A stretch of DNA of 64,000 bases from Conexibacter sp. SYSU D00693 (GTDB taxonomy: Bacteria > Actinomycetota > Thermoleophilia > Solirubrobacterales > Solirubrobacteraceae), in the NCBI RefSeq assembly GCF_017084525.1, contig NZ_CP070950.1, forward strand, positions 2,666,001-2,730,000, read 5' to 3'. Numbering within the stretch: the stretch's first letter is position 1; every line of letters begins with the position of its first letter. Under the pieces are notes generated by a model that saw nothing but the letters and a program-made list of their open reading frames with translations, had not been told where the DNA came from and did not search any database. Below, piece after piece: positions 1 to 64,000 of this stretch. A program made the position numbers and the translations under genes.

Positions 1-822
1 ATCGACCGTCGCCACGTCGAGCCCGTGGCGCCGCGCGGCGCGCTGCACCGCTCCGGCGATCGCGTCGAGCTCGTGCTCCGCGCCCGCCACGACGTCCGCC
101 CGCAGGGAGCTCGTCGCGCCATCGGGCAGCTCGTCGAGCTCGCGCAGGACGGCCGCCTCGTCGACCGCCGCGCCGTCGGCCCGGGCGACCGCGGCCGCCT
201 CGCGGGCCACCGCGCGCGCGTCCTCGCGCACGTCGCCCAGCGGCCTGTCGGCCGCCGCCGTCGCCAACGCGATGGCGCACAGCCGCGTGAGCTTGCCCCA
301 CAGGACGTCGGTCTGCGAGGCGCCCGCGTCGTCCACGTCGACGTCCGCCGCGCGCAGCGCCGCGACCAGGGGCGGGCAGCCGGGGGCGGCGAGGGTGACG
401 AGCGCCAGCGGGATGCGGTGCACGACGTGCGCCGGGCCCTCGCGGTGGGCCTGCACGCGGATCGTGGCGGCGACGACGCGGTCGCCGAAGCGCTCGCGCA
501 GCACGCCCACGTGGTCCAGGCCGTTGAGCAGCGGGACGACGGCTGCGGGCGTCCCCCCGACGCGGTCGAGCCCGTCGCGCAGGCCGGCGGCCTTCGTCGC
601 GACGACGAGCACGTCGTCCCCGCGCAGCTCCAGGCGCTCGACCGCGCGGACGGCGTGGCGCTCGTCGCCGTAGCGCGGGCTCTGCAGGCGCAGGCCGTCG
701 CGGGCGATGGCCGCGACCGTGCCGGGCCGGCCGACGAGCACCGCCTCGCCTCCCGCGCGCGTGAGCGCGCCCGCGAGGAGGCCGCCGACGGCGCCCGGGC
801 CCAGGAGGACGATCCGCGCCAC
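1..822 (-). CDS. 2-dehydropantoate 2-reductase-like protein (ApbA/PanE family), C-terminus cut off by the window edge
   Basis: The reading frame starts at a GTG at 822 and stays open to base 1, giving 274 residues without a stop. The N-terminus has a Rossmann dinucleotide loop (LLGPGAVGG) followed by PLLNGLDH and the helical segment WGKLTRLCAIALATA, the order found in ketopantoate reductases, which make pantoate from ketopantoate with NADPH for coenzyme A synthesis. In the E. coli enzyme the matching helix is WRKLAVNCVINP with Lys176, Asn180 and Asn184. Here the lysine is kept, but the two asparagines align with Leu and Ala. The fold call is firm; ketopantoate as substrate is doubtful. The gene diverges from the secreted protein at 923. 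Confidence 0.8.
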   Translation of the reverse strand, partial: MARIVLLGPGAVGGLLAGALTRAGGEAVLVGRPGTVAAIARDGLRLQSPRYGDERHAVRAVERLELRGDDVLVVATKAAGLRDGLDRVGGTPAAVVPLLNGLDHVGVLRERFGDRVVAATIRVQAHREGPAHVVHRIPLALVTLAAPGCPPLVAALRAADVDVDDAGASQTDVLWGKLTRLCAIALATAAADRPLGDVREDARAVAREAAAVARADGAAVDEAAVLRELDELPDGATSSLRADVVAGAEHELDAIAGAVQRAARRHGLDVATVD

Positions 823-922
823 GCCCCCATGGTGCCAGCGGCGCGCCGGTGCGGTCGCCCGCACCCGGTTCGGGGTGGCGGCTCCCTGGGGCGCGTCCTC
901 GCCGCCCAGCACGATCCGCAGC

Positions 923-1591
923 ATGCGCCGCCCGCTCTCCGTGCTCGCCGTCCTCTGCGCGACCGTGCCCGCGGCCGTCGCGATGGCCGACGTGGGCTCG
1001 CAGTCCATCGACCTCGACCGCGATGGCACGCCGGAGACCCTCCAGGTCCGCGAGACCGAGTGCTTCAGCGCCGAGGGCACGGCCACGCCGCCCTGTCCCG
1101 AGGACAGCTTCAGCGCCAAGCAGGCCACGGTCGAGGCCTACTGCGCCGACGGCCGGCCGCAGCGCATCGACCTCCTGCGCCGGGACCACGACGCGTTCGT
1201 GGCGGCCGACCCGGTCGAGGCCGACGGCGACCCCGCCACGCAGGAGGTCTTCGTCGTGGGGCGCAGCGGCGCCGCCGCCCGCAACGGCGAGGACCGCATC
1301 GTCGCCTTCCGCCGCGGCGCCGACGGCTGCCTCGCGGTCCGCACGCTCTACCGCCACCCGGGCAAGGGCTTCGAGACCAGGCGCCCCAAGCGGGCGTCCT
1401 ACCCCGGCACGGGCGACGCGGTCCTCTCGAAGGACGGCACCACGCTCACGCTCGAGCAGCCGTGGTACAAGCGCACGGACGGCGGCTGCTGCCCGACGTA
1501 CCTCGCCGTCGCGCGGTTCCGGTACTCCGCGCGCGCCGGGCGGTTCGTCAAGGTCTCCGAGCGCGTCAAGAAGTACGACCGCCGGGGCTAG
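923..1591 (+). CDS. secreted hypothetical protein
   Basis: This 222-residue protein starts at the ATG at 923, which begins a signal peptide (positive MRRPLSVL, a hydrophobic stretch, then AVAMA before the mature chain). The same frame stays open upstream, but that extension is arginine- and proline-rich and has no signal peptide. The mature part opens with IDLDRDGTPETLQVRE, a calcium-binding VCBS/FG-GAP-like phrase, and carries several cysteines (ECF, PPC, AYC, DGC, CCP) suited to disulfides outside the membrane. No catalytic motif is visible and I do not recognise the family. Its TAG stop lies in the CTAG shared with the convergent oxidase gene. Confidence 0.75.
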   Translation: MRRPLSVLAVLCATVPAAVAMADVGSQSIDLDRDGTPETLQVRETECFSAEGTATPPCPEDSFSAKQATVEAYCADGRPQRIDLLRRDHDAFVAADPVEADGDPATQEVFVVGRSGAAARNGEDRIVAFRRGADGCLAVRTLYRHPGKGFETRRPKRASYPGTGDAVLSKDGTTLTLEQPWYKRTDGGCCPTYLAVARFRYSARAGRFVKVSERVKKYDRRG

Positions 1592-3144
1592 GGGTCGACC
1601 AGCACGCCGGGGTTGAGCACCCCGGCCGGGTCGAGCGCCGCCTTCGCCGCTCGCAGGGCCGCCGCGAACGGCTCGGGCCGCTGGCGGTCGTACCAGGGGC
1701 GGTGGTCGCGGCCGACCGCGTGGTGGTGGGTGATCGTCCCGCCCGCCCGGTGCAGCGCCTCCGAGGCGGCGGCCTTCGCGCGGTCCCACTGCTCGACCTC
1801 GCCGCCGCGCACCGCCGGGGCCAGCACCGTGAAGTACGGGGCCGGGCCGTCCGGGTAGACGTGCGTGAAGCGGCAGGTGACGCGACACGGCTCGCCGAGC
1901 GCCTCGCGCACCGCGCCGACGACCTCGTCGTGCAGCGCCGGGAGGCGGTCCCAGGTCACCGCGGTCTCGAACGTCTCGCTCACGATCCCGAGGCGCAGCA
2001 GCGCGTCGCGCAGGTAGGGCATGGCGATGAACGCGTCGCGCCAGGCGCCGACGCTGTCGTCGGCGGCGCCGCGCGCCCTGGGCGGGTCGGGCTCGCCGCC
2101 GTGGGCGCGGCAGAGCGCCAGCGCGCGCCCGAGGGCGTCCTCGACGTCGTGGTCGGTGGACTCGAAGCCCAGGACGAGCACCGCCTGCGTGCCGTCGCCC
2201 GCGCCGGCCTGCACGGCCTCGAGCGGGTCGAGCAGCCGGCAGGCGCTGGGATGCAGCGCGGCCTGGCTGATCGCGCGCACCGCGTCGGCCCCGCGCAGGA
2301 ACGAGGCGAAGCGCACGGCGCGCTGGGCGCGGTGCTCGGGCTTGGGCTGCACGCGCACCCACGCCTCGGTGATCGCACCGAGGATCCCCTCCGAGCCGAG
2401 CAGCAGCCGGTCGGGCGACGGGCCGGCGCCGCTGCCGGGCAGCCGGGTGCTCTCCCAGACGCCGGAGGGGGTGACGGCGCGCACGGCCTCGACGAGGTCG
2501 TCGACGTGGGTCCACACCGTCGCGAAGTGGCCGCCGGCGCGCGTCGCGATCCAGCCGCCCAGCGTGGAGAGCTCGAACGACTGCGGGAAGAAGCGCATCG
2601 TCAGTCCGTGTTCGGCGAGCTGGGCCTCCAGGCGCGGGCCGCTCGCGCCGCCCTGGATTCGCGCGGCGCGCGAGACGGCGTCGACGTCGAGGAGCCGGTC
2701 CAGGCCGGAGAGGTCCAGCGAGACCCACGGCCGGCCGTCGCGCGGCTCGAGGCCGCCGACGACGCTCGTCCCGCCGCCGTAGGGCACGACGACCGCGCCC
2801 TCCTGGGCCGCCCACGCGAGCACCTCGCCGACGACGTCCTCGTCGCGGGCGAAGACCACCGCGTCGGGCACGTGGTCGACGCGCCCGCGGACGGCCCGGG
2901 CGATGTCCCGGAACGCCTTGCCCTGGGCGTGGCCGAGGCGGTCGCGCGGGTCGGTCGACCAGCCCGCGGTCGTCGGCAGGGCCAGCCGGGGGGCCGGGAC
3001 GGCCACCTGCTCGATCGGCACGGGGTCGAGGACGTCGCCGTCGAGCGCGAAGCCGAGGACCTCCGTGACCATCGGCGCGAGGGCCGCCGGGTCGACCGCC
3101 GCGTCCTCGAAGCCCCAGCCCCACCACGAGCGCACCCGGGTCAT
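1588..3144 (-). CDS. FAD-linked oxidase, alkyldihydroxyacetonephosphate synthase-like
   Basis: The 518-residue protein starts at the ATG at 3144, which overlaps the previous stop by ATGA. A PCMH-type FAD-binding domain spans roughly residues 85-260, with the flavin loop VPYGGGTSVVGG and the stretch FFPQSFELSTLGGWIATRAGG. The C-terminal half is a FAD-oxidase C domain with ITHHHAVGRDHRPWY and ends in the usual ALDPAGVLNPGVLV. These features match the AGPS/glycolate oxidase family. It is the last gene of a DUF35 / thiolase-like / oxidase operon. The substrate cannot be read from the sequence; bacterial AGPS homologues often do not make ether lipids. Confidence 0.88.
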   Translation of the reverse strand: MTRVRSWWGWGFEDAAVDPAALAPMVTEVLGFALDGDVLDPVPIEQVAVPAPRLALPTTAGWSTDPRDRLGHAQGKAFRDIARAVRGRVDHVPDAVVFARDEDVVGEVLAWAAQEGAVVVPYGGGTSVVGGLEPRDGRPWVSLDLSGLDRLLDVDAVSRAARIQGGASGPRLEAQLAEHGLTMRFFPQSFELSTLGGWIATRAGGHFATVWTHVDDLVEAVRAVTPSGVWESTRLPGSGAGPSPDRLLLGSEGILGAITEAWVRVQPKPEHRAQRAVRFASFLRGADAVRAISQAALHPSACRLLDPLEAVQAGAGDGTQAVLVLGFESTDHDVEDALGRALALCRAHGGEPDPPRARGAADDSVGAWRDAFIAMPYLRDALLRLGIVSETFETAVTWDRLPALHDEVVGAVREALGEPCRVTCRFTHVYPDGPAPYFTVLAPAVRGGEVEQWDRAKAAASEALHRAGGTITHHHAVGRDHRPWYDRQRPEPFAAALRAAKAALDPAGVLNPGVLVDP

Positions 3145-4268
3145 GCCGTCGCCGCGCTGCCGAGGATCGCCGTGGCCTGCGCGCTGAAGACGCCGCCGTT
3201 GGCGTGGACGAGCGCGACGTCGCGGCCCGCGCGGACCTGGCGCACGCCCTCGACCAGCAGCTGGAGGCCGTTCATCCCCGCGTGTGCGTAGGAGAGCCCA
3301 CCGCCGTTGGTGTTCACCGGCAGCCCGTCGCCGTCGGGGCCGGTGCGCCCGCCCTCGAAGAACGCCCCGCCCTCGCCCTTGGCGCAGAGCCCCAGGTCCT
3401 CGGCGAAGAGGATCGGCGTGATGGTGAAGGCGTCGTAGAGCTGGGCGCACTGGACGTCGGCGGGGCCGACGCCCGCCATGGCGTAGGCGCGCGCGCCGGA
3501 GTCGGCGGCGGCGGTGCGGACGAGGTCGGGCATCGAGGAGACGTGGCGGTGGCGGTGGGCCTCGGCGACGCCGAGGAGGTGGACGGGCGGCGGCGCGCCC
3601 TCGGCGGCCAGGGCGCGGGCGCGGGCCTCGGCGACGACGACGAGCGCCCCGCCGCCGTCGGTGACCAGGCAGCAGTCCTTGACGCCGAGCGGGTCGCAGA
3701 CGCGCGGCGCGTCCAGGACGTCCTGCACGGTGAGCGGCTTCGTGCTCCAGGCGCCGGGGGTGCGCTGCGCCCAGCGCCGGGCGCTCACGGCGACCCACGC
3801 GAGCTGCTCGGGGGTCGTCCCGAACTCGTGCATGTGGCGCGAGGCCGCGAGGGCGTAGGCCGTGATCGGGAGCACCGGGCGGTACGGCGCCTCGTAGCGG
3901 TCGACCTCCTGCGGCGAGGCGTTCGCGCGGCCGACGGAGCGCTGCGTCGAGCCGTACGCGATGAGCGCGACCTCGCAGGCACCGGCCAGGATCGCCGCGC
4001 GCGCGTGCGCGAGGTGGGCGACGGGCGACGCGCCGCCGAGCATCGTCGAGTCGGAGACCCGCGGGGCGATGCCCAGCTCCTCGCCGAGGTTGATCGAGGC
4101 CCACGGCAGCTGGGTCGAGGAGGCGAAGAGGCCGTCGACGTCGTCCGTCGTGAGCCCCGCCTCGGCGAGGGCGGCCAGCGAGGCCTGGCCCATGAGCTCG
4201 GCCGGCGTCGTGCCGGGCGGCGCCTCCCCGAGGCCGGCCTCGGCGGCGCCGACGACCGCGACGCTCAC
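3141..4268 (-). CDS. thiolase-fold protein of the SCP-x/Ltp2 type, possible retro-aldolase
   Basis: The 375-residue protein starts at a GTG at 4268 that overlaps the DUF35 stop (GTGA); the longer open frame runs through the DUF35 gene and is a shadow. The thiolase fold is shown by CEVALIAYGSTQR, by DGGGALVVV and by a C-terminal NTNGGGLSYAHAGMNG. The usual nucleophilic cysteine of the N-terminal half is missing: the corresponding segment reads STMLGGASPVAHLAHA. Ltp2-type steroid side-chain aldolases also lack it and use tyrosines and histidines, and they pair with a DUF35 protein just as here. Cleavage of a CoA-bound beta-hydroxy substrate is therefore at least as likely as thiolysis. Confidence 0.8.
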   Translation of the reverse strand: MSVAVVGAAEAGLGEAPPGTTPAELMGQASLAALAEAGLTTDDVDGLFASSTQLPWASINLGEELGIAPRVSDSTMLGGASPVAHLAHARAAILAGACEVALIAYGSTQRSVGRANASPQEVDRYEAPYRPVLPITAYALAASRHMHEFGTTPEQLAWVAVSARRWAQRTPGAWSTKPLTVQDVLDAPRVCDPLGVKDCCLVTDGGGALVVVAEARARALAAEGAPPPVHLLGVAEAHRHRHVSSMPDLVRTAAADSGARAYAMAGVGPADVQCAQLYDAFTITPILFAEDLGLCAKGEGGAFFEGGRTGPDGDGLPVNTNGGGLSYAHAGMNGLQLLVEGVRQVRAGRDVALVHANGGVFSAQATAILGSAATA

Positions 4269-4585
4269 GCCGCGGGCTCCCACTCGGGCACCGGCGGCTC
4301 CTCGCCGTCGCGCCAGACGAGGCGCACCCGCTGCCCGATGGTCCCACCGCCGCGGACGGTGCCCATGAGGCGCACACCCGCGTCGAGGTCGATGAGCGAG
4401 ACGTCGTAGGGCGCCTCGCCGCGCGGGTGGACGGTCGTGGTGGCGTAGACGGTGCCCGCCCCATCGACCACCCGCCAGCCCGCGGCGCGCGCCGACGGGC
4501 GCCAGGAGGGCCGGCCCTCGGCGTCCACGGGCACGGCGAGCTCGCGCCGCCGACAGTGCTCCTCCCACGTCGCTCGGTGCGACAC
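4265..4585 (-). CDS. DUF35 OB-fold protein, partner of the thiolase-like protein
   Basis: This 106-residue protein starts at a GTG at 4585. The C-terminal two thirds (YATTTVHPRGEAPYDVSLIDLDAG, then IGQRVRLVWRDG) show the beta-barrel pattern of the DUF35 OB-fold that binds acyl-CoA and activates thiolase-like partners, as ChsH2 does for Ltp2. The N-terminal zinc ribbon usual in the family is degenerate: only one cysteine is present (HCRRRELAVP). It is the first gene of a three-gene operon with 4-bp overlaps. A TAGGCT hexamer lies seven nt upstream, so translation may begin almost at the 5' end of the mRNA. Confidence 0.8.
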   Translation of the reverse strand: MSHRATWEEHCRRRELAVPVDAEGRPSWRPSARAAGWRVVDGAGTVYATTTVHPRGEAPYDVSLIDLDAGVRLMGTVRGGGTIGQRVRLVWRDGEEPPVPEWEPAA

Positions 4586-4591
4586 GGCGCG

Positions 4592-4598
4592 TAGCCTA
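4592..4598. promoter_or_regulatory. overlapping divergent -10 elements
   Basis: The heptamer TAGCCTA reads as the -10 TAGCCT on the plus strand (4592-4597) and TAGGCT on the minus strand (4598-4593). The plus-strand box ends 8 nt before the ATG at 4606 and the minus-strand box 7 nt before the GTG at 4585. With normal -10 to start-site spacing both mRNAs would begin within a few bases of their start codons. RNA polymerase could occupy only one direction at a time. Confidence 0.5.
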
Positions 4599-4605
4599 TG
4601 CAGCG

Positions 4606-5274
4606 ATGAGCAGCGCCCCGCCGGCCCCCGCCCTCCTCGCCCGTGGACCGTGGAGCGTGGACCAGGTGCGGGCGGTCTGGCACGACGACGCCTACCGCGC
4701 CCCGGCGGCGAACACCGAGGCGGCCGACGCCGCGATCGAGGCGCTGCGCGACCGCGGCTCGCCCAGCCACGACGGCGTCGCGGCGCGCCTCGTGCGCTGG
4801 TCGGTGGAGGACGACGGCTCCCTGACGCTCGAGCTGCAGCCCGTCCGCTGGGCGCTGCGCCTCGTGGAGGGCGACGCGTCGCGGTCGATGTCGGCGCTGT
4901 GCGCCGTGCGCGACTGCGAGGGGCGGTGGCTCGCCGGCCGCCGCGCCGCGTGGCTGTCGTCGTGGGCCGGGCGCTGGGCGCTGGGCGCCGGCGGCGCGGT
5001 CGACGAGGGCGAGAACCCCGCCGCGACCCTGGGGCGCGAGCTCGAGGAGGAGTGGTCGGTCACCGCCGAGCGCGTCCAGGTCGAGGCGCTCGTCCAGCTG
5101 CCCCACGACATGGTCATGGTCGTGGGCCAGGCGTGGCTGGCGCCGGGGGCCGAGGTCACGCCCGACCACGAGCACGACGCGCACGCGTGGTGGCCCGCCG
5201 ACGTGGACGCGTGGCCCGACGAGGCCGACGAGCCGCTGAAGACCATGGCTCGGTTGCTGGCCAGCTCCGCATGA
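4606..5274 (+). CDS. NUDIX hydrolase-like protein
   Basis: The 222-residue protein carries a NUDIX box at about residues 130-152: a glycine, then glutamate six residues later, then RELEEEW, which matches GX5EX7REUXEEXGU except that the final glycine is serine. The box coordinates Mg2+ for cleavage of nucleoside-diphosphate-linked compounds. The first 90 residues form an additional N-terminal region (AVWHDDAYRAP, GVAARLVRWSVEDDGSL) of unknown role. The ATG at 4606 lies eight nt after a -10-like TAGCCT. The stop overlaps the next gene by ATGA, so the two are probably co-expressed. The substrate is not predictable. Confidence 0.82.
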   Translation: MSSAPPAPALLARGPWSVDQVRAVWHDDAYRAPAANTEAADAAIEALRDRGSPSHDGVAARLVRWSVEDDGSLTLELQPVRWALRLVEGDASRSMSALCAVRDCEGRWLAGRRAAWLSSWAGRWALGAGGAVDEGENPAATLGRELEEEWSVTAERVQVEALVQLPHDMVMVVGQAWLAPGAEVTPDHEHDAHAWWPADVDAWPDEADEPLKTMARLLASSA

Positions 5275-5570
5275 CGCTCACCCGGCGGCGCATCAAGGCC
5301 GCCTCCTTCACCCACTCGGCCGCCTACCTCTGCCTGCTGGTCGCCTGGGCGGTCCCCGGCGCGGCCAGCGCGGAGATGGTCTTCGGGTGGGCGCACGGCC
5401 TCGGCTGGTTCGTCATGTGCGCGCTGGCGGTGGTCGGCCTGCGCAAGCGGCTGATCGACCTGCGGCTGGCCGTGGCGATCGCCGTCCTGGGCGCCGTCGG
5501 CCCGTTCCTGGGCACCGCGGAGTTCGTCCGCCAGGACCGTGCTCTTGCACGTGTCCGCCCCGTCCTGTAG
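5271..5570 (+). CDS. small integral membrane protein, DUF3817-like
   Basis: This 99-residue protein is translationally coupled to the NUDIX gene through ATGA at 5271-5274. It has about three hydrophobic segments: around SAAYLCLLVAWAVPG, around GLGWFVMCALAVVGL and around LAVAIAVLGAVGPFLG, joined by short basic loops (RKRLIDLR). The arrangement, with an HGLGWF phrase before the second helix and a GPF motif in the last, resembles DUF3817 membrane proteins of actinobacteria, but the match is from memory of the pattern only. Its function is unknown. Confidence 0.7.
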   Translation: MTLTRRRIKAASFTHSAAYLCLLVAWAVPGAASAEMVFGWAHGLGWFVMCALAVVGLRKRLIDLRLAVAIAVLGAVGPFLGTAEFVRQDRALARVRPVL

Positions 5571-5587
5571 CGGCGCACCCGGCGCGC

Positions 5588-5602
5588 TAGGCTCCGGGGG
5601 AG
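5588..5602 (+). promoter_or_regulatory. -10-like TAGGCT plus GGGGGAG ribosome binding site for the oxoglutarate dehydrogenase gene
   Basis: TAGGCT at 5588-5593 is followed by GGGGGAG at 5596-5602 and the ATG at 5608. The purine run is well spaced for ribosome binding, but if the hexamer is the -10 the leader would be only about eight nt. The same frame is open upstream to 5539; the ribosome binding site fixes the start at 5608. Confidence 0.45.
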
Positions 5603-5607
5603 CTCAC

Positions 5608-8600
5608 ATGGCAGTCGACACCACGATCCAGGTTGTGGCCCCGGGCGCCGGCGAATCGGTGACCGAGGGCGAGATCCTCGAATGGCACGTCGAGGAGGGA
5701 GACCGGATCGAGACCGACGCCACCATCGTCGAGATCTCGACCGACAAGGTCGACGTCGAAGTGCCGAGTCCCGCGACGGGCGTGGTGGTGAAGCTCCACG
5801 TCGCGGCCGGTGACACGGTCACCGTCGGCCAGCTGCTCGCGGAGATCCAGCCCGACGACGGCGCGGCCCCGACCGAGCCCGACGCTCCGGCGCCCACCGC
5901 TTCGGCGGACGGCGCCGGTGCCGCCGACGACGGCGCCGCGGGCGGCGGCGAGGTCATCGACATCGACACCCCCGCGGGCGGCGAGTCGGTCACCGAGGCG
6001 ACGGTCCTCGAGTGGTCGGTCAAGGTCGGCGACAGCGTCGAGGACGGCCAGACCGTGGTCGAGCTCTCCACGGACAAGGTCGACATGGAGCTGCCGGCGC
6101 CCGCCGCGGGCGTCATCACCGAGATCCTGGCCGAGGAGGGCGACACCGTCGTCCCCCATCAGACGATCGCGCGCATGCAGGTCGGCGCCGGCAAGGCCAA
6201 GCCGGCCGGCGGCGATGCGCCGAGCAACGGCGCGGCGACGAGCGCGCCCGCGCCGTCCACCCCCGCCTCCGACGTCAAGGCCACGCCGGTCGCCGCGCGC
6301 GCCGCGGCCGCCGAGGGCGTCGACCTCGGCGCCGTCACGGGCACGGGCCCGCAGGGGCGCGTCACGAAGCAGGACGTCCTGGACGCCAAGGCCGGCGGCG
6401 GGACCTCGAAGGCCGCCCCCGCGTCGTCCAACGGCGCCTCCGCCGCGAGCGCCGAGGCCAGCCGCCAGCAGCTCAAGGGCGGCGCGGCGATGCTCGCGAA
6501 GTACATGGACGAGTCGCGGTCGATCCCGACCGCCACGTCGTTCCGCACGATGACCGTCACCGTCATGGACGGCCGGCGCAAGGAGCTCAAGGCCGCGGGC
6601 CACAAGGCGTCGTTCACCCACCTGATCGCCTACGCGATCGCCCTGGCCGCCACGCAGGACATGCCGGTCATGGCCCACCACTTCGACGAGGCCGACGGCA
6701 AGGGCTTCCGGGTCGACGACGGCCAGGTCAACCTCGGCATCGCGGTCGACGTCCAGAAGCGCGACGGCTCACGCACGCTGATGGTCCCGGTGATCCGCGA
6801 CGCCGGCCGGCTGTCGTTCCGCGACTTCAAGGCCGCCTTCGACGACCTCATCGCCCGCGCGCGGGAGAACAAGCTGACGGCCGACGACCTCGTCGGCGCC
6901 AACGTCTCGCTCACCAACCCGGGCGGCATCGGCACCATCGCCTCGGTCCCGCGGCTCATGACCGGCCAGGGCACGATCATCGCCACCGGCTCGATCGCCT
7001 ACCCCGTCGGCCTCGGCGCGATCGGCGACATGATCGGCGCCGAGAAGGTCATGACGATGACCTCGACCTACGACCACCGGATCATCCAGGGGGCCGAGTC
7101 GGGGCAGTTCCTCCAGGTCGTCGAGGCCTACCTCCAGGGCGAGAACGGGTTCTACGAGGGCGTCTTCGGCTCGCTGGGCGTGCAGCCCGGGCCGACCCCC
7201 GCCCCGCCGGCGCCCGCCGCCGCCGCGGCCGCCGCGCGCGAGTCCGCGCCGAGCGGCGCCACGCAGGCCCAGGTCGACGAGGAGCTCCTCGTGGCCGTCC
7301 AGGCCGCGACCTCGCTCGTCAAGGCCCACCGCACGCACGGCCACCTGGCCGCCCGGCTGGATCCGCTGGGCACCGAGCCCGAGGGCGACCCGGCGCTCGA
7401 CCCCGAGACGGTCGGCCTCACGCCGGAGCTCATGGCGAAGATCCCGGCGAAGGTCCTGCGCATCTTCGTGCCGGGCGCGACGCTGGCCGACGCGCTGCCG
7501 CACCTGCGCGAGACCTACTGCGGGACGATCTCCTACGAGATCGAGCACATCGCCTCCCACCGCCAGCGCACCTGGCTGCGGGAGAAGATCGAGTCCGGCG
7601 AGTACCGCAAGCCGCTGACGACCGAGGAGTCCAAGGCGCTGCTCAAGCGCCTCGTCGAGGTCGACGCCTTCGAGCGCTTCATGCACAAGGCCTACCTGGG
7701 CCAGAAGCAGTTCTCGATCGAGGGCCTGGACATGACCGTCCCGATGCTCGACGAGATGATCCAGCTGGCCGCCGCGCACGGCGCCCGCGAGGTCGTCGTC
7801 GGCATGGCCCACCGCGGCCGCCTCAACGTGCTGGCCCACAACCTCGGCCGGCCCTACGAGACGATCTTCGCGGAGTTCGAGGGCGCCTCGACGCTCGAGG
7901 CCGTCACGACGATCCCGCAGGGCGGGACCGGCGACGTCAAGTACCACCACGGCGCGCAGGGCAGCTACCAGCTGGCCAACGGCGAGTCGATCCTCGTCAA
8001 CCTCGAGAGCAACCCGTCGCACCTCGAGTTCGTGCACCCCGTGGTCGTCGGCGCGGCGCGCGCGGCGCAGACCACGCGCCAGGGCCCGCACGCCCATCGC
8101 GACACCGACAACGCCGTCCCGGTCGTGCTCCACGGCGACGCGGCGTTCCCGGGCCAGGGCGTCGTCGCCGAGGCGCTGAACCTCCAGGCGCTCGACGGCT
8201 ACAAGGTCGGCGGCACCCTGCACATCGTCCAGAACAACCAGGTCGGCTTCACCACGGACCCGGAGGACTCGCGCTCCACGCGCTGGGCGTCGGACCTCGC
8301 CAAGGGCTTCGACACGCCGATCATCCACGTCAACGCCGACGACGTGGGCGCCTGCATCTCCGCGGTGCGCCTCGCGTTCGCCTTCCGCCAGGAGTTCGGC
8401 CACGACGTCGTCATCGACCTCATCGGCTACCGCCGCTTCGGCCACAACGAGGCCGACGAGCCCGCCTACACGCAGCCCGAGATGTACTCGGTGATCAAGC
8501 GCAAGAAGCGCGTCTCCGAGCTCTTCGCGGAGCGGCTGGTCGGCGACGGTGCGGTGTCCCAGGACGACGTCGACCGCGAGCGCGACACGATCTGGGCGCG

Positions 8601-9921
8601 CCTGACCGAGCTGCACCAGGACCTCAAGGCGCAGATCAAGGCCGCCGAGGACGCCGGCACCGCCGAGCAGCAGACGGGCGAGTACCAGCTGGACCGCTCG
8701 CCGTCGCCCGACGTCAAGACCGCGGTCTCGGCCGACCGCCTGCGGGTCCTCAACGAGGAGCTGCTGGCCGTCCCGGAGGGCTTCACGGTCCACCCGAAGC
8801 TCGTCAAGCAGCTCGAGCGCCGGCGCACCGCCCTGGGCGAGGACGGCGGCATCGACTGGGCGCACGCCGAGGCGCTGGCCTACGCGTCGCTGCTCACCGA
8901 GGGCATCCCGGTCCGCCTCACCGGCCAGGACGCCGAGCGCGGCACGTTCTCCCAGCGCCACCTGGTGCTCCACGACGCCAAGACGGGCCAGACCGTCTCG
9001 CCGATCCAGAACCTGCCCGGCGCGCTCGCGCCGTTCGAGCTGCACAACTCGCCGCTGAGCGAGATCGCGTGCCTGGGCTTCGAGTACGGCTACTCCGCCG
9101 AGGCGCCCGAGACGCTCGTGCTGTGGGAGGCGCAGTTCGGCGACTTCGCCAACTCCGCGCAGGTCATCATCGACCAGTTCCTGGTCTCCGGCCTGGCCAA
9201 GTGGGGCCAGACCTCGCGGCTGACGCTCCTGCTGCCCCACGGCTACGAGGGCTCGGGCCCCGAGCACTCCTCCGCCCGCCTCGAGCGCTTCCTGCAGCTC
9301 GCCGCCGAGGGCAACATCCGCGTCGCGAACCTCACGACGCCGGCGCAGTACTTCCACCTGCTGCGCCGTCAGGCCCGCATCGTCAAGCAGCGCCCGCTCG
9401 TCGTCTTCACGCCGAAGTCGCTGCTGCGCCTCCCCCAGGCGACCAACCGCATCGAGCACCTCGCCGACACGCAGTTCTTCCCCGTCCTGGGTGAGCCGCG
9501 GGTGCCGGTGGAGAAGGTCCGCCGGCTGCTGCTCTGCACCGGCAAGGTCTACTACGACCTCAAGAGCCACCCGATGCGCGAGGACAACGAGGGCGTCGCG
9601 ATCGGCCGCGTCGAGCTGCTCTACCCCTTCCCGGAGGGGCAGATCAAGGAGCTCATCGGGACCTACCCGAACCTCGAGGAGGTCGTGTGGGTCCAGGAGG
9701 AGCCGCGCAACATGGGCGCCCGCGCGCACATGATGCCGCGCCTCATGCAGGCCCTCCCGGAGCACCTGAAGTTCGGCTACGTCGGCCGGCCGGAGCGGGC
9801 GAGCCCGGGCGAGGGCTACCCCGCCGCGCACACCGCCGAGCAGAACCGGATCCTGCGCACCGCGCTGGACCTCGGGCGGCCGGTGTCGCTGTACCCCAAG
9901 AAGACGCCGGGCGAGCGCTAG
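5608..9921 (+). CDS. 2-oxoglutarate dehydrogenase E2-E1 fusion with two lipoyl domains
   Basis: This 1437-residue protein joins a complete E2 to E1. Lipoyl domain 1 covers residues 4-80 (STDKVDVEVP, Lys47) and lipoyl domain 2 about 113-190 (STDKVDMELP, Lys157). An E3-binding domain (TPVAARAAAAEGVDL...GRVTKQDVL) lies near 223-262, the succinyltransferase core near 300-520 with DHRIIQG (His490), and the thiamine-diphosphate E1 from about 570 to the end, with GMAHRGRLNVLAHNLGRP at 732 and HGDAAFPGQG at 842. It would turn 2-oxoglutarate into succinyl-CoA with a separate E3. Mycobacterial Kgd and corynebacterial OdhA fuse only the E2 core to E1 and borrow lipoyl groups from another E2. Here the lipoyl and E3-binding parts are built in. 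The Ala/Pro-rich linkers are typical of swinging arms. Confidence 0.95.
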   Translation: MAVDTTIQVVAPGAGESVTEGEILEWHVEEGDRIETDATIVEISTDKVDVEVPSPATGVVVKLHVAAGDTVTVGQLLAEIQPDDGAAPTEPDAPAPTASADGAGAADDGAAGGGEVIDIDTPAGGESVTEATVLEWSVKVGDSVEDGQTVVELSTDKVDMELPAPAAGVITEILAEEGDTVVPHQTIARMQVGAGKAKPAGGDAPSNGAATSAPAPSTPASDVKATPVAARAAAAEGVDLGAVTGTGPQGRVTKQDVLDAKAGGGTSKAAPASSNGASAASAEASRQQLKGGAAMLAKYMDESRSIPTATSFRTMTVTVMDGRRKELKAAGHKASFTHLIAYAIALAATQDMPVMAHHFDEADGKGFRVDDGQVNLGIAVDVQKRDGSRTLMVPVIRDAGRLSFRDFKAAFDDLIARARENKLTADDLVGANVSLTNPGGIGTIASVPRLMTGQGTIIATGSIAYPVGLGAIGDMIGAEKVMTMTSTYDHRIIQGAESGQFLQVVEAYLQGENGFYEGVFGSLGVQPGPTPAPPAPAAAAAAARESAPSGATQAQVDEELLVAVQAATSLVKAHRTHGHLAARLDPLGTEPEGDPALDPETVGLTPELMAKIPAKVLRIFVPGATLADALPHLRETYCGTISYEIEHIASHRQRTWLREKIESGEYRKPLTTEESKALLKRLVEVDAFERFMHKAYLGQKQFSIEGLDMTVPMLDEMIQLAAAHGAREVVVGMAHRGRLNVLAHNLGRPYETIFAEFEGASTLEAVTTIPQGGTGDVKYHHGAQGSYQLANGESILVNLESNPSHLEFVHPVVVGAARAAQTTRQGPHAHRDTDNAVPVVLHGDAAFPGQGVVAEALNLQALDGYKVGGTLHIVQNNQVGFTTDPEDSRSTRWASDLAKGFDTPIIHVNADDVGACISAVRLAFAFRQEFGHDVVIDLIGYRRFGHNEADEPAYTQPEMYSVIKRKKRVSELFAERLVGDGAVSQDDVDRERDTIWARLTELHQDLKAQIKAAEDAGTAEQQTGEYQLDRSPSPDVKTAVSADRLRVLNEELLAVPEGFTVHPKLVKQLERRRTALGEDGGIDWAHAEALAYASLLTEGIPVRLTGQDAERGTFSQRHLVLHDAKTGQTVSPIQNLPGALAPFELHNSPLSEIACLGFEYGYSAEAPETLVLWEAQFGDFANSAQVIIDQFLVSGLAKWGQTSRLTLLLPHGYEGSGPEHSSARLERFLQLAAEGNIRVANLTTPAQYFHLLRRQARIVKQRPLVVFTPKSLLRLPQATNRIEHLADTQFFPVLGEPRVPVEKVRRLLLCTGKVYYDLKSHPMREDNEGVAIGRVELLYPFPEGQIKELIGTYPNLEEVVWVQEEPRNMGARAHMMPRLMQALPEHLKFGYVGRPERASPGEGYPAAHTAEQNRILRTALDLGRPVSLYPKKTPGER

Positions 9922-10805
9922 CCCGCCCGGCCGAGGGCGGCCCGCACGGCCGCGGCGCTCGGGGCGATCTCGGGCGCCAGCCGGTCGAGCAGGACGCCCC
10001 AGCCGGCGTGCTGGTCGATCGTCCCCTGCACCTGGGCGGCGCCGGCCTCGAGGTCGCCGGCGGCGGCCTGCGCCAGGCCGGCCCAGAAGCGCAGCTCGAC
10101 GTTGTCGGGGAGGATCCGCGAGGCCGCCCCGTACTCGCGTCCGGCCTCGGCGTGGTGGCCGCTGCCGGCCAGCTCGTCGCCCGCGGTGGCGTGGGCGTAG
10201 GCGTCGTGCATGTCGAGCAGGCGGCCCAGCTCGGCGACCGGGTCGGGGTGGTCCTCGATGCGCAGGTCGACCTCGCGGCGCCACGGCTCGCCGGTGGGCC
10301 CGACGACGACGAGCGTCGCGGACTGGCGCCCGCGGACGTCGCCGCCGGCGCGCTCGGCGGCCTGCGCGGCGGCGAGGAGCCGGCGGGCGAGCGGGCCGCC
10401 GGTGGCGCCGAAGGCCTCGACCATCGCCTCGGGCACCCCGGCGCGGGCCATCATGTTGGCCTGCGCCGTGCAGTCGGGGCCGGAGGCGTGGCCGGCCTCG
10501 CCGATGCAGCCCGGCCCGGTGTGGTTGGCCGGCGCGCCGCCGGGCGTGAGCACGCCCACCTGGCGGTAGGTGCGCACCTCGTCGTTGAGCAGGAGGGCGT
10601 CGAGCGCCTCGCGCGGCGCCTCGCCGAGCTCGAGGCGGTCGAGCATCCGGGGGCCGTAGGCGGGGTCGGCCACGGACTGGGTGGCGACGGCGCCGACGCC
10701 GGGCCGCGCCCAGGCGACGATCGAGCCGACGGAGAACCAGTGCGACTGGACGACGACGCCCATCCGGCCGCTGGCCGGGTCGCGCCCCACGAGCGAGTAC
10801 GTCAT
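9918..10805 (-). CDS. DUF1028 family protein (Ntn-hydrolase-like fold)
   Basis: The 295-residue protein starts at the ATG at 10805 (MTYSLVGRDPASGRMGVVVQS), the normal N-terminus of DUF1028. The family continues with VGAVATQSVADPAYGPRML, CIGEAGHASGPDCTAQANMM and SATLVVV. DUF1028 proteins have an N-terminal-nucleophile-hydrolase-like core of unknown reaction. The last 90 residues add a peptidoglycan-binding or TPR-like tail (HAEAGREYGAASRILPDNVELRFWAG), also common in this family. The gene diverges from yjbQ with only 16 bp between start codons and converges on the dehydrogenase gene through a shared CTAG. Confidence 0.87.
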   Translation of the reverse strand: MTYSLVGRDPASGRMGVVVQSHWFSVGSIVAWARPGVGAVATQSVADPAYGPRMLDRLELGEAPREALDALLLNDEVRTYRQVGVLTPGGAPANHTGPGCIGEAGHASGPDCTAQANMMARAGVPEAMVEAFGATGGPLARRLLAAAQAAERAGGDVRGRQSATLVVVGPTGEPWRREVDLRIEDHPDPVAELGRLLDMHDAYAHATAGDELAGSGHHAEAGREYGAASRILPDNVELRFWAGLAQAAAGDLEAGAAQVQGTIDQHAGWGVLLDRLAPEIAPSAAAVRAALGRAG

Positions 10806-10821
10806 GCCAGCATGCTGCCGC

Positions 10822-11241
10822 ATGTGGGCCCAGCACCGGATCGAGCTCGCGCCCCGGCCCCGCGGGTTCCACCTGGTGACCGACGAGGTGCTGCGGGGCG
10901 TCCCCGAGCTGGGCGAGGTGCGGGTCGGGCTCCTGCACCTGCTCATCCAGCACACGTCGGCGTCGCTGACGCTCAACGAGAACGCGTCGCCCGACGTGCG
11001 GCGCGACTTCGAGACGTGGGTGAACGCCTCGGTGCCCGAGGAGTTCGCCTGGACGCACACGCTCGAGGGTCCCGACGACATGCCCGCGCACGTCAAGGCG
11101 TCGCTCATGGGACCGTCGCTGACGCTGCCGGTGCGCGACGGCCGGCCGGCGCTGGGCACGTGGCAGGGCATCTACCTCTGCGAGCACCGCGACCGCGGCG
11201 GGTCGCGGGCGGTCGTCGCCACCCTCCACGGCGAGGGCTAG
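10822..11241 (+). CDS. YjbQ/UPF0047 family protein (secondary thiamine-phosphate synthase-like)
   Basis: The 139-residue protein is full length for this family. It has the hallmark HTSASLTLNENASPDVRRD around residue 50 and HVKASLMGPSLTLPV followed by LGTWQGIYLCEHRDR near the C-terminus; the histidines and arginine of these motifs line the phosphate-binding pocket in solved structures. YjbQ can replace ThiE weakly in vivo, but its normal role is unclear. I took the ATG at 10822 because the homologous N-terminus begins at this point. The next gene follows after 8 bp. Confidence 0.9.
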   Translation: MWAQHRIELAPRPRGFHLVTDEVLRGVPELGEVRVGLLHLLIQHTSASLTLNENASPDVRRDFETWVNASVPEEFAWTHTLEGPDDMPAHVKASLMGPSLTLPVRDGRPALGTWQGIYLCEHRDRGGSRAVVATLHGEG

Positions 11242-11249
11242 GGCGCGAC

Positions 11250-11591
11250 GTGGGCCTGTTCGACCTCTTCCGCGCGATGCGCGACGTCGAGACGGTGCGC
11301 CTCGAGCTGCACTTCGTCAAGCCCGCCGAGGAGGCGGCGCGCGAGGTCGTCGAGGACGCGCGGCTGCACTGGTGGGACCGCGACGACGGGACCGTCGACG
11401 TGTCGGGCGACGGCGCGCACGCCGTGGCGCTGCGGGCGCTCGAGGCGGCCAAGGCGACCGTCCCGGCGGAGCGCGAGCGGGTGGCGGAGCTCGAGGAGCG
11501 CCTGCAGCGGATCCTGCTGCCCCGGCTCGCGGCGCTCGAGGCGCAGGAGCCGCCCGAGCCGTGGGTCCACCCGGACCAGCGGACGCGCTAG
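11250..11591 (+). CDS. hypothetical protein downstream of yjbQ
   Basis: The 113-residue product starts at a GTG at 11250, eight bp after yjbQ, so the two are probably co-transcribed. It begins MGLFDLFRAMRD, has a short beta-strand region (VRLELHFV, GTVDVSGDGAHAVAL) and then a strongly charged helix rich in Glu, Arg and Leu (ATVPAERERVAELEERLQRIL) that could form a coiled coil. There is no signal peptide or cysteine. I do not recognise the family. Its TAG stop is inside CTAG 11588-11591, whose other strand terminates the small candidate gene opposite. Confidence 0.7.
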   Translation: MGLFDLFRAMRDVETVRLELHFVKPAEEAAREVVEDARLHWWDRDDGTVDVSGDGAHAVALRALEAAKATVPAERERVAELEERLQRILLPRLAALEAQEPPEPWVHPDQRTR

Positions 11592-11647
11592 GTCCCGCGC
11601 CCCGTGCGGGCGCCGGTGGTGCGGATCTTCGGGATCGGAGCGGCCAT
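11588..11647 (-). CDS. candidate 19-residue basic peptide gene
   Basis: A 20-codon frame (ATG at 11647, TAG at 11590-11588) encodes MAAPIPKIRTTGARTGRGT. It is preceded by a near-perfect Shine-Dalgarno, GGAGGTGA, five nt before the ATG, whose last three bases are the TGA of the peptidase gene upstream, so translation would be coupled to it. Its stop shares CTAG with the convergent gene on the plus strand, the same arrangement as accepted convergent pairs here. The peptide has four basic and no acidic residues. No family is recognised. It may be real or a coincidence of a strong ribosome site. Confidence 0.4.
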   Translation of the reverse strand: MAAPIPKIRTTGARTGRGT

Positions 11648-11652
11648 CTGGG

Positions 11653-12438
11653 TCACCTCCCTCCCCGGTGTCGCATGGCGCGGAACTCGCGGATGTCGTC
11701 GGGCACGACCCGCTCGGGGCCGACCGGCACGCCGAGCAGCTCGGGCTGGTGGCGGCGGCGCACCAGCTCGCCGCCGACCGCGTCGACGCGCAGGGCGGTC
11801 GAGCCGGGGCGCGCGCTGACGATCCGCTCGACGGTGTCGCCCTTGAGGACCAGGCCGACGCCGTCGTCGCACGCCCAGCCGCCGGGCAGGCGCCCGCTCT
11901 TGACGCTCTCGAGGTAGACGGGCAGGCGCGCGGGCTCGCCGTCGGCGTGGACGCTCAGCGAGCCGCTGAGGAACCCCAGGCCCTCGTAGGGCTCGGGCGG
12001 GCCGCCGGACATCGTCACGCCGCCCTCGAACCAGCACATCGCGCCGGCGCTCAGGCCGGCGAGCACGATGCCGCGCTCCCACGCCTCGTGGAGGATCCCG
12101 TCGAGGCCGTGGGCCCGCCAGATGGCGAGCATGTTGCGCATGGAGCCGCCGCCGACGTACACGGCGTCCTGGCTGAGGACGACGTCGCGCAGCGGGCGCT
12201 TGGAGCCGTGCAGGCGGAAGAGCGAGAGGTGCGTGGCGCGGCAGCGGTCGCCGAAGGTCGCGTGGAAGGCGGCGATCTGCTCGCGCGGGTCGCCGGAGGC
12301 GGTCGGCAGGAAGAGCACGCGCGGCTCGGGCGTGTCGCGGCACAGCTCGAGGACCAGCGCGTCGAGCGCGGGGTCCCCTGGCGTCGACGTGAAGCCGCCG
12401 CCGCCCATGGCGAAGATCGTGGGCTCGCGGTCGGTCAT
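11653..12438 (-). CDS. peptidase E-like serine hydrolase (family S51), paralogue 1
   Basis: The 261-residue protein has the S51 nucleophile elbow AGLSAGAMCWFEGG with Ser130, preceded by a glycine-rich VYVGGGSMRNMLA and followed by SLSVHADGEPAR with a candidate catalytic histidine. S51 enzymes cleave Asp-X dipeptides (PepE) or cyanophycin; this length fits PepE-like proteins. The ATG at 12438 overlaps the stop of the neighbouring paralogue by ATGA. The gene's last codons contain the ribosome binding site of the small downstream frame. Which peptide it cuts is unknown. Confidence 0.87.
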   Translation of the reverse strand: MTDREPTIFAMGGGGFTSTPGDPALDALVLELCRDTPEPRVLFLPTASGDPREQIAAFHATFGDRCRATHLSLFRLHGSKRPLRDVVLSQDAVYVGGGSMRNMLAIWRAHGLDGILHEAWERGIVLAGLSAGAMCWFEGGVTMSGGPPEPYEGLGFLSGSLSVHADGEPARLPVYLESVKSGRLPGGWACDDGVGLVLKGDTVERIVSARPGSTALRVDAVGGELVRRRHQPELLGVPVGPERVVPDDIREFRAMRHRGGR

Positions 12439-13181
12439 GCGGGCACCGCCGCCGGTTCCGGCAGCGGCGCGCCCAGGTACCGGGTCGGGACCGGGACCTC
12501 GACCACCTCGTCGTTGACGAGCTCCACGCGGTGGGCCTTGGCCTTCGGGCGCGAGGCGACGGCCTCGGCCAGCTCGCGCCCCTCGAAGCGGATGGCGGCG
12601 CCGTCGTCCACGCCCCAGCCGGGGAGCATCCCGTCGCCGACCATCTGGCGGTACTCGACGCTGCGCTCGGGCTCGCCGTCGTAGTGCACGCAGTTGGACC
12701 ACGGCAGCAGGCCGAGGCCGCGCACGCGCTGGGGCGGGCCGTGGAAGGCGGTGACCGACTCGCTGAACCAGCAGAGGCTGCCGGCGCTCAGGCCGCAGAG
12801 CACGACGCCCTTGCGCCACGCGCGGCGCAGCATCTGGTCGACGCCGTGCGCGCGCCAGGCGCCCAGGAGGCTGAGGACGCTGCCGCCGCCGACGTAGATG
12901 AGGTCCTGGTCGAGCAGGTGGGCCTGGAGGTCGCCCTCGACCGCGCCGGCGCCCTTGTCGCGGCGGAAGAGGGAGACGTGCGAGCAGTCGGCCCGGCTGG
13001 CGAAGGTCCGGTAGAAGCGCACGACGTAGTGGTCGGCGTCCCCGGAGGCGGTCGGCACGAAGCAGACCTTCGGGCGTTCGACCCCCGTGAGGCCCAGGAC
13101 GTAGTCGTCGAGCAGCGGGTTGCCGGCCTCCATGGAGAAGCCACCGCCTCCGAACGCGACGATCTGCGGCACGCGGGCCAT
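12435..13181 (-). CDS. peptidase E-like serine hydrolase (family S51), paralogue 2
   Basis: The 248-residue protein is clearly paralogous to its neighbour: IVAFGGGGFSMEAGNPLLDDYVLG, LIYVGGGSVLSLLGAWRAHG, CGLSAGSLCWF with Ser132, and CVHYDGEPERS. I chose the ATG at 13181, which starts MARVPQIVAFGGGGF; the 14 upstream residues look non-coding. Tandem duplication of S51 genes with 4-bp overlap suggests that the two products act together or have split specificities. No cyanophycin synthetase is present in the window. Confidence 0.87.
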   Translation of the reverse strand: MARVPQIVAFGGGGFSMEAGNPLLDDYVLGLTGVERPKVCFVPTASGDADHYVVRFYRTFASRADCSHVSLFRRDKGAGAVEGDLQAHLLDQDLIYVGGGSVLSLLGAWRAHGVDQMLRRAWRKGVVLCGLSAGSLCWFSESVTAFHGPPQRVRGLGLLPWSNCVHYDGEPERSVEYRQMVGDGMLPGWGVDDGAAIRFEGRELAEAVASRPKAKAHRVELVNDEVVEVPVPTRYLGAPLPEPAAVPA

Positions 13182-13250
13182 GGCGTCACTGTCCCCGCTC
13201 GCGGAGGGCGGGGGCAGTGACACCCGGTCGAAGATCCGCCGGACCCTGCT

Positions 13251-14042
13251 CTACACCCGGGCCGGGACGACCTGCTCGAGGAACCGCGTGAGATGCGGGT
13301 TCACGGCGGCGGCGTGGGTGAAGTTCACGCCGTGGCCGGCGCCGGGGACCGCGACGAGCTCGGCGTCCAGGCCGTCGGCGAGCGCACGGGCGCGCTCCTC
13401 CTCGATGGCCAGGTCGCCCTCGCCCCAGATGACCATCGCGGGGGCGCGGATCTCGCCCAGGCGCGGGGTGAGGTCGTCGCGGCCCACGAGCGTCGTGTAG
13501 ATGCGGCGCAGGTTCTCCGGCGAGTTGGTGCGCCACTTGGCGATCCAGTGCTCGGCGCTCGGGTCGCCCGGCCCGATGACGATCGCGGCGATGGTCTGCG
13601 CGAGCTCGTCGCCGAGGCCCTGGGACGTCCACTGGTCCAGCAGCGCGTCGTAGGCCTGGCGCTTGTGCTCGTCCGTCCCCGCCTGGGTCGCGAAGAGCAC
13701 GAGGCCCTGGACGCGCTCGGGGTGGTTGATGGCCAGGCGCTGCGAGAGGTAGCCGCCCTGCGACATCCCCACCAGCACGGCCTGGTCGATGCCGAGGTGG
13801 TCCATGAGGCCGACGAGGTCGGACGCGCTGTCCCAGTAGGAGAAGTCCTCGTCGACCTCGCCGGTCTGGCCGTGGCCGCGCTCGTCCCACGTGATGCACC
13901 GGTAGCGGTCCTTCAGCGCCGCGACCTGCGCGTCGAACATCGAGCCGTCCATGAACAGCCCGTGGCTGAACACCACGGCCGGCCCGTCTCCCCCGGTGTC
14001 CTCGTAGTGCAGTCGGTGACCACCGACGTCCGCGAACGGCAT
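13251..14042 (-). CDS. alpha/beta hydrolase
   Basis: The 263-residue protein has the full alpha/beta-hydrolase layout: oxyanion segment VVFSHGLFMDGSMF near residue 28, nucleophile elbow VGMSQGGYLSQ with Ser94, the acid in MVIWGEGDLAIEEE, and the histidine in VPGAGHGVNFTHA close to the C-terminus. This is the 3-oxoadipate enol-lactonase / haloperoxidase-like branch, so an ester or lactone substrate is likely but not identified. A strong GAGGAGGAG ribosome binding site precedes the ATG at 14042. The gene lies 38 bp after the DUF6285-like gene on the same strand. Confidence 0.88.
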   Translation of the reverse strand: MPFADVGGHRLHYEDTGGDGPAVVFSHGLFMDGSMFDAQVAALKDRYRCITWDERGHGQTGEVDEDFSYWDSASDLVGLMDHLGIDQAVLVGMSQGGYLSQRLAINHPERVQGLVLFATQAGTDEHKRQAYDALLDQWTSQGLGDELAQTIAAIVIGPGDPSAEHWIAKWRTNSPENLRRIYTTLVGRDDLTPRLGEIRAPAMVIWGEGDLAIEEERARALADGLDAELVAVPGAGHGVNFTHAAAVNPHLTRFLEQVVPARV

Positions 14043-14080
14043 GGCCTGCTCCTCCTCGTTCGACAGGGTGTCAGGCGACG

Positions 14081-14464
14081 CTACCGGTCCGCGTAGCCCG
14101 GATGTGCGACCTCCAGCCGCGCCCGGACCTCCTCGCGCAGCCCCCGCGCGATCTGCACCAGCTCTGCATCACGTCCGCCACGCCGCACCCCCCGCACGGG
14201 GTCAGACCCCGTCGCATCCCCCCGCTCGGGGTCAGACCCCGTCGCATCGGTGCCAGGGCCCGTCGCACGCTCGGGGTCAGACCCCGTCGCATCCTGGCGC
14301 TCGGGGTCAGACCCCGTCGCATGGAGCTCGCGGGCGGCGAGGGCGAGGGCGTGGGCCACGACGAGGAGGCGGCGGCGGGTGGCGGGGTCGGTGTCCGCGG
14401 CGATGGCGGCGACCTCGGCGGCGCAGCCCTCGACGAGGGCGCGGGCGTCGGGCTGGTCGGTCAT
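14081..14464 (-). CDS. DUF6285-like protein interrupted by in-frame ATGSDPER repeats
   Basis: The 127-residue protein starts at the ATG at 14464 (ATGA overlap with the phosphotransferase). Its two ends resemble DUF6285, the small helical protein that often accompanies acyl-CoA dehydrogenase and phosphotransferase genes: RRRLLVVAHALALAAREL near residue 35 and LVQIARGLREEVRARLEVAHPGY at the end. Between them, residues 49-91 consist of four ATGSDP units plus one degenerate unit (ATGPGTD), encoded by a palindromic DNA repeat spaced by multiples of three bases. The usual central part of the family appears to be replaced by the repeats. It may help the dehydrogenase; this is inferred only from neighbourhood. 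Confidence 0.72.
   Translation of the reverse strand: MTDQPDARALVEGCAAEVAAIAADTDPATRRRLLVVAHALALAARELHATGSDPERQDATGSDPERATGPGTDATGSDPERGDATGSDPVRGVRRGGRDAELVQIARGLREEVRARLEVAHPGYADR
14198..14315. repeat. four copies of the palindromic repeat GGGGTCAGACCCC inside a coding gene
   Basis: Exact copies lie at 14198-14210, 14228-14240, 14273-14285 and 14303-14315, each in the longer frame CTCGGGGTCAGACCCCGTCGCAT or close to it; a degenerate copy (GCCAGGGCCCGTCGCA) lies near 14252-14267. Start-to-start spacings are 30, 45 and 30 bp, all multiples of three, so the host frame is kept. Each copy is a six-plus-six palindrome around a central A. A fifth exact copy is found at 41720-41732. Confidence 0.9.
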
Positions 14465-15456
14465 GCGAGCTCCTCGACGAGGTCCAGCAGGTCCCACTCG
14501 ACCTCGGCGATGCGGCGGCCGAGGACGGCGCGCTCGAGGTGGCGGTGGCGGCCCTCGGCGTAGCCGGCGGCGTGGCGCAGGCAGTACAGGCCCCAGCGCA
14601 GCTGGCCGACGGCCTCCCAGTAGGCGACACGCCGCGGATCGACGAGCGCGGCCAGCCGTGGACCGCACGCCGCCCGGTAGGCGTCGAGGACCGGCTCGAG
14701 CCCGGCGAGGCCACCAGCGCGGCGACCGTCGGCACCGAAGCGCCAGGGGCGCAGGCAGAGGAAGCCGAGGTCCTCGGCGGGGTCGCCGGCGCGGCAGAAC
14801 TCCCAGTCGATGATGGCCCGCACGCGGCCGCCGTCGACGAGGACGTTGCCCAGCCGGAAGTCGCCGTGGACCAGGACCGGGTCGGCCTCGGGCGGCGGGT
14901 GCAGCTCGAGGACGCGCAGGGCGACGGCGAGCACCGCACGCTCGGGCGCGACCGCGTCGAGCTCCTCCGCCAGGTCGGCGAGGACGGCCCCGACCGCCCC
15001 ACCGGCCGGCACGTCGACGACGTCGGAGGCGTCCACCCCCGCCAGGGCGCCGAGCGCGGCGCCGAGGTCCTGCGCGACCGCCAGGCGCGCGCCGTCGTCC
15101 AGCGCCAGCACCCTGCGGGGGCTCGACGTCCCGGGCACGAGCGCGGCGACGTAGCCCGCGGTGCCGAACCGCCCTCCCGCCGGCTCGGCGCACAGCGGCT
15201 CGGGCACCGGGACGCCGGCGTCGCGCGCGGCCACCAGCGCCCGCAGCTCCTTGGCGGCGGTCATCGGCGGGTCGGTCTCCGTCGGGTGGTCGCGCTTGAG
15301 GACCCACCGCCCGCCGACGGTCCACGACTCGCGCGACGCGCCACCGGCCAGCCGCTCGATCGCGACGTCGGGTCCGGGGTCGGGCGCGCCGGCGTCGACG
15401 AGCGCCTCGCGCAGGAGCGCCGGGTCGGGCGCCGCGGCGACCAGCTCCGCCGTCAC
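14461..15456 (-). CDS. aminoglycoside-phosphotransferase-fold kinase, probable hydroxyacyl-CoA kinase
   Basis: The 331-residue protein has the APH/choline-kinase fold: a glycine-rich ATP loop (RLAGGASRESWTVGGRWVLKRD) near residue 36, the catalytic loop LVHGDFRLGNVLVDGG (Brenner motif, D and N) and the metal-binding IDWEFCRAGDPAEDLG. It overlaps by ATGA both the acyl-CoA dehydrogenase upstream and the DUF6285-like gene downstream. In human ACAD10 and ACAD11 an APH kinase is fused to an acyl-CoA dehydrogenase, and in Pseudomonas LvaA phosphorylates 4-hydroxyacyl-CoA before elimination. The same job is inferred here; antibiotic modification is unlikely. Confidence 0.85.
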   Translation of the reverse strand: MTAELVAAAPDPALLREALVDAGAPDPGPDVAIERLAGGASRESWTVGGRWVLKRDHPTETDPPMTAAKELRALVAARDAGVPVPEPLCAEPAGGRFGTAGYVAALVPGTSSPRRVLALDDGARLAVAQDLGAALGALAGVDASDVVDVPAGGAVGAVLADLAEELDAVAPERAVLAVALRVLELHPPPEADPVLVHGDFRLGNVLVDGGRVRAIIDWEFCRAGDPAEDLGFLCLRPWRFGADGRRAGGLAGLEPVLDAYRAACGPRLAALVDPRRVAYWEAVGQLRWGLYCLRHAAGYAEGRHRHLERAVLGRRIAEVEWDLLDLVEELA

Positions 15457-16703
15457 GCGGCGGCCGGGGCGCCGCCCTGCTCGGCCAGCCGCCGCTCGCG
15501 GTCGCGCAGCTCGTGCTTGGCGATCGTGAGGACGTGGACCTCGTCAGCGCCGTCGCCCAGGCGCAACGCCCGGGCGACCACCCACATCCGCGCGAGCGGC
15601 GTGTCGTCGCTCATGCCCAGCGCGCCATGGACCTGGATGGCGCGGTCGACGACGTCCTGGACCATCCGCGCGGTGTGGAGCTTGGCGATGGAGATGTGCC
15701 GGTAGGCCGCGCGCTTGCCGTGCAGGTCGATCGCCCGCGCGGCGCGCAGGACGAGCAGGCGCGCCGCGTCGAGCTCGACCCGCGCCTCCGCGAGGTGCTC
15801 GCGCACGAGCTGCGTGTCCGCCAGCACCCCGTCGAGGTGGGGGCGCGTCGCGGCGCGGTCGGTCGCCAGCGCGAGCGCATGCTCGGCGGCGCCGACCTGG
15901 CGCATGCAGTGGTGGATGCGCCCAGGGCCGAGCCGGTCCTGCGCGATCTGGAAGCCCTGGCCCACCTCGCCGAGCACCGCGTCGTCGCCGACGCGGCAGC
16001 CCTCGAGGCGCAGCTCCGCGTGGCCGGGACCGCCGGCGTGGCCGAACAGCGGCACGCGGCGGACGACCTCCAGCCCGGGCGCGTCCATCGGCACGAGGAA
16101 GACGGTGAGCCGCTCGTGGCGCGGCCCGCCCGGGTCCGTCGACGCCATGAGGATGCAGACCTCGGCGCCGATCGCGCCGCTGATGAACCACTTGCGCCCG
16201 TCCAGGACCCAGCCGTCGCCGTCACGCCGCGCCCGGGTCTCGATGCCGGTCGGGTCCGAGCTCGAGACGTCGGGCTCGGTCAGCGCGAAGCACGAGCGCG
16301 TCTCGCCGCCGAGCAGCGGCGCGAGCCAACGCGCGCGCTGCGCCTCGTCTCCGTGCTGGAGCAGGATCTCCATGTTCCCCGTGTCCGGGAACTGGCAGTT
16401 GCAGACCATCGGCGCCCACTCGTGGTGGCCGAGCAGCTCGCAGAGGTGGCCGTAGTCCACGTTCGACAGGCCGGCGCCGTGCTCGGGGTCGGCGAGGAAG
16501 AGGTTCCACAGGCCGGCCTCGCGCGCCATGGCGCGCAGCTGCGCCATGAGCGGTGGGAACGGCTCGGGACCGTCGAGCGCGTCCATCTGCGCCGTGAGCT
16601 CGTCGCCCACCGGGTGGACGTGCTCGTCGAGGAAGGCGCGAAGGCGGCCGTACAGCGCACGCCCCCGGTCCGACAGCGACAGGTCCAGGTCAGCTGGGTC
16701 CAC
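15453..16703 (-). CDS. acyl-CoA dehydrogenase, ACAD10/11-like
   Basis: The 416-residue protein starts at a GTG at 16703 and is full length. It carries CFALTEPDVSSSDPTGIETRA (flavin and substrate loop) near residue 140, WFISGAIGAEVCILMA near 175, RIHHCMRQVGAAEHAL near 265 and the C-terminal VHGALGMSDDTPLARMWVVARALRLGDGADEVH. These motifs match the ACAD10/11 branch. Its tight coupling to an APH-type kinase suggests removal of phosphate from a 4-phosphoacyl-CoA to give an enoyl-CoA, rather than simple dehydrogenation. A TAGGGT -10 box and an inverted repeat precede it although an upstream gene lies only 38 bp away. Confidence 0.9.
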   Translation of the reverse strand: MDPADLDLSLSDRGRALYGRLRAFLDEHVHPVGDELTAQMDALDGPEPFPPLMAQLRAMAREAGLWNLFLADPEHGAGLSNVDYGHLCELLGHHEWAPMVCNCQFPDTGNMEILLQHGDEAQRARWLAPLLGGETRSCFALTEPDVSSSDPTGIETRARRDGDGWVLDGRKWFISGAIGAEVCILMASTDPGGPRHERLTVFLVPMDAPGLEVVRRVPLFGHAGGPGHAELRLEGCRVGDDAVLGEVGQGFQIAQDRLGPGRIHHCMRQVGAAEHALALATDRAATRPHLDGVLADTQLVREHLAEARVELDAARLLVLRAARAIDLHGKRAAYRHISIAKLHTARMVQDVVDRAIQVHGALGMSDDTPLARMWVVARALRLGDGADEVHVLTIAKHELRDRERRLAEQGGAPAAA

Positions 16704-16709
16704 CCCGCG

Positions 16710-16730
16710 ACCCTAGTTGACAGTACGTCA
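16710..16730 (-). promoter_or_regulatory. promoter and candidate TetR-type operator for the acyl-CoA dehydrogenase operon
   Basis: On the minus strand TGACGTACTGTCA (16730-16718) is an inverted repeat TGAC-N5-GTCA directly followed by TAGGGT (16715-16710), six nt before the GTG at 16703. The position would let a bound repressor block RNA polymerase. TetR-family repressors of fatty-acid breakdown use such repeats in many actinobacteria; no regulator gene lies nearby, so the protein is unknown. Confidence 0.45.
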
Positions 16731-16741
16731 GAGGCGGGCGG

Positions 16742-17521
16742 CTAGCGTCCGCGCCACTGCGGCGCGCGCTTCTCCTTGAACGCCGTCGCCCCCTCCTTGG
16801 CGTCCTCGGAGCCGAAGACCGGGCCGGTGATCTCGCCCTGCTTGGCCCACATCTCGTCCGTCGTCCAGTTCCACTGCTCCTCGAGCACCTGCTTGGAGGC
16901 GACGAGGGCGAGCGGGCCGTTGGCGCTGACGGCCGCGGCGAGCTCCAGGGCGGTGTCGACCGCGCCGCCCGGCTCGGCGAGGCGGTTGACGACGCCGAAC
17001 TCGTGGAAGCGCTCGGCCGGCAGCGGGTCGCCGGTGAGCGCCAGCTCCATGACCACGTGGTAGGGCATGCGGCGCGGCAGGCGCAGGAGCGCGCCGCCGG
17101 CAGCGACGAGCGAGCGCTTGGCCTCCGGGATCCCGAGCTTCGCGCCCTTCGCGGCGACGATGAGGTCGCAGGACAGGGCGATCTCCATGCCGCCCGCGAC
17201 CGCGAAGCCCTCGATCGCCGCGATGAGCGGCTTGCGCGACGCGCGCTGGGCGATGCCCGCGAAGCCGCGGTCGCCGTACCACGGCGACTCGCCCTTCACG
17301 AACGCGCCCAGGTCCATGCCCGCGCAGAAGAAGCCGCCCGCGCCGGTGAGCACGCCGACCGAGAGGCCGTCGTCCGCGTCGAGCTCGTCGAGCGCCTTCG
17401 CGATGCCCTCGGCGACCGCGCCGTTGACCGCGTTGCGGACCTCGGGGCGGTTGATGGTGATGAGCAGGACGGCGTCGCGCCGCTCGGTGGTGACGGCGGT
17501 CTCGGTGGCGGTGTCGGACAT
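16742..17521 (-). CDS. enoyl-CoA hydratase/isomerase
   Basis: The 259-residue crotonase-fold protein has the oxyanion segment GGFFCAGMDLGAF near residue 62, IEGFAVAGGMEIALSCDLIVA near 105 and the second catalytic region LGIPEAKRSLVAAGGALLRLP. Both glutamates used by hydratases (GGMEIAL and GIPEAK) are present, so hydration of a trans-2-enoyl-CoA is plausible. It is the first gene of the acyl-CoA cluster. The ATG at 17521 lies six nt after a TAGGCT hexamer. With the kinase and dehydrogenase it would return a phosphorylated and eliminated acyl chain to beta-oxidation. Confidence 0.9.
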   Translation of the reverse strand: MSDTATETAVTTERRDAVLLITINRPEVRNAVNGAVAEGIAKALDELDADDGLSVGVLTGAGGFFCAGMDLGAFVKGESPWYGDRGFAGIAQRASRKPLIAAIEGFAVAGGMEIALSCDLIVAAKGAKLGIPEAKRSLVAAGGALLRLPRRMPYHVVMELALTGDPLPAERFHEFGVVNRLAEPGGAVDTALELAAAVSANGPLALVASKQVLEEQWNWTTDEMWAKQGEITGPVFGSEDAKEGATAFKEKRAPQWRGR

Positions 17522-17527
17522 GGCGCG

Positions 17528-17550
17528 AGCCTATCCGCGGGGACTAGGGT
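17528..17550. promoter_or_regulatory. divergent -10 elements between the hydratase and MBL genes
   Basis: TAGGCT on the minus strand (17533-17528) ends 6 nt before the ATG at 17521, and TAGGGT on the plus strand (17545-17550) ends 8 nt before the GTG at 17559. The two start codons are only 37 bp apart, so both transcripts are predicted to have almost no leader. Confidence 0.5.
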
Positions 17551-17558
17551 CCTCGGTC

Positions 17559-18215
17559 GTGCAGGTCGAGGAGCTCGCCGAGGGCGTCGCCAGGCTGGCG
17601 CTGATGCCACGCGACGGGGTGAACGCCTACCTCCTCGGCGACGTCCTGGTCGACGCCGGCTACCCCCGCCACGGCGCCGCGATCCTCCGCGCGCTCGACG
17701 GCCGCGACGTCACCGCACACGCCCTCACGCACGCCCATCCCGACCACGCGGGCGGCTCGCGCACCGTCGTCGAGCGGCTCGGCGTCCCGCTCTGGGTCGG
17801 CGCGCGCGACCGCGCGGCGTGCGAGGCCGGCAGCGCCGAGGCCGCCACCGGCGTGCGGGGCAAGCTCGGCGCGTTCCCGAAGGTCGCCGTGGACCGCGAC
17901 CTCCACGAGGGCGACGACCTCGCGGCCGGCTTCACCGTCCTCGACGCCCCCGGCCACTCCTCCGGGCACGTCGCCTTCTGGCGCGAGGCCGACCGCACGC
18001 TCGTCGCGGGCGACGTCTTCTTCAACCTCTCGCTGCTGACGCTGCGCCACGGCCTGCGCGACCCGCCGGGGCTCGTGACCATCGACCCCGCCGAGAACCG
18101 CCGCTCCCAGCGCAAGCTCGCCGACCTGGACCCCGAGCTCGTCCTGCTCGGCCACGGCCCGCCGGTGCGCGGCCGCGGCGCGCTGGACGCCTACCTGCGC
18201 ACGCGCGGGCGCTAG
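17559..18215 (+). CDS. MBL-fold metallo-hydrolase
   Basis: The 218-residue protein contains the metallo-beta-lactamase metal motif THAHPDHAGG near residue 68, a further histidine in APGHSSGHVAFW and the aspartate in TLVAGDVFF, then LLGHGPPVRG near the end, so two metal ions should be bound. This is the glyoxalase-II/LACTB2-like branch that cleaves thioesters or RNA; the substrate is open. The GTG at 17559 is chosen because homologues start just before VEELAEGVARL, and a -10-like TAGGGT lies eight nt upstream. It converges on nucS at a shared CTAG. Confidence 0.87.
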   Translation: MQVEELAEGVARLALMPRDGVNAYLLGDVLVDAGYPRHGAAILRALDGRDVTAHALTHAHPDHAGGSRTVVERLGVPLWVGARDRAACEAGSAEAATGVRGKLGAFPKVAVDRDLHEGDDLAAGFTVLDAPGHSSGHVAFWREADRTLVAGDVFFNLSLLTLRHGLRDPPGLVTIDPAENRRSQRKLADLDPELVLLGHGPPVRGRGALDAYLRTRGR

Positions 18216-18883
18216 GCGAAGAGCGTGAGCTCGGGCTCGCGCTCGCCGCGCAGGACCCCGAGGTCGACCTCGACGCACGCGAAGCCGCGCGCCTCGGCCA
18301 GGACCCGCGCCTGCGGCTTGATCGTCTGGGCGACGAGCACGCCGCGGCAGCCGGCCATCGCCGGGTCCCGGCAGATGCGCTCGAGGTAGCGCGTGAGCTG
18401 CTCGACGGCCTCGATCGTCGCGACGCGCTTGACCTCGACGGCGACCCACCCGTCCTCGTCGTCGCGGCACATGAGGTCGACCGGCCCGATGTCGGTCGGC
18501 CACTCGCGCCGCACGAGCCGGAAGCCCTCGCCGCACCACTCCGGCGCGTCGGCCAGCAGCTCCTGCAGGTGGGCCTCGACGCCGTCCTTCTCGAGCGCCG
18601 CGGCCTCGCCCATGTCGTGCGTCACGTCGGAGAGGACCTCCTCGATGACGATGTCCAGCCGGTCCTCCGTCGCCCCCGCGCGCTTGCGCACCACGATCCG
18701 GTCCTCGGACTCCTCGACCACCGTCGGCGGCGTCATCCAGTTCTGCGGCTTGTAGCCCCCGGTGTCGGCGTGCACGAGGACCGACCCGTCGCTCTTGAGC
18801 ATGATCAGCCGCAGCGCCATCGGCAGCAGCGCGTCCAGGCGGCCGGTGTAGCGGACCTCGCAGCGGGCGACGACGAGCCTCAT
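18212..18883 (-). CDS. nucS: mismatch-specific endonuclease NucS/EndoMS
   Basis: The 223-residue protein matches NucS along its whole length: RLVVARCEVRYTGRLDALLP at the N-terminus, KSDGSVLVHADTGGYKPQNWMTPP, then a RecB-like nuclease domain with PVDLMCRDDEDGWVAVEVKR holding Asp136, Glu150 and Lys152. NucS cuts both strands at G-T, G-G and T-T mismatches and replaces MutS/MutL in many actinobacteria and archaea. The ATG at 18883 is preferred over a GTG at 18892, because a TACCCT -10 box at 18899-18894 would start the mRNA between them. Confidence 0.95.
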   Translation of the reverse strand: MRLVVARCEVRYTGRLDALLPMALRLIMLKSDGSVLVHADTGGYKPQNWMTPPTVVEESEDRIVVRKRAGATEDRLDIVIEEVLSDVTHDMGEAAALEKDGVEAHLQELLADAPEWCGEGFRLVRREWPTDIGPVDLMCRDDEDGWVAVEVKRVATIEAVEQLTRYLERICRDPAMAGCRGVLVAQTIKPQARVLAEARGFACVEVDLGVLRGEREPELTLFA

Positions 18884-18893
18884 GAGGTGCACG

Positions 18894-18899
18894 AGGGTA
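18894..18899 (-). promoter_or_regulatory. -10 element of nucS
   Basis: TACCCT on the minus strand ends 10 nt before the ATG at 18883. It overlaps nothing coding and helps to decide the start: the alternative GTG at 18892 would lie upstream of the expected transcription start. Confidence 0.45.
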
Positions 18900-18928
18900 G
18901 GCCGCCCGCCGGATGGGAGGCGCGCCGC

Positions 18929-20383
18929 CTAGGCCGCCGGCAGCGCCAGCGTGAACGCCGTCTCCCCCGCCGCCGTGCGGTCGCACTCGAGCGTCCCGCC
19001 CATGGCCTCGGCCAGCGCCCGGGAGACGTAGAGGGAGATGCCGGTGCCCTGCGACTCGTCGGTCCCGCGCGCGCCGGTCGGGTCGGCGAACAGCCGCTCG
19101 CGGACCTCCGGGGCGATGCCCGGGCCGGTGTCGCGGACCTCGGCGTGGACCATGCCGTCGGCGCGCGAGACGGCGACGACGACGCGGGCGTCGGGCGGCG
19201 ACGCGCGGCGGGCGTTGTCGACCAGCGAGGTGAGGACCTGCGCGACGCGGCGGGTGTCGGCGGCGGCCATGAGCTCGCCGGCGTCGCCGGCGGCCACGAC
19301 GTCCACGCCCGGCGGGTCCTGCGGGAGGGCGGCGACCGCGCGGGCCTGGGCCACGACGTCGACGCGCTCGGTGCGCAGGCCGAGGGCGTGGCCGGCGTGG
19401 ACGCGCTGGTAGTCGAGGGTCTGGGCGATCTGGTGGCGCAGCCAGTGGGCCTCGCTGCGCAGGCGGCCGGTGATGGGCGAGGCGCCGCCCTGCTCGGGCG
19501 AGGGCGGCGCGCGGTGCAGGACGTCGGCCAGCCCGACGACGACGGCCAGCGGCGTCTGCAGCCCGTGCGAGACGGCGCCCAGGACCTCGGCGCGGGCCTC
19601 GGCGGCCGCGGCGCGGGTCTCGGCGAGCTCGAGCGCCTGGGTCAGGCGCTGCTCGCGCTCGCGGGCGAAGGCGAGCAGGACGAGCACGAGCGGGGCGAGC
19701 AGGAGGAACGCGTAGGCCTCCTGCTCGGTGGCCAGCGCGGCGAGCAGGCCCACGGGCGCGAGCATGGCGTCCAGGGCGTAGACGAGGGCGAGCACCCGGA
19801 TCTGCACCTGCGGCGCCACCCGGTCGCTCAGCCCCTCGCGGGCGAGCCCCGAGATCGCGTCGCAGACGACCATCGCCGCGAAGGCCGCGACGTAGGACGG
19901 CCAGTCGCCCCACCGCGGCCCGCCATCGACGCCGTAAGCCAGGACGACGGCCGGCCCGAACGCGTACCAGGCGTTGGGCAGCGCCTTGACCAGGCGGTCG
20001 CGGTGCACGCGTCCCCCGACGACGTCCGGCAGCGTCCCGAGCAGGTCGCCGGCGACGATCGCCAGCGGCACGACCTGCGGCGGCAGCTCGAAGAGCATCG
20101 GCACCAGCACGAGCAGCGAGAGGTCGGTCGCGCCGAGGCCGACCTCGAAGCGCACGCGCCCCGCGATCGCGTAGGAGACGGTGAGGACGACGGCCTCGAG
20201 CCACGGCAGACCCGACAGCTCGTCGGGCCCGAGGAGCGCGAAGGCCAGCGCCGCCACGAGCGCCGGCACGCCGACCGTCAGCTCGGCGGCCAGCTCGCGG
20301 CCCGCCAGGCGCTGGTGGTCCGCGGCGCGCCCCTCCTCGACGAGCCGCTCGACCTCCGGAGCGGCTGTCGGCGCAGCGTCCAT
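18929..20383 (-). CDS. membrane sensor histidine kinase with unusual H-box
   Basis: The 484-residue protein begins at the ATG at 20383. About six or seven hydrophobic helices fill residues 35-235, leaving no large extracellular domain. A short coiled linker (REREQRLTQALELAETRAAAAEARAEVL) leads to the dimerisation domain with SHGLQTPL (His273), then the ATPase domain with QVLTSLVDNARR (N box), DTGPGIAPEV (G1) and GTGISLYVSRALAEAMGG (G2). The residue after the phospho-accepting histidine is normally Glu or Asp and the one before TPL normally Arg; here they are Gly and Gln. No response regulator is adjacent. Confidence 0.88.
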   Translation of the reverse strand: MDAAPTAAPEVERLVEEGRAADHQRLAGRELAAELTVGVPALVAALAFALLGPDELSGLPWLEAVVLTVSYAIAGRVRFEVGLGATDLSLLVLVPMLFELPPQVVPLAIVAGDLLGTLPDVVGGRVHRDRLVKALPNAWYAFGPAVVLAYGVDGGPRWGDWPSYVAAFAAMVVCDAISGLAREGLSDRVAPQVQIRVLALVYALDAMLAPVGLLAALATEQEAYAFLLLAPLVLVLLAFAREREQRLTQALELAETRAAAAEARAEVLGAVSHGLQTPLAVVVGLADVLHRAPPSPEQGGASPITGRLRSEAHWLRHQIAQTLDYQRVHAGHALGLRTERVDVVAQARAVAALPQDPPGVDVVAAGDAGELMAAADTRRVAQVLTSLVDNARRASPPDARVVVAVSRADGMVHAEVRDTGPGIAPEVRERLFADPTGARGTDESQGTGISLYVSRALAEAMGGTLECDRTAAGETAFTLALPAA

Positions 20384-20392
20384 GCGCCGCAG

Positions 20393-20398
20393 ATCGTA
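20393..20398 (-). promoter_or_regulatory. -10 element of the histidine kinase gene
   Basis: TACGAT on the minus strand ends nine nt before the ATG at 20383, predicting a leaderless or nearly leaderless mRNA. Confidence 0.4.
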
Positions 20399-20403
20399 CG
20401 GGG

Positions 20404-21018
20404 CTAGCGGAACCCCTCGGGAGCGCCCGGCTTCCAGACGCGCTGCGCGTGGTCGAAGTGGCGCACGATGCGCCCCGGGTTGCCCACGACGACCGCGTTG
20501 TCGGGCACGTCGCTGACCACGACCGCCCCCGCGCCGATCACGCAGTTCACGCCGATCGTCACGCCCGGGAGCACCATCGCGCCGAGCCCGATGTTCGTCT
20601 TGTCGCCGATCTTCACCGGCTGGGGCTCGACCATCGGCTGATCGCGGATCGGGACGTCCGGGTCCTCGTAGCCGTGGTAGGTGTCGGCGAACAGCAGGCG
20701 GTCCGACGCGTAGACGTCGCTGCCGATCTCGATGGAGCCGCAGCACGCGATCGTGACGTCGCGGCCGATGTGCGTGCGGTCGCCGATGACGAGCTTCGGC
20801 GAGTACGAGACGCCGAGGTGCTGGTCGGGGCACGAGATCCGGCCGTTCTGGAGGATCGTCACGTACGAGCCGAGGTAGACGTTGTGCGGCCCGTCGATGC
20901 TCACCGGTGGGGAGACCCAGGTCCCCTCGCCGAACGCCCCGAAGTTCTCCGGGTGCACCTGGCGGCGCATGTGGCGGGCGAAGATCGCGTTGCGCAGGGC
21001 CGTGACGGGGCTCGGCAC
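20404..21018 (-). CDS. hexapeptide-repeat acyltransferase (left-handed beta-helix)
   Basis: The 204-residue protein starts at a GTG at 21018. Its core is a series of imperfect hexapeptide repeats (VYLGSYVTI, THIGRDVTIACCGSIEIGSDV, TNIGLGAMVLPGVTIGVNCVIGAGAVVVSDVPDNAVVVGNPGRI), typical of left-handed beta-helix O-acetyltransferases such as WcaF or LacA, with a loop FADTYHGYEDPDVPI that carries the usual catalytic histidine. It lies back-to-back with a polysaccharide flippase and probably decorates the same polymer or lipid-linked unit. Acetyl-CoA is the probable donor. Confidence 0.86.
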   Translation of the reverse strand: MPSPVTALRNAIFARHMRRQVHPENFGAFGEGTWVSPPVSIDGPHNVYLGSYVTILQNGRISCPDQHLGVSYSPKLVIGDRTHIGRDVTIACCGSIEIGSDVYASDRLLFADTYHGYEDPDVPIRDQPMVEPQPVKIGDKTNIGLGAMVLPGVTIGVNCVIGAGAVVVSDVPDNAVVVGNPGRIVRHFDHAQRVWKPGAPEGFR

Positions 21019-21026
21019 AGCGCGGA

Positions 21027-21036
21027 AGCCTAGGCT
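21027..21036. promoter_or_regulatory. palindromic divergent promoter AGCCTAGGCT
   Basis: The perfect 10-bp palindrome supplies TAGGCT on the plus strand (21031-21036), 10 nt before the ATG at 21047, and TAGGCT on the minus strand (21032-21027), 8 nt before the GTG at 21018. The two -10 boxes overlap on their central TA, and each predicts a transcript starting a few bases from its start codon. The two genes should compete for the polymerase. Confidence 0.55.
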
Positions 21037-21046
21037 CTGGTGGGAG

Positions 21047-22555
21047 ATGAGCGCGTCGCGCTTCGACCTGCGGGGGCGCTCCCTCCGAGCGCTCGCGGCG
21101 CGGGGCACGCTGATCAACAGCGCCTTCGCCGTCGCGGTCGGCCTCCTGGGCCTGCTGCGGGGCTTCCTCCTGGCCGCCCTGCTGACGCCGGAGGACTACG
21201 GCGTCTGGGGCATCCTGCTCGTCTCGCTCGGCACCCTGACGTGGCTCAAGGCGGTCGGCATCAGCGACCGCTTCGTCCAGCAGGACGAGGCCGACCAGGA
21301 GCTCGAGTTCCAGCGCGCCTTCACGCTCGAGGCGATCCTGAACACCGCGCTCGGCCTGCTCGTCGTCGCCGCCGTCCCGGTCATGGCGATCCTCTACGAC
21401 GAGTCGAAGATCATCGCCCCGGGTCTCGCGCTCGTCGCGCTGCTGCCCGCGATGACGCTCCAGGCGCCGCTGTGGGTCCTGTACCGCAAGATGGACTTCG
21501 CCCGGCAGCGCGCGCTCATGGCGCTGGACCCGATCGTCGGCCTCGCGGTCGGCGTCGGGATGGCCGCCGCCGGCGCGGGCTACTGGTCGTTCGTCGGCGC
21601 CGCGCTGGCCGGCGCATACGTCACGGCGATCGCCGCGCTCTGGACCTGCCCCTACCCCCTGCGCTGGCGCTACGACGCCGCCCGCGCGCGGTCCTACATC
21701 TCCTTCAGCGGCCCGCTGCTCGTGTCGAGCGTGGGCGGGATCGTCGTCGCCCAGGGCTCCATCCTCGCCGGGCAGGCCGCCGCGGGCCTCGCCGCCGCCG
21801 GCGCCATCACGCTGGCCTCGTCGGTCTCGTTCTTCACCAACCGCGTCGACGACGTCCTGACCGACACGCTGTACCCCGCCATCTGCGCGGTCGCCGATCG
21901 CACGGAGCTGCTCTTCGAGAGCTTCGTGAAGTCCAACCGGCTTGCGCTCATGTGGGCCCTGCCCTTCGGCTTCGGCCTCGCGCTCTTCGCCCCCGACCTC
22001 CAGAGCTTCGGCCTGGGCGACGACTGGGGCGACGCCGTCGAGCCGCTGCAGGCCTTCGGCGTCGCCGCCGCCATCGGCCACCTCGGCTTCAACTGGACCG
22101 CGTACTTCATGGCGCGCGCGGACACCAAGCCGATCGCCGTGCACTCCGTCTCCGCCGCCGCGGCGTTCCTCGCGATCGAGCTGCCGCTGATCCTCGCCTA
22201 CGGCCTGCGCGGCGTGGCGATCGGGACGGTCGCCGTCGTCGCCGTCAGCCTGCTCGTGCGCTGGCTGTTCCTGCGCCGCCTGTTCACCGACTTCCGCCTG
22301 GGCCGCCACGCGCTGCGGGCGCTGTGGCCCGCGGTCCCCGGCGTCGTGCTCGTCCTCGCCGCCCGCGCGCTGGAGACCGGCGAGCGGACCGCGCTCGAGG
22401 CGACGCTCGAGCTCGTGCTCTACGGCGTGGTGACGGTCGCCGTCACCGTGCTCAGCGAGCGCCGGCTGCTGCGCGAGGCCATCGGCTACCTCAGGCCGCA
22501 GGCGCCGCCGGCCGGCGGACCAGCCGCTCCACCCGCCACGTCCCCTCCCGCCTGA
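21047..22555 (+). CDS. oligosaccharide flippase family protein (Wzx/MOP superfamily)
   Basis: The 502-residue protein has about 12-14 hydrophobic helices with the Wzx-like opening TLINSAFAVAVGLLGLLRGFLLAALLTPEDYGVWGILL and the cytoplasmic LYRKMDFARQRALMALDP. It would move lipid-linked oligosaccharides across the membrane for polymerisation. The ATG at 21047 sits immediately after GGTGGGAG and 10 nt after the -10. Its last 65 bp overlap the 3' end of the convergent small membrane protein gene. No glycosyltransferases lie beside it, so the polymer is unknown. Confidence 0.88.
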   Translation: MSASRFDLRGRSLRALAARGTLINSAFAVAVGLLGLLRGFLLAALLTPEDYGVWGILLVSLGTLTWLKAVGISDRFVQQDEADQELEFQRAFTLEAILNTALGLLVVAAVPVMAILYDESKIIAPGLALVALLPAMTLQAPLWVLYRKMDFARQRALMALDPIVGLAVGVGMAAAGAGYWSFVGAALAGAYVTAIAALWTCPYPLRWRYDAARARSYISFSGPLLVSSVGGIVVAQGSILAGQAAAGLAAAGAITLASSVSFFTNRVDDVLTDTLYPAICAVADRTELLFESFVKSNRLALMWALPFGFGLALFAPDLQSFGLGDDWGDAVEPLQAFGVAAAIGHLGFNWTAYFMARADTKPIAVHSVSAAAAFLAIELPLILAYGLRGVAIGTVAVVAVSLLVRWLFLRRLFTDFRLGRHALRALWPAVPGVVLVLAARALETGERTALEATLELVLYGVVTVAVTVLSERRLLREAIGYLRPQAPPAGGPAAPPATSPPA

Positions 22556-22940
22556 GCAGGACGAGCCGGACGCCGATCGTCGGCTGGTCGACGACGGCGA
22601 CCTGCCCGGCCACCTTCGGCAGCTGGCGCGGCGCGTCGCGCAGCTGCGCGCCCGGGACGCCGACGCCGAAGTTGCGCGCCACCTCGGAGCAGGGCAGCTT
22701 CGTGATGCCGCCGACGAGCCGCTTGCGGAAGGCGGGCGTCATCGCGTCGCACAGCGCCTCGCCGTCGGACGCCGCGGCCGCGGCGCCGAAGTCCTCGGCG
22801 ACGTCCTGGGCCTGCTCGACGGCCGTGGGGCCCTTCGCGTTGGCGTAGGAGCCGACGAGGACGATCGCCGCGAGCACGACGAGGCCCACGGGCAGCCACG
22901 GCCACGTGCGGTCGATGAGCGTCGCGACGCGCCCGTTCAC
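22491..22940 (-). CDS. hypothetical single-pass membrane protein
   Basis: The 149-residue protein starts at a GTG at 22940 overlapping the oxidoreductase stop (GTGA). One membrane helix (WLPVGLVVLAAIVLVGSYA) is followed by an outside domain with EDFGAAAAASDGEALCDAMTPAFRKRL and PCSEVARNFGVG. The alternation of a helix with a C...P and a strand-rich end (VAVVDQPTIGVRLVLLRREGTWRVERL) resembles small Mce-associated or NTF2-like lipoprotein domains of actinobacteria. I cannot assign a function. Its 3' end overlaps the flippase gene by 65 bp. Confidence 0.72.
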   Translation of the reverse strand: MNGRVATLIDRTWPWLPVGLVVLAAIVLVGSYANAKGPTAVEQAQDVAEDFGAAAAASDGEALCDAMTPAFRKRLVGGITKLPCSEVARNFGVGVPGAQLRDAPRQLPKVAGQVAVVDQPTIGVRLVLLRREGTWRVERLVRRPAAPAA

Positions 22941-24049
22941 GGGTCCATCGTGACGGACGCGGTGCGCAGCGTGACGTCGACCGCCCGCGGCCCGAGCCCG
23001 AACTGCGGGTCGGGCGGCTCGTCGCCGCCGACCCACCGCTCGAGGCGCTCGGCCAGCGCGGGGCCGTGCTTGAAGCCGTGGCCCGAGCCGCCCCCGGCCA
23101 GCCAGACGCGGCCGCCGTGCTCGGGATGGGGCGCGAGGACGAAGCGCGTGTCGGCCGTCAGCTCGTAGTGGCAGGCGCGGGCGGCGGCCAGCGGCGCGCC
23201 GGCCAGGACCGGGAAGCGGTGGGCCAGCTGGGCGCGGGCGCGGGCCAGCGACGTGTCGAGGACGCGGCGGTCGGCCGCGTCGGGGTCGGCCGGCGGGCCC
23301 TCCTCGTCGGGCGCGACCTTCAGCCCCTGGCCGTCGGCGTCGCCGTGGCCGTAGACCGCGCCGTCGTAGTCCACCCACCCCGGGGCCGACGACCAGGCGC
23401 CGCCGGGCGTCGCGAAGAAGAAGACGTCCTGCTGGGTGAGGCGGAGGTCGACGACGCCCGGGAAGAGCGCGGGCAACCACGCGCCGCACGCCCAGATCAC
23501 GACGTCGGCCTCGACGACCGTGCCGTCGCTGAGCACCGCGCGCTCGCCGTCGGGCCGCGCCGTCACGCCGGTGCGCAGCCGCGCGCCCGCCTGCACCGCG
23601 CGCGCCGCGAGCGCCCGCGTCGCCCGCCGCGCGAAGAGCACGCCGGCCTCCGGCTCGTGCAGCGCGAAGGCGAGGTCGTCGTCACGCACGCCCGGGAACC
23701 GGGCGCCGGGGTCGACCCGCTCGCAGGCGATGCCCTCCGCCCGCAGCACCCGCTCGCTCTCGGCCTCCCAGCCGTCGGCGCGCCGCGCGAACCACGTCAC
23801 GCCGCGCTGGTCGAGCAGCGTCGGGTCGAGCTCGCGCCAGAGCTGGAGCGCGCGCCGCGCCGAGCGCGTGTGCCAGACGTCGTCGCCGTGGCTGAAGCGG
23901 ATGAGCCGCGTGTCGTCGCCCGACCCCGAGCGCGGCGTGCCCGGGACCAGGCGCTCCACGAGCTCGACCGCCCAGCCCGAGCGGGCGAGGCGGTCGGCCA
24001 GGGAGGCGCCGAAGACGCCTGCACCAACGACGAGGGCCGTGCGTGGCAC
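22937..24049 (-). CDS. FAD-dependent oxidoreductase of the DAO/sarcosine-oxidase family
   Basis: The 370-residue protein opens with the Rossmann motif ALVVGAGVFGASLADRLARSG, followed by SGSGDDTRLIRFSHGDD, a signature of monomeric sarcosine oxidase and N-methyltryptophan oxidase. It ends with RVWLAGGGSGHGFKHGPALAERL. The conserved cysteine that binds flavin covalently in MSOX would lie in this last segment; here the aligned residue seems not to be Cys, so flavin may be non-covalent. An N-methyl amino acid is a likely substrate. The GTG start at 24049 is buried in a perfect 12-bp hairpin. Confidence 0.85.
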   Translation of the reverse strand: MPRTALVVGAGVFGASLADRLARSGWAVELVERLVPGTPRSGSGDDTRLIRFSHGDDVWHTRSARRALQLWRELDPTLLDQRGVTWFARRADGWEAESERVLRAEGIACERVDPGARFPGVRDDDLAFALHEPEAGVLFARRATRALAARAVQAGARLRTGVTARPDGERAVLSDGTVVEADVVIWACGAWLPALFPGVVDLRLTQQDVFFFATPGGAWSSAPGWVDYDGAVYGHGDADGQGLKVAPDEEGPPADPDAADRRVLDTSLARARAQLAHRFPVLAGAPLAAARACHYELTADTRFVLAPHPEHGGRVWLAGGGSGHGFKHGPALAERLERWVGGDEPPDPQFGLGPRAVDVTLRTASVTMDP

Positions 24050-24057
24050 GGCCCTCG
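24031..24057 (-). terminator. 12-bp perfect inverted repeat covering a start codon
   Basis: CGAGGGCCGTGC and GCACGGCCCTCG (24031-24042 and 24046-24057) flank a three-nt loop. The hairpin begins 26 nt after the stop of the glycoside hydrolase gene and could end its transcript, although no run of U follows. It also contains the GTG start (24049-24047) of the next gene, so in a read-through RNA that start would be hidden. Confidence 0.5.
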
Positions 24058-24082
24058 AGGCTACTCGCGTGTCCGGTCCGGG

Positions 24083-25765
24083 CTAGCGGACGCGGAACTG
24101 CTTGACGACCGTCTTGGACGCCTTGAACGGGGCGTCGCCCAGGTAGCGGATCGACACGCGCCAGCGGCCGGCCTTGCGCACCTTCTGGCGGACGTTGAAC
24201 GACTTGCTCGCGGCCTTCGTGGCCTTGTGCAGCGTCTTCCACCCCCCCTTCTGCTTGAGCTGCCAGAGGAGCTGGACCTTGCCGTCGAGCACCGGCTGGA
24301 GCGCCGAGGTGGCGCGGCCCGAGACCGTGCACGTGCGGCCCTTGCAGGAGACCTTCTTGCCGACGGTCAGCTGCGAGGCGATCGTCGAGGCGATCTGGTT
24401 CTTCGGGGCCTTGACGACCTGCACCGAGCTCTTCACCGAGTTGCCGGCGGCGTCGATGCCCTCGACCGTGATCGTGTGCGGGCCGTTGGCGAGCTTCTTG
24501 GCGCCCTGCCACAGCAGCTCGACGGGCTTGCCGTCCTGCGAGGCGGTGCCGGTGAAGTTGCGGATCTTCGTGCCGTCGGCGTAGAAGCTCAGGCGCGCGA
24601 CGCCACCCGTCGCCGAGGCGCGGATGTACAGCGTGCTGTGGAACTTCTGGCCGTTGGTCGGCGCCGCGATCTTCACGGCCGGGCCGCTGAAGTCGCCGCA
24701 CGCCTCGTCGAGGACGTCGAAGTCGGCGTCACCCGCGACCTGGCGGAAGGCGGCCAGCGACGGCTTGGCCTGGCCGTTGGCGCCGTAGAGGCCGTAGTGC
24801 TTGAGCTCCTCGATCGGGGCGCTCGGGTTGTCGCGCAGCGTGAACCACTGGGCGACCGTCACGTACTGGTCCTCCTGCAGGCAGTTGTAGGCCTGCTTGA
24901 GGAACGTCGCCTGGTCGGCGGTCGAGACGCCCGAAGGCTTCTTGCCGGCCCACATGCCGCGCTCGCACTTGGCGTCGCCGGTCGTGGTCCAGCCGAGCTC
25001 GGTCATCCAGATCGGCTTGTCGTCGCCGTTGGCCAGCGCCGTGGCGCGGACCTCGCGGTAGCCGAGGAACGTGAAGCGCGCGATGCGCCCGGCGTCCTTG
25101 TAGAAGTCGTACGGCCCGCGGTCGAGGCAGGCGGTGTCCGTGTGGACCGCGATCGCGTCGTAGGCGCCCTTGTCCAGGCCGCTGTCGTAGAGCGACTGCA
25201 GGAACCCGTAGTTGTTGCCGGTGGTCGGGCCGAGGATGGCCTTGGCCTCGGGGTCGCCGCGGCGGATGGCCGGGCCGACGACGTTGACGATCGACGCGTA
25301 CTTGGCCGGGCGGGAGGCGGGGTCGCCGGACCAGAACTGGTCCTCGTCCTGCTCGTTCCAGATCTCGTAGCCCGCGACGTTGCCGCGGTTGCCCGGGGCG
25401 GCCGCGAACTGCTCGACGAAGTTCGCCATGTCCTGCGGGTCGGTCGGCGGGACGTTCTCGCCCTGGCCGCCGTTGGCCCAGGCCGGCGTGCCGACGATGA
25501 CGTAGACGACCTTCAGCCCCCGCTGGCCGGCGCCGGCGGCGATGTCGGCCCAGCCCTTGGCCTGCACGTCGCCCTTGGTCGGCTCGGCGCCGGACCAGTG
25601 GACGAAGAGGCGGATGGTCTTGGCCCCCGTCGCCTTCGCGACGTCGAGCTCCGCCGGGCCCGGGGCGCCGGCGATGTTGATGCCCGGCGCGGCGGCCTGG
25701 GCGGGCGTCCCGGCGAGCGCGAGGGCCGCGATCGGGAGCAGGGGGAGCAGGAGCTTGCGCAGCAT
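24083..25765 (-). CDS. secreted cellulase-like glycoside hydrolase with Ig-like domain
   Basis: The 560-residue protein has a signal peptide (MLRKLLLPLLPIAALALAGTPAQA). A (beta/alpha)8 domain, residues 25-340, has GYEIWNEQDED with the acid/base Glu138 and WMTELGWTT with the nucleophile Glu256, the clan GH-A arrangement seen in GH39/GH5 enzymes. An Ig-like region (residues 350-450, IAAPTNGQKF...DAAGNSVKSSVQV) and a basic beta-sandwich with two cysteines (CKGRTC) follow, which may bind the wall or carbohydrate. A beta-1,4-glycan or exopolysaccharide is a likely target. Confidence 0.87.
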   Translation of the reverse strand: MLRKLLLPLLPIAALALAGTPAQAAAPGINIAGAPGPAELDVAKATGAKTIRLFVHWSGAEPTKGDVQAKGWADIAAGAGQRGLKVVYVIVGTPAWANGGQGENVPPTDPQDMANFVEQFAAAPGNRGNVAGYEIWNEQDEDQFWSGDPASRPAKYASIVNVVGPAIRRGDPEAKAILGPTTGNNYGFLQSLYDSGLDKGAYDAIAVHTDTACLDRGPYDFYKDAGRIARFTFLGYREVRATALANGDDKPIWMTELGWTTTGDAKCERGMWAGKKPSGVSTADQATFLKQAYNCLQEDQYVTVAQWFTLRDNPSAPIEELKHYGLYGANGQAKPSLAAFRQVAGDADFDVLDEACGDFSGPAVKIAAPTNGQKFHSTLYIRASATGGVARLSFYADGTKIRNFTGTASQDGKPVELLWQGAKKLANGPHTITVEGIDAAGNSVKSSVQVVKAPKNQIASTIASQLTVGKKVSCKGRTCTVSGRATSALQPVLDGKVQLLWQLKQKGGWKTLHKATKAASKSFNVRQKVRKAGRWRVSIRYLGDAPFKASKTVVKQFRVR

Positions 25766-25852
25766 CGCTTCTCAGGATCGGCAATCCGCTCGCCGGCTTG
25801 ACCGCCCGGGGCGGTGGGCGGACGGCTGAGCGCGCTGGACGGATGTCCGATG

Positions 25853-27118
25853 TCAGGCAGCGGCCGGCGCGCCGGCGGTCCCGAGCTCGCGCGGAGCCAG
25901 CGCGCGAAGGCGCTCGAGGAGGTCGGCGACCTCGTCGTCGGGCGCCAGCGCGATGGCGCGCTCGGAGGCGGCGATGGCGTCGGTCACGCGGTCGGTGCGC
26001 GCCAGCGCGTGGGCGTAGCGCGACCAGGCGCCGGGGTGCTCGGGGTCCAGGAGCGTCGCCTGCTCGGCGGCCGTGACCTCCGCCCCGAGGTCGCCGACGA
26101 GCTGGTAGGCGAGCGCGAGGTCGAGCAGCCCCTCCGCCGTCGGCCCGAGCCGCCGAGCCTGCTCGAGCGCGCGCAGGGCGGCGGCGCGGTCGTGCAGGCG
26201 CAGGCGCAGCCGGCCGACGCGCTCGAACGTCGCCGCGTCGGCGGGCGCGAGGGCGGCGGCGCGGTCGGCCGCCTCGGCCGCGAGCTCGAGCGCGCGCATG
26301 TCCTCGTAGATGCGGCTGGCGAAGCGGTGCGGCGTAGCGCGGTCGGTCTCGACGCGCGCCCAGTCGCGCACGGAGCGCGCGGCCGCGTCGAGGTTGCCGG
26401 CGTTCCAGAAGGCGAGCGTCATGAGCCGCAGCACGGCGGCGTTGCGCGGCTCGGCGTCGCGCGCGTAGATGAGGCGCTGGGCGGCCAGCGCGAAGTCGCC
26501 CTCGGCCATCGCGTGCTGCGCGGCGGTGACGAAGCGCTGGACGCGGTCGGCGCCGGGGTCGGGCTTGGAGAAGTCGACGAACTGCAGCGAGCCGGCGGGC
26601 ACGGTGCGCACGCCGAGCTGGAACTTCACGCGCGCCCACTGCTGGGTGTTGAGGTCGTCCCCGGTGAAGTAGATGCCGGTGACCGAGCCGACGCCCCACT
26701 CGGGGTAGCTCAGGCAGCGCGCGTAGCGGTGGACGACCGAGTGGTCGGGCACGCGCGAGCCGAACGGGTCGTTGGCCTGGCGGTCGGCCGCCTCGGCACG
26801 CCGGCGCTGCTCCTCCTCGTAGGCCTTGCGACCTGCCTCGGCGCGCGCGGCGCGGGCCGCGGCGGCGCTGACCTTGACCGCGTTGCGGCTGACCTTGCCG
26901 CCGCGCGAGCCCTCGGCGAGCCGTTCGAGCTGGTCGGCCGCCTCGTTGATCGCCTTGAGGTGGCGCTCGTGCTCGAGCTGCTTGCCGGGCGGGGCGAGGT
27001 CCGGGTGCCAGCGCTTGGCCTGGCGCCGGCGGGCCAGCTGGACGTCACGCTGCTCGAACGGGGGCTCGAGCTCGAGGAGCAGCAGGGCCTGCTCGATGTC
27101 CAGGATCCCGGGGGCCAC
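25853..27118 (-). CDS. J-domain and TPR repeat protein
   Basis: The 421-residue protein starts at a GTG at 27118. Residues 7-70 resemble a J domain: helix II RDVQLARRRQAKRWHPDLAPPGKQ carries the HPD triad that activates Hsp70 ATPase, and HERHLKAINEAADQLERL would be helix III. A basic linker and a middle region (VVHRYARCLSYPEWGVGSVTGIYFTGDDLNT) lead to about five TPR helices-pairs from residue 190 to 410 (LAAQRLIYARDAEPRN, ALDLAYQ-type units). It may recruit DnaK to a client bound by the TPRs. No signal peptide is present. Confidence 0.8.
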   Translation of the reverse strand: MAPGILDIEQALLLLELEPPFEQRDVQLARRRQAKRWHPDLAPPGKQLEHERHLKAINEAADQLERLAEGSRGGKVSRNAVKVSAAAARAARAEAGRKAYEEEQRRRAEAADRQANDPFGSRVPDHSVVHRYARCLSYPEWGVGSVTGIYFTGDDLNTQQWARVKFQLGVRTVPAGSLQFVDFSKPDPGADRVQRFVTAAQHAMAEGDFALAAQRLIYARDAEPRNAAVLRLMTLAFWNAGNLDAAARSVRDWARVETDRATPHRFASRIYEDMRALELAAEAADRAAALAPADAATFERVGRLRLRLHDRAAALRALEQARRLGPTAEGLLDLALAYQLVGDLGAEVTAAEQATLLDPEHPGAWSRYAHALARTDRVTDAIAASERAIALAPDDEVADLLERLRALAPRELGTAGAPAAA

Positions 27119-27127
27119 GGAGGCCCC

Positions 27128-27133
27128 AGGGTA
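27128..27133 (-). promoter_or_regulatory. -10 element of the J-domain/TPR gene
   Basis: TACCCT on the minus strand ends nine nt before the GTG at 27118; it supports this start over longer upstream frames. Confidence 0.4.
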
Positions 27134-27151
27134 CCGAGGGCCCGTGGTGGC

Positions 27152-28219
27152 TCAGAAGATCCCGTACTCGCGCACGACGTCGCGCAGCGGCGTCTCGAAC
27201 AGCAGCGCGAGCAGCCCGCCCTGCAGCTCGGCGGCGTGGCGGCGCGCGTCGCGGAAGGCGGGCGACGTGCGCGCGTCGGCCTCCCGCAGCTGCGCGAGCT
27301 CCTGGCGGGCGTCGTCGTCGCCCAGCAGCGCAACCCAGCGGTCGTACGCGGCCAGCGCGCGGACGCCCGCGTCGGCGGCGCCGTGGTCGAGGAAGGCCTG
27401 GGCGATGCGGTCGGTGGGCGGGGCGGCGAGCTGGGCGAGCAGGTGGTCGCGGTGGCGCTCGCGCGGCAGGCGGTGGCAGGCCAGCAGCGGCAGCAGGCCC
27501 CCCGCGAAGAGCACCTTGCGCGACGTGCGCAGCTTCGCGTTGCGCAGGCCCCACTTCGCGTCGCCCGGGCCGCGCAGCTTGCCGACGAAGTCCACGCAGA
27601 TCGTCCGCCAGTAGCGGATGAGGTCGTTGAGGAAGAAGCGCGGCGGGCGGAACGACGCGCTCGCGTCGGCGAGGTAGGCGTCGACGACCTGGGCCCGCGC
27701 GGCGGCGTGGACCCCCTCGCCCACCACGGCGACCGACTCGAGGACGAGCAGCATCCGCCGGGTGAGGTTGCGGTTGTCGTCGGCGTCCAGCCCGATGCGC
27801 TCGACCAGCGCGTCGACGCCGATCGTCGACGCGAACGTCCCCTGCTGGCCCGGGTCGCGCCCCGGCCCGCCGAGCACCGCGCCGACGGCGGCCAGCGGCG
27901 GCGGCGTCAGGCCGGGCAGCGCCTGCGTCCCGTGGGCGGGGCGGTCGGCCTCGTCGGGCTCGCCGCCGCGCAGCAGCGCCCAGTCGTCGTCCGAGCCGGC
28001 CGTGACCTCATGGCGGCCCCACGAGCCGAAGAGGACGACCGCCAGGTCGTCCGGGAGGTCGACGGCGCCGAGCGCGCGACGGCGGTCGGCCAGGCCGTCG
28101 GCGGTGCGGGCGCGGGCGGCGGTGAGCGCGGGGAAGCCGTCGGCGCTGCGCTCGGCCAGGCGGTCGAGCCCGCCGGCCGGGTCGCTCGCTCCTAGAGGAG
28201 CGGCGCCTCGAGGATCCAC
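27152..28219 (-). CDS. nucleotidyltransferase-fold protein
   Basis: The frame is 355 residues from the likely GTG start at 28219, which lies inside the last codons of the upstream gene; no later ATG or GTG precedes the domain. The pol-beta-type motif LFGSWGRHEVTAGSDDDWALL (G-S, then D-x-D) is near residue 60. The rest is mostly helical (RRMLLVLESVAVVGEG, FFLNDLIRYWRTICVDFVGKLRGPGDAKWGLRNAKLRTSRK), as in DUF294/GlnD-like or CBS-linked nucleotidyltransferases. The substrate is unknown. It forms a pair with the TIM-barrel gene. Confidence 0.8.
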   Translation of the reverse strand: MDPRGAAPLGASDPAGGLDRLAERSADGFPALTAARARTADGLADRRRALGAVDLPDDLAVVLFGSWGRHEVTAGSDDDWALLRGGEPDEADRPAHGTQALPGLTPPPLAAVGAVLGGPGRDPGQQGTFASTIGVDALVERIGLDADDNRNLTRRMLLVLESVAVVGEGVHAAARAQVVDAYLADASASFRPPRFFLNDLIRYWRTICVDFVGKLRGPGDAKWGLRNAKLRTSRKVLFAGGLLPLLACHRLPRERHRDHLLAQLAAPPTDRIAQAFLDHGAADAGVRALAAYDRWVALLGDDDARQELAQLREADARTSPAFRDARRHAAELQGGLLALLFETPLRDVVREYGIF

Positions 28220-28875
28220 GGCACGTCGCGGCTGCGCGCGAGCAGCGGCGTGAAGCGCCGCTCGTCGTCGGCGGTGAGGGCCTGGTGGTGGCAGTCGTCG
28301 TCCAGCGACGAGACGTGCAGGTGGCGCAGCCGGGCGCCGAAGCGGTCGAGGATGCGGTCGCCCTCCCGCATGGAGGGGTCGATCGACGCGACGTGCGCGA
28401 CGTCGAGGCACAGCCCCGCCGCGGGCAGCGCGGCGAAGTACGGCGCCAGCTCGTCGGCCGTGCGCCCGTCGCCCTTGCGCGCGTCCATGTTCTCGAGCAC
28501 GAGCGTCCCGCCCAGCGCCCTCCACGGCACGACCTCCTGGATCGTGTCGGGGTGCACGACGATCGCGTCGACGCGGGGCAGCAGCTCGAGCAGCGCGTCG
28601 ACGAGCCGGGCGTCGTCCAGCGTGCGCTCCTTGCTCGGCGCGTGGACCGACAGGTAGCGGAACGGCAGCGCCGGCGCGGCGCGCAGCCACGCCAGCAGGC
28701 CCGGCAGCTCGGGCTCGGCCAGCGCGGCGAGCTCGACCGCGAAGACCGACGTGTCCAGCGCCTGGTCGGCGAGCCGGTCCCACGCCCCGCGGGGCGCGTC
28801 CAGCCAGCCCGTCGACGCCCCCAGCGGATGGTGCTGGGCGACGGGACGGCGGTCGGCGGCGAGGACGGGGACCAC
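28192..28875 (-). CDS. xylose-isomerase-like TIM-barrel protein
   Basis: The 227-residue protein from the GTG at 28875 has the AP-endonuclease-2/xylose-isomerase pattern: FRYLSVHAPSK, AIVVHPDTI, LVLENMDARKGDGR, LCLDVAHVASIDP and LRHLHVSSLDDDCHHQAL, with histidines, glutamate and aspartates placed as metal ligands. The product may act on a sugar or sugar phosphate, or on DNA. The frame is open upstream to a TTG, but TAGCTT at 28891-28886, ten nt before this GTG, supports the shorter start. Its final bases overlap the nucleotidyltransferase gene. Confidence 0.8.
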   Translation of the reverse strand: MVPVLAADRRPVAQHHPLGASTGWLDAPRGAWDRLADQALDTSVFAVELAALAEPELPGLLAWLRAAPALPFRYLSVHAPSKERTLDDARLVDALLELLPRVDAIVVHPDTIQEVVPWRALGGTLVLENMDARKGDGRTADELAPYFAALPAAGLCLDVAHVASIDPSMREGDRILDRFGARLRHLHVSSLDDDCHHQALTADDERRFTPLLARSRDVPWILEAPLL

Positions 28876-28885
28876 GGGACGGCGC

Positions 28886-28891
28886 AAGCTA
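28886..28891 (-). promoter_or_regulatory. -10 element of the TIM-barrel gene
   Basis: TAGCTT on the minus strand ends ten nt before the GTG at 28875. Confidence 0.4.
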
Positions 28892-28982
28892 GCGCCGGGC
28901 GCGGACGCCAAGGGCGAGCTCCCCGCAACGTCCGGGGTTCTCGGGGGCGCGGGGTGGTCGTCGGTGTGGGACCTCCGCCGCA

Positions 28983-29126
28983 GCGCGGCGGGAAGGACGC
29001 CGCGCTCGCTGCTCGGCAGCGAGGGAGGGAACCACCCGCGCCCGCGTGCTCCGCGGGCGGTCGTGGGGGTTCGAGCGTCGTGACCCTGTCATCCTCGGCG
29101 TCCCACGCCGGAGATGACAGGGTCAC
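28983..29126. repeat. direct repeat copy A with 47-bp palindrome
   Basis: Copy A begins GCGCGGCGGGAAGGAC and ends in a near-perfect palindrome at 29080-29126: GTGACCCTGTCATC (29080-29093) pairs with GATGACAGGGTCAC (29113-29126), and an inner CGGCGT/ACGCCG stem closes on a CCC loop. The palindrome is identical to that of copy B 342 bp away, while the preceding 95 bp have diverged by scattered changes. Confidence 0.85.
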
Positions 29127-29154
29127 GGTCGCGGGGGGCGCGGGAAGCATCGAG

Positions 29155-29191
29155 TGGCGGATTCTCCGCTCCCCAGGCGGAGGATCCGCCA
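29155..29191. repeat. 15-bp hairpin between the two repeat copies
   Basis: TGGCGGATTCTCCGC (29155-29169) and GCGGAGGATCCGCCA (29177-29191) pair with a single mismatch around the loop TCCCCAG. No T-run follows on either strand and no gene ends next to it, so it is more likely part of a repeat element than a terminator. Confidence 0.6.
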
Positions 29192-29325
29192 ACGGATGGC
29201 CCCGAACGCCCCGCGCGCCCCCACGCCTTGCGCGCTCACGCGAACGTGGATCGGTCCCTCTCCCCCGGTGCGAACCGGCGATGGCCTCGCCCCTCCACCG
29301 ACGCCGCGCACAGAGCTTCGCCCCC

Positions 29326-29468
29326 GCGCGGCGGGAAGGACGGCGCGGTCGCCGTCGGGTACCGAGGGAGGGAACCACCCGCGCCCGCGGGCTCCGCGAG
29401 CGGTCGTGGAGGTCGAGCGTCGTGACCCTGTCATCCTCGGCGTCCCACGCCGGAGATGACAGGGTCAC
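29326..29468. repeat. direct repeat copy B with 47-bp palindrome
   Basis: Copy B is the second occurrence of the element at 28983, in the same orientation, with its palindrome at 29422-29468. It ends 28 bp before the stop of the ABC permease gene on the minus strand, so the palindrome could also fold at the end of that transcript. Confidence 0.85.
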
Positions 29469-29495
29469 GGTCGCGCGGGCGCGCCACCGCAGCGG

Positions 29496-30266
29496 CTAGA
29501 CCACCAGCCGCTGCTCGGTCTTCACCACCGCCAGCCGCCACACGCCGAAGGCGAAGAGGAGCAGGACGCCGGCGTGGGCCAGGTCCTCCCAGCCCTCGAA
29601 GCCGAAGACGCAGTGGCGCACGAGCTCGACGCAGTGGTGCAGCGGGTTGACGTTGGCCAGCACCCGCGCCCACTCCGGCAGCTCGTCGATCGGGAAGAAC
29701 GTGCCCGCGACGAGGAACAGCGGCGTGAGCACCGCGCTCACGACGTAGTTGAAGTTCTCGATCGCCTTGGCCAGCGCCGCGACGAGGATGCCGAAGCACG
29801 CCCAGCCGAAGCCGGCGACCGCCGCCACGAACGGGACGACGAGCATCCCGAAGGACGGGTCCAGGCCGAAGACGACCGCCACGAGCATCGGCACGCAGCC
29901 GTAGGTGCCGGCCCGCGCGGCGATCCACACCGCCTCGGCGGTCACGAGCTCCTCGGCGTCGACGGGCGCGGCGAGGATCGCGTCGTAGGTGCGCTGGAAC
30001 TCGCGCTTGACGAACGTCCCGAACATCGCGGGGAACGCGCTCGAGAACAGCACCGCCGTGGCGACCGTGCCCGTCCCGACGAACTCGACGTAGTCGTAGC
30101 CGCCGACCTCGCTGACCAGCGAGCCGAAGCCGAAGCCGAACGCGAGCAGGTAGACGGTGGGCTCGACTGTCGACGAGAACGTCGTCGCCCGCCAGTAGGA
30201 CGAGAAGTTCATGACCTCGCGCACGAGCACGCCCGTGAGCGCGGCGCGCTGGAGCCGGCCCCTCAC
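29496..30266 (-). CDS. ABC-2 type transporter permease
   Basis: The 256-residue protein starts at a GTG at 30266 overlapping the ATPase stop (GTGA). Six hydrophobic helices are visible (EPTVYLLAFGFGFGSLV, ATAVLFSSAFPAMFGTF, LVVPFVAAVAGFGWACFGILVAAL, VSAVLTPLFLVAGTFFPI and others), with the ABC-2 signature PLFLVAGTFFPIDELPEWARVLANVNPLHH, as in NodJ and drug-export permeases. It would form the membrane channel with the ATPase; the substrate could be a drug, lipid or oligosaccharide. Confidence 0.88.
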   Translation of the reverse strand: MRGRLQRAALTGVLVREVMNFSSYWRATTFSSTVEPTVYLLAFGFGFGSLVSEVGGYDYVEFVGTGTVATAVLFSSAFPAMFGTFVKREFQRTYDAILAAPVDAEELVTAEAVWIAARAGTYGCVPMLVAVVFGLDPSFGMLVVPFVAAVAGFGWACFGILVAALAKAIENFNYVVSAVLTPLFLVAGTFFPIDELPEWARVLANVNPLHHCVELVRHCVFGFEGWEDLAHAGVLLLFAFGVWRLAVVKTEQRLVV

Positions 30267-31159
30267 TCGACCTCCTCCCCCGTCAGCAGCACGAAGACGT
30301 CCTCGAGGTTCGTGGGACGGCGCTCGCCCTCCGGCGCGCGGCCGTCGGCGTCCTCCACCCGCAGGACCGAGACGCTCGTCCCCGTCCGCCGCGTCGCGAA
30401 GCCCGCCGCCCGGGCGGAGGCCTCGGCCTCGGCGAGCCGCGCGGGCGGCCCGTAGACCTCCACCGCCTCGCGGCCCGCGTGCTCGACGACGAGGTCGGCC
30501 GGCCGTCCGCGCGCCACGGCGCGGCCCGCGGCCATGATCACGACGGTGTCGGCGAGGCGCGCGGCCTCCTCGATGTAGTGCGTGCTCATCAGGATCGACG
30601 TGCCCTCGCTGCGCAGCCGGTCGATGAGCGCCCACAGCTCCTGGCGCACCTGCGGGTCCAGCCCGACCGTCGGCTCGTCGAGCAGGACGAGCCGCGGGCG
30701 GTGCACGAGCGCCCGCGCGATGAGCAGCCGCCGCCGCATGCCGCCGCTGAGCTCGTCCACGCGCGCGTCGCGCCGGCCGACGAGGTTGGCGATCTCGAGC
30801 GCCCGCTCGACCGCGGCGGGACGGTCGGCGCGACCGACGCGGTAGAGGTGGGCGAAGACGACGAGGTTCTGCTCGACGGTGAGCGTCGTGTCGAGGTTGT
30901 CGAGCTGCGGGACGACGCCCATCTCCGCGCGGGCGTCCTTCGAGCCCTCCGGCAGCGTGCGCCCGAGCACCTCGATGCGGCCCTCGTCGGCCAGCGCCTG
31001 CGCCGTGAGCAGGCGCATCGTGGTCGACTTGCCGGCGCCGTTGGGCCCGAGCAGGCCGACGCACGTGCCCTCGGGGACCTCGAGGTCCAGGCCGTCGACG
31101 GCGCGCACCGCGCCGAAGGCCTTGACGACGCCCTCCAAGGTGATGGCGGCGGCGGGCAC
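30263..31159 (-). CDS. ABC transporter ATP-binding protein (NodI/DrrA-like)
   Basis: The 298-residue protein has Walker [10 protein letters not shown], the Q-loop VVPQLDNLD, signature [15 protein letters not shown], Walker [13 protein letters not shown] and the H-loop [10 protein letters not shown]-terminal 80-residue extension ([33 protein letters not shown]) is typical of drug-resistance exporters. I chose the GTG at 31159: GTG codons at 31168 and 31177 lie inside or upstream of the TAGGGT -10 box at 31172-31167. It forms a two-gene exporter with the permease. Confidence 0.88.
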
Positions 31160-31166
31160 CCCGCGC

Positions 31167-31183
31167 ACCCTACGCACTAGCCT
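31167..31183. promoter_or_regulatory. divergent -10 elements between the exporter and ettA
   Basis: TAGGGT on the minus strand (31172-31167) ends 7 nt before the GTG at 31159, and TAGCCT on the plus strand (31178-31183) ends 11 nt before the ATG at 31195, which is also preceded by a GGGGGG purine run. Confidence 0.5.
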
Positions 31184-31194
31184 GGGGGGTCGAC

Positions 31195-32850
<1,656 letters not shown>

Positions 32851-32872
32851 GGTCACGAGAAGCGGGCGCGGG

Positions 32873-32878
32873 TACGCT
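32873..32878 (+). promoter_or_regulatory. -10 element of the desaturase gene
   Basis: TACGCT ends nine nt before the ATG at 32888. It lies between the imperfect arms GCGGGCGCGGG and TCCCGCCCGC (32862-32887), a GC-rich fold that may also end the ettA transcript. Confidence 0.4.
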
Positions 32879-32887
32879 CCCGCCCGC

Positions 32888-33820
32888 ATGCGCGACGACT
32901 GCCAGCCGGTCGAGCACGAGACCCGCGACCGGATCATCACCGGCGGGGTCACGGTCGTCCCCATCATCGGCCTAGGCCTCGTGGGCTGGCAGATGTGGGG
33001 CTGGGGCCTGCACTGGAGCGACCTCCTCGTGCTCGCGCTCCTCTACATCCCGACGGGCTTGGGCATCACGGTCGGCTTCCACCGGCTGTTCACCCACCGC
33101 GCGTTCGCGACGGGGCCGCGCACCCGCGCGGTCTTCGGCGTCCTGGGCTCGGCCGCGATCGAGGGGCCGGTCATCTCGTGGGTGGCCGACCACCGCAAGC
33201 ACCACGCGTTCTCCGACCAGGAGGGCGACCCGCACAGCCCGCACGTCGGCCACGGCGGCGGCCTGCGCGGCGCGCTGCGCGGCCTGTGGCACGCGCACGT
33301 CGGCTGGCTGTTCCTCCACGACCAGCGCGGCCTGCACACCCGCTACGCCCCCGACCTGCTCGCCGACCCCGTCATGCGCTGGGTCGACCGCACCTTCCTG
33401 TGGTGGGCCGTCGGCGGGCTCGTGCTGCCGTTCTTCCTCGGCTGGGCGATCGGCGGGTCGCTGGTCACGGGCCTCACCGGCATGCTCTGGGGCGGCCTGG
33501 TGCGCGTCCTGCTCCTGCACCACGTCACGTACTCGATCAACTCGCTCTGCCACTTCTTCGGCCGGCGCCGGTTCTCGACCGAGGACGAGTCGCGCAACCT
33601 GCTGTGGCTCGCGCTGCCGTCGCTGGGCGAGTCGTGGCACAACAACCACCACGCCTTCCCGACCTCCGCGGCGCACGGGCTGCGCCCCTGGGAGGTCGAC
33701 CTCTCCGCGCTCACCATCCGCGCCATGGAGGCCACCGGCCTGGCCTGGGACGTCAGGCGCGTGAGCCGCGAGCGCCAGGACGAGCACGGCGGCGAGCCCC
33801 GCCAGGCCGTCGCCACCTAG
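32888..33820 (+). CDS. acyl-CoA/acyl-lipid fatty acid desaturase
   Basis: The 310-residue membrane protein carries the three histidine boxes that hold the di-iron centre: HRLFTH near residue 66, HRKHH near 103 and HNNHH near 257, with hydrophobic segments between them. The spacing is that of delta-9 desaturases of the SCD/DesA3 type, which introduce a cis double bond using O2 and electrons from a separate reductase. Its membrane-fluidity role is assumed from the family. The ATG at 32888 follows a -10-like hexamer by nine nt. Confidence 0.93.
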   Translation: MRDDCQPVEHETRDRIITGGVTVVPIIGLGLVGWQMWGWGLHWSDLLVLALLYIPTGLGITVGFHRLFTHRAFATGPRTRAVFGVLGSAAIEGPVISWVADHRKHHAFSDQEGDPHSPHVGHGGGLRGALRGLWHAHVGWLFLHDQRGLHTRYAPDLLADPVMRWVDRTFLWWAVGGLVLPFFLGWAIGGSLVTGLTGMLWGGLVRVLLLHHVTYSINSLCHFFGRRRFSTEDESRNLLWLALPSLGESWHNNHHAFPTSAAHGLRPWEVDLSALTIRAMEATGLAWDVRRVSRERQDEHGGEPRQAVAT

Positions 33821-33839
33821 GGCAAGCGGACCGCAGTCC

Positions 33840-33845
33840 TACATT
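33840..33845 (+). promoter_or_regulatory. -10 element of the DsbA-fold gene
   Basis: TACATT ends seven nt before the GTG at 33853. Confidence 0.4.
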
Positions 33846-33852
33846 GCGGTGG

Positions 33853-34695
33853 GTGACCACCGTGCGCGTCGTCGAGTTCACCGACCCTGGGTGCCCGTGG
33901 GCCTTCAGCGCGGAGCCCTTCCGCCTCAGGCTCAAGTGGACGTTCGGCGACCAGCTGGCCTGGGAGCGGCGCATGGTCGTGCTCGCCGAGGACGAGCAGG
34001 AGTACGTCGACAAGGGCCTCACGCCGGAGGTCCTGGCTCCCGGCATGGCGATGATCGCGCAGCGCCACGGCATGCCGATCGTCACCGAGCAGCGCGACCG
34101 CATGGCCGGCACCGCGCCGGCCTGCCGCGCCGTCGTCGGCGCGCGCCTGCACGACGCCGAGCACGAGGACGCGCTCCTGCGCGAGCTGCGCCTGCAGGCG
34201 ATGGGCGGCCGGCACCTCGACGAGGACGCGACGCTGCGCGCGGCCGCCGAGGCGGCGGGCGTCGACCCCGACGCCGCCGTGCGCTGGGCCCGCGAGGACG
34301 AGGACGTCCGGCTGGCCACCGAGGAGGACAAGGCCGCCGCGCGCCATCCCCTGCCCTCGGCGCTCGCCCTGAGCCACAAGCTCGCGCCGTGGTCGGGCGG
34401 CCTGCGCTACACGTGCCCGTCGCTCGAGGTCTCCCTCGACGGGACGACGACGACCGCCCCCGGCTTCCAGCCCTTCGAGAGCTACGACGTCGTCCTGGCC
34501 AACCTCGCGCCGGACCTCGAGCGCCGGCCGGCGCCCGAGAGCCCGCAGGAGGCGCTCGCCTGGGCGGGCCGGGCGCTGGCCACCCAGGAGGTCGCGGTGC
34601 TCCTGGGCGTCACGCGCGACGAGGCCCGCGAGCAGCTCGCCGGCGTGGCCGACGAGCGCTCGATGGGCACCGACGCCCTCTGGACCCTGCGCTAG
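33853..34695 (+). CDS. DsbA-fold protein (FrnE/HCCA-isomerase-like)
   Basis: The 280-residue protein starts with [27 protein letters not shown], a thioredoxin-fold opening with CPWA at the position of the CxxC motif. Only the first cysteine is kept, as in 2-hydroxychromene-2-carboxylate isomerases. A helical insertion ([21 protein letters not shown]...[15 protein letters not shown]) and the later [14 protein letters not shown] match FrnE-like proteins found in actinobacteria. There is no signal peptide, so it acts in the cytoplasm, perhaps as a glutathione/mycothiol-dependent isomerase. It converges on the chemoreceptor gene at a shared CTAG. Confidence 0.82.
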
Positions 34696-36059
34696 GCCGC
34701 CACGAGCCGGAAGCGCGCCACGAGGCCGTCCAGCTCGCCCGCCGTCGCGGCGAGCTGCTGGGCGCCGGCGGCGATCTCCTGCACGGAGGCCGACGTCTGC
34801 TGCGTGGTCGCGCTGACCTGCTCGGTCGACGCCGAGGACTCCTCGGAGATGGCGGCCGCGTCGGTCACGGCCTGGGCGATCGACGAGGCGGAGGCGGCGA
34901 CCTGCTCGACCGCCGCGGCGATGCGCCCGACGCGCGCGGTCACGTCCTCGACGGACTGGCCGATGGCGCCGAAGGCCTCGCGCGCCTCCTCGACGGTCGC
35001 GGCGCCGCCGGCGGTGCGCCGGCCGCCCTCCTCGACGACCTCGACGGCGCGGGCGGTCTCGCGCTGGATGTCGGTGATGAGCGACGAGATGGAGCGCGCC
35101 GCGCTCGAGGACTCCTCGGCGAGCTTGCGGACCTCCTCGGCGACCACGGCGAAGCCGCGGCCCTGCTCCCCGGCCCGGGCAGCCTCGATGGCGGCGTTGA
35201 GCGCCAGGAGGTTCGTCTGCTCGGCGATGCCCGTGATCGTGTCGACGATCGACCCGATCTGGGTGCTCGTCGTGCCGAGCCGGCGGATGGCCTCGGTCGC
35301 CTCGGCGCTGGCCTCGCGGACGGCCGTCATCGCGGCGGTGGCCTCGGTGACCGCCGCCTCGCCCTGGCCTGCGACCCGGCGCGCGTCGTCGGCGGCCTGC
35401 GCCGTCGCCGCCGCCTCACCGGCCGACGCCGTGGTCGCGCTGGCGACCTCGGCCGTGAGCTCGCGCACGTGCTCGATGCCCTCGACCTGGCGCTGGGCAC
35501 CGAGCGCGAGCTCACCGACGGCCGAGGCGATCTCGCCCACGGCCGACCCGGTCTGGTCCGACGTGGACGCCATCTGCTGCGAGGACGCGGCGACGCTGCT
35601 CGCCGTGGAGGAGATCTGCCCGACCATGCCGGCGAGGGCGGCGACGGTCGTGTTGTAGGCCTCGACCGAGCCGACGGTGTTGTCGCGGATCTCGTTGACC
35701 GCGCGGGCGACGTCGCCGAGCTCGTCGCGGGTGATGCGCGTGATGTGCGGCGTCACCGGCGTGACGGTGTGCGTCAGGTCGCCCTCAGCCATGTGGCCCA
35801 GGGCGGCGCGCAGGTCCGTGGTGCAGTTGTCGCGCAGCATCCCGAGGCGGTCGAGGACGTCCTCGAGCGAGCGGCTCATGGAGCGCACGAGCGCGACCGC
35901 GATGACCGACCCCGCCACGACGCCGACGGCCGCGACGGCCAGCTCGACGGCCGCGCCGGCGTCGCTGAGGGCGAGCACGGTGGTGAGGACCTGGCAGGCG
36001 ACGACGACGCCGAAGCCGCCGAGGAGCTTGGTCCGCAGGGTGAGGCGAGACGGGAGCAT
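34692..36059 (-). CDS. methyl-accepting chemotaxis protein without a sensor domain
   Basis: The 455-residue protein from the ATG at 36059 has two membrane helices only a few residues apart ([18 protein letters not shown] and [17 protein letters not shown]), then a HAMP-like region and a full signalling domain with the hairpin tip [42 protein letters not shown]. It therefore has no periplasmic ligand domain and may sense membrane or cytoplasmic state. It is next to a second receptor with a very similar signalling domain. No che genes occur in the window. Confidence 0.88.
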
Positions 36060-36147
36060 GCGGCGACCATCGGTGGGCCACAAGCGGACCGGGACCCCCG
36101 GATCACCGAACCGACGGACATCTCCTGGACGCCTCCCCGGGACTGCG

Positions 36148-36181
36148 GAGGGCCGCCTCGACGGATGTCGGGGCGGCCCTC
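36148..36181 (-). terminator. hairpin downstream of the four-helix-bundle chemoreceptor gene
   Basis: GAGGGCCGCC (36148-36157) and GGCGGCCCTC (36172-36181) form a 10-bp stem around a 14-nt loop, 26 nt after the stop of the gene ending at 36208. There is no T-tract. It lies between the two chemoreceptor genes and could separate their transcripts. Confidence 0.5.
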
Positions 36182-36207
36182 GCGGATGGGCGTGCTACAG
36201 GGTGGCG

Positions 36208-38034
36208 CTAGGCGCTGACGCGGAACTGCGCGACGAGCTGCTCGAGCTCGGTCGCCGTCTGCGCGAGGTCCTGCGCGCTGGCCGAGATCTGCTGGGCCGA
36301 GGCGGAGGTCTGCTGGGTCGAGGCGCTGACCTGCTCGGTCGAGGCCGACGACTCCTCGGCCACCGCGGCGACGTCGCTGATGCGCTCGGAGATCGAGGTG
36401 GCCGAGGCGGCGACCTGCTCGACGGCGGCGGCGATGCGCGTCACGCGGGCGGTGACGTCCTCGACGGACGCGCCGATCGCGGCGAACGACTCGCGGGCCT
36501 GCTCGACGGTGGCCGCACCGCCCTCCGTGCGCCGGCCGCCCTCCTCGACGACGTCCACGGCGCGCGAGGTCTCGCGCTGGATGTCCTGGATGAGCTGCGC
36601 GATGGTGCCCGCGGCCTTCGAGGACTCCTCGGCCAGCTTGCGGACCTCCTCGGCGACGACCGCGAAGCCGCGGCCCTGCTCGCCGGCGCGCGCGGCCTCG
36701 ATCGCCGCGTTGAGCGCCAGGAGGTTCGTCTGCTCGGAGATGCCGGTGATCGTGTCGACGATCGACCCGATCTGCTCGGACTTGGCCCCGAGCTCGCGGA
36801 TGGCCTCGGTCGCCTGCGCGCTGGCCTGGCGCACCGCGGCCATCGCCTCGGTCGCCTCGGCCACGGCGGTCTCGCCCTCTCCGGCGACGCGGCGGGCGTC
36901 GTCGGCGGCCTGCGCGGTCTCCGTGGCGTCCTGGGCCGACGACGTCGTGGCGCGGGCCACCTCCTCGGTGAGGCGGCGGGTCTCCTCGATGCCCTCGACC
37001 TGGCGCTGGGCGCCGAGCGCGACCTCGCCGACGGCGGTGGCGATCTCGCCGACGGCCTGGCCGGTCTGCTCGGAGGTCGAGGCCATCTGCTGCGACGATG
37101 CGGCGACGGAGCCGGCGGACGACGAGATGCGCCCGACGATCCCGGCGAGCACGCCGCGCGTCGTGTTGTAGGCCTCGACGGAGGCGACGGTGTTGTCGCG
37201 GATGCCGTTGACGGCCTGGGCGACGTCGCCGATCTCGTCGTTGGACCAGCGCTCGATGCGCGTGGTCGTCGGGGTGCACTCGACGGTGAGGTCGCCCTGG
37301 GCGACGTGGTCGAGGGCGTCGCGCAGCTCGACGGTGTCGCGGCCGGCCAGCGAGCCGAGGCGGTCGAGGATCTCGCGCACGCCGCTGGCGATGGAGCGCG
37401 AGAGCAGCAGCGCGACGGCGAGGCCGGCGGCCAGCGCGATGAGCAGGAGGGTGAAGCCGATGGTCTTGGCCGACGACGTGTCGCTCTCGGCCTGCTCGAG
37501 GGCCTGCGTGGCCAGCTTGTTCTTGTGCTCGAGCCACGGGTCCAGCGAGTCGTCGATGGCGTCCCACGCGTCCTGGGCGGCGACGATCGCCTGCTTGGCG
37601 CGGGTGTCGTCGCCGCGGTCGCTGAAGGCCGCGAACCGCATCGAGGCGGTGAAGTACGCCTCGAAGGACGCGCGCGTCTCCTCGGCCAGCCGCCGGTCCT
37701 CGTCGCCGTTGACGAAGTCCTTCTCGTACTCCGCGATGCCGTCGAGCACCTCCTGGCGGTCGGCCGCCATCTCCTTGGCCATCTCGGCGCGCTGGGCCGG
37801 CGTGGTCGAGGCGATGTGCTCGAGCTGGTGGGCGCGGAGGTTCGTGAGGTCCTTGTCGACCTCCTTGATGACCTGGACCGCCGGCACGACGTCGCGGCCG
37901 ATGGCGATGGCCTGCTGCCCGAGGCTGTCGCTCTTGGAGATCGAGACGAGCAGCGAGACGACCATCAGGGCGAGGACGAGGCCGAACCCGGCCAGGAGCT
38001 TCACGCGGAGGGGTAGACGACGGTTGAGAGACAC
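36208..38034 (-). CDS. methyl-accepting chemotaxis protein with four-helix-bundle sensor
   Basis: The 608-residue protein starts at a GTG at 38034. A first membrane helix ([21 protein letters not shown]) is followed by a sensor region of about 150 residues with long amphipathic helices ([30 protein letters not shown]), the 4HB_MCP type, a second helix ([21 protein letters not shown]), HAMP, and the signalling domain with [20 protein letters not shown]. The ligand is unknown. Its signalling domain is close to that of the neighbouring receptor, so the pair arose by duplication. Confidence 0.9.
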
Positions 38035-38073
38035 GCCCCGGTGATCGGCAGCGGTGCGCGTTGAACGGAGTGA

Positions 38074-38760
38074 TCAGCGGGTCCGCAGACCGTCCAGCGC
38101 ACGCAAGAGGCCGTTCGGCGCATCAACCACGACGTCTGCCGCATCAAGGGCATCTGCGCCGAACGGTCCCGTGGCGATCGCGACGCAGCGGACGCCGTCG
38201 GCCCGCGCACAGGCGATGTCGCGCGGCGTGTCGCCGATGACGACCGTCCGTGCCCGCGGGAAGGGGTCGTCGTCGGTGCCGGCCCGCCGGCGAGCCACCT
38301 CGGGCAGCCGCTCGCGCAGCTCGTGGTCGGAGCCGAAGGCGCCCTGGCCGTCGGCGAAGAACCCGCCGACGCCCGCCCGGTCGAGCTTGACCCGGGCGAT
38401 CGGCTCGAGGTTGCCCGTGAGCAGCGCGAGCGTGACGTCGTCTCGCGCGGCGAGCGCCTCGAGCACGTCGTGCATCCCGTCGCTGACGGTGTGCGAGAGG
38501 TCGCCGGGCACCCGCGCGGCGAACTCCTCGCAGGCGGCCTGCGCCACCTCGGGCCACCGCGCGTCGATCGCCTCGGGCTCGACGCCGGCCGCCTCGAGGA
38601 TGAGGCGGCAGATCGCGCCGTCGGTGCGGCCGGCGGTCTCGACGCGCACCCGCGGGATGGCGATGCCGTGCACGCGGCGCAGGGCGGCGTGGATCGCGTC
38701 GCGGTGCGCGTCGGCCGCCTTGATGAGCAGCGTCCCGTCGATGTCGAAGAGCGCGAGCAC
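38074..38760 (-). CDS. HAD-superfamily hydrolase, phosphoglycolate-phosphatase-like
   Basis: The 228-residue protein has all four HAD motifs: LALFDIDGTLL at the start with nucleophile Asp6, ALLTGNLEP (motif II Thr), a lysine in RVKLDRAG, and VVIGDTPRDIACA (motif IV). The cap between motifs I and II is helical (subclass I), as in Gph and PpaX. A small phosphorylated metabolite is the likely substrate. The GTG at 38760 lies 13 bp after the M42 peptidase gene, suggesting one transcript. Confidence 0.87.
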   Translation of the reverse strand: MLALFDIDGTLLIKAADAHRDAIHAALRRVHGIAIPRVRVETAGRTDGAICRLILEAAGVEPEAIDARWPEVAQAACEEFAARVPGDLSHTVSDGMHDVLEALAARDDVTLALLTGNLEPIARVKLDRAGVGGFFADGQGAFGSDHELRERLPEVARRRAGTDDDPFPRARTVVIGDTPRDIACARADGVRCVAIATGPFGADALDAADVVVDAPNGLLRALDGLRTR

Positions 38761-38773
38761 GCGCCCGGGGCCG

Positions 38774-39835
38774 CTAGCGGGCGAAGGAGGTCCCCGGCTC
38801 GAGCGTCATCGCCAGCGCGGCGATGGCCTTCGCCGCGCCCGCGACGTCGCCGAGGTCGACCATCTCCACCGGCGAGTGCATGTAGCGCAGCGGCAGGCCC
38901 ACGAGGCCCGTCGGGATGCCCTGGCGCACGAGGTGGATGGCGTCGGCGTCGGTCCACGTGCGCCCGCCCGAGGCGGCGACGGTGAACGTCACGCCCTCGG
39001 CCTCGGCCGCGTCGTGCAGGCGCTCGAAGACGTGCGGGTTGAGGATCGAGCCACGCTCGAGGACCGGGCCCGAGCCGAAGCCGTGCTTGCCCTCCTGCTT
39101 GACGTCGATGCCCGGCGCGCCGGTCTCGTGGGTGACGTCGACGACGATGGCGACGTCGGGCTCCTGGCCGTAGGCGGCCGCGCCGGCGCCGAAGCAGCCG
39201 ATCTCCTCCTGCACGGCGGCGACCGCGAGCACGTCGCCGGGCGAGCCGCCGCGCTCGTGCACGAGCCGCGCGACCTCGAGGGCCACGAAGCAGCCCAGCC
39301 GGTTGTCCATCGCGCGCGACACGACCCGGTCGTTGGGCAGCTCGAGCGGCTCGGCGGCCACGACGGCGGTGTCGCCGATGCGCACCCGGCCCTTCGCCTC
39401 GTCGCCGTCCTTCGCCCCGATGTCGATGTGGAGGTCCTTGAGCTTGGGGACGCGCTTGCGCTCGTCCTCGTCGAGGAGGTGGATCGGCTTGCGCCCCAGG
39501 ACGCCCGGCACCACGCCGTCGCGCGTGGTGACCGCGACGCGCTGGCCGACGAGGATCTGCGGGTCCCACCCGCCGACGCCGGTGAACCACAGGAAGCCGT
39601 CGTCGTCGATGTGGGTGACGACGAGGCCGATCTCGTCGGCGTGGCCGACGACCGCGAGGGTGGGCGCGTCCTCCTTGGTGCCCTTGAGCCGCGCGAAGGT
39701 GTTGCCCATCGCGTCGACGGTGACCTCGGCGCCCAGGGCCTCCGCGTGCTTGCGGAACGCGGCTGACGGGGCGGTCTCGTAGCCCGAGGGGCCGGTCGCG
39801 GTGAGCAGGTCGCGCAGGGCGTCGGGCAGCGGCAT
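38774..39835 (-). CDS. M42 family metallo-aminopeptidase
   Basis: The 353-residue protein carries the family's metal-binding and catalytic motifs: VGHADEIGLVV near residue 63, SRAMDNRLGC near 174, AVQEEIGCFGAG near 206 with the general-base glutamate, VDVTHETG near 230 and RYMHSPVEM near 313. M42 enzymes form dodecameric tetrahedra that trim peptides from the N-terminus, with two zinc or cobalt ions per subunit. The ATG at 39835 lies eight nt after a TAGCCT hexamer. Confidence 0.93.
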   Translation of the reverse strand: MPLPDALRDLLTATGPSGYETAPSAAFRKHAEALGAEVTVDAMGNTFARLKGTKEDAPTLAVVGHADEIGLVVTHIDDDGFLWFTGVGGWDPQILVGQRVAVTTRDGVVPGVLGRKPIHLLDEDERKRVPKLKDLHIDIGAKDGDEAKGRVRIGDTAVVAAEPLELPNDRVVSRAMDNRLGCFVALEVARLVHERGGSPGDVLAVAAVQEEIGCFGAGAAAYGQEPDVAIVVDVTHETGAPGIDVKQEGKHGFGSGPVLERGSILNPHVFERLHDAAEAEGVTFTVAASGGRTWTDADAIHLVRQGIPTGLVGLPLRYMHSPVEMVDLGDVAGAAKAIAALAMTLEPGTSFAR

Positions 39836-39843
39836 GGGGCCGC

Positions 39844-39849
39844 AGGCTA
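39844..39849 (-). promoter_or_regulatory. -10 element of the M42 peptidase operon
   Basis: TAGCCT on the minus strand ends eight nt before the ATG at 39835. Confidence 0.45.
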
Positions 39850-39868
39850 CCCGCGCGCCCGCGCTGCG

Positions 39869-40522
39869 CTAGTTGAAGCGGGCGCGCAGCGCCCTGAGGT
39901 CGCGGTCGAGCTGGTGGCGCGTCTCGTCGTCGACCGGGAGGGCGAGGCGCAGCTCGAGCGCGCGCGAGGCACGGCGCAGGTCGCCGCAGGCGGACGCCTC
40001 CGCGGCGGCCGCGCCCAGGACCGTGAAGGCGACCTGGTGCGAGCAGCGCCAGTGCAGCGTGTCGGGGAGGTCGGCCGGCGCCGTCAGCTGCGTGGCGCCC
40101 GGTTCGAGGACGACCGGGACGGGACCGCCGCGACGGTGCACGACGAACAGCCGGCCCCCGAAGCCCGCGGTGGTCATCGCGAGGCCCGCGCGGCGCGCGA
40201 CCTCGGCCTGGACGACCGCGAGCATCGACGGGTGGCCGGTGCCGGTGGCGAGCACGCGGTCCAGCGCGAAGGCCCCGAGGCCGCCGCCCCGCGTCGCCGG
40301 GCGCAGGTGCGCGGTGGCGTCCAGCAGCGCGTAGCCCTGGCCCTGGGGCGTGAGGCCGCCGGCCGGCATCGCCGGCAGCGCGAGCTCGTCGAGCGCGGCA
40401 CGCGCGCCGGCGACGTCGACGTCCTCGCGCAGCTCGAGGGCCAGGGCGAGGGCGAGCTCGTCCAGCGGCGGGCACGCCCGGCAGGCCTGGTCGCAGAAGG
40501 GGGTCACGCGCTGGTCGGCCAT
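39869..40522 (-). CDS. SirB1-like transglutaminase-fold protein
   Basis: The 217-residue protein from the ATG at 40522 starts with a cysteine cluster (FCDQACRACPP), then helices LDELALALALELREDVD. The segment AFALDRVLATGTGHPSMLAVVQAEVARRAGLAMTTAGFGGRLFVVH parallels the SirB1/PA2201-type domain, in which a bound peptide or tetratricopeptide tail follows. A helical C-terminus (ACGDLRRASRALELRLAL...LDRDLRALRARF) fits that layout. The function of SirB1-like proteins is not settled. The N-terminal cysteines could bind metal. Confidence 0.6.
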   Translation of the reverse strand: MADQRVTPFCDQACRACPPLDELALALALELREDVDVAGARAALDELALPAMPAGGLTPQGQGYALLDATAHLRPATRGGGLGAFALDRVLATGTGHPSMLAVVQAEVARRAGLAMTTAGFGGRLFVVHRRGGPVPVVLEPGATQLTAPADLPDTLHWRCSHQVAFTVLGAAAAEASACGDLRRASRALELRLALPVDDETRHQLDRDLRALRARFN

Positions 40523-40533
40523 CGTGTTCGGGA

Positions 40534-40539
40534 ACCCTA
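40534..40539 (-). promoter_or_regulatory. -10 element of the SirB1-like gene
   Basis: TAGGGT on the minus strand ends eleven nt before the ATG at 40522. Confidence 0.4.
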
Positions 40540-40633
40540 ACACCTACCAGGGCAGTCGGGAATGGCGTCCGCGTGACAGCCCGTCAGCTCGGGTAGGAGG
40601 CGCCCCACACGTCCGACGAGGAGAGGTCTGCTC

Positions 40634-41713
40634 GTGCATCGTCCCCCCTGCCTGGCGCGCTGCGCCGCCGTCTCGGCCCTGGCCCTCGCTGCCGCGGTGC
40701 CCGCCTCGGCGAGCGCCCAGGGCGACAGCGCCCCGTCCGCGCCGACCATCGACGTCGGCGGCGGCGAGACCCGCCTGCACCTGCGCGAGAGCTTCGTCGG
40801 CCGCCTCGCCGACAGCGGCATCCGCGTGTCCCTGTCGGGCGGGGCCCGCGGCGTGACGCTCCAGCGCTTCCCCGCCACGGGCGGGGAGCTCAACACCTTC
40901 ACCGCCCAGGGCAGCGTGACCCACCGGGGGACCCTGACCCTGCGCCGCGGCTCGCGCGTCGTGCGGCTGACCGCGCCCCGCGTGACCTTCGGCCCCACGT
41001 CGAGCTTGAGCTTCCGGGTGCGCGGCGAGCGCGTGACCGTCCTGAACCTCTCGACGCGCACCACCTCGGCGATCGTCGTCGGCGCGACGCTCGTCGTGCC
41101 CGACGCGGCCGTCGTGTTCACCTCCGGCGGCGCCTCGGTCCTCAACCGGGCGCTGGGCACGCGGACGTTCCGGCGCAGCCTGCGCCTCGGCGATGCCTCG
41201 GTCCGCGCCACCCCGCGTGACACGGTGCAGCTGCGCGGCACGACCCAGCTCGCCCTCGAGCCGGCGTTCGCCCAGGCCGTGACGGCCGCGGGCGCGTCGT
41301 TCGGCGAGGTCCCGCCGGCGACGGTCCCGGCGGCGGGGACGCTGGCCTTCCCCATCGGCCGGCGCAGCATCGTGGCCCCCGCGCTGCAGACCGGCACGGT
41401 CGACCACGGCGGCGGCGTGAAGTTCGTGCGCGGCGCGAGCTCGATCAGCCTCACCGACCCCCTCGTGCGCTTCGACGCCACGCCGACCCTCGCCGTGCGG
41501 CTGAACTACCAGGGCGACCGGGTGGCGATCGGCGACCTGACGCTCGGCGACGCCCGACCCGTCACCTCGGGCGGGTCGTTCACGGTGGCGGGCATCCGCG
41601 TGGCGCTCAACGCCAACGCCGCGCGCGCCCTGAACGCGACGCTCGGCACCGCCTTCCAGCCCGGCACCGCCCTGGGCACGCTGACGATCCAGGGCCAGAC
41701 GATCCAGCCGTGA
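40634..41713 (+). CDS. secreted protein with two HtaA-like repeats
   Basis: The 359-residue protein starts at a GTG at 40634 behind GAGGAGAGG. A signal peptide (CAAVSALALAAAVPASASA) precedes two repeats of about 160 residues, near 30-190 and 195-355. Each has TGGELNTFTAQGSVTHRGTL or QTGTVDHGGGVKFVRG, then a strand-rich part and LNRALGTRTFRRSLRLGDA or LNATLGTAFQPGTALGTLT. The second repeat resembles HtaA, the haem-binding domain of corynebacterial surface proteins, but the conserved Tyr/His of HtaA cannot be confirmed. A haem or surface role is possible. Confidence 0.7.
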   Translation: MHRPPCLARCAAVSALALAAAVPASASAQGDSAPSAPTIDVGGGETRLHLRESFVGRLADSGIRVSLSGGARGVTLQRFPATGGELNTFTAQGSVTHRGTLTLRRGSRVVRLTAPRVTFGPTSSLSFRVRGERVTVLNLSTRTTSAIVVGATLVVPDAAVVFTSGGASVLNRALGTRTFRRSLRLGDASVRATPRDTVQLRGTTQLALEPAFAQAVTAAGASFGEVPPATVPAAGTLAFPIGRRSIVAPALQTGTVDHGGGVKFVRGASSISLTDPLVRFDATPTLAVRLNYQGDRVAIGDLTLGDARPVTSGGSFTVAGIRVALNANAARALNATLGTAFQPGTALGTLTIQGQTIQP

Positions 41714-41715
41714 GG

Positions 41716-41736
41716 AGCAGGGGTCAGACCCCTGCT
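41716..41736. repeat. extended palindrome containing GGGGTCAGACCCC
   Basis: AGCAGGGGTC-A-GACCCCTGCT at 41716-41736 is a perfect 10-bp inverted repeat around one base, starting three nt after the stop of the HtaA-like gene. The core 41720-41732 is identical to the four copies inside the DUF6285-like gene. A one-base loop is too tight for a normal terminator, so a mobile repeat that inserted next to the stop is more likely. Confidence 0.85.
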
Positions 41737-41797
41737 GCTCACGGCTAGGGCCAGCCGCACCGCCGTCGTCCCCCGCGCGGGGGAAGATGGCGGTGCC

Positions 41798-42184
41798 GTG
41801 ATCCGCGTCCTCGTCGTCGACGACCACCCCGCCCTGCGGGCGGGTCTCGAGGCCCTGCTCCGCTCGGAGCCGGGCTTCGTCAGCGTGGGCGCGGCCGGGA
41901 CCGGCGCGCAGGCCACGGCGCTGGCGCGACGCCACGGGCCCGACGTCGTCCTGCTCGACGTCCGCCTGGGCGACGAGGACGGCATCGCGCTGTGCGCGAC
42001 GCTGCGCGCGCTGCCCGACGCGCCGGCGGTCGTGATGGTCACCGCCGACGCCGGCCCGCAGCTGGAGCGGGCGGCGACCGCCGCCGGGGCGTCCGCCCTC
42101 CTGGACAAGGCGGCGGACCTCCCCGACGTGCTCGACGCGGTGCGGCTCGCGGCGCGCTCGAGGCGCGCCGCGGCCCCGTCCTGA
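41798..42184 (+). CDS. stand-alone response regulator receiver
   Basis: The 128-residue protein starts at a GTG at 41798 and is one complete receiver domain: VLVVDDHPALR (acidic pocket Asp8 and Asp9), phospho-acceptor Asp54 in VVLLDVRLGDEDG, Thr in MVTADAG and Lys in ALLDKAAD. The sequence is of the NarL/FixJ type, but the DNA-binding HTH is absent: the frame stops after RLAARSRRAAAPS. It could be a CheY-like relay or a degraded NarL-type regulator. It converges on acnA with 7 bp between stops. Confidence 0.87.
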   Translation: MIRVLVVDDHPALRAGLEALLRSEPGFVSVGAAGTGAQATALARRHGPDVVLLDVRLGDEDGIALCATLRALPDAPAVVMVTADAGPQLERAATAAGASALLDKAADLPDVLDAVRLAARSRRAAAPS

Positions 42185-42191
42185 GTCCCGG

Positions 42192-45029
<2,838 letters not shown>

Positions 45030-45041
45030 GTCGGGTTCCTC

Positions 45042-45461
45042 TCAGGTGTCGGTCGGGTGCAGGACGAAGGGCTCGCCCTGTGCGGTGGTCAGGCGCCGGA
45101 GCGCCTCGGTGCGGAAGGTGGCGATGTGGCGGGTCCGCGCACGGGCCGCGACGGCCACGAGCGACGCCTCGACGAGGTCCACGACGACCTCCCTACCCGC
45201 TCGGGCGATGGCGATCGACTCGGTCAGGGCGTCGGCCCACCAGCGGACGACGTAGGCGCCGGCGTCGAGGTCCTCCCAGAACGCCTCGGCGGCCGCGGGG
45301 CCGCCGAGGCGGTGCAGGACGGCCTCCACCTGCGCCACGACCAGCGGCGAGGTCACGAGGTCGTCGTCGGCGACGGCGAGCCAGTCGCGGGCCGCCTCGT
45401 GGTGGTCGTCGCCGGCGTTGGCCAGCGCGAGCAGGTACGAGGTGTCCACGACGACGGCCAC
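45042..45461 (-). CDS. vapC: PIN-domain toxin VapC
   Basis: The 139-residue protein has the PIN acidic residues: Asp6 in VVVDTSYLLALANAGDDHH, Glu in LVVAQVEAVLHRLGG, and Asp in VDLVEASLVAVAARARTRHIATF. PIN toxins cut tRNA or rRNA. It starts at a GTG at 45461, four nt after the stop of its antitoxin gene, as expected for a VapBC operon. The length is ordinary for VapC. Confidence 0.88.
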   Translation of the reverse strand: MAVVVDTSYLLALANAGDDHHEAARDWLAVADDDLVTSPLVVAQVEAVLHRLGGPAAAEAFWEDLDAGAYVVRWWADALTESIAIARAGREVVVDLVEASLVAVAARARTRHIATFRTEALRRLTTAQGEPFVLHPTDT

Positions 45462-45465
45462 GCCG

Positions 45466-45669
45466 CTAGCGCCAGGCCTCGGGGTCCGTCGACAGGGTGC
45501 GCGGGCCGTCGAGCACGCCGACGGCGCGGGGGCGCCGGCGGGGCGGGCGGGCGACGGTGGCCGCCAGCGTGCGGCGGATGAGCTCCGCCTTCGTCAGGCC
45601 CTCCTCGGTCGCTCGCCGGGCGAGCGCCTCGTCCAGCTCCGGCTCGAGGTAGAGGCTGGTCTTCTTCAC
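45466..45669 (-). CDS. vapB: ribbon-helix-helix antitoxin VapB
   Basis: The 67-residue protein begins MKKTSLYLEPELDEALARRATEEGLTKAELIRRTL, an RHH DNA-binding domain (one strand and two helices), followed by a disordered, basic tail ([20 protein letters not shown]) that would wrap and inhibit the toxin. The GTG at 45669 is preceded by the palindrome CCCTACGTAGGG, a likely operator for autoregulation by the toxin-antitoxin complex. Confidence 0.85.
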   Translation of the reverse strand: MKKTSLYLEPELDEALARRATEEGLTKAELIRRTLAATVARPPRRRPRAVGVLDGPRTLSTDPEAWR

Positions 45670-45670
45670 G

Positions 45671-45684
45671 CCCTACGTAGGGTA
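45671..45684 (-). promoter_or_regulatory. vapBC operator-promoter
   Basis: CCCTACGTAGGG (45671-45682) is a perfect 12-bp palindrome that starts one base before the vapB start codon. The minus-strand hexamer TACCCT (45684-45679) could be the -10, so the palindrome covers the transcription start. Bound VapB or VapBC would exclude RNA polymerase. Confidence 0.5.
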
Positions 45685-45702
45685 CACCCTCCTGCCACGC
45701 GG

Positions 45703-46104
45703 TCAGGGCGCGCGCAGCACCCGGGCCACGCAGGCCCCGCACAGCGCGGTCATCGTCAGCGCGCTGGCGATGCACCAGACGCAGTGCTCCTCGAGCGTCA
45801 CGAAGGAGCGGAACTGCAGGTAGCCGCTGAACAGCAGCCCGCCGACGGCGAGCCCGGCCGCCGCCAGCAGCGCCGCCTCGCCGGGGAGCAGCAGCGCCGC
45901 GAGGATCGCGACGTAGCCCAGCAGCCCGAGCAGGGCGACCGGGACCCCGGCGAGGTCGGCGTACTCGCTGGTCTGGACCCGCTCGCACCCGCCGCCGCTC
46001 GTGCACACGGGGTCGATGCCCCCGTAGTGCGCGACCGTCAGGTAGCCGGCGATGCCGACGCCCAGGACGGCGAGCGCGACGGCGGCGCGGTCGAGCGGCC
46101 TCAC
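45703..46104 (-). CDS. vitamin K epoxide reductase family protein (DsbB-like)
   Basis: The 133-residue membrane protein has about four helices. The redox cysteines are Cys34 and Cys40 in PVCTSGGGCERVQTSEYADLAGVPVALLG, which is the VKOR signature, and Cys108 and Cys111 in HCVWCIAS. VKOR reoxidises a DsbA-like partner by passing electrons to quinone. It overlaps by GTGA the gene for such a partner, so the two form a disulfide-generating pair at the cell envelope. It is the last gene of the copper/disulfide cluster. Confidence 0.93.
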   Translation of the reverse strand: MRPLDRAAVALAVLGVGIAGYLTVAHYGGIDPVCTSGGGCERVQTSEYADLAGVPVALLGLLGYVAILAALLLPGEAALLAAAGLAVGGLLFSGYLQFRSFVTLEEHCVWCIASALTMTALCGACVARVLRAP

Positions 46105-46907
46105 GCGCCGGCCAGCTCCCGGACGCGCTCGACGAACGGCTGCGCGGTCAGCGAGGACGGCTCGAACGGCTCGAGCTCCTGGCCGGTGCGCCCGATCAGG
46201 AACGTCGGCGTCGACCGCACGCCGTAGCGGTTCTGGGCCGTCACGGCCGCCCCGAGCTCCCGGGTGACGGGGTCGCTGCCCGTGGCGGCGAGCGCCCGCG
46301 GGCCGTCGAGCCCCGGAACCCCGGTGACGAGCCCGCGCAGGAACGCGTCGGTCGCGTAGCGCGAGCCCTCCTGGCCCTGCAGGCGGTACGCCGCCTCGGC
46401 GACGTGCCAGAGGCGGTCCTGCTGGGCGGCCGCGAGCGCGAGCCGCGCGATCTTCTGCGAGTCGTCGGTGCCGAGGTTGTCGTCGAGGAAGGTCAGCAGC
46501 CGCAGCTCGACCTTCAGCCGCCCGGCGCGGACCTCCTGCTCGACGATCGCGGGCAGCGCCTGCGTGGCGAACTCGCCGCAGAAGGGGCACTGCGGGTCGG
46601 CGAACTCGACCATCGTGACGGGCGCGTCCTTGCGCCCGAGCACGAGGCCGTCCTGCGGGATCCCGTCCAGCGACCGGGCGACCTCGCGGACGACCTGGGC
46701 GCTGCGGTCGGCGGTGACCGGCGGCGACGTCTCGTCGTCGCCGCCGCTGGACACCAGCACGGCCACGACGACCAGGACGACCGCGGCGGCCACCACGGCG
46801 CCGAGCATCCGCAGGCGCCGGGCCTGCCGGGCCTTCGCCGCCTCCTGCTCCTCGTGGGCGAGGCGCGCCTCGCGCGCCTCGCGCTTGCGGTCCTCTCGCG
46901 ACGCCAT
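46101..46907 (-). CDS. membrane-anchored DsbA-like thiol oxidase
   Basis: The 268-residue protein has a charged cytoplasmic start (REDRKREAREARLAHEEQEAAKARQARRLR), one membrane helix (AVVAAAVVLVVVAVLVSSG) and an outside thioredoxin-fold domain of the DSBA/thioredoxin_4 type with VEFADPQCPFCGEFA (Cys107 and Cys110) and YGVRSTPTFLIG holding the cis-proline. It should insert disulfides into secreted proteins and be reoxidised by the VKOR protein. A GGGAGGA ribosome site lies eight nt before the ATG. It follows ycnI by 14 bp. Confidence 0.93.
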   Translation of the reverse strand: MASREDRKREAREARLAHEEQEAAKARQARRLRMLGAVVAAAVVLVVVAVLVSSGGDDETSPPVTADRSAQVVREVARSLDGIPQDGLVLGRKDAPVTMVEFADPQCPFCGEFATQALPAIVEQEVRAGRLKVELRLLTFLDDNLGTDDSQKIARLALAAAQQDRLWHVAEAAYRLQGQEGSRYATDAFLRGLVTGVPGLDGPRALAATGSDPVTRELGAAVTAQNRYGVRSTPTFLIGRTGQELEPFEPSSLTAQPFVERVRELAGA

Positions 46908-46921
46908 GGCGTGATCCTCCC

Positions 46922-47614
46922 CTACGCGGTGCGCCCGCGAGCCAGTGCGGCACCGCCGGCGACCAGGCCGAGCGCCCCCACCGCCAGTGCCGCGACGGCC
47001 AGGCCGTCCGAGCCGCCGTCGTCCTCGGCGTCGTCGTCGACCACCGGCGCGGGCGCCGCCGTGTCGGCCGTCTGCGCGGTCGCGCCACCGCCGCCGTGGG
47101 CGTCGTCGTCGGCCTCGTCGACCTCGACGGTGGGCGCCGGCTTGTCGGCGTCCTCCGGGCCGATCCAGCGCACCACCTCGCCGCCGGTGTAGGTCTGCAG
47201 CGCCTTGAAGGTCGCCTTGCCGACCGTGTCGGGCACGCGGATCGACAGGCCGAAGTCGCGGAACGCGCCCGGCGGGATCGCGTCGTCGCGGCTGTCGGCG
47301 GTGAACGTGACGGTGTCGACCTCCTCCGTCGAGGTCTCGCCGTGCATCTCGATCGGCTTGGCCGCCTTGCGGGTCGTCACCTCGACGCTCCAGCCGGGGA
47401 CCGGCTCGTAGCTCGCGGTGGCGACGCCGGGCGGGAACTGCACCTCGACCTTGCGCGTCGAGGCGTCGTCGCGCTCGTTGGGCACGCGGACGTCGACGCG
47501 CTTGAAGGCGCCGGCCTCGAGCTCCTGGGGCTGGACGGTGACGTGGGCGCCGGCGGCGGCCGGCAGCGCGAGCGCGGCGAGGGCGGTCGCGGCGGTGATG
47601 GTCCTGCGGGTCAT
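46922..47614 (-). CDS. YcnI-like copper-binding protein (DUF1775)
   Basis: The 230-residue protein has a signal peptide ending AAAGA, after which the mature chain would start HVTVQPQELEAGAFKRVDVRVPNE. The N-terminal histidine, conserved in YcnI, binds Cu(II) with its own amino group. The strand-rich domain (VEVQFPPGVATASYEPVPGWSV) and a Trp in RWIGPEDADKP follow, then an acidic linker with histidine and a C-terminal membrane helix (GLAVAALAVGALGLVAGGAAL). AAGGAG precedes the ATG at 47614 by seven nt. The upstream small gene runs into it in the same frame without a stop. Confidence 0.9.
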   Translation of the reverse strand: MTRRTITAATALAALALPAAAGAHVTVQPQELEAGAFKRVDVRVPNERDDASTRKVEVQFPPGVATASYEPVPGWSVEVTTRKAAKPIEMHGETSTEEVDTVTFTADSRDDAIPPGAFRDFGLSIRVPDTVGKATFKALQTYTGGEVVRWIGPEDADKPAPTVEVDEADDDAHGGGGATAQTADTAAPAPVVDDDAEDDGGSDGLAVAALAVGALGLVAGGAALARGRTA

Positions 47615-47899
47615 GCGATGGCTCCTTGGTGGTGTGCGACAGGTCTCTGGGCTCCTGCGCAGGCCAGGAGGAGGACGGGAGGCGATGGCGCAGCCGACGA
47701 GGCACGCGCCGCGCGGGACGCGCACGAGCGGGGCGAGCGCGACGGCGAGGAGGCCGGGCACGCGGCGGCGCGGACGGTGGCGCCGGCGGGCGACGAGCGC
47801 CCGGGCCCCCTCGAGCGCGCGCTCGCCCGGGAAGCGCCCGGCGAGGAGCGCGACGGCGAGGAGCGCCGCCGGGAGCAGGCTGAGCAGCAGCGTGCTCAT
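47615..47899 (-). CDS. small membrane protein gene in frame with ycnI, no stop codon of its own
   Basis: The frame starts at the ATG at 47899, which shares its A with the TGA of the copCD gene (TGATG), and has 95 codons before the ycnI ATG without any stop, so it could give a 325-residue fusion. It encodes a hydrophobic start (LLLSLLPAALLAVALLAGRFPGERALEGARALV) and a basic region (VRVPRGACLVGCAIASRPPP). This resembles the product of the small gene at 50383-50712 at the other end of the operon. Either the fusion is made or the small protein has lost its stop. YcnI itself has an independent ribosome site. Confidence 0.5.
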
Positions 47900-49620
47900 C
47901 ACCGCACCCGCACGTCCACGTCCTTGCGGAACTCGTCGAAGTCGCTGACGCGGACGACGACCCGCAGGCGCCACGTGCCGGTGCGCCCGACGGCGAACCG
48001 GTCGGCGACGTAGTGGCCGGGGCCGCTCAGGCGCAGCGTCACGGGCAGCTCGGGGATGTCGCCGCCGGGCAGCGCCATCGTCGCGGTGACCTCCTTGGCG
48101 CCCTCGAACTGCGCGCCGTCGCTGCGGCGGAAGAGGTAGAGGTGCAGCTCGTTGGGGCCGACGCCGGCGGGGTCGACCGTCACGTCGGCGTCGAGCGGGC
48201 CGATCGCGACGCGCTCGGCGAACGGGCCGCCGGCGGAGGACGCCGGGGGCGCGTAGCCCGTGAGCGCCCCGGTGGCGCCCAGGACGGCGAGCGCGAGGAC
48301 CACCTCGCCGCGCAGCGTGCGGCGCAGCAGGACGCCCGGTCCGCCCGGGGTCCGGCCGGTGGCGGCGGCGTGCCGGAGGGCGGGCACGACGCGACGCTGG
48401 TTGACCGCCCCGAGCGCGATGAGGCCGGCGAGCAGGACGACCTTCACGAGGATCGCCCGGCCGAAGGCGGTGTCCAGCAGCTCGGAGAAGGCGGTGAGGT
48501 GGATCACCGACTGGACCGTCCCGGTGACGAGCAGCGCGACGACGCACGCCAGCGCGAGCGGCGAGAAGCGGGTGAGGACGGCCGCCAGGAGCTTCGTGCG
48601 GTCGGCGGGCTCGAGCTGCGCGGTCGCGCGCGGGAGGGCGAGCAGGAGCAGGGCGAGGCCGCCGAGCCAGGCGCTCATGGCGACGACGTGCACGACGTCG
48701 GAGGTCGCGGTGAGCCCGCGCGGGGAGGTCACGCCGGCGTGGCCGCCGAGCGCGGGCGCCGCGGCGAGCACCACGAGCGGGAGCGCGAGGAGGGCCGCGA
48801 GGACCCTCGGGCGCGGCAGCGCCCGGCGCGCGAGCACGAGGACGCCGGCGAGCAGGGCGAGCCACGCGCCCTCGCGCACGCCGTAGGCCGTGCCGAGCCG
48901 CGTCTCGAGGACCTCGCGCACGACGTCGGGGTCCAGCGCGGTCCAGAACGACGTGCCGCCGGCCACCGCACCCTGGAGGACGAGGCCGGCCGCGCCGGCG
49001 ACGAGCCCGGCCAGGGCGCCCGCGGCGAGGAGGCGCTGGGCCCGCGCGCGCAGCGCGGCCCGCGCCGCGACGAGGCCGGCGCCCAGGCCGAGGCCCGCGA
49101 CCGCCGGCAGCCAGCACAGCCCGAGGACGAGCAGCCCGCCGAGGACCACGGCGGTCGCGGCGTACGTCGTCGCGCGCGCCACCGAGAAGGCCGTCCCGGT
49201 CACGGGACCCGAGCTGGCCCCGAGCAGCTCGTCGATCGTCTGGGACGGTCCTGCGCCGGCCTCGCCGACGCTGAACACCAGGCCGCCCGAGATCGGGTGT
49301 CCGTCGGCGCTGATCAGCCGGTAGACCGCGGTGTACGTCCCGTCCGCCAGGCCTCGCGGCAGGCCGACGGCGACCCGGTGGCTGTCGCCCCCGGGGCTGC
49401 GCAGCCGCCGGTCGTCGACCTCCTTGCCGGTGCCGTCGTAGACGCGCACGGCGCCGAACGCGGCTTCGACCGGCTCGTTGAAGCGGAAGACGACCTCCTG
49501 CGGGGCGGCGCGCAGGGTCGCGCCCCGCTCGGGCGCCGTCCCGACCAGGCGGGCATGGGCCTGCGCCGCCGCCGGGAGGGCGAGCAGCGCGACCAGCGCG
49601 AGGAAGAGGGCCCGCCTCAC
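47899..49620 (-). CDS. CopC-CopD fusion copper-transport protein
   Basis: The 573-residue protein has a signal peptide (ALFLALVALLALPAAAQA) and a mature start HARLVGTAPERGATLRAAPQEVVFRFNEPVE, the CopC domain, with the second copper ligands expected near DGHPISGGLVFSVG. From about residue 145 it is a CopD membrane domain of eight or more helices (VVLGGLLVLGLCWLPAVAG, HVVAMSAWLGGLALLLLALP). A C-terminal extracytoplasmic beta-sandwich (DADVTVDPAGVGPNELHLYLF...GTWRLRVVVRVSDFDEF) follows, a YtkA/FixH-like part. It would bring copper across the membrane. The GTG at 49620 overlaps the previous stop. Confidence 0.92.
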   Translation of the reverse strand: MRRALFLALVALLALPAAAQAHARLVGTAPERGATLRAAPQEVVFRFNEPVEAAFGAVRVYDGTGKEVDDRRLRSPGGDSHRVAVGLPRGLADGTYTAVYRLISADGHPISGGLVFSVGEAGAGPSQTIDELLGASSGPVTGTAFSVARATTYAATAVVLGGLLVLGLCWLPAVAGLGLGAGLVAARAALRARAQRLLAAGALAGLVAGAAGLVLQGAVAGGTSFWTALDPDVVREVLETRLGTAYGVREGAWLALLAGVLVLARRALPRPRVLAALLALPLVVLAAAPALGGHAGVTSPRGLTATSDVVHVVAMSAWLGGLALLLLALPRATAQLEPADRTKLLAAVLTRFSPLALACVVALLVTGTVQSVIHLTAFSELLDTAFGRAILVKVVLLAGLIALGAVNQRRVVPALRHAAATGRTPGGPGVLLRRTLRGEVVLALAVLGATGALTGYAPPASSAGGPFAERVAIGPLDADVTVDPAGVGPNELHLYLFRRSDGAQFEGAKEVTATMALPGGDIPELPVTLRLSGPGHYVADRFAVGRTGTWRLRVVVRVSDFDEFRKDVDVRVR

Positions 49621-50300
49621 CACGCCTCGCGGCCGCCGGCGCCGGCCGCGTCCGTGCCGCCCTCGCCCGCGCCCCGCCGCCGGCGGGACACCACGACCGC
49701 CGCGCCCCCGAGCACCACGACGGCGAGGAGGCCGACGACCGCCCCGACCGGCATGCCGCCGCCGTCCTCGACGGGCGTCCACAGCAGCTCGCCGCGGATC
49801 GCGTCCTCATCGCCGCCGACGGCGATCGGCACCGTCCAGCGCGTCACCTGCTGGCGCTCGTCCTTGGGGCGGCGCAGCGGGGGGTCGGTCTTCGACATCC
49901 AGTGGATGCGGTGGTCGTGCCACTCGAAGCGCGCCGAGCGGTCGATCGTGCGCCACCTGGGTGCCGCGCCGGGCCGCACGCCGTCGGGGACCTTCGCGCC
50001 GTAGCGCTCCTCGTTGGTGTAGGTCGCCTCGGAGTTCTCGTTGACCTGGACGGTCCCGTCGGCACGGACACGGGCGTACTGCTCGCCGGGGCGGTAGCCC
50101 TCGATGACGACGTCCTCGCCCGTGCGGTTGACCAGCGCGAGGCGGTCGTCGCGGTTGAGCACCTCGAGGTGCAGGCCGCGGACCTGCGGCTTGGACTGGA
50201 TGACGGACAGGAAGTTCGGGCTGCCCTCGTGGGCGAGGGCGGTGGCGGGCATGGCGAGCGCGAGCAGCGCCGCCGCGACGCCCAGGGACCGGCGCGCCAT
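49617..50300 (-). CDS. secreted membrane-anchored protein with predicted N-terminal histidine, copper-related
   Basis: The 227-residue protein has a signal peptide (LGVAAALLALAMPATALA) and a mature start HEGSPNFLSVIQSKPQVRG. A beta-rich domain follows (LHLEVLNRDDRLALVNRTGEDVVIEGYRPGEQYARV) with the histidine-rich stretch FEWHDHRIHWMS near residue 125 and IRGELLWTPV. One C-terminal helix (AVVGLLAVVVLGGAAVVV) anchors it. It lies directly before copCD, whose mature chain, like that of YcnI, also begins with His. I know no function for this family; copper binding is inferred from the N-terminal histidine, the HDHRIH stretch and the operon. Confidence 0.82.
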   Translation of the reverse strand: MARRSLGVAAALLALAMPATALAHEGSPNFLSVIQSKPQVRGLHLEVLNRDDRLALVNRTGEDVVIEGYRPGEQYARVRADGTVQVNENSEATYTNEERYGAKVPDGVRPGAAPRWRTIDRSARFEWHDHRIHWMSKTDPPLRRPKDERQQVTRWTVPIAVGGDEDAIRGELLWTPVEDGGGMPVGAVVGLLAVVVLGGAAVVVSRRRRGAGEGGTDAAGAGGREAW

Positions 50301-50382
50301 GGCGTGCCTCCTCGGTGGTTCGCGTGGGTCGGGTCGATGGCGTGCGCGCGCACGCGGACCCGACGGCGAGCCGGGCCTTCAG

Positions 50383-50712
50383 CTAGCGCGCGAGGGCGAG
50401 CGCGGGCGGCCCGCGCTCGGCCAGCGACGCCGCGATGAGGCGGCCGCCGCGGGCGACGCGCACCACCGGGCGGCGCAGCCGCGGGAGCGCGGCGCCGACG
50501 GGCCGGGCGCGACGGGCCCGCACGACGGCGGCGAGGGCGGCGAGGCGGTCCTCACCGACGTAGCGGCCCGCGAGGAGCGGCAGCGCGAGCACGAGCAGCG
50601 GCAGCGCGTGCAGCACCGAGGCGTCCAGCACGCCGGCCGTGCACGCGCACGCCAGCACGAGCCCGAGCAGGGCGGCGGCGAGCAGCGGCAGGAGGGCCCG
50701 GCGGCGGTCCAC
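50383..50712 (-). CDS. small membrane protein, first gene of the copper cluster
   Basis: The 109-residue protein from the GTG at 50712 has two hydrophobic segments (LLPLLAAALLGLVLACACTAGVL and ALPLLVLALPLLAG) and a basic tail (VVRARRARPVGAALPRLRRPVVRVARGG). The part LPLLAGRYVGEDRLAALAAVV resembles LLAGRFPGERALEGARALV of the small frame at 47615-47899, so the two appear to be paralogues flanking the operon. The cysteines in CACTAG could bind copper. Its function is unknown. Confidence 0.72.
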   Translation of the reverse strand: MDRRRALLPLLAAALLGLVLACACTAGVLDASVLHALPLLVLALPLLAGRYVGEDRLAALAAVVRARRARPVGAALPRLRRPVVRVARGGRLIAASLAERGPPALALAR

Positions 50713-50720
50713 TGGCCGAC

Positions 50721-50726
50721 ATCGTA
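50721..50726 (-). promoter_or_regulatory. -10 element of the copper/disulfide operon
   Basis: TACGAT on the minus strand ends eight nt before the GTG at 50712 and is the only such box found upstream of the seven-gene cluster. No metal-regulator operator is evident beside it. Confidence 0.45.
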
Positions 50727-50769
50727 CGGACTGCGGCGCGAGGTCGCGCCCTCTGGTTGGCTTGCCCAC

Positions 50770-52263
50770 GTGTCCAGGACCGTCACGCGCCGCGGGCTGC
50801 TCGGCACCGCGGCGGGCGCCGCCGGAGCGGCCGCCCTCCCCCCGTCCGCGGGCGCCAAGCCCGCGCCCCGGCGCCGGGCGCCGCGCAGGACCGACGTCGT
50901 GGTGGTCGGCGCGGGCCTGGCCGGCCTGCGCGCCGCCCTCGACGTCGTGGCGGCCGGGAGGTCGGTCGTGGTGCTCGAGGCGCGCGACCGCGTCGGCGGG
51001 CGCCTGCTCAACCACGCCCTCGGCGAGGGGGAGGTCATCGAGGTCGGCGGCCAGTGGGTCGGCCCGACGCAGGACGTGCTGCTCGGCCTGGCGCGCGAGC
51101 TGGGCGTCGACACGTTCCCCACCTACGACCAGGGCTCGTACCTCTACGCCGCCGGCGGCAGGCGCGAGCGCTACAGCCCCACCGGGCCGCTCGGGCCGGT
51201 GCCGCCCGACCTGCTCGGCGCCCCCGAGGCGTTCCTGGCCATCGCCCAGCTCGACCAGATGGCGGCCACCGTGCCGGTCGAGGCGCCGTGGAAGGCGCCG
51301 CGCGCCGCCGAGTGGGACAGCCAGACCTTCGAGACCTGGAAGCTCGCCAACGCGCACACGCCGGGCGCGCGGCTGCTGCTCGACCTCGCCATCGAGGCGG
51401 TGTGGGCCTGCGAGCCGCGCGACGTCTCGCTCCTGCACGTCCTGGCCTACATCCGCGGCGCCGGGCCGGCGGGCGGCGGCGGGTCGCTCAACCGGCTCAT
51501 CAACACCGCCGGCGGCGCCCAGGAGCAGCGCTTCGTCGGCGGCTCGCAGCGCATCGTCCTCGGGCTGGCCGAGCGGCTGGGCAAGCGCCGCGTGAAGCTC
51601 GGCTCGCCCGTGCGCCGGGTCGTCCAGCGCAAGGGCAGCGTCGACGTCGTCTGCGACACGGCGACGTGGCGGGCGCGCAGCGTCGTCGTGACCGCGCCGC
51701 CCGCGGTGACCGCGTCGATCGACTGGGAGCCCTGGCTGCCGGCCGATCGGGCCCAGCTGCTGCAGCGCTTCCCGCAGGGCAACGCGATCAAGTGCCAGGC
51801 GGTCTACGACGAGCCGTTCTGGCGGGCCGACGGCCTCGCGGGACAGGTCACCTCGGACGCCGACCCCGTGCGCATCACGTTCGACAACTCGCCGCCCGAC
51901 GGCCGCCCCGGCGTGCTGCTGGGCTTCATCGAGGGCCACGCCGCCCGCGTCTGGGCACGCCGCTCGGCCGCCGACCGCAAGGCCGCGGTGCTGCGCTGCT
52001 TCGCCGACTTCTTCGGCGATCGCGCCTCGCGCCCGAAGGCCTACGTGGAGATGGACTGGTCGGCCGAGCGCTGGACGCGCGGGTGCTACGTCGGCTTCAC
52101 GCCGCCGGGCGTCCTGCTCGACTTCGGCGAGGCGATCCGCCGGCCCCACCAGCGGGTCCACTGGGCCGGCGCCGAGACCGCGACGGTGTGGAACGGCTAC
52201 ATGGACGGGGCCCTGCGCTCGGGCTCCCGCGCTGCTGCCGAGGCGCTGGGCGACCTCGCGTAG
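50770..52263 (+). CDS. flavin monoamine oxidase family protein with Tat-like signal
   Basis: The 497-residue protein starts at a GTG at 50770. Its N-terminus (SRTVTRRGLLGTAAGAAGAAAL) has a twin-arginine signal, so it folds with FAD before export. The Rossmann motif VVVGAGLAGLRAALDVVAAG is followed by LEARDRVGGRLL and IEVGGQWVGPTQ. The C-terminus has VHWAGAETATVWNGYMDGALRSGSRAAAEAL, the FAD-covering motif of MAO and L-amino-acid oxidases. It would oxidise an amine outside the membrane, releasing hydrogen peroxide. Confidence 0.92.
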   Translation: MSRTVTRRGLLGTAAGAAGAAALPPSAGAKPAPRRRAPRRTDVVVVGAGLAGLRAALDVVAAGRSVVVLEARDRVGGRLLNHALGEGEVIEVGGQWVGPTQDVLLGLARELGVDTFPTYDQGSYLYAAGGRRERYSPTGPLGPVPPDLLGAPEAFLAIAQLDQMAATVPVEAPWKAPRAAEWDSQTFETWKLANAHTPGARLLLDLAIEAVWACEPRDVSLLHVLAYIRGAGPAGGGGSLNRLINTAGGAQEQRFVGGSQRIVLGLAERLGKRRVKLGSPVRRVVQRKGSVDVVCDTATWRARSVVVTAPPAVTASIDWEPWLPADRAQLLQRFPQGNAIKCQAVYDEPFWRADGLAGQVTSDADPVRITFDNSPPDGRPGVLLGFIEGHAARVWARRSAADRKAAVLRCFADFFGDRASRPKAYVEMDWSAERWTRGCYVGFTPPGVLLDFGEAIRRPHQRVHWAGAETATVWNGYMDGALRSGSRAAAEALGDLA

Positions 52264-52266
52264 CAT
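52261..52266 (+). promoter_or_regulatory. -10 element of the lipoprotein gene
   Basis: TAGCAT ends seven nt before the GTG at 52274. Its TAG is also the stop codon of the amine oxidase gene. Confidence 0.4.
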
Positions 52267-52273
52267 CACGTCC

Positions 52274-53032
52274 GTGCCCCGGGTGCTCGCGTGCCTGCTC
52301 GTCGTCGTCGCGTCGGTCGTCGCGGGCTGCGGCGCGGGCGGGACCGACGCGCTGCGCGCGTGGGAGGTCGAGCCGCCCTACCTGCCCCCGCGCGACCCGT
52401 CGTCGATCGTGGCCGAGGACGCCGCGCGGCGCGACGCCGCGCAGGCCGAGCGCCAGGCCGACGCGGCGCGCGTCGGCGCCGGCGACCGCCAGGACCGCGC
52501 GCAGGACGACGCGGTCGCCGAGGACCGCGTCGCGGAGGGCGCGCCGACCGACGCCGAGGTCCAGGCCGCGCTGCGCCAGGCCTACGGCGGCGAGGGCGCG
52601 ACGGACGTCGACCGCGCGAGCGTCGACGCCAGCGGCAGGGCGATCGTGCCGCCGACCGCGCCGCGCCGGCTCGTCGCGCTGATGCGCGGGGCCAACGAGG
52701 TCGCCCGCAAGCCCTACGTCTACGGCGGCGGGCACGGGCGCAACCCCGACGAGATCTGGCAGGACTCGGCCTACGACTGCTCGGGCTCGATCTCCTACGC
52801 CCTGGCGACCGCCGGCTACATCGAGGGCCCGATGACCTCCGGCTCGCTGGCGGACTGGGGCAAGCCGGGGCCCGGCAAGTGGGTGACGATCTACGCCAAC
52901 GCCGAGCACGCCTTCATGGTCGTCGCCGGCCTGCGCTTCGACACCTCGGGCCGCGCCGACGCGGGCACGCGCTGGCAGGCGAGCACCCGCAGCGTGGCGG
53001 GCTTCACCGTGCGCCACCCGCCCGGGCTCTAG
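52274..53032 (+). CDS. lipoprotein with NlpC/P60-like peptidase domain
   Basis: The 252-residue protein has a lipoprotein signal with lipobox VVAGC near residue 18. A helical, charged region (AEDAARRDAAQAERQADAARVG) leads to a C-terminal domain with KPYVYGGGHG, YDCSGSISYALATAG (Cys169) and EHAFMVVAGLRFDTSG (His212), the Cys-His layout of NlpC/P60 peptidoglycan hydrolases. It probably cuts stem peptides of the cell wall from the outer face of the membrane. It converges on the coiled protein gene at a shared CTAG. Confidence 0.88.
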   Translation: MPRVLACLLVVVASVVAGCGAGGTDALRAWEVEPPYLPPRDPSSIVAEDAARRDAAQAERQADAARVGAGDRQDRAQDDAVAEDRVAEGAPTDAEVQAALRQAYGGEGATDVDRASVDASGRAIVPPTAPRRLVALMRGANEVARKPYVYGGGHGRNPDEIWQDSAYDCSGSISYALATAGYIEGPMTSGSLADWGKPGPGKWVTIYANAEHAFMVVAGLRFDTSGRADAGTRWQASTRSVAGFTVRHPPGL

Positions 53033-53352
53033 GCCGCGGGCGGCGGGCCGTCGTCCTCGGGCGCCTCGTCCTGCTCGGGGTCGACCTCGACCGGCGCCTG
53101 CGAGACGGCGCGCACCGGGGGCAGGCGCTTGCGCGCGGCGTCCAGGCGCGCGCGGACCGGCCCGGCGGTGCGCCCGACGACGGTCCGCTCGGCGGCGCCC
53201 ATCGCCGGCCAGCGCTCGCGCAGCGCGGTCAGCTCCGCGTCGGCGGCGTCGAGCGCGTCCTCGGCGCTCTGGCGCTCGCCGGCGTCGAGGGCCTCCTCGG
53301 CGGCGGTCACGTGCAGGCCGGCGTCGGCGACACGCTTGAGCAGGTCGTCCAT
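53029..53352 (-). CDS. hypothetical helical protein
   Basis: The 107-residue cytosolic protein from the ATG at 53352 is mostly helical (LLKRVADAGLHVTAAEEALDAGERQSAEDALDAADAELTALRERW), with an acidic, proline-rich tail (VDPEQDEAPEDDGPPPAA). TAGTCT at 53367-53362 lies nine nt before the start. I do not recognise a family. Confidence 0.65.
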   Translation of the reverse strand: MDDLLKRVADAGLHVTAAEEALDAGERQSAEDALDAADAELTALRERWPAMGAAERTVVGRTAGPVRARLDAARKRLPPVRAVSQAPVEVDPEQDEAPEDDGPPPAA

Positions 53353-53361
53353 CGGCGCCGG

Positions 53362-53367
53362 AGACTA
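53362..53367 (-). promoter_or_regulatory. -10 element of the helical-protein gene
   Basis: TAGTCT on the minus strand ends nine nt before the ATG at 53352. Confidence 0.4.
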
Positions 53368-53403
53368 GGCGTCGCCGCTGACGGGATGCGGACGACGGCG
53401 CTC

Positions 53404-53409
53404 TACCAT
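53404..53409 (+). promoter_or_regulatory. -10 element of the transglycosylase gene
   Basis: TACCAT ends eleven nt before the GTG at 53421. Confidence 0.35.
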
Positions 53410-53420
53410 CCCTCGTCGCC

Positions 53421-54365
53421 GTGCCGTCCTCCGTCCCTCCAGGGCTGTCCGCCCCTGCCCGCGACCGCGGGCCGCTGTGGCTGCTGCTCGGCGGCGGGTC
53501 GACGGCCGCGGTCCTCGTCGTGCTGGCGCTGCTCGCGACCGGTGGCGGCGCCACGGAGGATGCGCCCGCCCGTCCCGCGACCCCGCCGGTGGCGGCCGCC
53601 CCGGCCGCCGCCGCGCAGCCGCCCGCCCAGCCGTCGCCCGCACCCGTCCCCTCGCCCCAGGCCTCGCCGGTGGCCGCCGTGCGCGCCGCGCCCGCCCCGA
53701 CCGCCGTGCGGGTGTCGCTCGACGAGCGCCGCTTCGCCGCCAACGACCGCGAGCACGTGCGCGCCGGCTGGGTCGCCGCCTTCTACCCGATCTACGAGCG
53801 CGCCTCGAAGGCCTACGGGGTCAACTGGCTGCTGCTCGCCTCGATCCACAAGCAGGAGACCGCGTTCTCCACGCACCCGACGACGTACCGCGGGCTGAAC
53901 TTCGCGCGCTGCTGCGCGGGGCCGATGCAGTTCAACGTCACCAACGGCCCGGTCAGCACCTGGGAGCGCTACCGCCACGCCCACCGCGCGGCGGCACGGC
54001 CCGCCTCCTACAACCACCGGACCGCCGAGCACCCGTCGCCGTACGACGACTTCGACGCGATCATGGCCGCCGCCGCGCTCTTGCGCGACTCGGGCGCCGG
54101 GGCGCAGCTCGACGCGAGCGCGTGGCGCGCCGCCTACGACTACTACGGCCACGACCTCACCGGCGTGGACTACGCGTCGCAGGTGCTCGCGCGCGCGATC
54201 TCGTGGGGCCGCTCGCGCTTCTGCGTGAACTGCGAGCTCGACGGCGGCGTGCTGGCCGCGGTCGACGGCTCGTGGGGCGCGCCGGTGCGCGCCGAGGTCC
54301 AGGCCGCCGAGGAGGCCGCCGCGAAGCAGCGCGCCAAGCGGGCGCGGACGGCGAGCGTCCGGTGA
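53421..54365 (+). CDS. membrane-anchored lytic-transglycosylase-like protein
   Basis: The 314-residue protein has one N-terminal membrane helix (LWLLLGGGSTAAVLVVLALLA), a long Ala/Pro linker to about residue 95 and a lysozyme-fold domain. YGVNWLLLASIHKQETAFSTH carries the likely catalytic Glu146, and GPMQFNVTNG matches the GxMQ motif of transglycosylase SLT domains. The extra CC and CVNC could form disulfides. It would cleave glycan strands in the wall. It overlaps the DUF3159 gene by GTGA. Confidence 0.85.
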   Translation: MPSSVPPGLSAPARDRGPLWLLLGGGSTAAVLVVLALLATGGGATEDAPARPATPPVAAAPAAAAQPPAQPSPAPVPSPQASPVAAVRAAPAPTAVRVSLDERRFAANDREHVRAGWVAAFYPIYERASKAYGVNWLLLASIHKQETAFSTHPTTYRGLNFARCCAGPMQFNVTNGPVSTWERYRHAHRAAARPASYNHRTAEHPSPYDDFDAIMAAAALLRDSGAGAQLDASAWRAAYDYYGHDLTGVDYASQVLARAISWGRSRFCVNCELDGGVLAAVDGSWGAPVRAEVQAAEEAAAKQRAKRARTASVR

Positions 54366-55006
54366 GCGACGCGGCGTCCCAGCCGGCCGAGCCCGACACC
54401 GGCCCGCGCCCCGAGGGCGCCGTCGCGCTCGCCGAGGCGCTCGGCGGCCGCCTGGGCATCCTCGAGTCCTCGCTGCCGGCGGGCGCGTTCGCCATCGCCT
54501 ACGCGATCTCGGGCTCGGACCTCGAGCTCTCGGCGCTCATCGCCGTGGCGGTGGGGGCCTGCCTGACGATCGCCCGGCTCCTGCGGCGCGAGACCCTGCA
54601 GTTCGCCCTGGCCGGCGTCGTCGGCGTCGCCATCGCCGCCTTCATCGCCAACAAGACCGGCCGGGCCGAGGACTTCTACCTGCCGGGGCTGTTCATCAAC
54701 CTGGCCTACGCCGCGGCCTACGCGATCTCGATCCTCGTCGGCTACCCGCTGCTCGGCGTCCTCGTGGGCGCGGTCACCGGCGAGGGCATGGCCTGGCGCG
54801 AGGACCCGGTGAAGGTCAGGGCCTACTCGCGCGCGAGCTGGATCTGGGTCGGCCTGTTCCTCGCCCGGATCGCCGTCCAGGCGCCGCTGTACCTCGCGGG
54901 CGCGGTCGTCGTGCTCGGCGCCGCGCGCGTCGCGATGGGCCTGCCGCTGTTCGCCGTCGGGATCTGGCTGTCCTACCTCGTCCTGCGCAAGGCGCGCGTG
55001 CTCTAG
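54362..55006 (+). CDS. DUF3159 membrane protein
   Basis: The 214-residue protein from the GTG at 54362 has five or six helices (LPAGAFAIAYAISG, LIAVAVGACLTIARLL, FALAGVVGVAIAAFIANKTG, LAYAAAYAISILVGYPLLGVLVGAVTGEG) and the phrases RAEDFYLPGLFINLAYAA and RAYSRASWIWVGLFLAR, typical of actinobacterial DUF3159. The role is unknown. It is co-transcribed with the transglycosylase gene. Confidence 0.88.
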   Translation: MSDAASQPAEPDTGPRPEGAVALAEALGGRLGILESSLPAGAFAIAYAISGSDLELSALIAVAVGACLTIARLLRRETLQFALAGVVGVAIAAFIANKTGRAEDFYLPGLFINLAYAAAYAISILVGYPLLGVLVGAVTGEGMAWREDPVKVRAYSRASWIWVGLFLARIAVQAPLYLAGAVVVLGAARVAMGLPLFAVGIWLSYLVLRKARVL

Positions 55007-55032
55007 CCCGTCGAGGGGGAGGACCCGGAGGC

Positions 55033-56403
55033 GTGGACCCCTTCGACGAGGCGCTGGCGCCCGGCGGCGCGCCCCACCCGCACACCGCCGGCCCCCTCGC
55101 CGCCGTGCGGGCGCGCGGCCTCGCCGCCGCCGCGGACGCCGTGCGCGAGGCGGCGGCAGCGCAGGGCATGGCCTTCCGCGTGGATGGCCGCGACGTCGCG
55201 TTCCACGTCGATCCCGTGCCGCGCGTGCTCGCGGCCGGCGAGTGGGCGGCGCTCGAGGCGGGGCTGGCCCAGCGCGTGCGCGCCCTCGAGGCCTTCGTCG
55301 CCGACGCCTACGGCGCGCGCCGCTGCGTCGCCGAGGGCGTCGTGCCCGCGCGCGTCATCGAGACCGCCGAGTTCTTCGAGCGGGCGGTCGGCGAGCTGCC
55401 CGACCACGGCACGCCGCGCATCGGCGTGGCCGGGCTCGACGTCGTGCGCACCGCCGACGGGACGCTCGAGGTCCTGGAGGACAACACGCGCGTGCCCAGC
55501 GGCCTGGCCTTCGCCCTGGGCATCCGCGCCGCGGTGCGCGGCGCGCTGGACGTCGCGCCCGAGGACGAGCCGCGCGGCCTCGACGACGCCGCGACGCTCC
55601 TGCGCGACGTCCTCGTCGCGGCGGCCCCGCCCGGCGCGCCCGACCCGCCGCGCATCGCGCTGCTCAGCGCCGGTCCGGAGGACTCCGCGTGGTGGGAGCA
55701 CCGGACGCTCGCGCGGCTCGTCGACGTGCCGATCGTCCTGCCCGACGAGCTGCGCGTCGAGGACGGCCGGCTGCTGCGCTTCGACGGCGCGCGGCGTGCG
55801 CCGCTGGACGTCGTGTACCGCCGCACCGACGAGAACCGGCTCGACTCGCCGATCGGGCAGGTGCTGGCCGGGCCGCTGCGCGCCGGCACGCTCGGCGTCG
55901 TCAACGCGCCCGGCACGGGCGTGGCCGACGACAAGCTCGTGCACGCCTACGTCGACGACCTCGTGCGCCTCTACCTGGGCGAGGAGCCGCTCGTGCGCGG
56001 CGTGCGGACCTTCGACCCCGGCGACCCCGAGGGCCGCGCCGAGCTCCTGGACCGCCTCGAGGAGCTCGTCGTCAAGCCGCGCGGCGGCCACGGCGGCAAG
56101 GGCGTGGTGCTCTGCCCGCTGGCCACGCCCGACGAGCTCGAGCAGGCGCGCCGCGAGCTCGGCGCCCGGCCCGACGCCTACGTCGTCCAGGAGCTCGTGC
56201 AGCTCTCGACGCACCCGACGGTGGTGGGTGACGCGCTCGCGCCCCGCCACGTCGACCTGCGGCCCTTCGTGTTCTCCGGGACGGGCGGTAGCGTCCGGGC
56301 CATGCCTGGCGGCCTGACGCGCGTCGCCCTCCGCGAGGGCGAGATGGTCGTGAACTCCTCCCGCGAGGGCGGGGCGAAGGACACGTGGGTCCGCGCTCGG
56401 TGA
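55033..56403 (+). CDS. circularly permuted ATP-grasp type 2 protein
   Basis: The 456-residue protein from the GTG at 55033 (GGAGG six nt upstream) has the permuted ATP-grasp order: FHVDPVPRVLAAGEWAALEAGLAQRVRALEAFVAD, LEVLEDNTRVPSGLAFAL, VYRRTDENRLDSPIGQ, LVVKPRGGHGGKGV and RALPGGLTRVAL-type ending with VVNSSREGGAKDTWV. Such enzymes are thought to form amide bonds with ATP and usually sit beside an alpha-E protein and a transglutaminase. Here the partner is a class-I amidotransferase-type hydrolase instead. Confidence 0.9.
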   Translation: MDPFDEALAPGGAPHPHTAGPLAAVRARGLAAAADAVREAAAAQGMAFRVDGRDVAFHVDPVPRVLAAGEWAALEAGLAQRVRALEAFVADAYGARRCVAEGVVPARVIETAEFFERAVGELPDHGTPRIGVAGLDVVRTADGTLEVLEDNTRVPSGLAFALGIRAAVRGALDVAPEDEPRGLDDAATLLRDVLVAAAPPGAPDPPRIALLSAGPEDSAWWEHRTLARLVDVPIVLPDELRVEDGRLLRFDGARRAPLDVVYRRTDENRLDSPIGQVLAGPLRAGTLGVVNAPGTGVADDKLVHAYVDDLVRLYLGEEPLVRGVRTFDPGDPEGRAELLDRLEELVVKPRGGHGGKGVVLCPLATPDELEQARRELGARPDAYVVQELVQLSTHPTVVGDALAPRHVDLRPFVFSGTGGSVRAMPGGLTRVALREGEMVVNSSREGGAKDTWVRAR

Positions 56404-57188
56404 CGCGACGGCCGATCATCGGCGTCACGACCTCCGAGGTCCGCCGCAAGGAGCACACCGACCCGCTTCCGCAGAGCGACCCGCCCCAGAACGAGATGGC
56501 GCTCGGCATGACCTACGCGCGCGCCGTCGAGCGCGCGGGCGGCCTGCCGGTGGTCCTGCCGCCGCTGCCCAACGACGCGGTCGAGCCGCTGCTGCTGGGG
56601 CTCGACGGCATCTGCCTGTCGGGCGGCCCGGACATCGACCCCATCGCCTACCACGCCGACCCGCACCCGGAGCTCGGCGAGACCGAGCCGCAGCTCGACG
56701 TCTTCGAGCTCACCGTCGCCCGCACCGCCGACCGCCTCGGCCTCCCCGTGCTCGGGATCTGCCGCGGCGCCCAGGCGCTCAACGTCGCCCGCGGCGGGAC
56801 GCTGCACCAGCACCTGCCCGACGTCGTCTCCGACGAGCTCGAGCACCGCCAGTCCGCGCCGGGACGCGAGCCGACGCACATGGTCCGCGTGGAGGACGAC
56901 TCGCGGCTGGCCGAGATCATGGGCGCGGGCCGCGAGGCCGCCGTCAACTCCTTCCACCACCAGGGCGTCGACGTCCTGGGCGAGGGCCTGCGCGCCGTCG
57001 CGTGGGCGCCCGACGGCACCGTCGAGGGCATCGAGGACGACACCGTCGGCCACCTCTTCCTCGGCGTGCAGTGGCACGCCGAGACGCTCATCGAGCGCCC
57101 CGAGCACCTCGCCCTCTTCGAGGCGCTGGTCGCCGAGGCGGCGGCGCGGCGCGCGCGCTCGGCCGACGCCGAGCTCGACCCGGCCTAG
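56400..57188 (+). CDS. gamma-glutamyl-type amide hydrolase (PuuD/peptidase C26 family)
   Basis: The 262-residue protein starts at the GTG at 56400, which overlaps the ATP-grasp stop. It has the class-I amidotransferase triad: nucleophile Cys121 in LGICRGAQALNVARGG, and histidine in VQWHAE with a following glutamate. GLDGICLSGGPDIDPIAYH and VNSFHHQGV are typical of PuuD, which cleaves gamma-glutamyl-GABA. Coupled to an amide-forming ATP-grasp enzyme it may process the same gamma-glutamyl or peptide product. Confidence 0.9.
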   Translation: MTRRPIIGVTTSEVRRKEHTDPLPQSDPPQNEMALGMTYARAVERAGGLPVVLPPLPNDAVEPLLLGLDGICLSGGPDIDPIAYHADPHPELGETEPQLDVFELTVARTADRLGLPVLGICRGAQALNVARGGTLHQHLPDVVSDELEHRQSAPGREPTHMVRVEDDSRLAEIMGAGREAAVNSFHHQGVDVLGEGLRAVAWAPDGTVEGIEDDTVGHLFLGVQWHAETLIERPEHLALFEALVAEAAARRARSADAELDPA

Positions 57189-57197
57189 CAACGACGA

Positions 57198-57221
57198 CGG
57201 CCCCCGGTCTCCCCGGGGCCG
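57198..57221. terminator. bidirectional terminator between puuD-like gene and giant gene
   Basis: CGGCCCC (57198-57204) pairs with GGGGCCG (57215-57221); GG and CC extend the stem past one bulged C around the loop TCTCC. It lies in the 61 bp between the two convergent stops and can fold in both transcripts. No T-tract follows. Confidence 0.5.
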
Positions 57222-57249
57222 CCGCCCGCTGCTCGGTGTCGGTTGCGGG

Positions 57250-60200
57250 CTAGCCGCAGACCCGCACGATGTCGCCGAAGACCGGCACCGCGAAGGCGTT
57301 GATGTTGCCGATGGCGGTGTCGATGTCCAGCCGCTTGTCGCCGCCGCAGTTCAGCGAGCCCGACGACTTCGTGTCGATCGACTGGTTCGTCGCGCAGAGG
57401 AACGAGGTCCGCGGGCCCGGGGTCCAGGCGATGCGCCGCAGGGCGGTCGCCGGCGACGAGTCGGTGCCCATGACCAGGTTGCCGATGCTCGGCGGGTACT
57501 TCACCGAGTTCATCACGAACGGGTCGTTCTGCGAGTCGATGTACATGTACAGGCGCGGGACGTTGCCGGCGCTGATGCTGGCGATCGGCTTGTAGGCGAA
57601 CGTCGTGCCGTTCTGCGCGAAGTCCAGCGAGAGGTTGTGGAACCTCAGGTTGGTGATCGACACAGGCTGGCCGCCGGTCCCGAGGTCGATGTTCGCGTTC
57701 ATCGTGATCATCGAGCTGATCGCCGAGCTGTTGCCTGAGGTGTCGAAGTCGTCGAAGTACATCGACACCTGCGGCACGTACGGGCGGTTGAACACGCCGG
57801 CCGCCGTCGAGTTCTGCGACGGCTGACCGCACTGGCCCGAGTAGTTGGGCAGCGGGTTGATCGCGTGCGCGGCGTCCATGCGGACACACGCCTGGTCGGT
57901 GGCGAGGCACGCCTCCATCCGCCGCGGGACGTTCGCCAGCGAGAAGTTCGCGCCGGGGATCGACCCGAGGTTCTGGGCGTTGAGCGTGATCGAGCCCATC
58001 GACCGCGGGAGGGCGGCCGTGCCGTTCTCGAAGTTCAGCCGGTTCGGCTGGCCCGAGCCCGACGGCGGGATCGTCACGCCGACCTTCGTGAGGAAGGACG
58101 GCTTGTTGAGCTGGCCGGTGACCGTGGCGTTCGGGCCGCTGTCGTTCGGCAGGGACGCGTTCAGGTCGATCGGCTTCGTGCCGCCGTTGAGCGTGTCCTC
58201 CTGGCCGATCTCGAGCGAGATCGGGTCGAGCTTCATCGCCAGCGCCTTCACGTTGGTCAGCTTCACGCCGACATTCAGCGACGCGCCGTCGATGTACTGG
58301 AACCGGTCGTTGCCGCCCGAGGCCGGCAGCGTGCCGTCACCGGCGGCGAGCCGCAGCTCGTTGATCCGCGGGCCGCCCGTCGTCTCCTGCGAGCCGGTGA
58401 TGCCCAGCTGCGCCAGCGGGAACGTCGGGTAGGTCTCCGTGTCGGGCAGCGCGACCGTGAACGCGGCCGGGACGCCCTTGATGTCCGCCTGCAACTTGCT
58501 CGCGCCCTCGAGGAGCTCGATGCCGTCGGCGTTGATCGCGATCTGGTTGATCGCCGAGGAGGCCTGCCAGGTCAGGCGGCTGCCGCCGCCCTGGGCCGGC
58601 GTGCCGTCCTCGAGACCGAGGTGCAGCACGGACGGGAGGGCGTCGATCGTCGCGTCGAGGTCCGTGTTGGTCCCCGTCGGGTTGCCGTCGTCGTCCTTGT
58701 TGGCGGTCGTCGCGTCGATCACGAGCTTGCGCCCGCCGGTCAGCTGCGCGTCGAGCGAGATCGGCTCGAGGTTCAGCCCCAGCGACTTGACGCCCGAGAG
58801 GCGCGCCCTGATGTCGGTGTCGTTCGCCGTGTTGACGAAGCCCAGCGTGTCGTCGCCCGTGGCGACGTTCGTGGCCGAGTCGTACGTGTCGGCGGGGAGC
58901 GTCGCCGAGCCGCTGGCGGCGGCGAGGCGCAGCTGGCCGATCGGCGTGAGGGTGCCGTTGCCGTCCTTGGCCTCGATGACCGCGAGCTGGCCGGTGTCCG
59001 GCAGCGTGATCGACAGGTCCTGCGGGAGCTTCTCGATCTGCGCCTTGACGTTCGAGGCACCCTCGAGCAGCTCGAGCCCGTTGGTCTCGAGCGACACGAG
59101 GTCGATCGGGGCGCTGCCGACGACCTTCAGCTTGGAGCCGTTGGGCTCCCCGTTGGTCTCGTGGTCCTCCAGGCCGATCTGGACGTCGGCCGGGAGCTTG
59201 TCGATCGTCGCCTTCAGCGACAGGTCGGGACCGCGCTCGCCCGTCTGCTCGTCGAGCGAGCCGCGGAGCTTGGCGTCGACGTCGAAGACGCGGTTGCCCT
59301 CGGTCTTGGCGACCAGGGACACCGGCTCGAGGTTCACCGCGAGCTCGCGCAGCTTGTAGACGCGCAGCGCCATGGCCAGCTCCTCGGACTCCTCCGGCTC
59401 ACCGGCCTCGAGCTGCGAGTTGACGATCGCGCCCATCTGGCCGGCCGGGATGACCGGGTACTCGCGGTTGGCGGAGTGCGCCTTGACGTCGATCTGGTCG
59501 ATCGGCTGGTCGGCGACCAGGTTGATCGAGCTCAGGTCGGCCTCCTCACCCTCCTCCGGGACCGTGTTGCCCAGGCCGAGGGTGAAGTGGTCCGGCACGC
59601 CGTGCAGGTCGACCTGGAACGCGGTGGCGCCCAGGAAGAGCGGCTCGTCGGCCGAGACGTCGGCGAAGATCTGGCCGATCCCGGACGAGCCGGTGTACTC
59701 GACCTGCCCGGCCTCGAGGTCGAACTTCAGGTCCAGCGTCTCCGGCAGGTCGAGGATCTGCGCGTCGGCGTTGAACCCGTCGCTCTTGACGTCGGCGAAG
59801 AACGGCCCGCCGGCGGTCTTGGTCTTGAGGTTGATGGCCTCCGAGAAGTCCGCCTCGAGGTACTCGAGGTCGCGGATGCGGATGCCGAGGCGGAACGGGT
59901 CGCCCGTCTTGGTGTGCAGGAGCGCACCCTGGGCGCCGGCCGCCGGGTAGGCGAACTGGCCGGGCGTGTCGGACGCCGCGAGCTCGATCAGGCCGACCGG
60001 GTCAGCGGGGCCGTCCGGGTCGGTCGGGTTGATCGCCTTCACGACGGCCTTGCCGGCGGTCTGGCCGAAGGAGATCTCCACGTCGGACGGGAGGTCCTCG
60101 ATGTGGCCCTGGATCGCCGAGCCCGACCCGAAGATCGGCTCCTCGGTGCTCGCCGAGAGGTCGAACGTGCCGATGCCCTGCGGGTCGCCGTTGCCGTCGC

Positions 60201-63200
60201 GGCCCTTGAACCGCAGGACGCCCGGCTCGTCGGCGTTCTCCTCGTTGAGCTCCAGGCCCAGCTCGGCGTCGGCCGGCAGGTCCTGGATGTCGGCGAACGC
60301 CTTCAGCGTGTCCGAGATGTCGATGTCGGCGCCGAAGCGGCTCGACGCGGCGCGCTTGATCTTCAGACCCAGCGCGGTGTCGAAGTCGACGGCCAGGTTG
60401 CGCAGGCCCTCGACCACGGCGGAGATGACGAACTCGTCGTCGTTGTCGTGGTAGACGACGCCCTGGGCCGGCGGCAGCTGCGAGTGCACGCCGTCGGTGG
60501 CCTGGAGCGTCAGCTTGTCGAGCTGCGTGCCGTCGGGCAGCGAGACCTCCGCGCCACCGGCCGAGGTGTCGAACCCGACGGTGATCTTCGCCGGGACGCC
60601 CTCGAGGGTGCCCTTGAGGAACTTCGCGCGCCCGAAGAGCGGCTCGTCGGAGGTCGCCTCGAAGTCGATCTTGTCGACCGCGGCGCCGTTGCCGTCGGCG
60701 TCCTTGCCCTCGTAGGTGAAGGCGCCGTTGGCGAGGTCGAAGCCGAGCGCCGTCTGGGCCGGCAGGTCCTCGATGCGCGCCTGCGCGTCGAGGCTGTCGG
60801 ACTCCAGGTCGACGCTGAACGGCGTCTGGCGGAGCTTGGCGTCGATGCCGATGTCCTCACCGCCGAGGCCGAAGCTCACGGCCTGGAGGTCGTACAGGCG
60901 GGCGGCGAGCACGAACGGCTGGCCCGTCTTGTCGTGGTAGACGGCGCCCTGCTCGTTGGCCGGGACGCTCGGGACCGGGTCGCCCTCCGGGATGTCGGTG
61001 GCGACGAGGTCGAGCTCCTCGATCGGCGAGCTGGCCGACACGTCCGCCGACGGGGCCTCCGGGTCGATCGTCAGGTCGACGTTCGCGGCGAGCTTCTTGA
61101 TCGTCGCATCGAGGCGCGTGGCGCGGCCGAAGAAGGCCTGGCCGCCGACGCCGCGGATCGCGAGCTTCAGCTCGTCCATGCCCTGGCCGTGGCCGTCGTA
61201 GTGGAAGGCCCCGCCGTCCGGGTCGAACGACGCGTTGAGGTGCGACGGCAGGTCGCGGAGCTCGAGCTTGGCGTTGAGCTCCGGCGTGTCGGCCGTGACG
61301 GTGAACGGGCCGCCCGCGGTCTGGGTCTCCAGGCCGATCGAGTCGCCGAGGTTCGCGACGACCTTCTGCAGGTCACGGACGCGCGCGGCGATCGTGTAGG
61401 TGGAGGGCGTGTCGCGGTAGGTCGCGCCCTGCTCGTCGTTGGCCGGCAGCTCGTCGTTGATGTCCGCGATGTCGTGGTCGGCCGCGACCAGCTCGACCGA
61501 GCCGATCGCCGGGTTGGCCTCGAGGGCCGCGCCGGAGCCGGTCTGGGCGAACGTCAGGTTCGTCTGGGACGGCAGGTCGCGGATGCGCGCGGCGACGTCG
61601 GTCGCGCGGCCGAAGAGCGGCTCGTCGGCGTCGGCCGCGATCGTCAGCAGGCCGATGTCGTCGGCCGGGCTGTCGTCGGCCTTGCGGCCGTCGATGGCGA
61701 TCGTGCCGGCGTCGAGGTCGAGCTCGGCCTTGAGCTTCGCCGGCAGGTCCTCGACCCGCGCGTTGGCGCGCAGGTCGTCGGTCTGGGCGCGCAGGCCGAA
61801 CGGGCCGCCCTGCGTGATCGTGTCGACCTTGATCGTGTCGTTGAAGCGGGCGGCGACCTTCTTGAAGTCGCGCACGCGGGCCCCGATGGCGAACTCGCCG
61901 CCGGTCAGGTCCACGTACTTGGCGCCCTGCTCGTCGCCGGCCGGCAGGTCGTCGGCCTGCAGCGGGTGGTTGGCCGCCACGAGCTCGACGAGGTCGACGG
62001 GCTCGCTGGCCTCGAGGTTCGCGCCGCTGCCGTCCTGCGCGAGGTCGAGCATGAGGTCCGACGAGATGCCGCGGACGTCGGCGTGGATGTCCGAGGCGCG
62101 GCCGAACAGCGACTGGCCGCTGTGGACGTCGGCCGTCAGGCGGCTGATGCCCTGCGGGTTGTCGTCGGCGTCGCGGCCCTTGACCGTGACCTTGCCGGCG
62201 TCCAGGTCGAGCGCCGCCTGGAACTTGGCGGGCAGGTCCTCGATGCGGGCGATGCCGTCGACGTCGTCGGTGGCGACGCGGACGCCGAACGGGCCGCCCT
62301 CGGTCTCCGTCGCCACCTGGACGACCTGGCCGAACGCGGCGTTGACGCTCTTGAGCTTGCGCACGCGGGCGCCGACGACGAAGTCCTCACCGGTCTTGTC
62401 GAGGAACTTCGCGCCCTGCTCGTCGTTGACGGGCAGGTCGGTCGCGAGGTCGAGCGGCCGGCTGGCGGCGGCGACCTCGATGAGGCCGACGGGCTCGTTG
62501 GCCGTCAGGGCGACGCCGTCGCCACCCTGGGCGAGGTCGACGACCAGGTTGGCCGGGATGTCCTTGACCAGCGCGTGGACGTGCTTGGCGCGGCCGAAGA
62601 GCGCGGACGACGCGTTGAACTCCGCGGCGACCGTCCCGATCGACTGGCCGTGGCCGTCGACGCTGAGGCGGAAGTCCTCGGTGTCGAGGGTCGCGTCGAG
62701 CTTCGCGGGCAGGTCCTCGATGCGGGCGAGGCCCTCGATGGCGTCCGTGTCGACGCGCACGCCGAACGGCCCGCCCTCGGTCTCGGTCGAGACCGAGATC
62801 GGGGCGCTGAAGTCCGCGGCCACCTTCTTGAACTGGCGGACGCGGGCGCCGACGACGAAGTCGCTGCCGCGGTCGATGTACTTGGCGCCCTGCTCGCCGT
62901 TGGCGGGCAGGTCGGTCGCGAAGTCGACCGGGCGGTTGGCGGCGCCGACCTCGATCGAGCCGACCGGCTCGTTGGCGGTCAGGGCGAGGCCCTCACCGTC
63001 CTGGGCCAGGTCGAGCGCGAGGTCGGACGGGATCTGCTTGATGTCGGCCCGGACGTGCGTGGCGCGACCGAAGAGGGCGTCGTCGCTGTCGGCGTCGAGC
63101 GTCAGGCGGTTGATGCCCTGCGGCGAGCCGTCGGCGGCCTTGCCGTCGATCGACACCTTGCCGGCGTCGAGGTCGACCGAGGCGGTGAACCTCGCCGGCA

Positions 63201-64000
63201 GGTCCTCGATGCGGCCGACGGCGCGCAGGTCGTCGGTCGTGGCGCGGATGCCGAACGGACCGCCGGCGGTCTCGGCCGAGACGGTGAGCGGCTGGGACAG
63301 GGTCGCGCTGAGCGCCTTGAGCTTGCGCACGCGGGCGCCGACGACGAAGTCGCCGTTCGCCAGGTCCGTGTACTTGGCGCCCTGCTCGCCGCCGGCGGGC
63401 AGGTCGTCGGCCTGGGCGGGGCGGTTGGCGGCGACGAGCTCGATGAGGTCGATCGGGTTGCTCGCGTTGACCGCGAGGCCCTCGCCGCCCTGCTCGAGGT
63501 CGAGCGCCAGGGACGCCGGGATGCCCTCGACGTTGGCGTTGACGCGGTCGGCGCGGCCGACGAGCGCGCCGTTCAGCGAGCGCGCGTCGAGCGTGAGCTT
63601 CGCGATGCCCTTGGGCTGGCCCGCCGCGTCCTTGCCCTCGAAGGTCAGGCGCGCGTCGTCCTGGTCGAAGCCCAGGGTCGTGTCGGCCGGCAGGTCGAGG
63701 ACGTTGCCGGTGGCCTCGAGGTCGTCGGTGCGGGCGTCGACGCTGAAGGGGCCCCCGGCCGTCTTGGCCTCGAGCGACAGCGCGTCGGCCGTGGCGACGG
63801 AGAGCTTCTTGAGCTGGTTGATGCGCGCGGCCAGCCGGAACTCGCCGTTGCTGACGTCGCGGTACACGACGCCCTGGCCGGTGCCGGCGGGCAGGCCCTC
63901 GGCGCCGTTGGAGGCGACGAGCTCGACCTTGCCGATCGCGCCGCCGCCGTTGACGACGACGCCCGTGCGGCCGCTGCTCGTGTCGAGCGCGGCGTTCAGC
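57250..64000 (-). CDS. giant tandem-repeat protein, N-terminus beyond the window
   Basis: The frame is open from 64000 to the TAG at 57250, at least 2249 residues. Nine repeats of 158-178 residues mark their boundaries by EQGAKY, EQGAVY or similar, at about 63869, 63377, 62885, 62411, 61922, 61424, 60944, 60458 and 59924. Each contains FVVGARVRKLK, GGPFGVR, IEDLPA, LFGRA and LxLDLAQxGxG. The two halves of a repeat also resemble each other, both built of short strands around a DLPA or IPSDL step. Three further units of another subtype (LEPISL, LLEGASKLQADIKGVP) lead to a non-repetitive C-terminal domain of about 250 residues with six cysteines, which points to a secreted protein. No enzyme motif is visible. 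I cannot name the family; surface adhesin, lipid-groove and fibre roles are all possible. Confidence 0.85.
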   Translation of the reverse strand, partial: LNAALDTSSGRTGVVVNGGGAIGKVELVASNGAEGLPAGTGQGVVYRDVSNGEFRLAARINQLKKLSVATADALSLEAKTAGGPFSVDARTDDLEATGNVLDLPADTTLGFDQDDARLTFEGKDAAGQPKGIAKLTLDARSLNGALVGRADRVNANVEGIPASLALDLEQGGEGLAVNASNPIDLIELVAANRPAQADDLPAGGEQGAKYTDLANGDFVVGARVRKLKALSATLSQPLTVSAETAGGPFGIRATTDDLRAVGRIEDLPARFTASVDLDAGKVSIDGKAADGSPQGINRLTLDADSDDALFGRATHVRADIKQIPSDLALDLAQDGEGLALTANEPVGSIEVGAANRPVDFATDLPANGEQGAKYIDRGSDFVVGARVRQFKKVAADFSAPISVSTETEGGPFGVRVDTDAIEGLARIEDLPAKLDATLDTEDFRLSVDGHGQSIGTVAAEFNASSALFGRAKHVHALVKDIPANLVVDLAQGGDGVALTANEPVGLIEVAAASRPLDLATDLPVNDEQGAKFLDKTGEDFVVGARVRKLKSVNAAFGQVVQVATETEGGPFGVRVATDDVDGIARIEDLPAKFQAALDLDAGKVTVKGRDADDNPQGISRLTADVHSGQSLFGRASDIHADVRGISSDLMLDLAQDGSGANLEASEPVDLVELVAANHPLQADDLPAGDEQGAKYVDLTGGEFAIGARVRDFKKVAARFNDTIKVDTITQGGPFGLRAQTDDLRANARVEDLPAKLKAELDLDAGTIAIDGRKADDSPADDIGLLTIAADADEPLFGRATDVAARIRDLPSQTNLTFAQTGSGAALEANPAIGSVELVAADHDIADINDELPANDEQGATYRDTPSTYTIAARVRDLQKVVANLGDSIGLETQTAGGPFTVTADTPELNAKLELRDLPSHLNASFDPDGGAFHYDGHGQGMDELKLAIRGVGGQAFFGRATRLDATIKKLAANVDLTIDPEAPSADVSASSPIEELDLVATDIPEGDPVPSVPANEQGAVYHDKTGQPFVLAARLYDLQAVSFGLGGEDIGIDAKLRQTPFSVDLESDSLDAQARIEDLPAQTALGFDLANGAFTYEGKDADGNGAAVDKIDFEATSDEPLFGRAKFLKGTLEGVPAKITVGFDTSAGGAEVSLPDGTQLDKLTLQATDGVHSQLPPAQGVVYHDNDDEFVISAVVEGLRNLAVDFDTALGLKIKRAASSRFGADIDISDTLKAFADIQDLPADAELGLELNEENADEPGVLRFKGRDGNGDPQGIGTFDLSASTEEPIFGSGSAIQGHIEDLPSDVEISFGQTAGKAVVKAINPTDPDGPADPVGLIELAASDTPGQFAYPAAGAQGALLHTKTGDPFRLGIRIRDLEYLEADFSEAINLKTKTAGGPFFADVKSDGFNADAQILDLPETLDLKFDLEAGQVEYTGSSGIGQIFADVSADEPLFLGATAFQVDLHGVPDHFTLGLGNTVPEEGEEADLSSINLVADQPIDQIDVKAHSANREYPVIPAGQMGAIVNSQLEAGEPEESEELAMALRVYKLRELAVNLEPVSLVAKTEGNRVFDVDAKLRGSLDEQTGERGPDLSLKATIDKLPADVQIGLEDHETNGEPNGSKLKVVGSAPIDLVSLETNGLELLEGASNVKAQIEKLPQDLSITLPDTGQLAVIEAKDGNGTLTPIGQLRLAAASGSATLPADTYDSATNVATGDDTLGFVNTANDTDIRARLSGVKSLGLNLEPISLDAQLTGGRKLVIDATTANKDDDGNPTGTNTDLDATIDALPSVLHLGLEDGTPAQGGGSRLTWQASSAINQIAINADGIELLEGASKLQADIKGVPAAFTVALPDTETYPTFPLAQLGITGSQETTGGPRINELRLAAGDGTLPASGGNDRFQYIDGASLNVGVKLTNVKALAMKLDPISLEIGQEDTLNGGTKPIDLNASLPNDSGPNATVTGQLNKPSFLTKVGVTIPPSGSGQPNRLNFENGTAALPRSMGSITLNAQNLGSIPGANFSLANVPRRMEACLATDQACVRMDAAHAINPLPNYSGQCGQPSQNSTAAGVFNRPYVPQVSMYFDDFDTSGNSSAISSMITMNANIDLGTGGQPVSITNLRFHNLSLDFAQNGTTFAYKPIASISAGNVPRLYMYIDSQNDPFVMNSVKYPPSIGNLVMGTDSSPATALRRIAWTPGPRTSFLCATNQSIDTKSSGSLNCGGDKRLDIDTAIGNINAFAVPVFGDIVRVCG

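What the first reader, a model, noticed from the sequence alone, without database searches (positions are those of the whole stretch)
28983..29468. Duplicated 144-bp element ending in an identical 47-bp palindrome
Two direct copies (28983-29126 and 29326-29468) lie in a 620-bp gene-free stretch. The terminal palindromes GTGACCCTGTCATC...GATGACAGGGTCAC are identical while the body has changed at many positions. That contrast suggests selection or gene conversion on the palindrome: a binding site, a structured RNA or the end of a small mobile element.
Basis: seen in the sequence. Interest (0 to 1): 0.55.

Follow-up and report, generated by a model that had tools for sequence, protein, structure and literature searches.

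The report
Palindromes paired with DUF559 nuclease genes
The duplicated palindrome is one of many scattered copies in this bacterial genome, and the same palindrome brackets a gene for an uncharacterised DNA-cutting enzyme (DUF559); other genomes show the same pairing with their own sequences, so this looks like a previously undescribed kind of selfish repeat and its enzyme.

Summary
Two identical 49-bp palindromes (29079-29127, 29421-29469) end bodies that are 85% alike. They belong to a family of 26 strong copies in this Thermoleophilia genome, absent from 40 relatives apart from one weak match. The first window copy sits in a ~350-bp composite element with inverted ends and a second palindrome class, B; the second is a left half only. 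Palindromes lie between convergent genes in 49 of 80 cases against 20 of 147 background gaps. The genome has 9 AbiEi-DUF559 (Vsr-like nuclease) genes; 7 are bracketed by two copies of one palindrome class, each gene with its own, A and B included. Elsewhere, 21 of 69 DUF559 genes in 17 of 33 relatives are bracketed, and in 7 of 7 genomes tested those palindromes are dispersed, with 0 of 150 listed matches crossing genomes. A named Mycobacteriales example exists. Best reading: a REP/RAYT-like system whose dedicated enzyme is a Vsr/EDxHD-type nuclease instead of a Y1 transposase. Mobility and binding are inferred, not shown.

The parts
28969..29320 (.). Composite element 1: left inverted-repeat end, class A palindrome, class B palindrome, right inverted-repeat end (outer limits approximate)
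   Evidence: TIR model hits at window 29001-29057 (+) and 29237-29286 (-) (coordinates minus 2666000); aligned ends
29079..29127 (.). Class A palindrome, copy 1 (49 bp)
29148..29198 (.). Class B palindrome (CATCGATTGGCGGAT... family)
29313..29480 (+). Element 2, left half only: inverted-repeat end plus class A palindrome; stops short of the 3' end of the permease gene
29421..29469 (.). Class A palindrome, copy 2, identical to copy 1; lies 26 nt beyond the stop codon of the minus-strand permease gene
28192..28911 (-). Flanking gene, xylose isomerase-like TIM barrel (PF01261)
29496..30251 (-). Flanking gene, ABC-2 type permease (PF01061)

Best explanation
The palindromes are dispersed copies of the recognition sequence of a dedicated DNA-cutting protein, and they multiply as a selfish, REP-like repeat. 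Each class belongs to one gene for a protein with an AbiEi-type winged-helix/antitoxin part and a C-terminal DUF559 (Vsr-like) nuclease. The gene-bearing form is palindrome-gene-palindrome, about 1 kb. Often the start codon lies in the loop of the upstream palindrome and the stop codon in the arm of the downstream one. Shown: dispersal, gene bracketing, one class per gene, genome specificity, nuclease residues conserved. Inferred: the protein binds its palindrome as a dimer, cuts at or near it, and repair or transposition then copies the palindrome or inserts the gene at a palindrome centre. Solo copies survive beyond stop codons, where they may also act as two-way terminators. The window holds two class A copies and one class B copy inside a larger mosaic element.
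For: Class A: 26 strong places in the genome. 10 PF04480 matches in the genome, 9 of AbiEi-DUF559 type; 6 of 9 bracketed by an automated test, and class B by two separate matches beside its gene. Over 78 genes, 25 score >=22 against 0 of 461 mismatched gene pairs, 0 of 84 other genes of this genome and 0 of 70 genes of two congeners. 12 palindromes from 7 other genomes: 104 distinct places, 11 of 12 at three or more places, 0 of 150 listed rows outside the genome of origin. 31 solo copies of two classes in one genome are conserved over the palindrome with unrelated flanks. Start codon in the palindrome in 10 of 23 genes, stop codon inside it in at least 12 of 23 (my reading). Acidic/His residues nearly invariant in 79 proteins and invariant in 22. 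Profile matches 3hrl and 3r3p, a mobile intron protein. Two of the genome's three Y1 transposase genes carry other palindromes, none carries these.
Against: No insertion, excision or empty site was seen; relatives are too far and not syntenic here. No target duplications. 48 of 69 DUF559 genes of relatives did not pass the bracket test at 19. Similar proteins do not have clearly similar palindromes (Mantel r 0.125, 198 of 2000 permutations as high). Three of 70 control genes reach 19.5-20.5. The inverted ends of the composite element are not explained by the nuclease.
Confidence: 0.68

Rival explanations
1. Host transcription terminators: the palindromes are strong hairpins kept at gene ends to stop transcription from both sides, and their similarity reflects copying of a useful part.
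For: Convergent gaps hold 49 of 80 sites against 20 of 147 background gaps, divergent 3 of 80 against 56 of 147; copies 1-30 nt from both stop codons in another genome and 9 and 7 nt in annotated Tsukamurella genes.
Against: No run of T follows the hairpins. It does not explain one class per DUF559 gene or lineage-specific families. REPs show the same placement (PMC3733652, passages).
Confidence: 0.15
2. Operators of a regulator: the AbiEi-like protein represses its own promoter through the upstream palindrome and controls a regulon through the dispersed copies.
For: AbiEi models match all 22 proteins scanned; start codon inside the upstream palindrome in 10 of 23 genes.
Against: The dispersed copies avoid divergent (promoter) gaps; a second copy sits at the stop codon; the nuclease residues are kept.
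Confidence: 0.1
3. Ordinary REPs moved by a Y1 (RAYT) transposase.
For: Three Y1_Tnp genes exist in the genome.
Against: Two of the three have palindromes of other sequence on both sides and none has class A-I beyond matches of 17-21 nt; no GTAG head next to the palindromes.
Confidence: 0.03
4. A MITE-like mosaic: the ~270-410 bp element with inverted ends is the mobile unit, moved by an unknown transposase, and palindromes are passengers.
For: 16 pairs of inverted ends found, most 245-455 bp apart; window element 1 has both ends.
Against: Solo class B copies sit in gaps of 87-185 bp, too short for both ends; no transposase among the genes read around seven of these ends; no target duplications.
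Confidence: 0.08
5. Solo palindromes are scars left when palindrome-gene-palindrome units lose the gene by recombination between the two copies.
For: The unit has two similar copies 880-950 bp apart.
Against: No DUF559 gene remnants beside solo copies in the 0.74 Mb held; many more solos than genes.
Confidence: 0.12

Closest known systems
REP elements and RAYT transposases (REPtrons, REPINs)
   Same: Dispersed intergenic palindromes, gene flanked by two copies, one class per gene, placement at gene ends, mosaics (PMC2817692, PMC3116915, PMC3733652, passages read)
   Different: Enzyme is AbiEi-DUF559, not Y1/HUH; palindromes about 40-53 bp without GTAG or CGTC head; start and stop codons often inside the palindromes
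CGTC-tagged REPs
   Same: Dispersed palindromes without a known RAYT (PMC3733652)
   Different: Short, tagged, no dedicated gene; ours have one
EDxHD homing endonucleases (I-Bth0305I)
   Same: Nuclease domain matched by profile to 3r3p, E 3.5e-4 (that 3r3p is I-Bth0305I is recalled). I-Bth0305I dimerises on a target of nearly 60 bp (PMC3943268, passages)
   Different: No intron or intein; gene bracketed by two copies of a dispersed palindrome; AbiEi-like N-terminus
Vsr / DUF559 repair endonucleases (Caulobacter VsrA)
   Same: DUF559 domain, PD-(D/E)XK superfamily (PMC12907096, passages)
   Different: VsrA is proposed to act in mismatch repair; the word palindrome does not occur in that paper's main text
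RIME/ABC, BIME and SRE mosaic repeats (recalled)
   Same: Intergenic mosaics of palindromes
   Different: No dedicated nuclease known to me

Membership tests
REP/RAYT system | Dispersed intergenic palindromes in many copies | tested here: met
REP/RAYT system | Dedicated gene flanked by two copies | tested here: met
   27 of 78 genes at score >=19, 25 of 78 at >=22
REP/RAYT system | Gene product is a Y1 (IS200/IS605-like) transposase | tested here: not met
   Pfam gives AbiEi and DUF559/MTES_1575 REase domains in the 3 proteins scanned; A-I palindromes do not flank the 3 Y1 genes
REP/RAYT system | GTAG or CGTC head | tested here: not met
   by eye in the flanks of class A, two G027 classes and two G006 classes
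EDxHD homing endonuclease | EDxHD/Vsr-like nuclease domain | tested here: met
   (3r3p E 3.5e-4, 3hrl E 4.4e-10); conserved D, E, D, H, D
EDxHD homing endonuclease | Cuts an unoccupied site and is copied into it | not testable with these tools
   needs biochemistry
AbiE type IV toxin-antitoxin | AbiEi domain | tested here: met
   22 of 22 proteins match AbiEi models
AbiE type IV toxin-antitoxin | AbiEii partner next door | not tested
   the bracketed units hold one ORF only, but neighbours were not scanned for AbiEii
MITE | Terminal inverted repeats | tested here: met
   composite element of this genome only
MITE | Target-site duplication | tested here: not met
   none seen by eye in 16 pairs
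Intrinsic terminator | Hairpin followed by a T run | tested here: not met
   read directly

The most novel reading that the evidence does not exclude
A distinct class of selfish DNA in Actinomycetota: an AbiEi-DUF559 nuclease gene housed between two copies of its own ~50-bp palindrome, which homes into or spreads that palindrome through the genome. Each host carries several independent, fast-changing palindrome-nuclease pairs. It would be a second, unrelated solution to the REP/RAYT lifestyle and would explain why DUF559 genes are multi-copy.
Probability: 0.5. Interest if true: 0.85.

Novelty: new variant of a known kind. Interest (0 to 1): 0.7.

Why it matters
Pfam still lists DUF559 as a domain of unknown function, and the dispersed palindromes described here had no known enzyme. 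Linking the two gives each a testable partner: the substrate of the nuclease and the mover of the repeat. The pairing is found in 17 of 33 relative genomes tested and in one Mycobacteriales genome, with a different sequence each time, which offers a natural series of nuclease-site pairs for studying how DNA specificity changes.

Tried and rejected
Rfam on the 1-kb region: only three matches far below gathering scores, two of them microRNA families. Covariation: class A none beyond shuffles (386 of 500 as high); G027 class 1 some (2 of 500); G027 class 2 weak (78 of 500); so structure selection is not claimed for the window copies. Transposase beside the inverted ends: none among the genes read around seven ends, but three of these ends led to the DUF559 genes. 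Empty site at the window locus: in 45 loci of relatives the gene beyond the element was found near the permease only once, about 5 kb away and in other order. DUF559 genes in plasmids: with three Thermoleophilia queries 1, 0 and 1 records of 72,556, the same Tsukamurella record; with the Tsukamurella protein 15 records, mostly partial matches, not tested for palindromes. Phages: 2 partial matches. Protein-palindrome coevolution: not significant. DUF559 remnants near solo copies: none. Papers: DUF559 with palindrom (2 papers, off topic by title), with mobile element (1), with inverted repeat (0), DUF559 alone (14), and related searches; none links DUF559 to palindromes by listing or passages read; the library is open-access PMC only.

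Selection notes. The 78 bracket-tested genes are 9 of this genome plus 69 of 70 fetched from relatives (L267 dropped for a short flank); the 70 are 30 loci the search returned and 40 chosen by hand further down its listing, before any palindrome was looked for in them; more matches existed than were listed. The 12 palindromes were picked because their genes were bracketed or had a hairpin. One search listed 150 rows and said that more exist. Of the 36 class A sites, 26 are strong class A and 10 are weaker model hits, some of other classes. One of the 40 loci (L389) is a gene-bracketing copy, not a solo.

Full report
The window lies at 2666001-2730000 of a single 4.43-Mb contig. The duplicated element is present as described, with the palindromes identical and the bodies 85% alike.

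Genome-wide. A BLAST of the element gives 47 matches in the genome. A covariance model of 21 copies of the palindrome gives 70 matches on both strands; 27 distinct places score above 45 bits, of which one is a class D palindrome, leaving 26 class A places, the same number as an assignment by class in the sequence held. In 40 relatives, six of the same genus, the model finds one weak place (27 bits). Other palindromes of about 49 bp with different inner sequence recur too: in the 0.74 Mb held I count A 26, B 29, C 10, D 21, E 9, F 9, G 5, H 3, I 1. An unselected 464-kb sample of this genome has 17 long hairpins, of which I assign 10 to classes A-F; 200 kb each of two congeners has none at that threshold, and a shuffled 400 kb has one.

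Anatomy in the window. Around the palindromes there is a larger element with divergent inverted ends (consensus GGCGTTCCGCTCGGGCG, then about 20 nt, then GGCGGTCGCTGTTCGGCACTGAGGGAGGGGAACC), found 58 times by an iterated profile in the sequence then held and as 16 pairs. Element 1 in the window has both ends, a class A and a class B palindrome. Element 2 has the left end and a class A palindrome only.

Placement. With a codon-usage gene caller, 85 sites of classes A, B and D fall as 49 convergent, 28 tandem, 3 divergent and 5 inside called genes; the background of 147 gaps of at least 60 bp is 20, 71 and 56 (Fisher p about 3e-13 for convergent). Many sites are a few tens of bases beyond stop codons. 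REPs show the same pattern (PMC3733652, passages).

The enzyme. Following the inverted ends led to AbiEi-DUF559 genes. PF04480 has 10 matches in the genome; one is a plain Vsr-type protein, nine have the AbiEi-like N-terminus (my reading of the sequences, with Pfam on three). Seven are bracketed on both sides by one class each: A, C, D, F and two new classes G and H pass an automated repeat test, and B has matches at 3145918 and 3146838 beside its gene, whose reading frame runs past the usual stop. The two others have an upstream palindrome only, one of them degenerate.

Generality. Of 78 DUF559 genes, 27 score at least 19 and 25 at least 22 for a repeat between the zone upstream of the start and the zone at the stop; mismatched pairs give 0 of 461 at 19, other genes of this genome 1 of 84 at 20 and none at 22, and genes of two congeners 3 of 70 at 19 and none at 22. 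Outside this genome it is 21 of 69 genes at 19, in 17 of 33 genomes. I then took 12 of these palindromes from seven other genomes as one query against those genomes and this one. The 150 listed rows reduce to 104 places; every one lies in the genome its palindrome came from, and this genome had one match at E 0.007. In one genome, 17 and 14 solo copies of two classes align over the palindrome and not beyond. A named case is Tsukamurella tyrosinosolvens NCTC13231: its annotated DUF559 gene is bracketed by an inverted palindrome (score 34.5), which recurs at 4, 3 and 2 places in three of its records (the gene's own copies included), one of them exactly between two convergent annotated genes and one in a divergent gap.

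Gene layout. In 10 of 23 bracketed genes an in-frame start codon lies inside the upstream palindrome, often in a central CATATG-like loop, so that the right arm codes for the first residues, and in at least 12 of 23 the stop codon lies inside the downstream palindrome (my reading). This is the layout expected if the inserted unit runs from palindrome centre to palindrome centre, which is inference.

Protein. Pfam finds AbiEi_4, AbiEi_1, DUF559 and the MTES_1575 nuclease domain. The residues expected of the active site are nearly invariant (99-100% in 79 proteins; invariant in 22). A profile matches 3hrl (E 4.4e-10) and 3r3p, 'Mobile intron protein' (E 3.5e-4). I recall 3r3p as the homing enzyme I-Bth0305I; a review describes that enzyme as dimerising on nearly 60 bp (PMC3943268, passages), which would suit a palindrome of about 50 bp.

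Control inside the same genome. Three Y1 transposase genes exist. Two are flanked by other palindromes, with cores GGGGACTGTCCCC and GGGGTCAGACCCC, and none has classes A-I beyond matches of 17-21 nt. So RAYT and DUF559 pairs coexist with separate palindromes.

What speaks against. No movement was observed; most DUF559 genes of relatives failed the bracket test; protein and palindrome similarity are not significantly correlated; covariation is clear in only one of three classes tested; and the inverted ends of the composite element remain unexplained. I therefore hold the pairing as shown, binding as likely, and propagation by the nuclease as the best inference.

Novelty. In the open-access library no paper found ties DUF559 to palindromes. 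By lifestyle it is REP/RAYT-like; by enzyme it is not a member of that family. I rate it a new variant of a known kind, with the stronger reading given separately.

Noticed in passing
window 14196-14278 and 41706-41746: GGGGTCAGACCCC palindromes of the ordinary RAYT/REP type; the first group lies inside a called ORF and would give repeated ATGSDPER residues.
   Followed up: partly
G000 3380575 and 286145 (L243, L244): Y1_Tnp genes with their own REPs on both sides.
   Followed up: partly
G000, 16 paired elements, e.g. 589510-589873, 2847962-2848337: Composite elements with inverted ends GGCGTTCCGCTCGGGCG and no recognisable transposase; relation to the DUF559 palindromes inside them is unclear.
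   Followed up: partly
L395-L397 (NZ_LR134454.1, NZ_LR134451.1, NZ_LR134464.1): Tsukamurella records labelled plasmids carry pntB and nrdF and look like pieces of a chromosome (inference).
   Followed up: no
G000 1939859-1939911: A class A palindrome overlaps the 3' end of an ABC transporter gene and supplies its last residues.
   Followed up: no
L245 (G000 3145948): The class B nuclease gene has an open frame running far past the usual stop, so its end may be altered.
   Followed up: no
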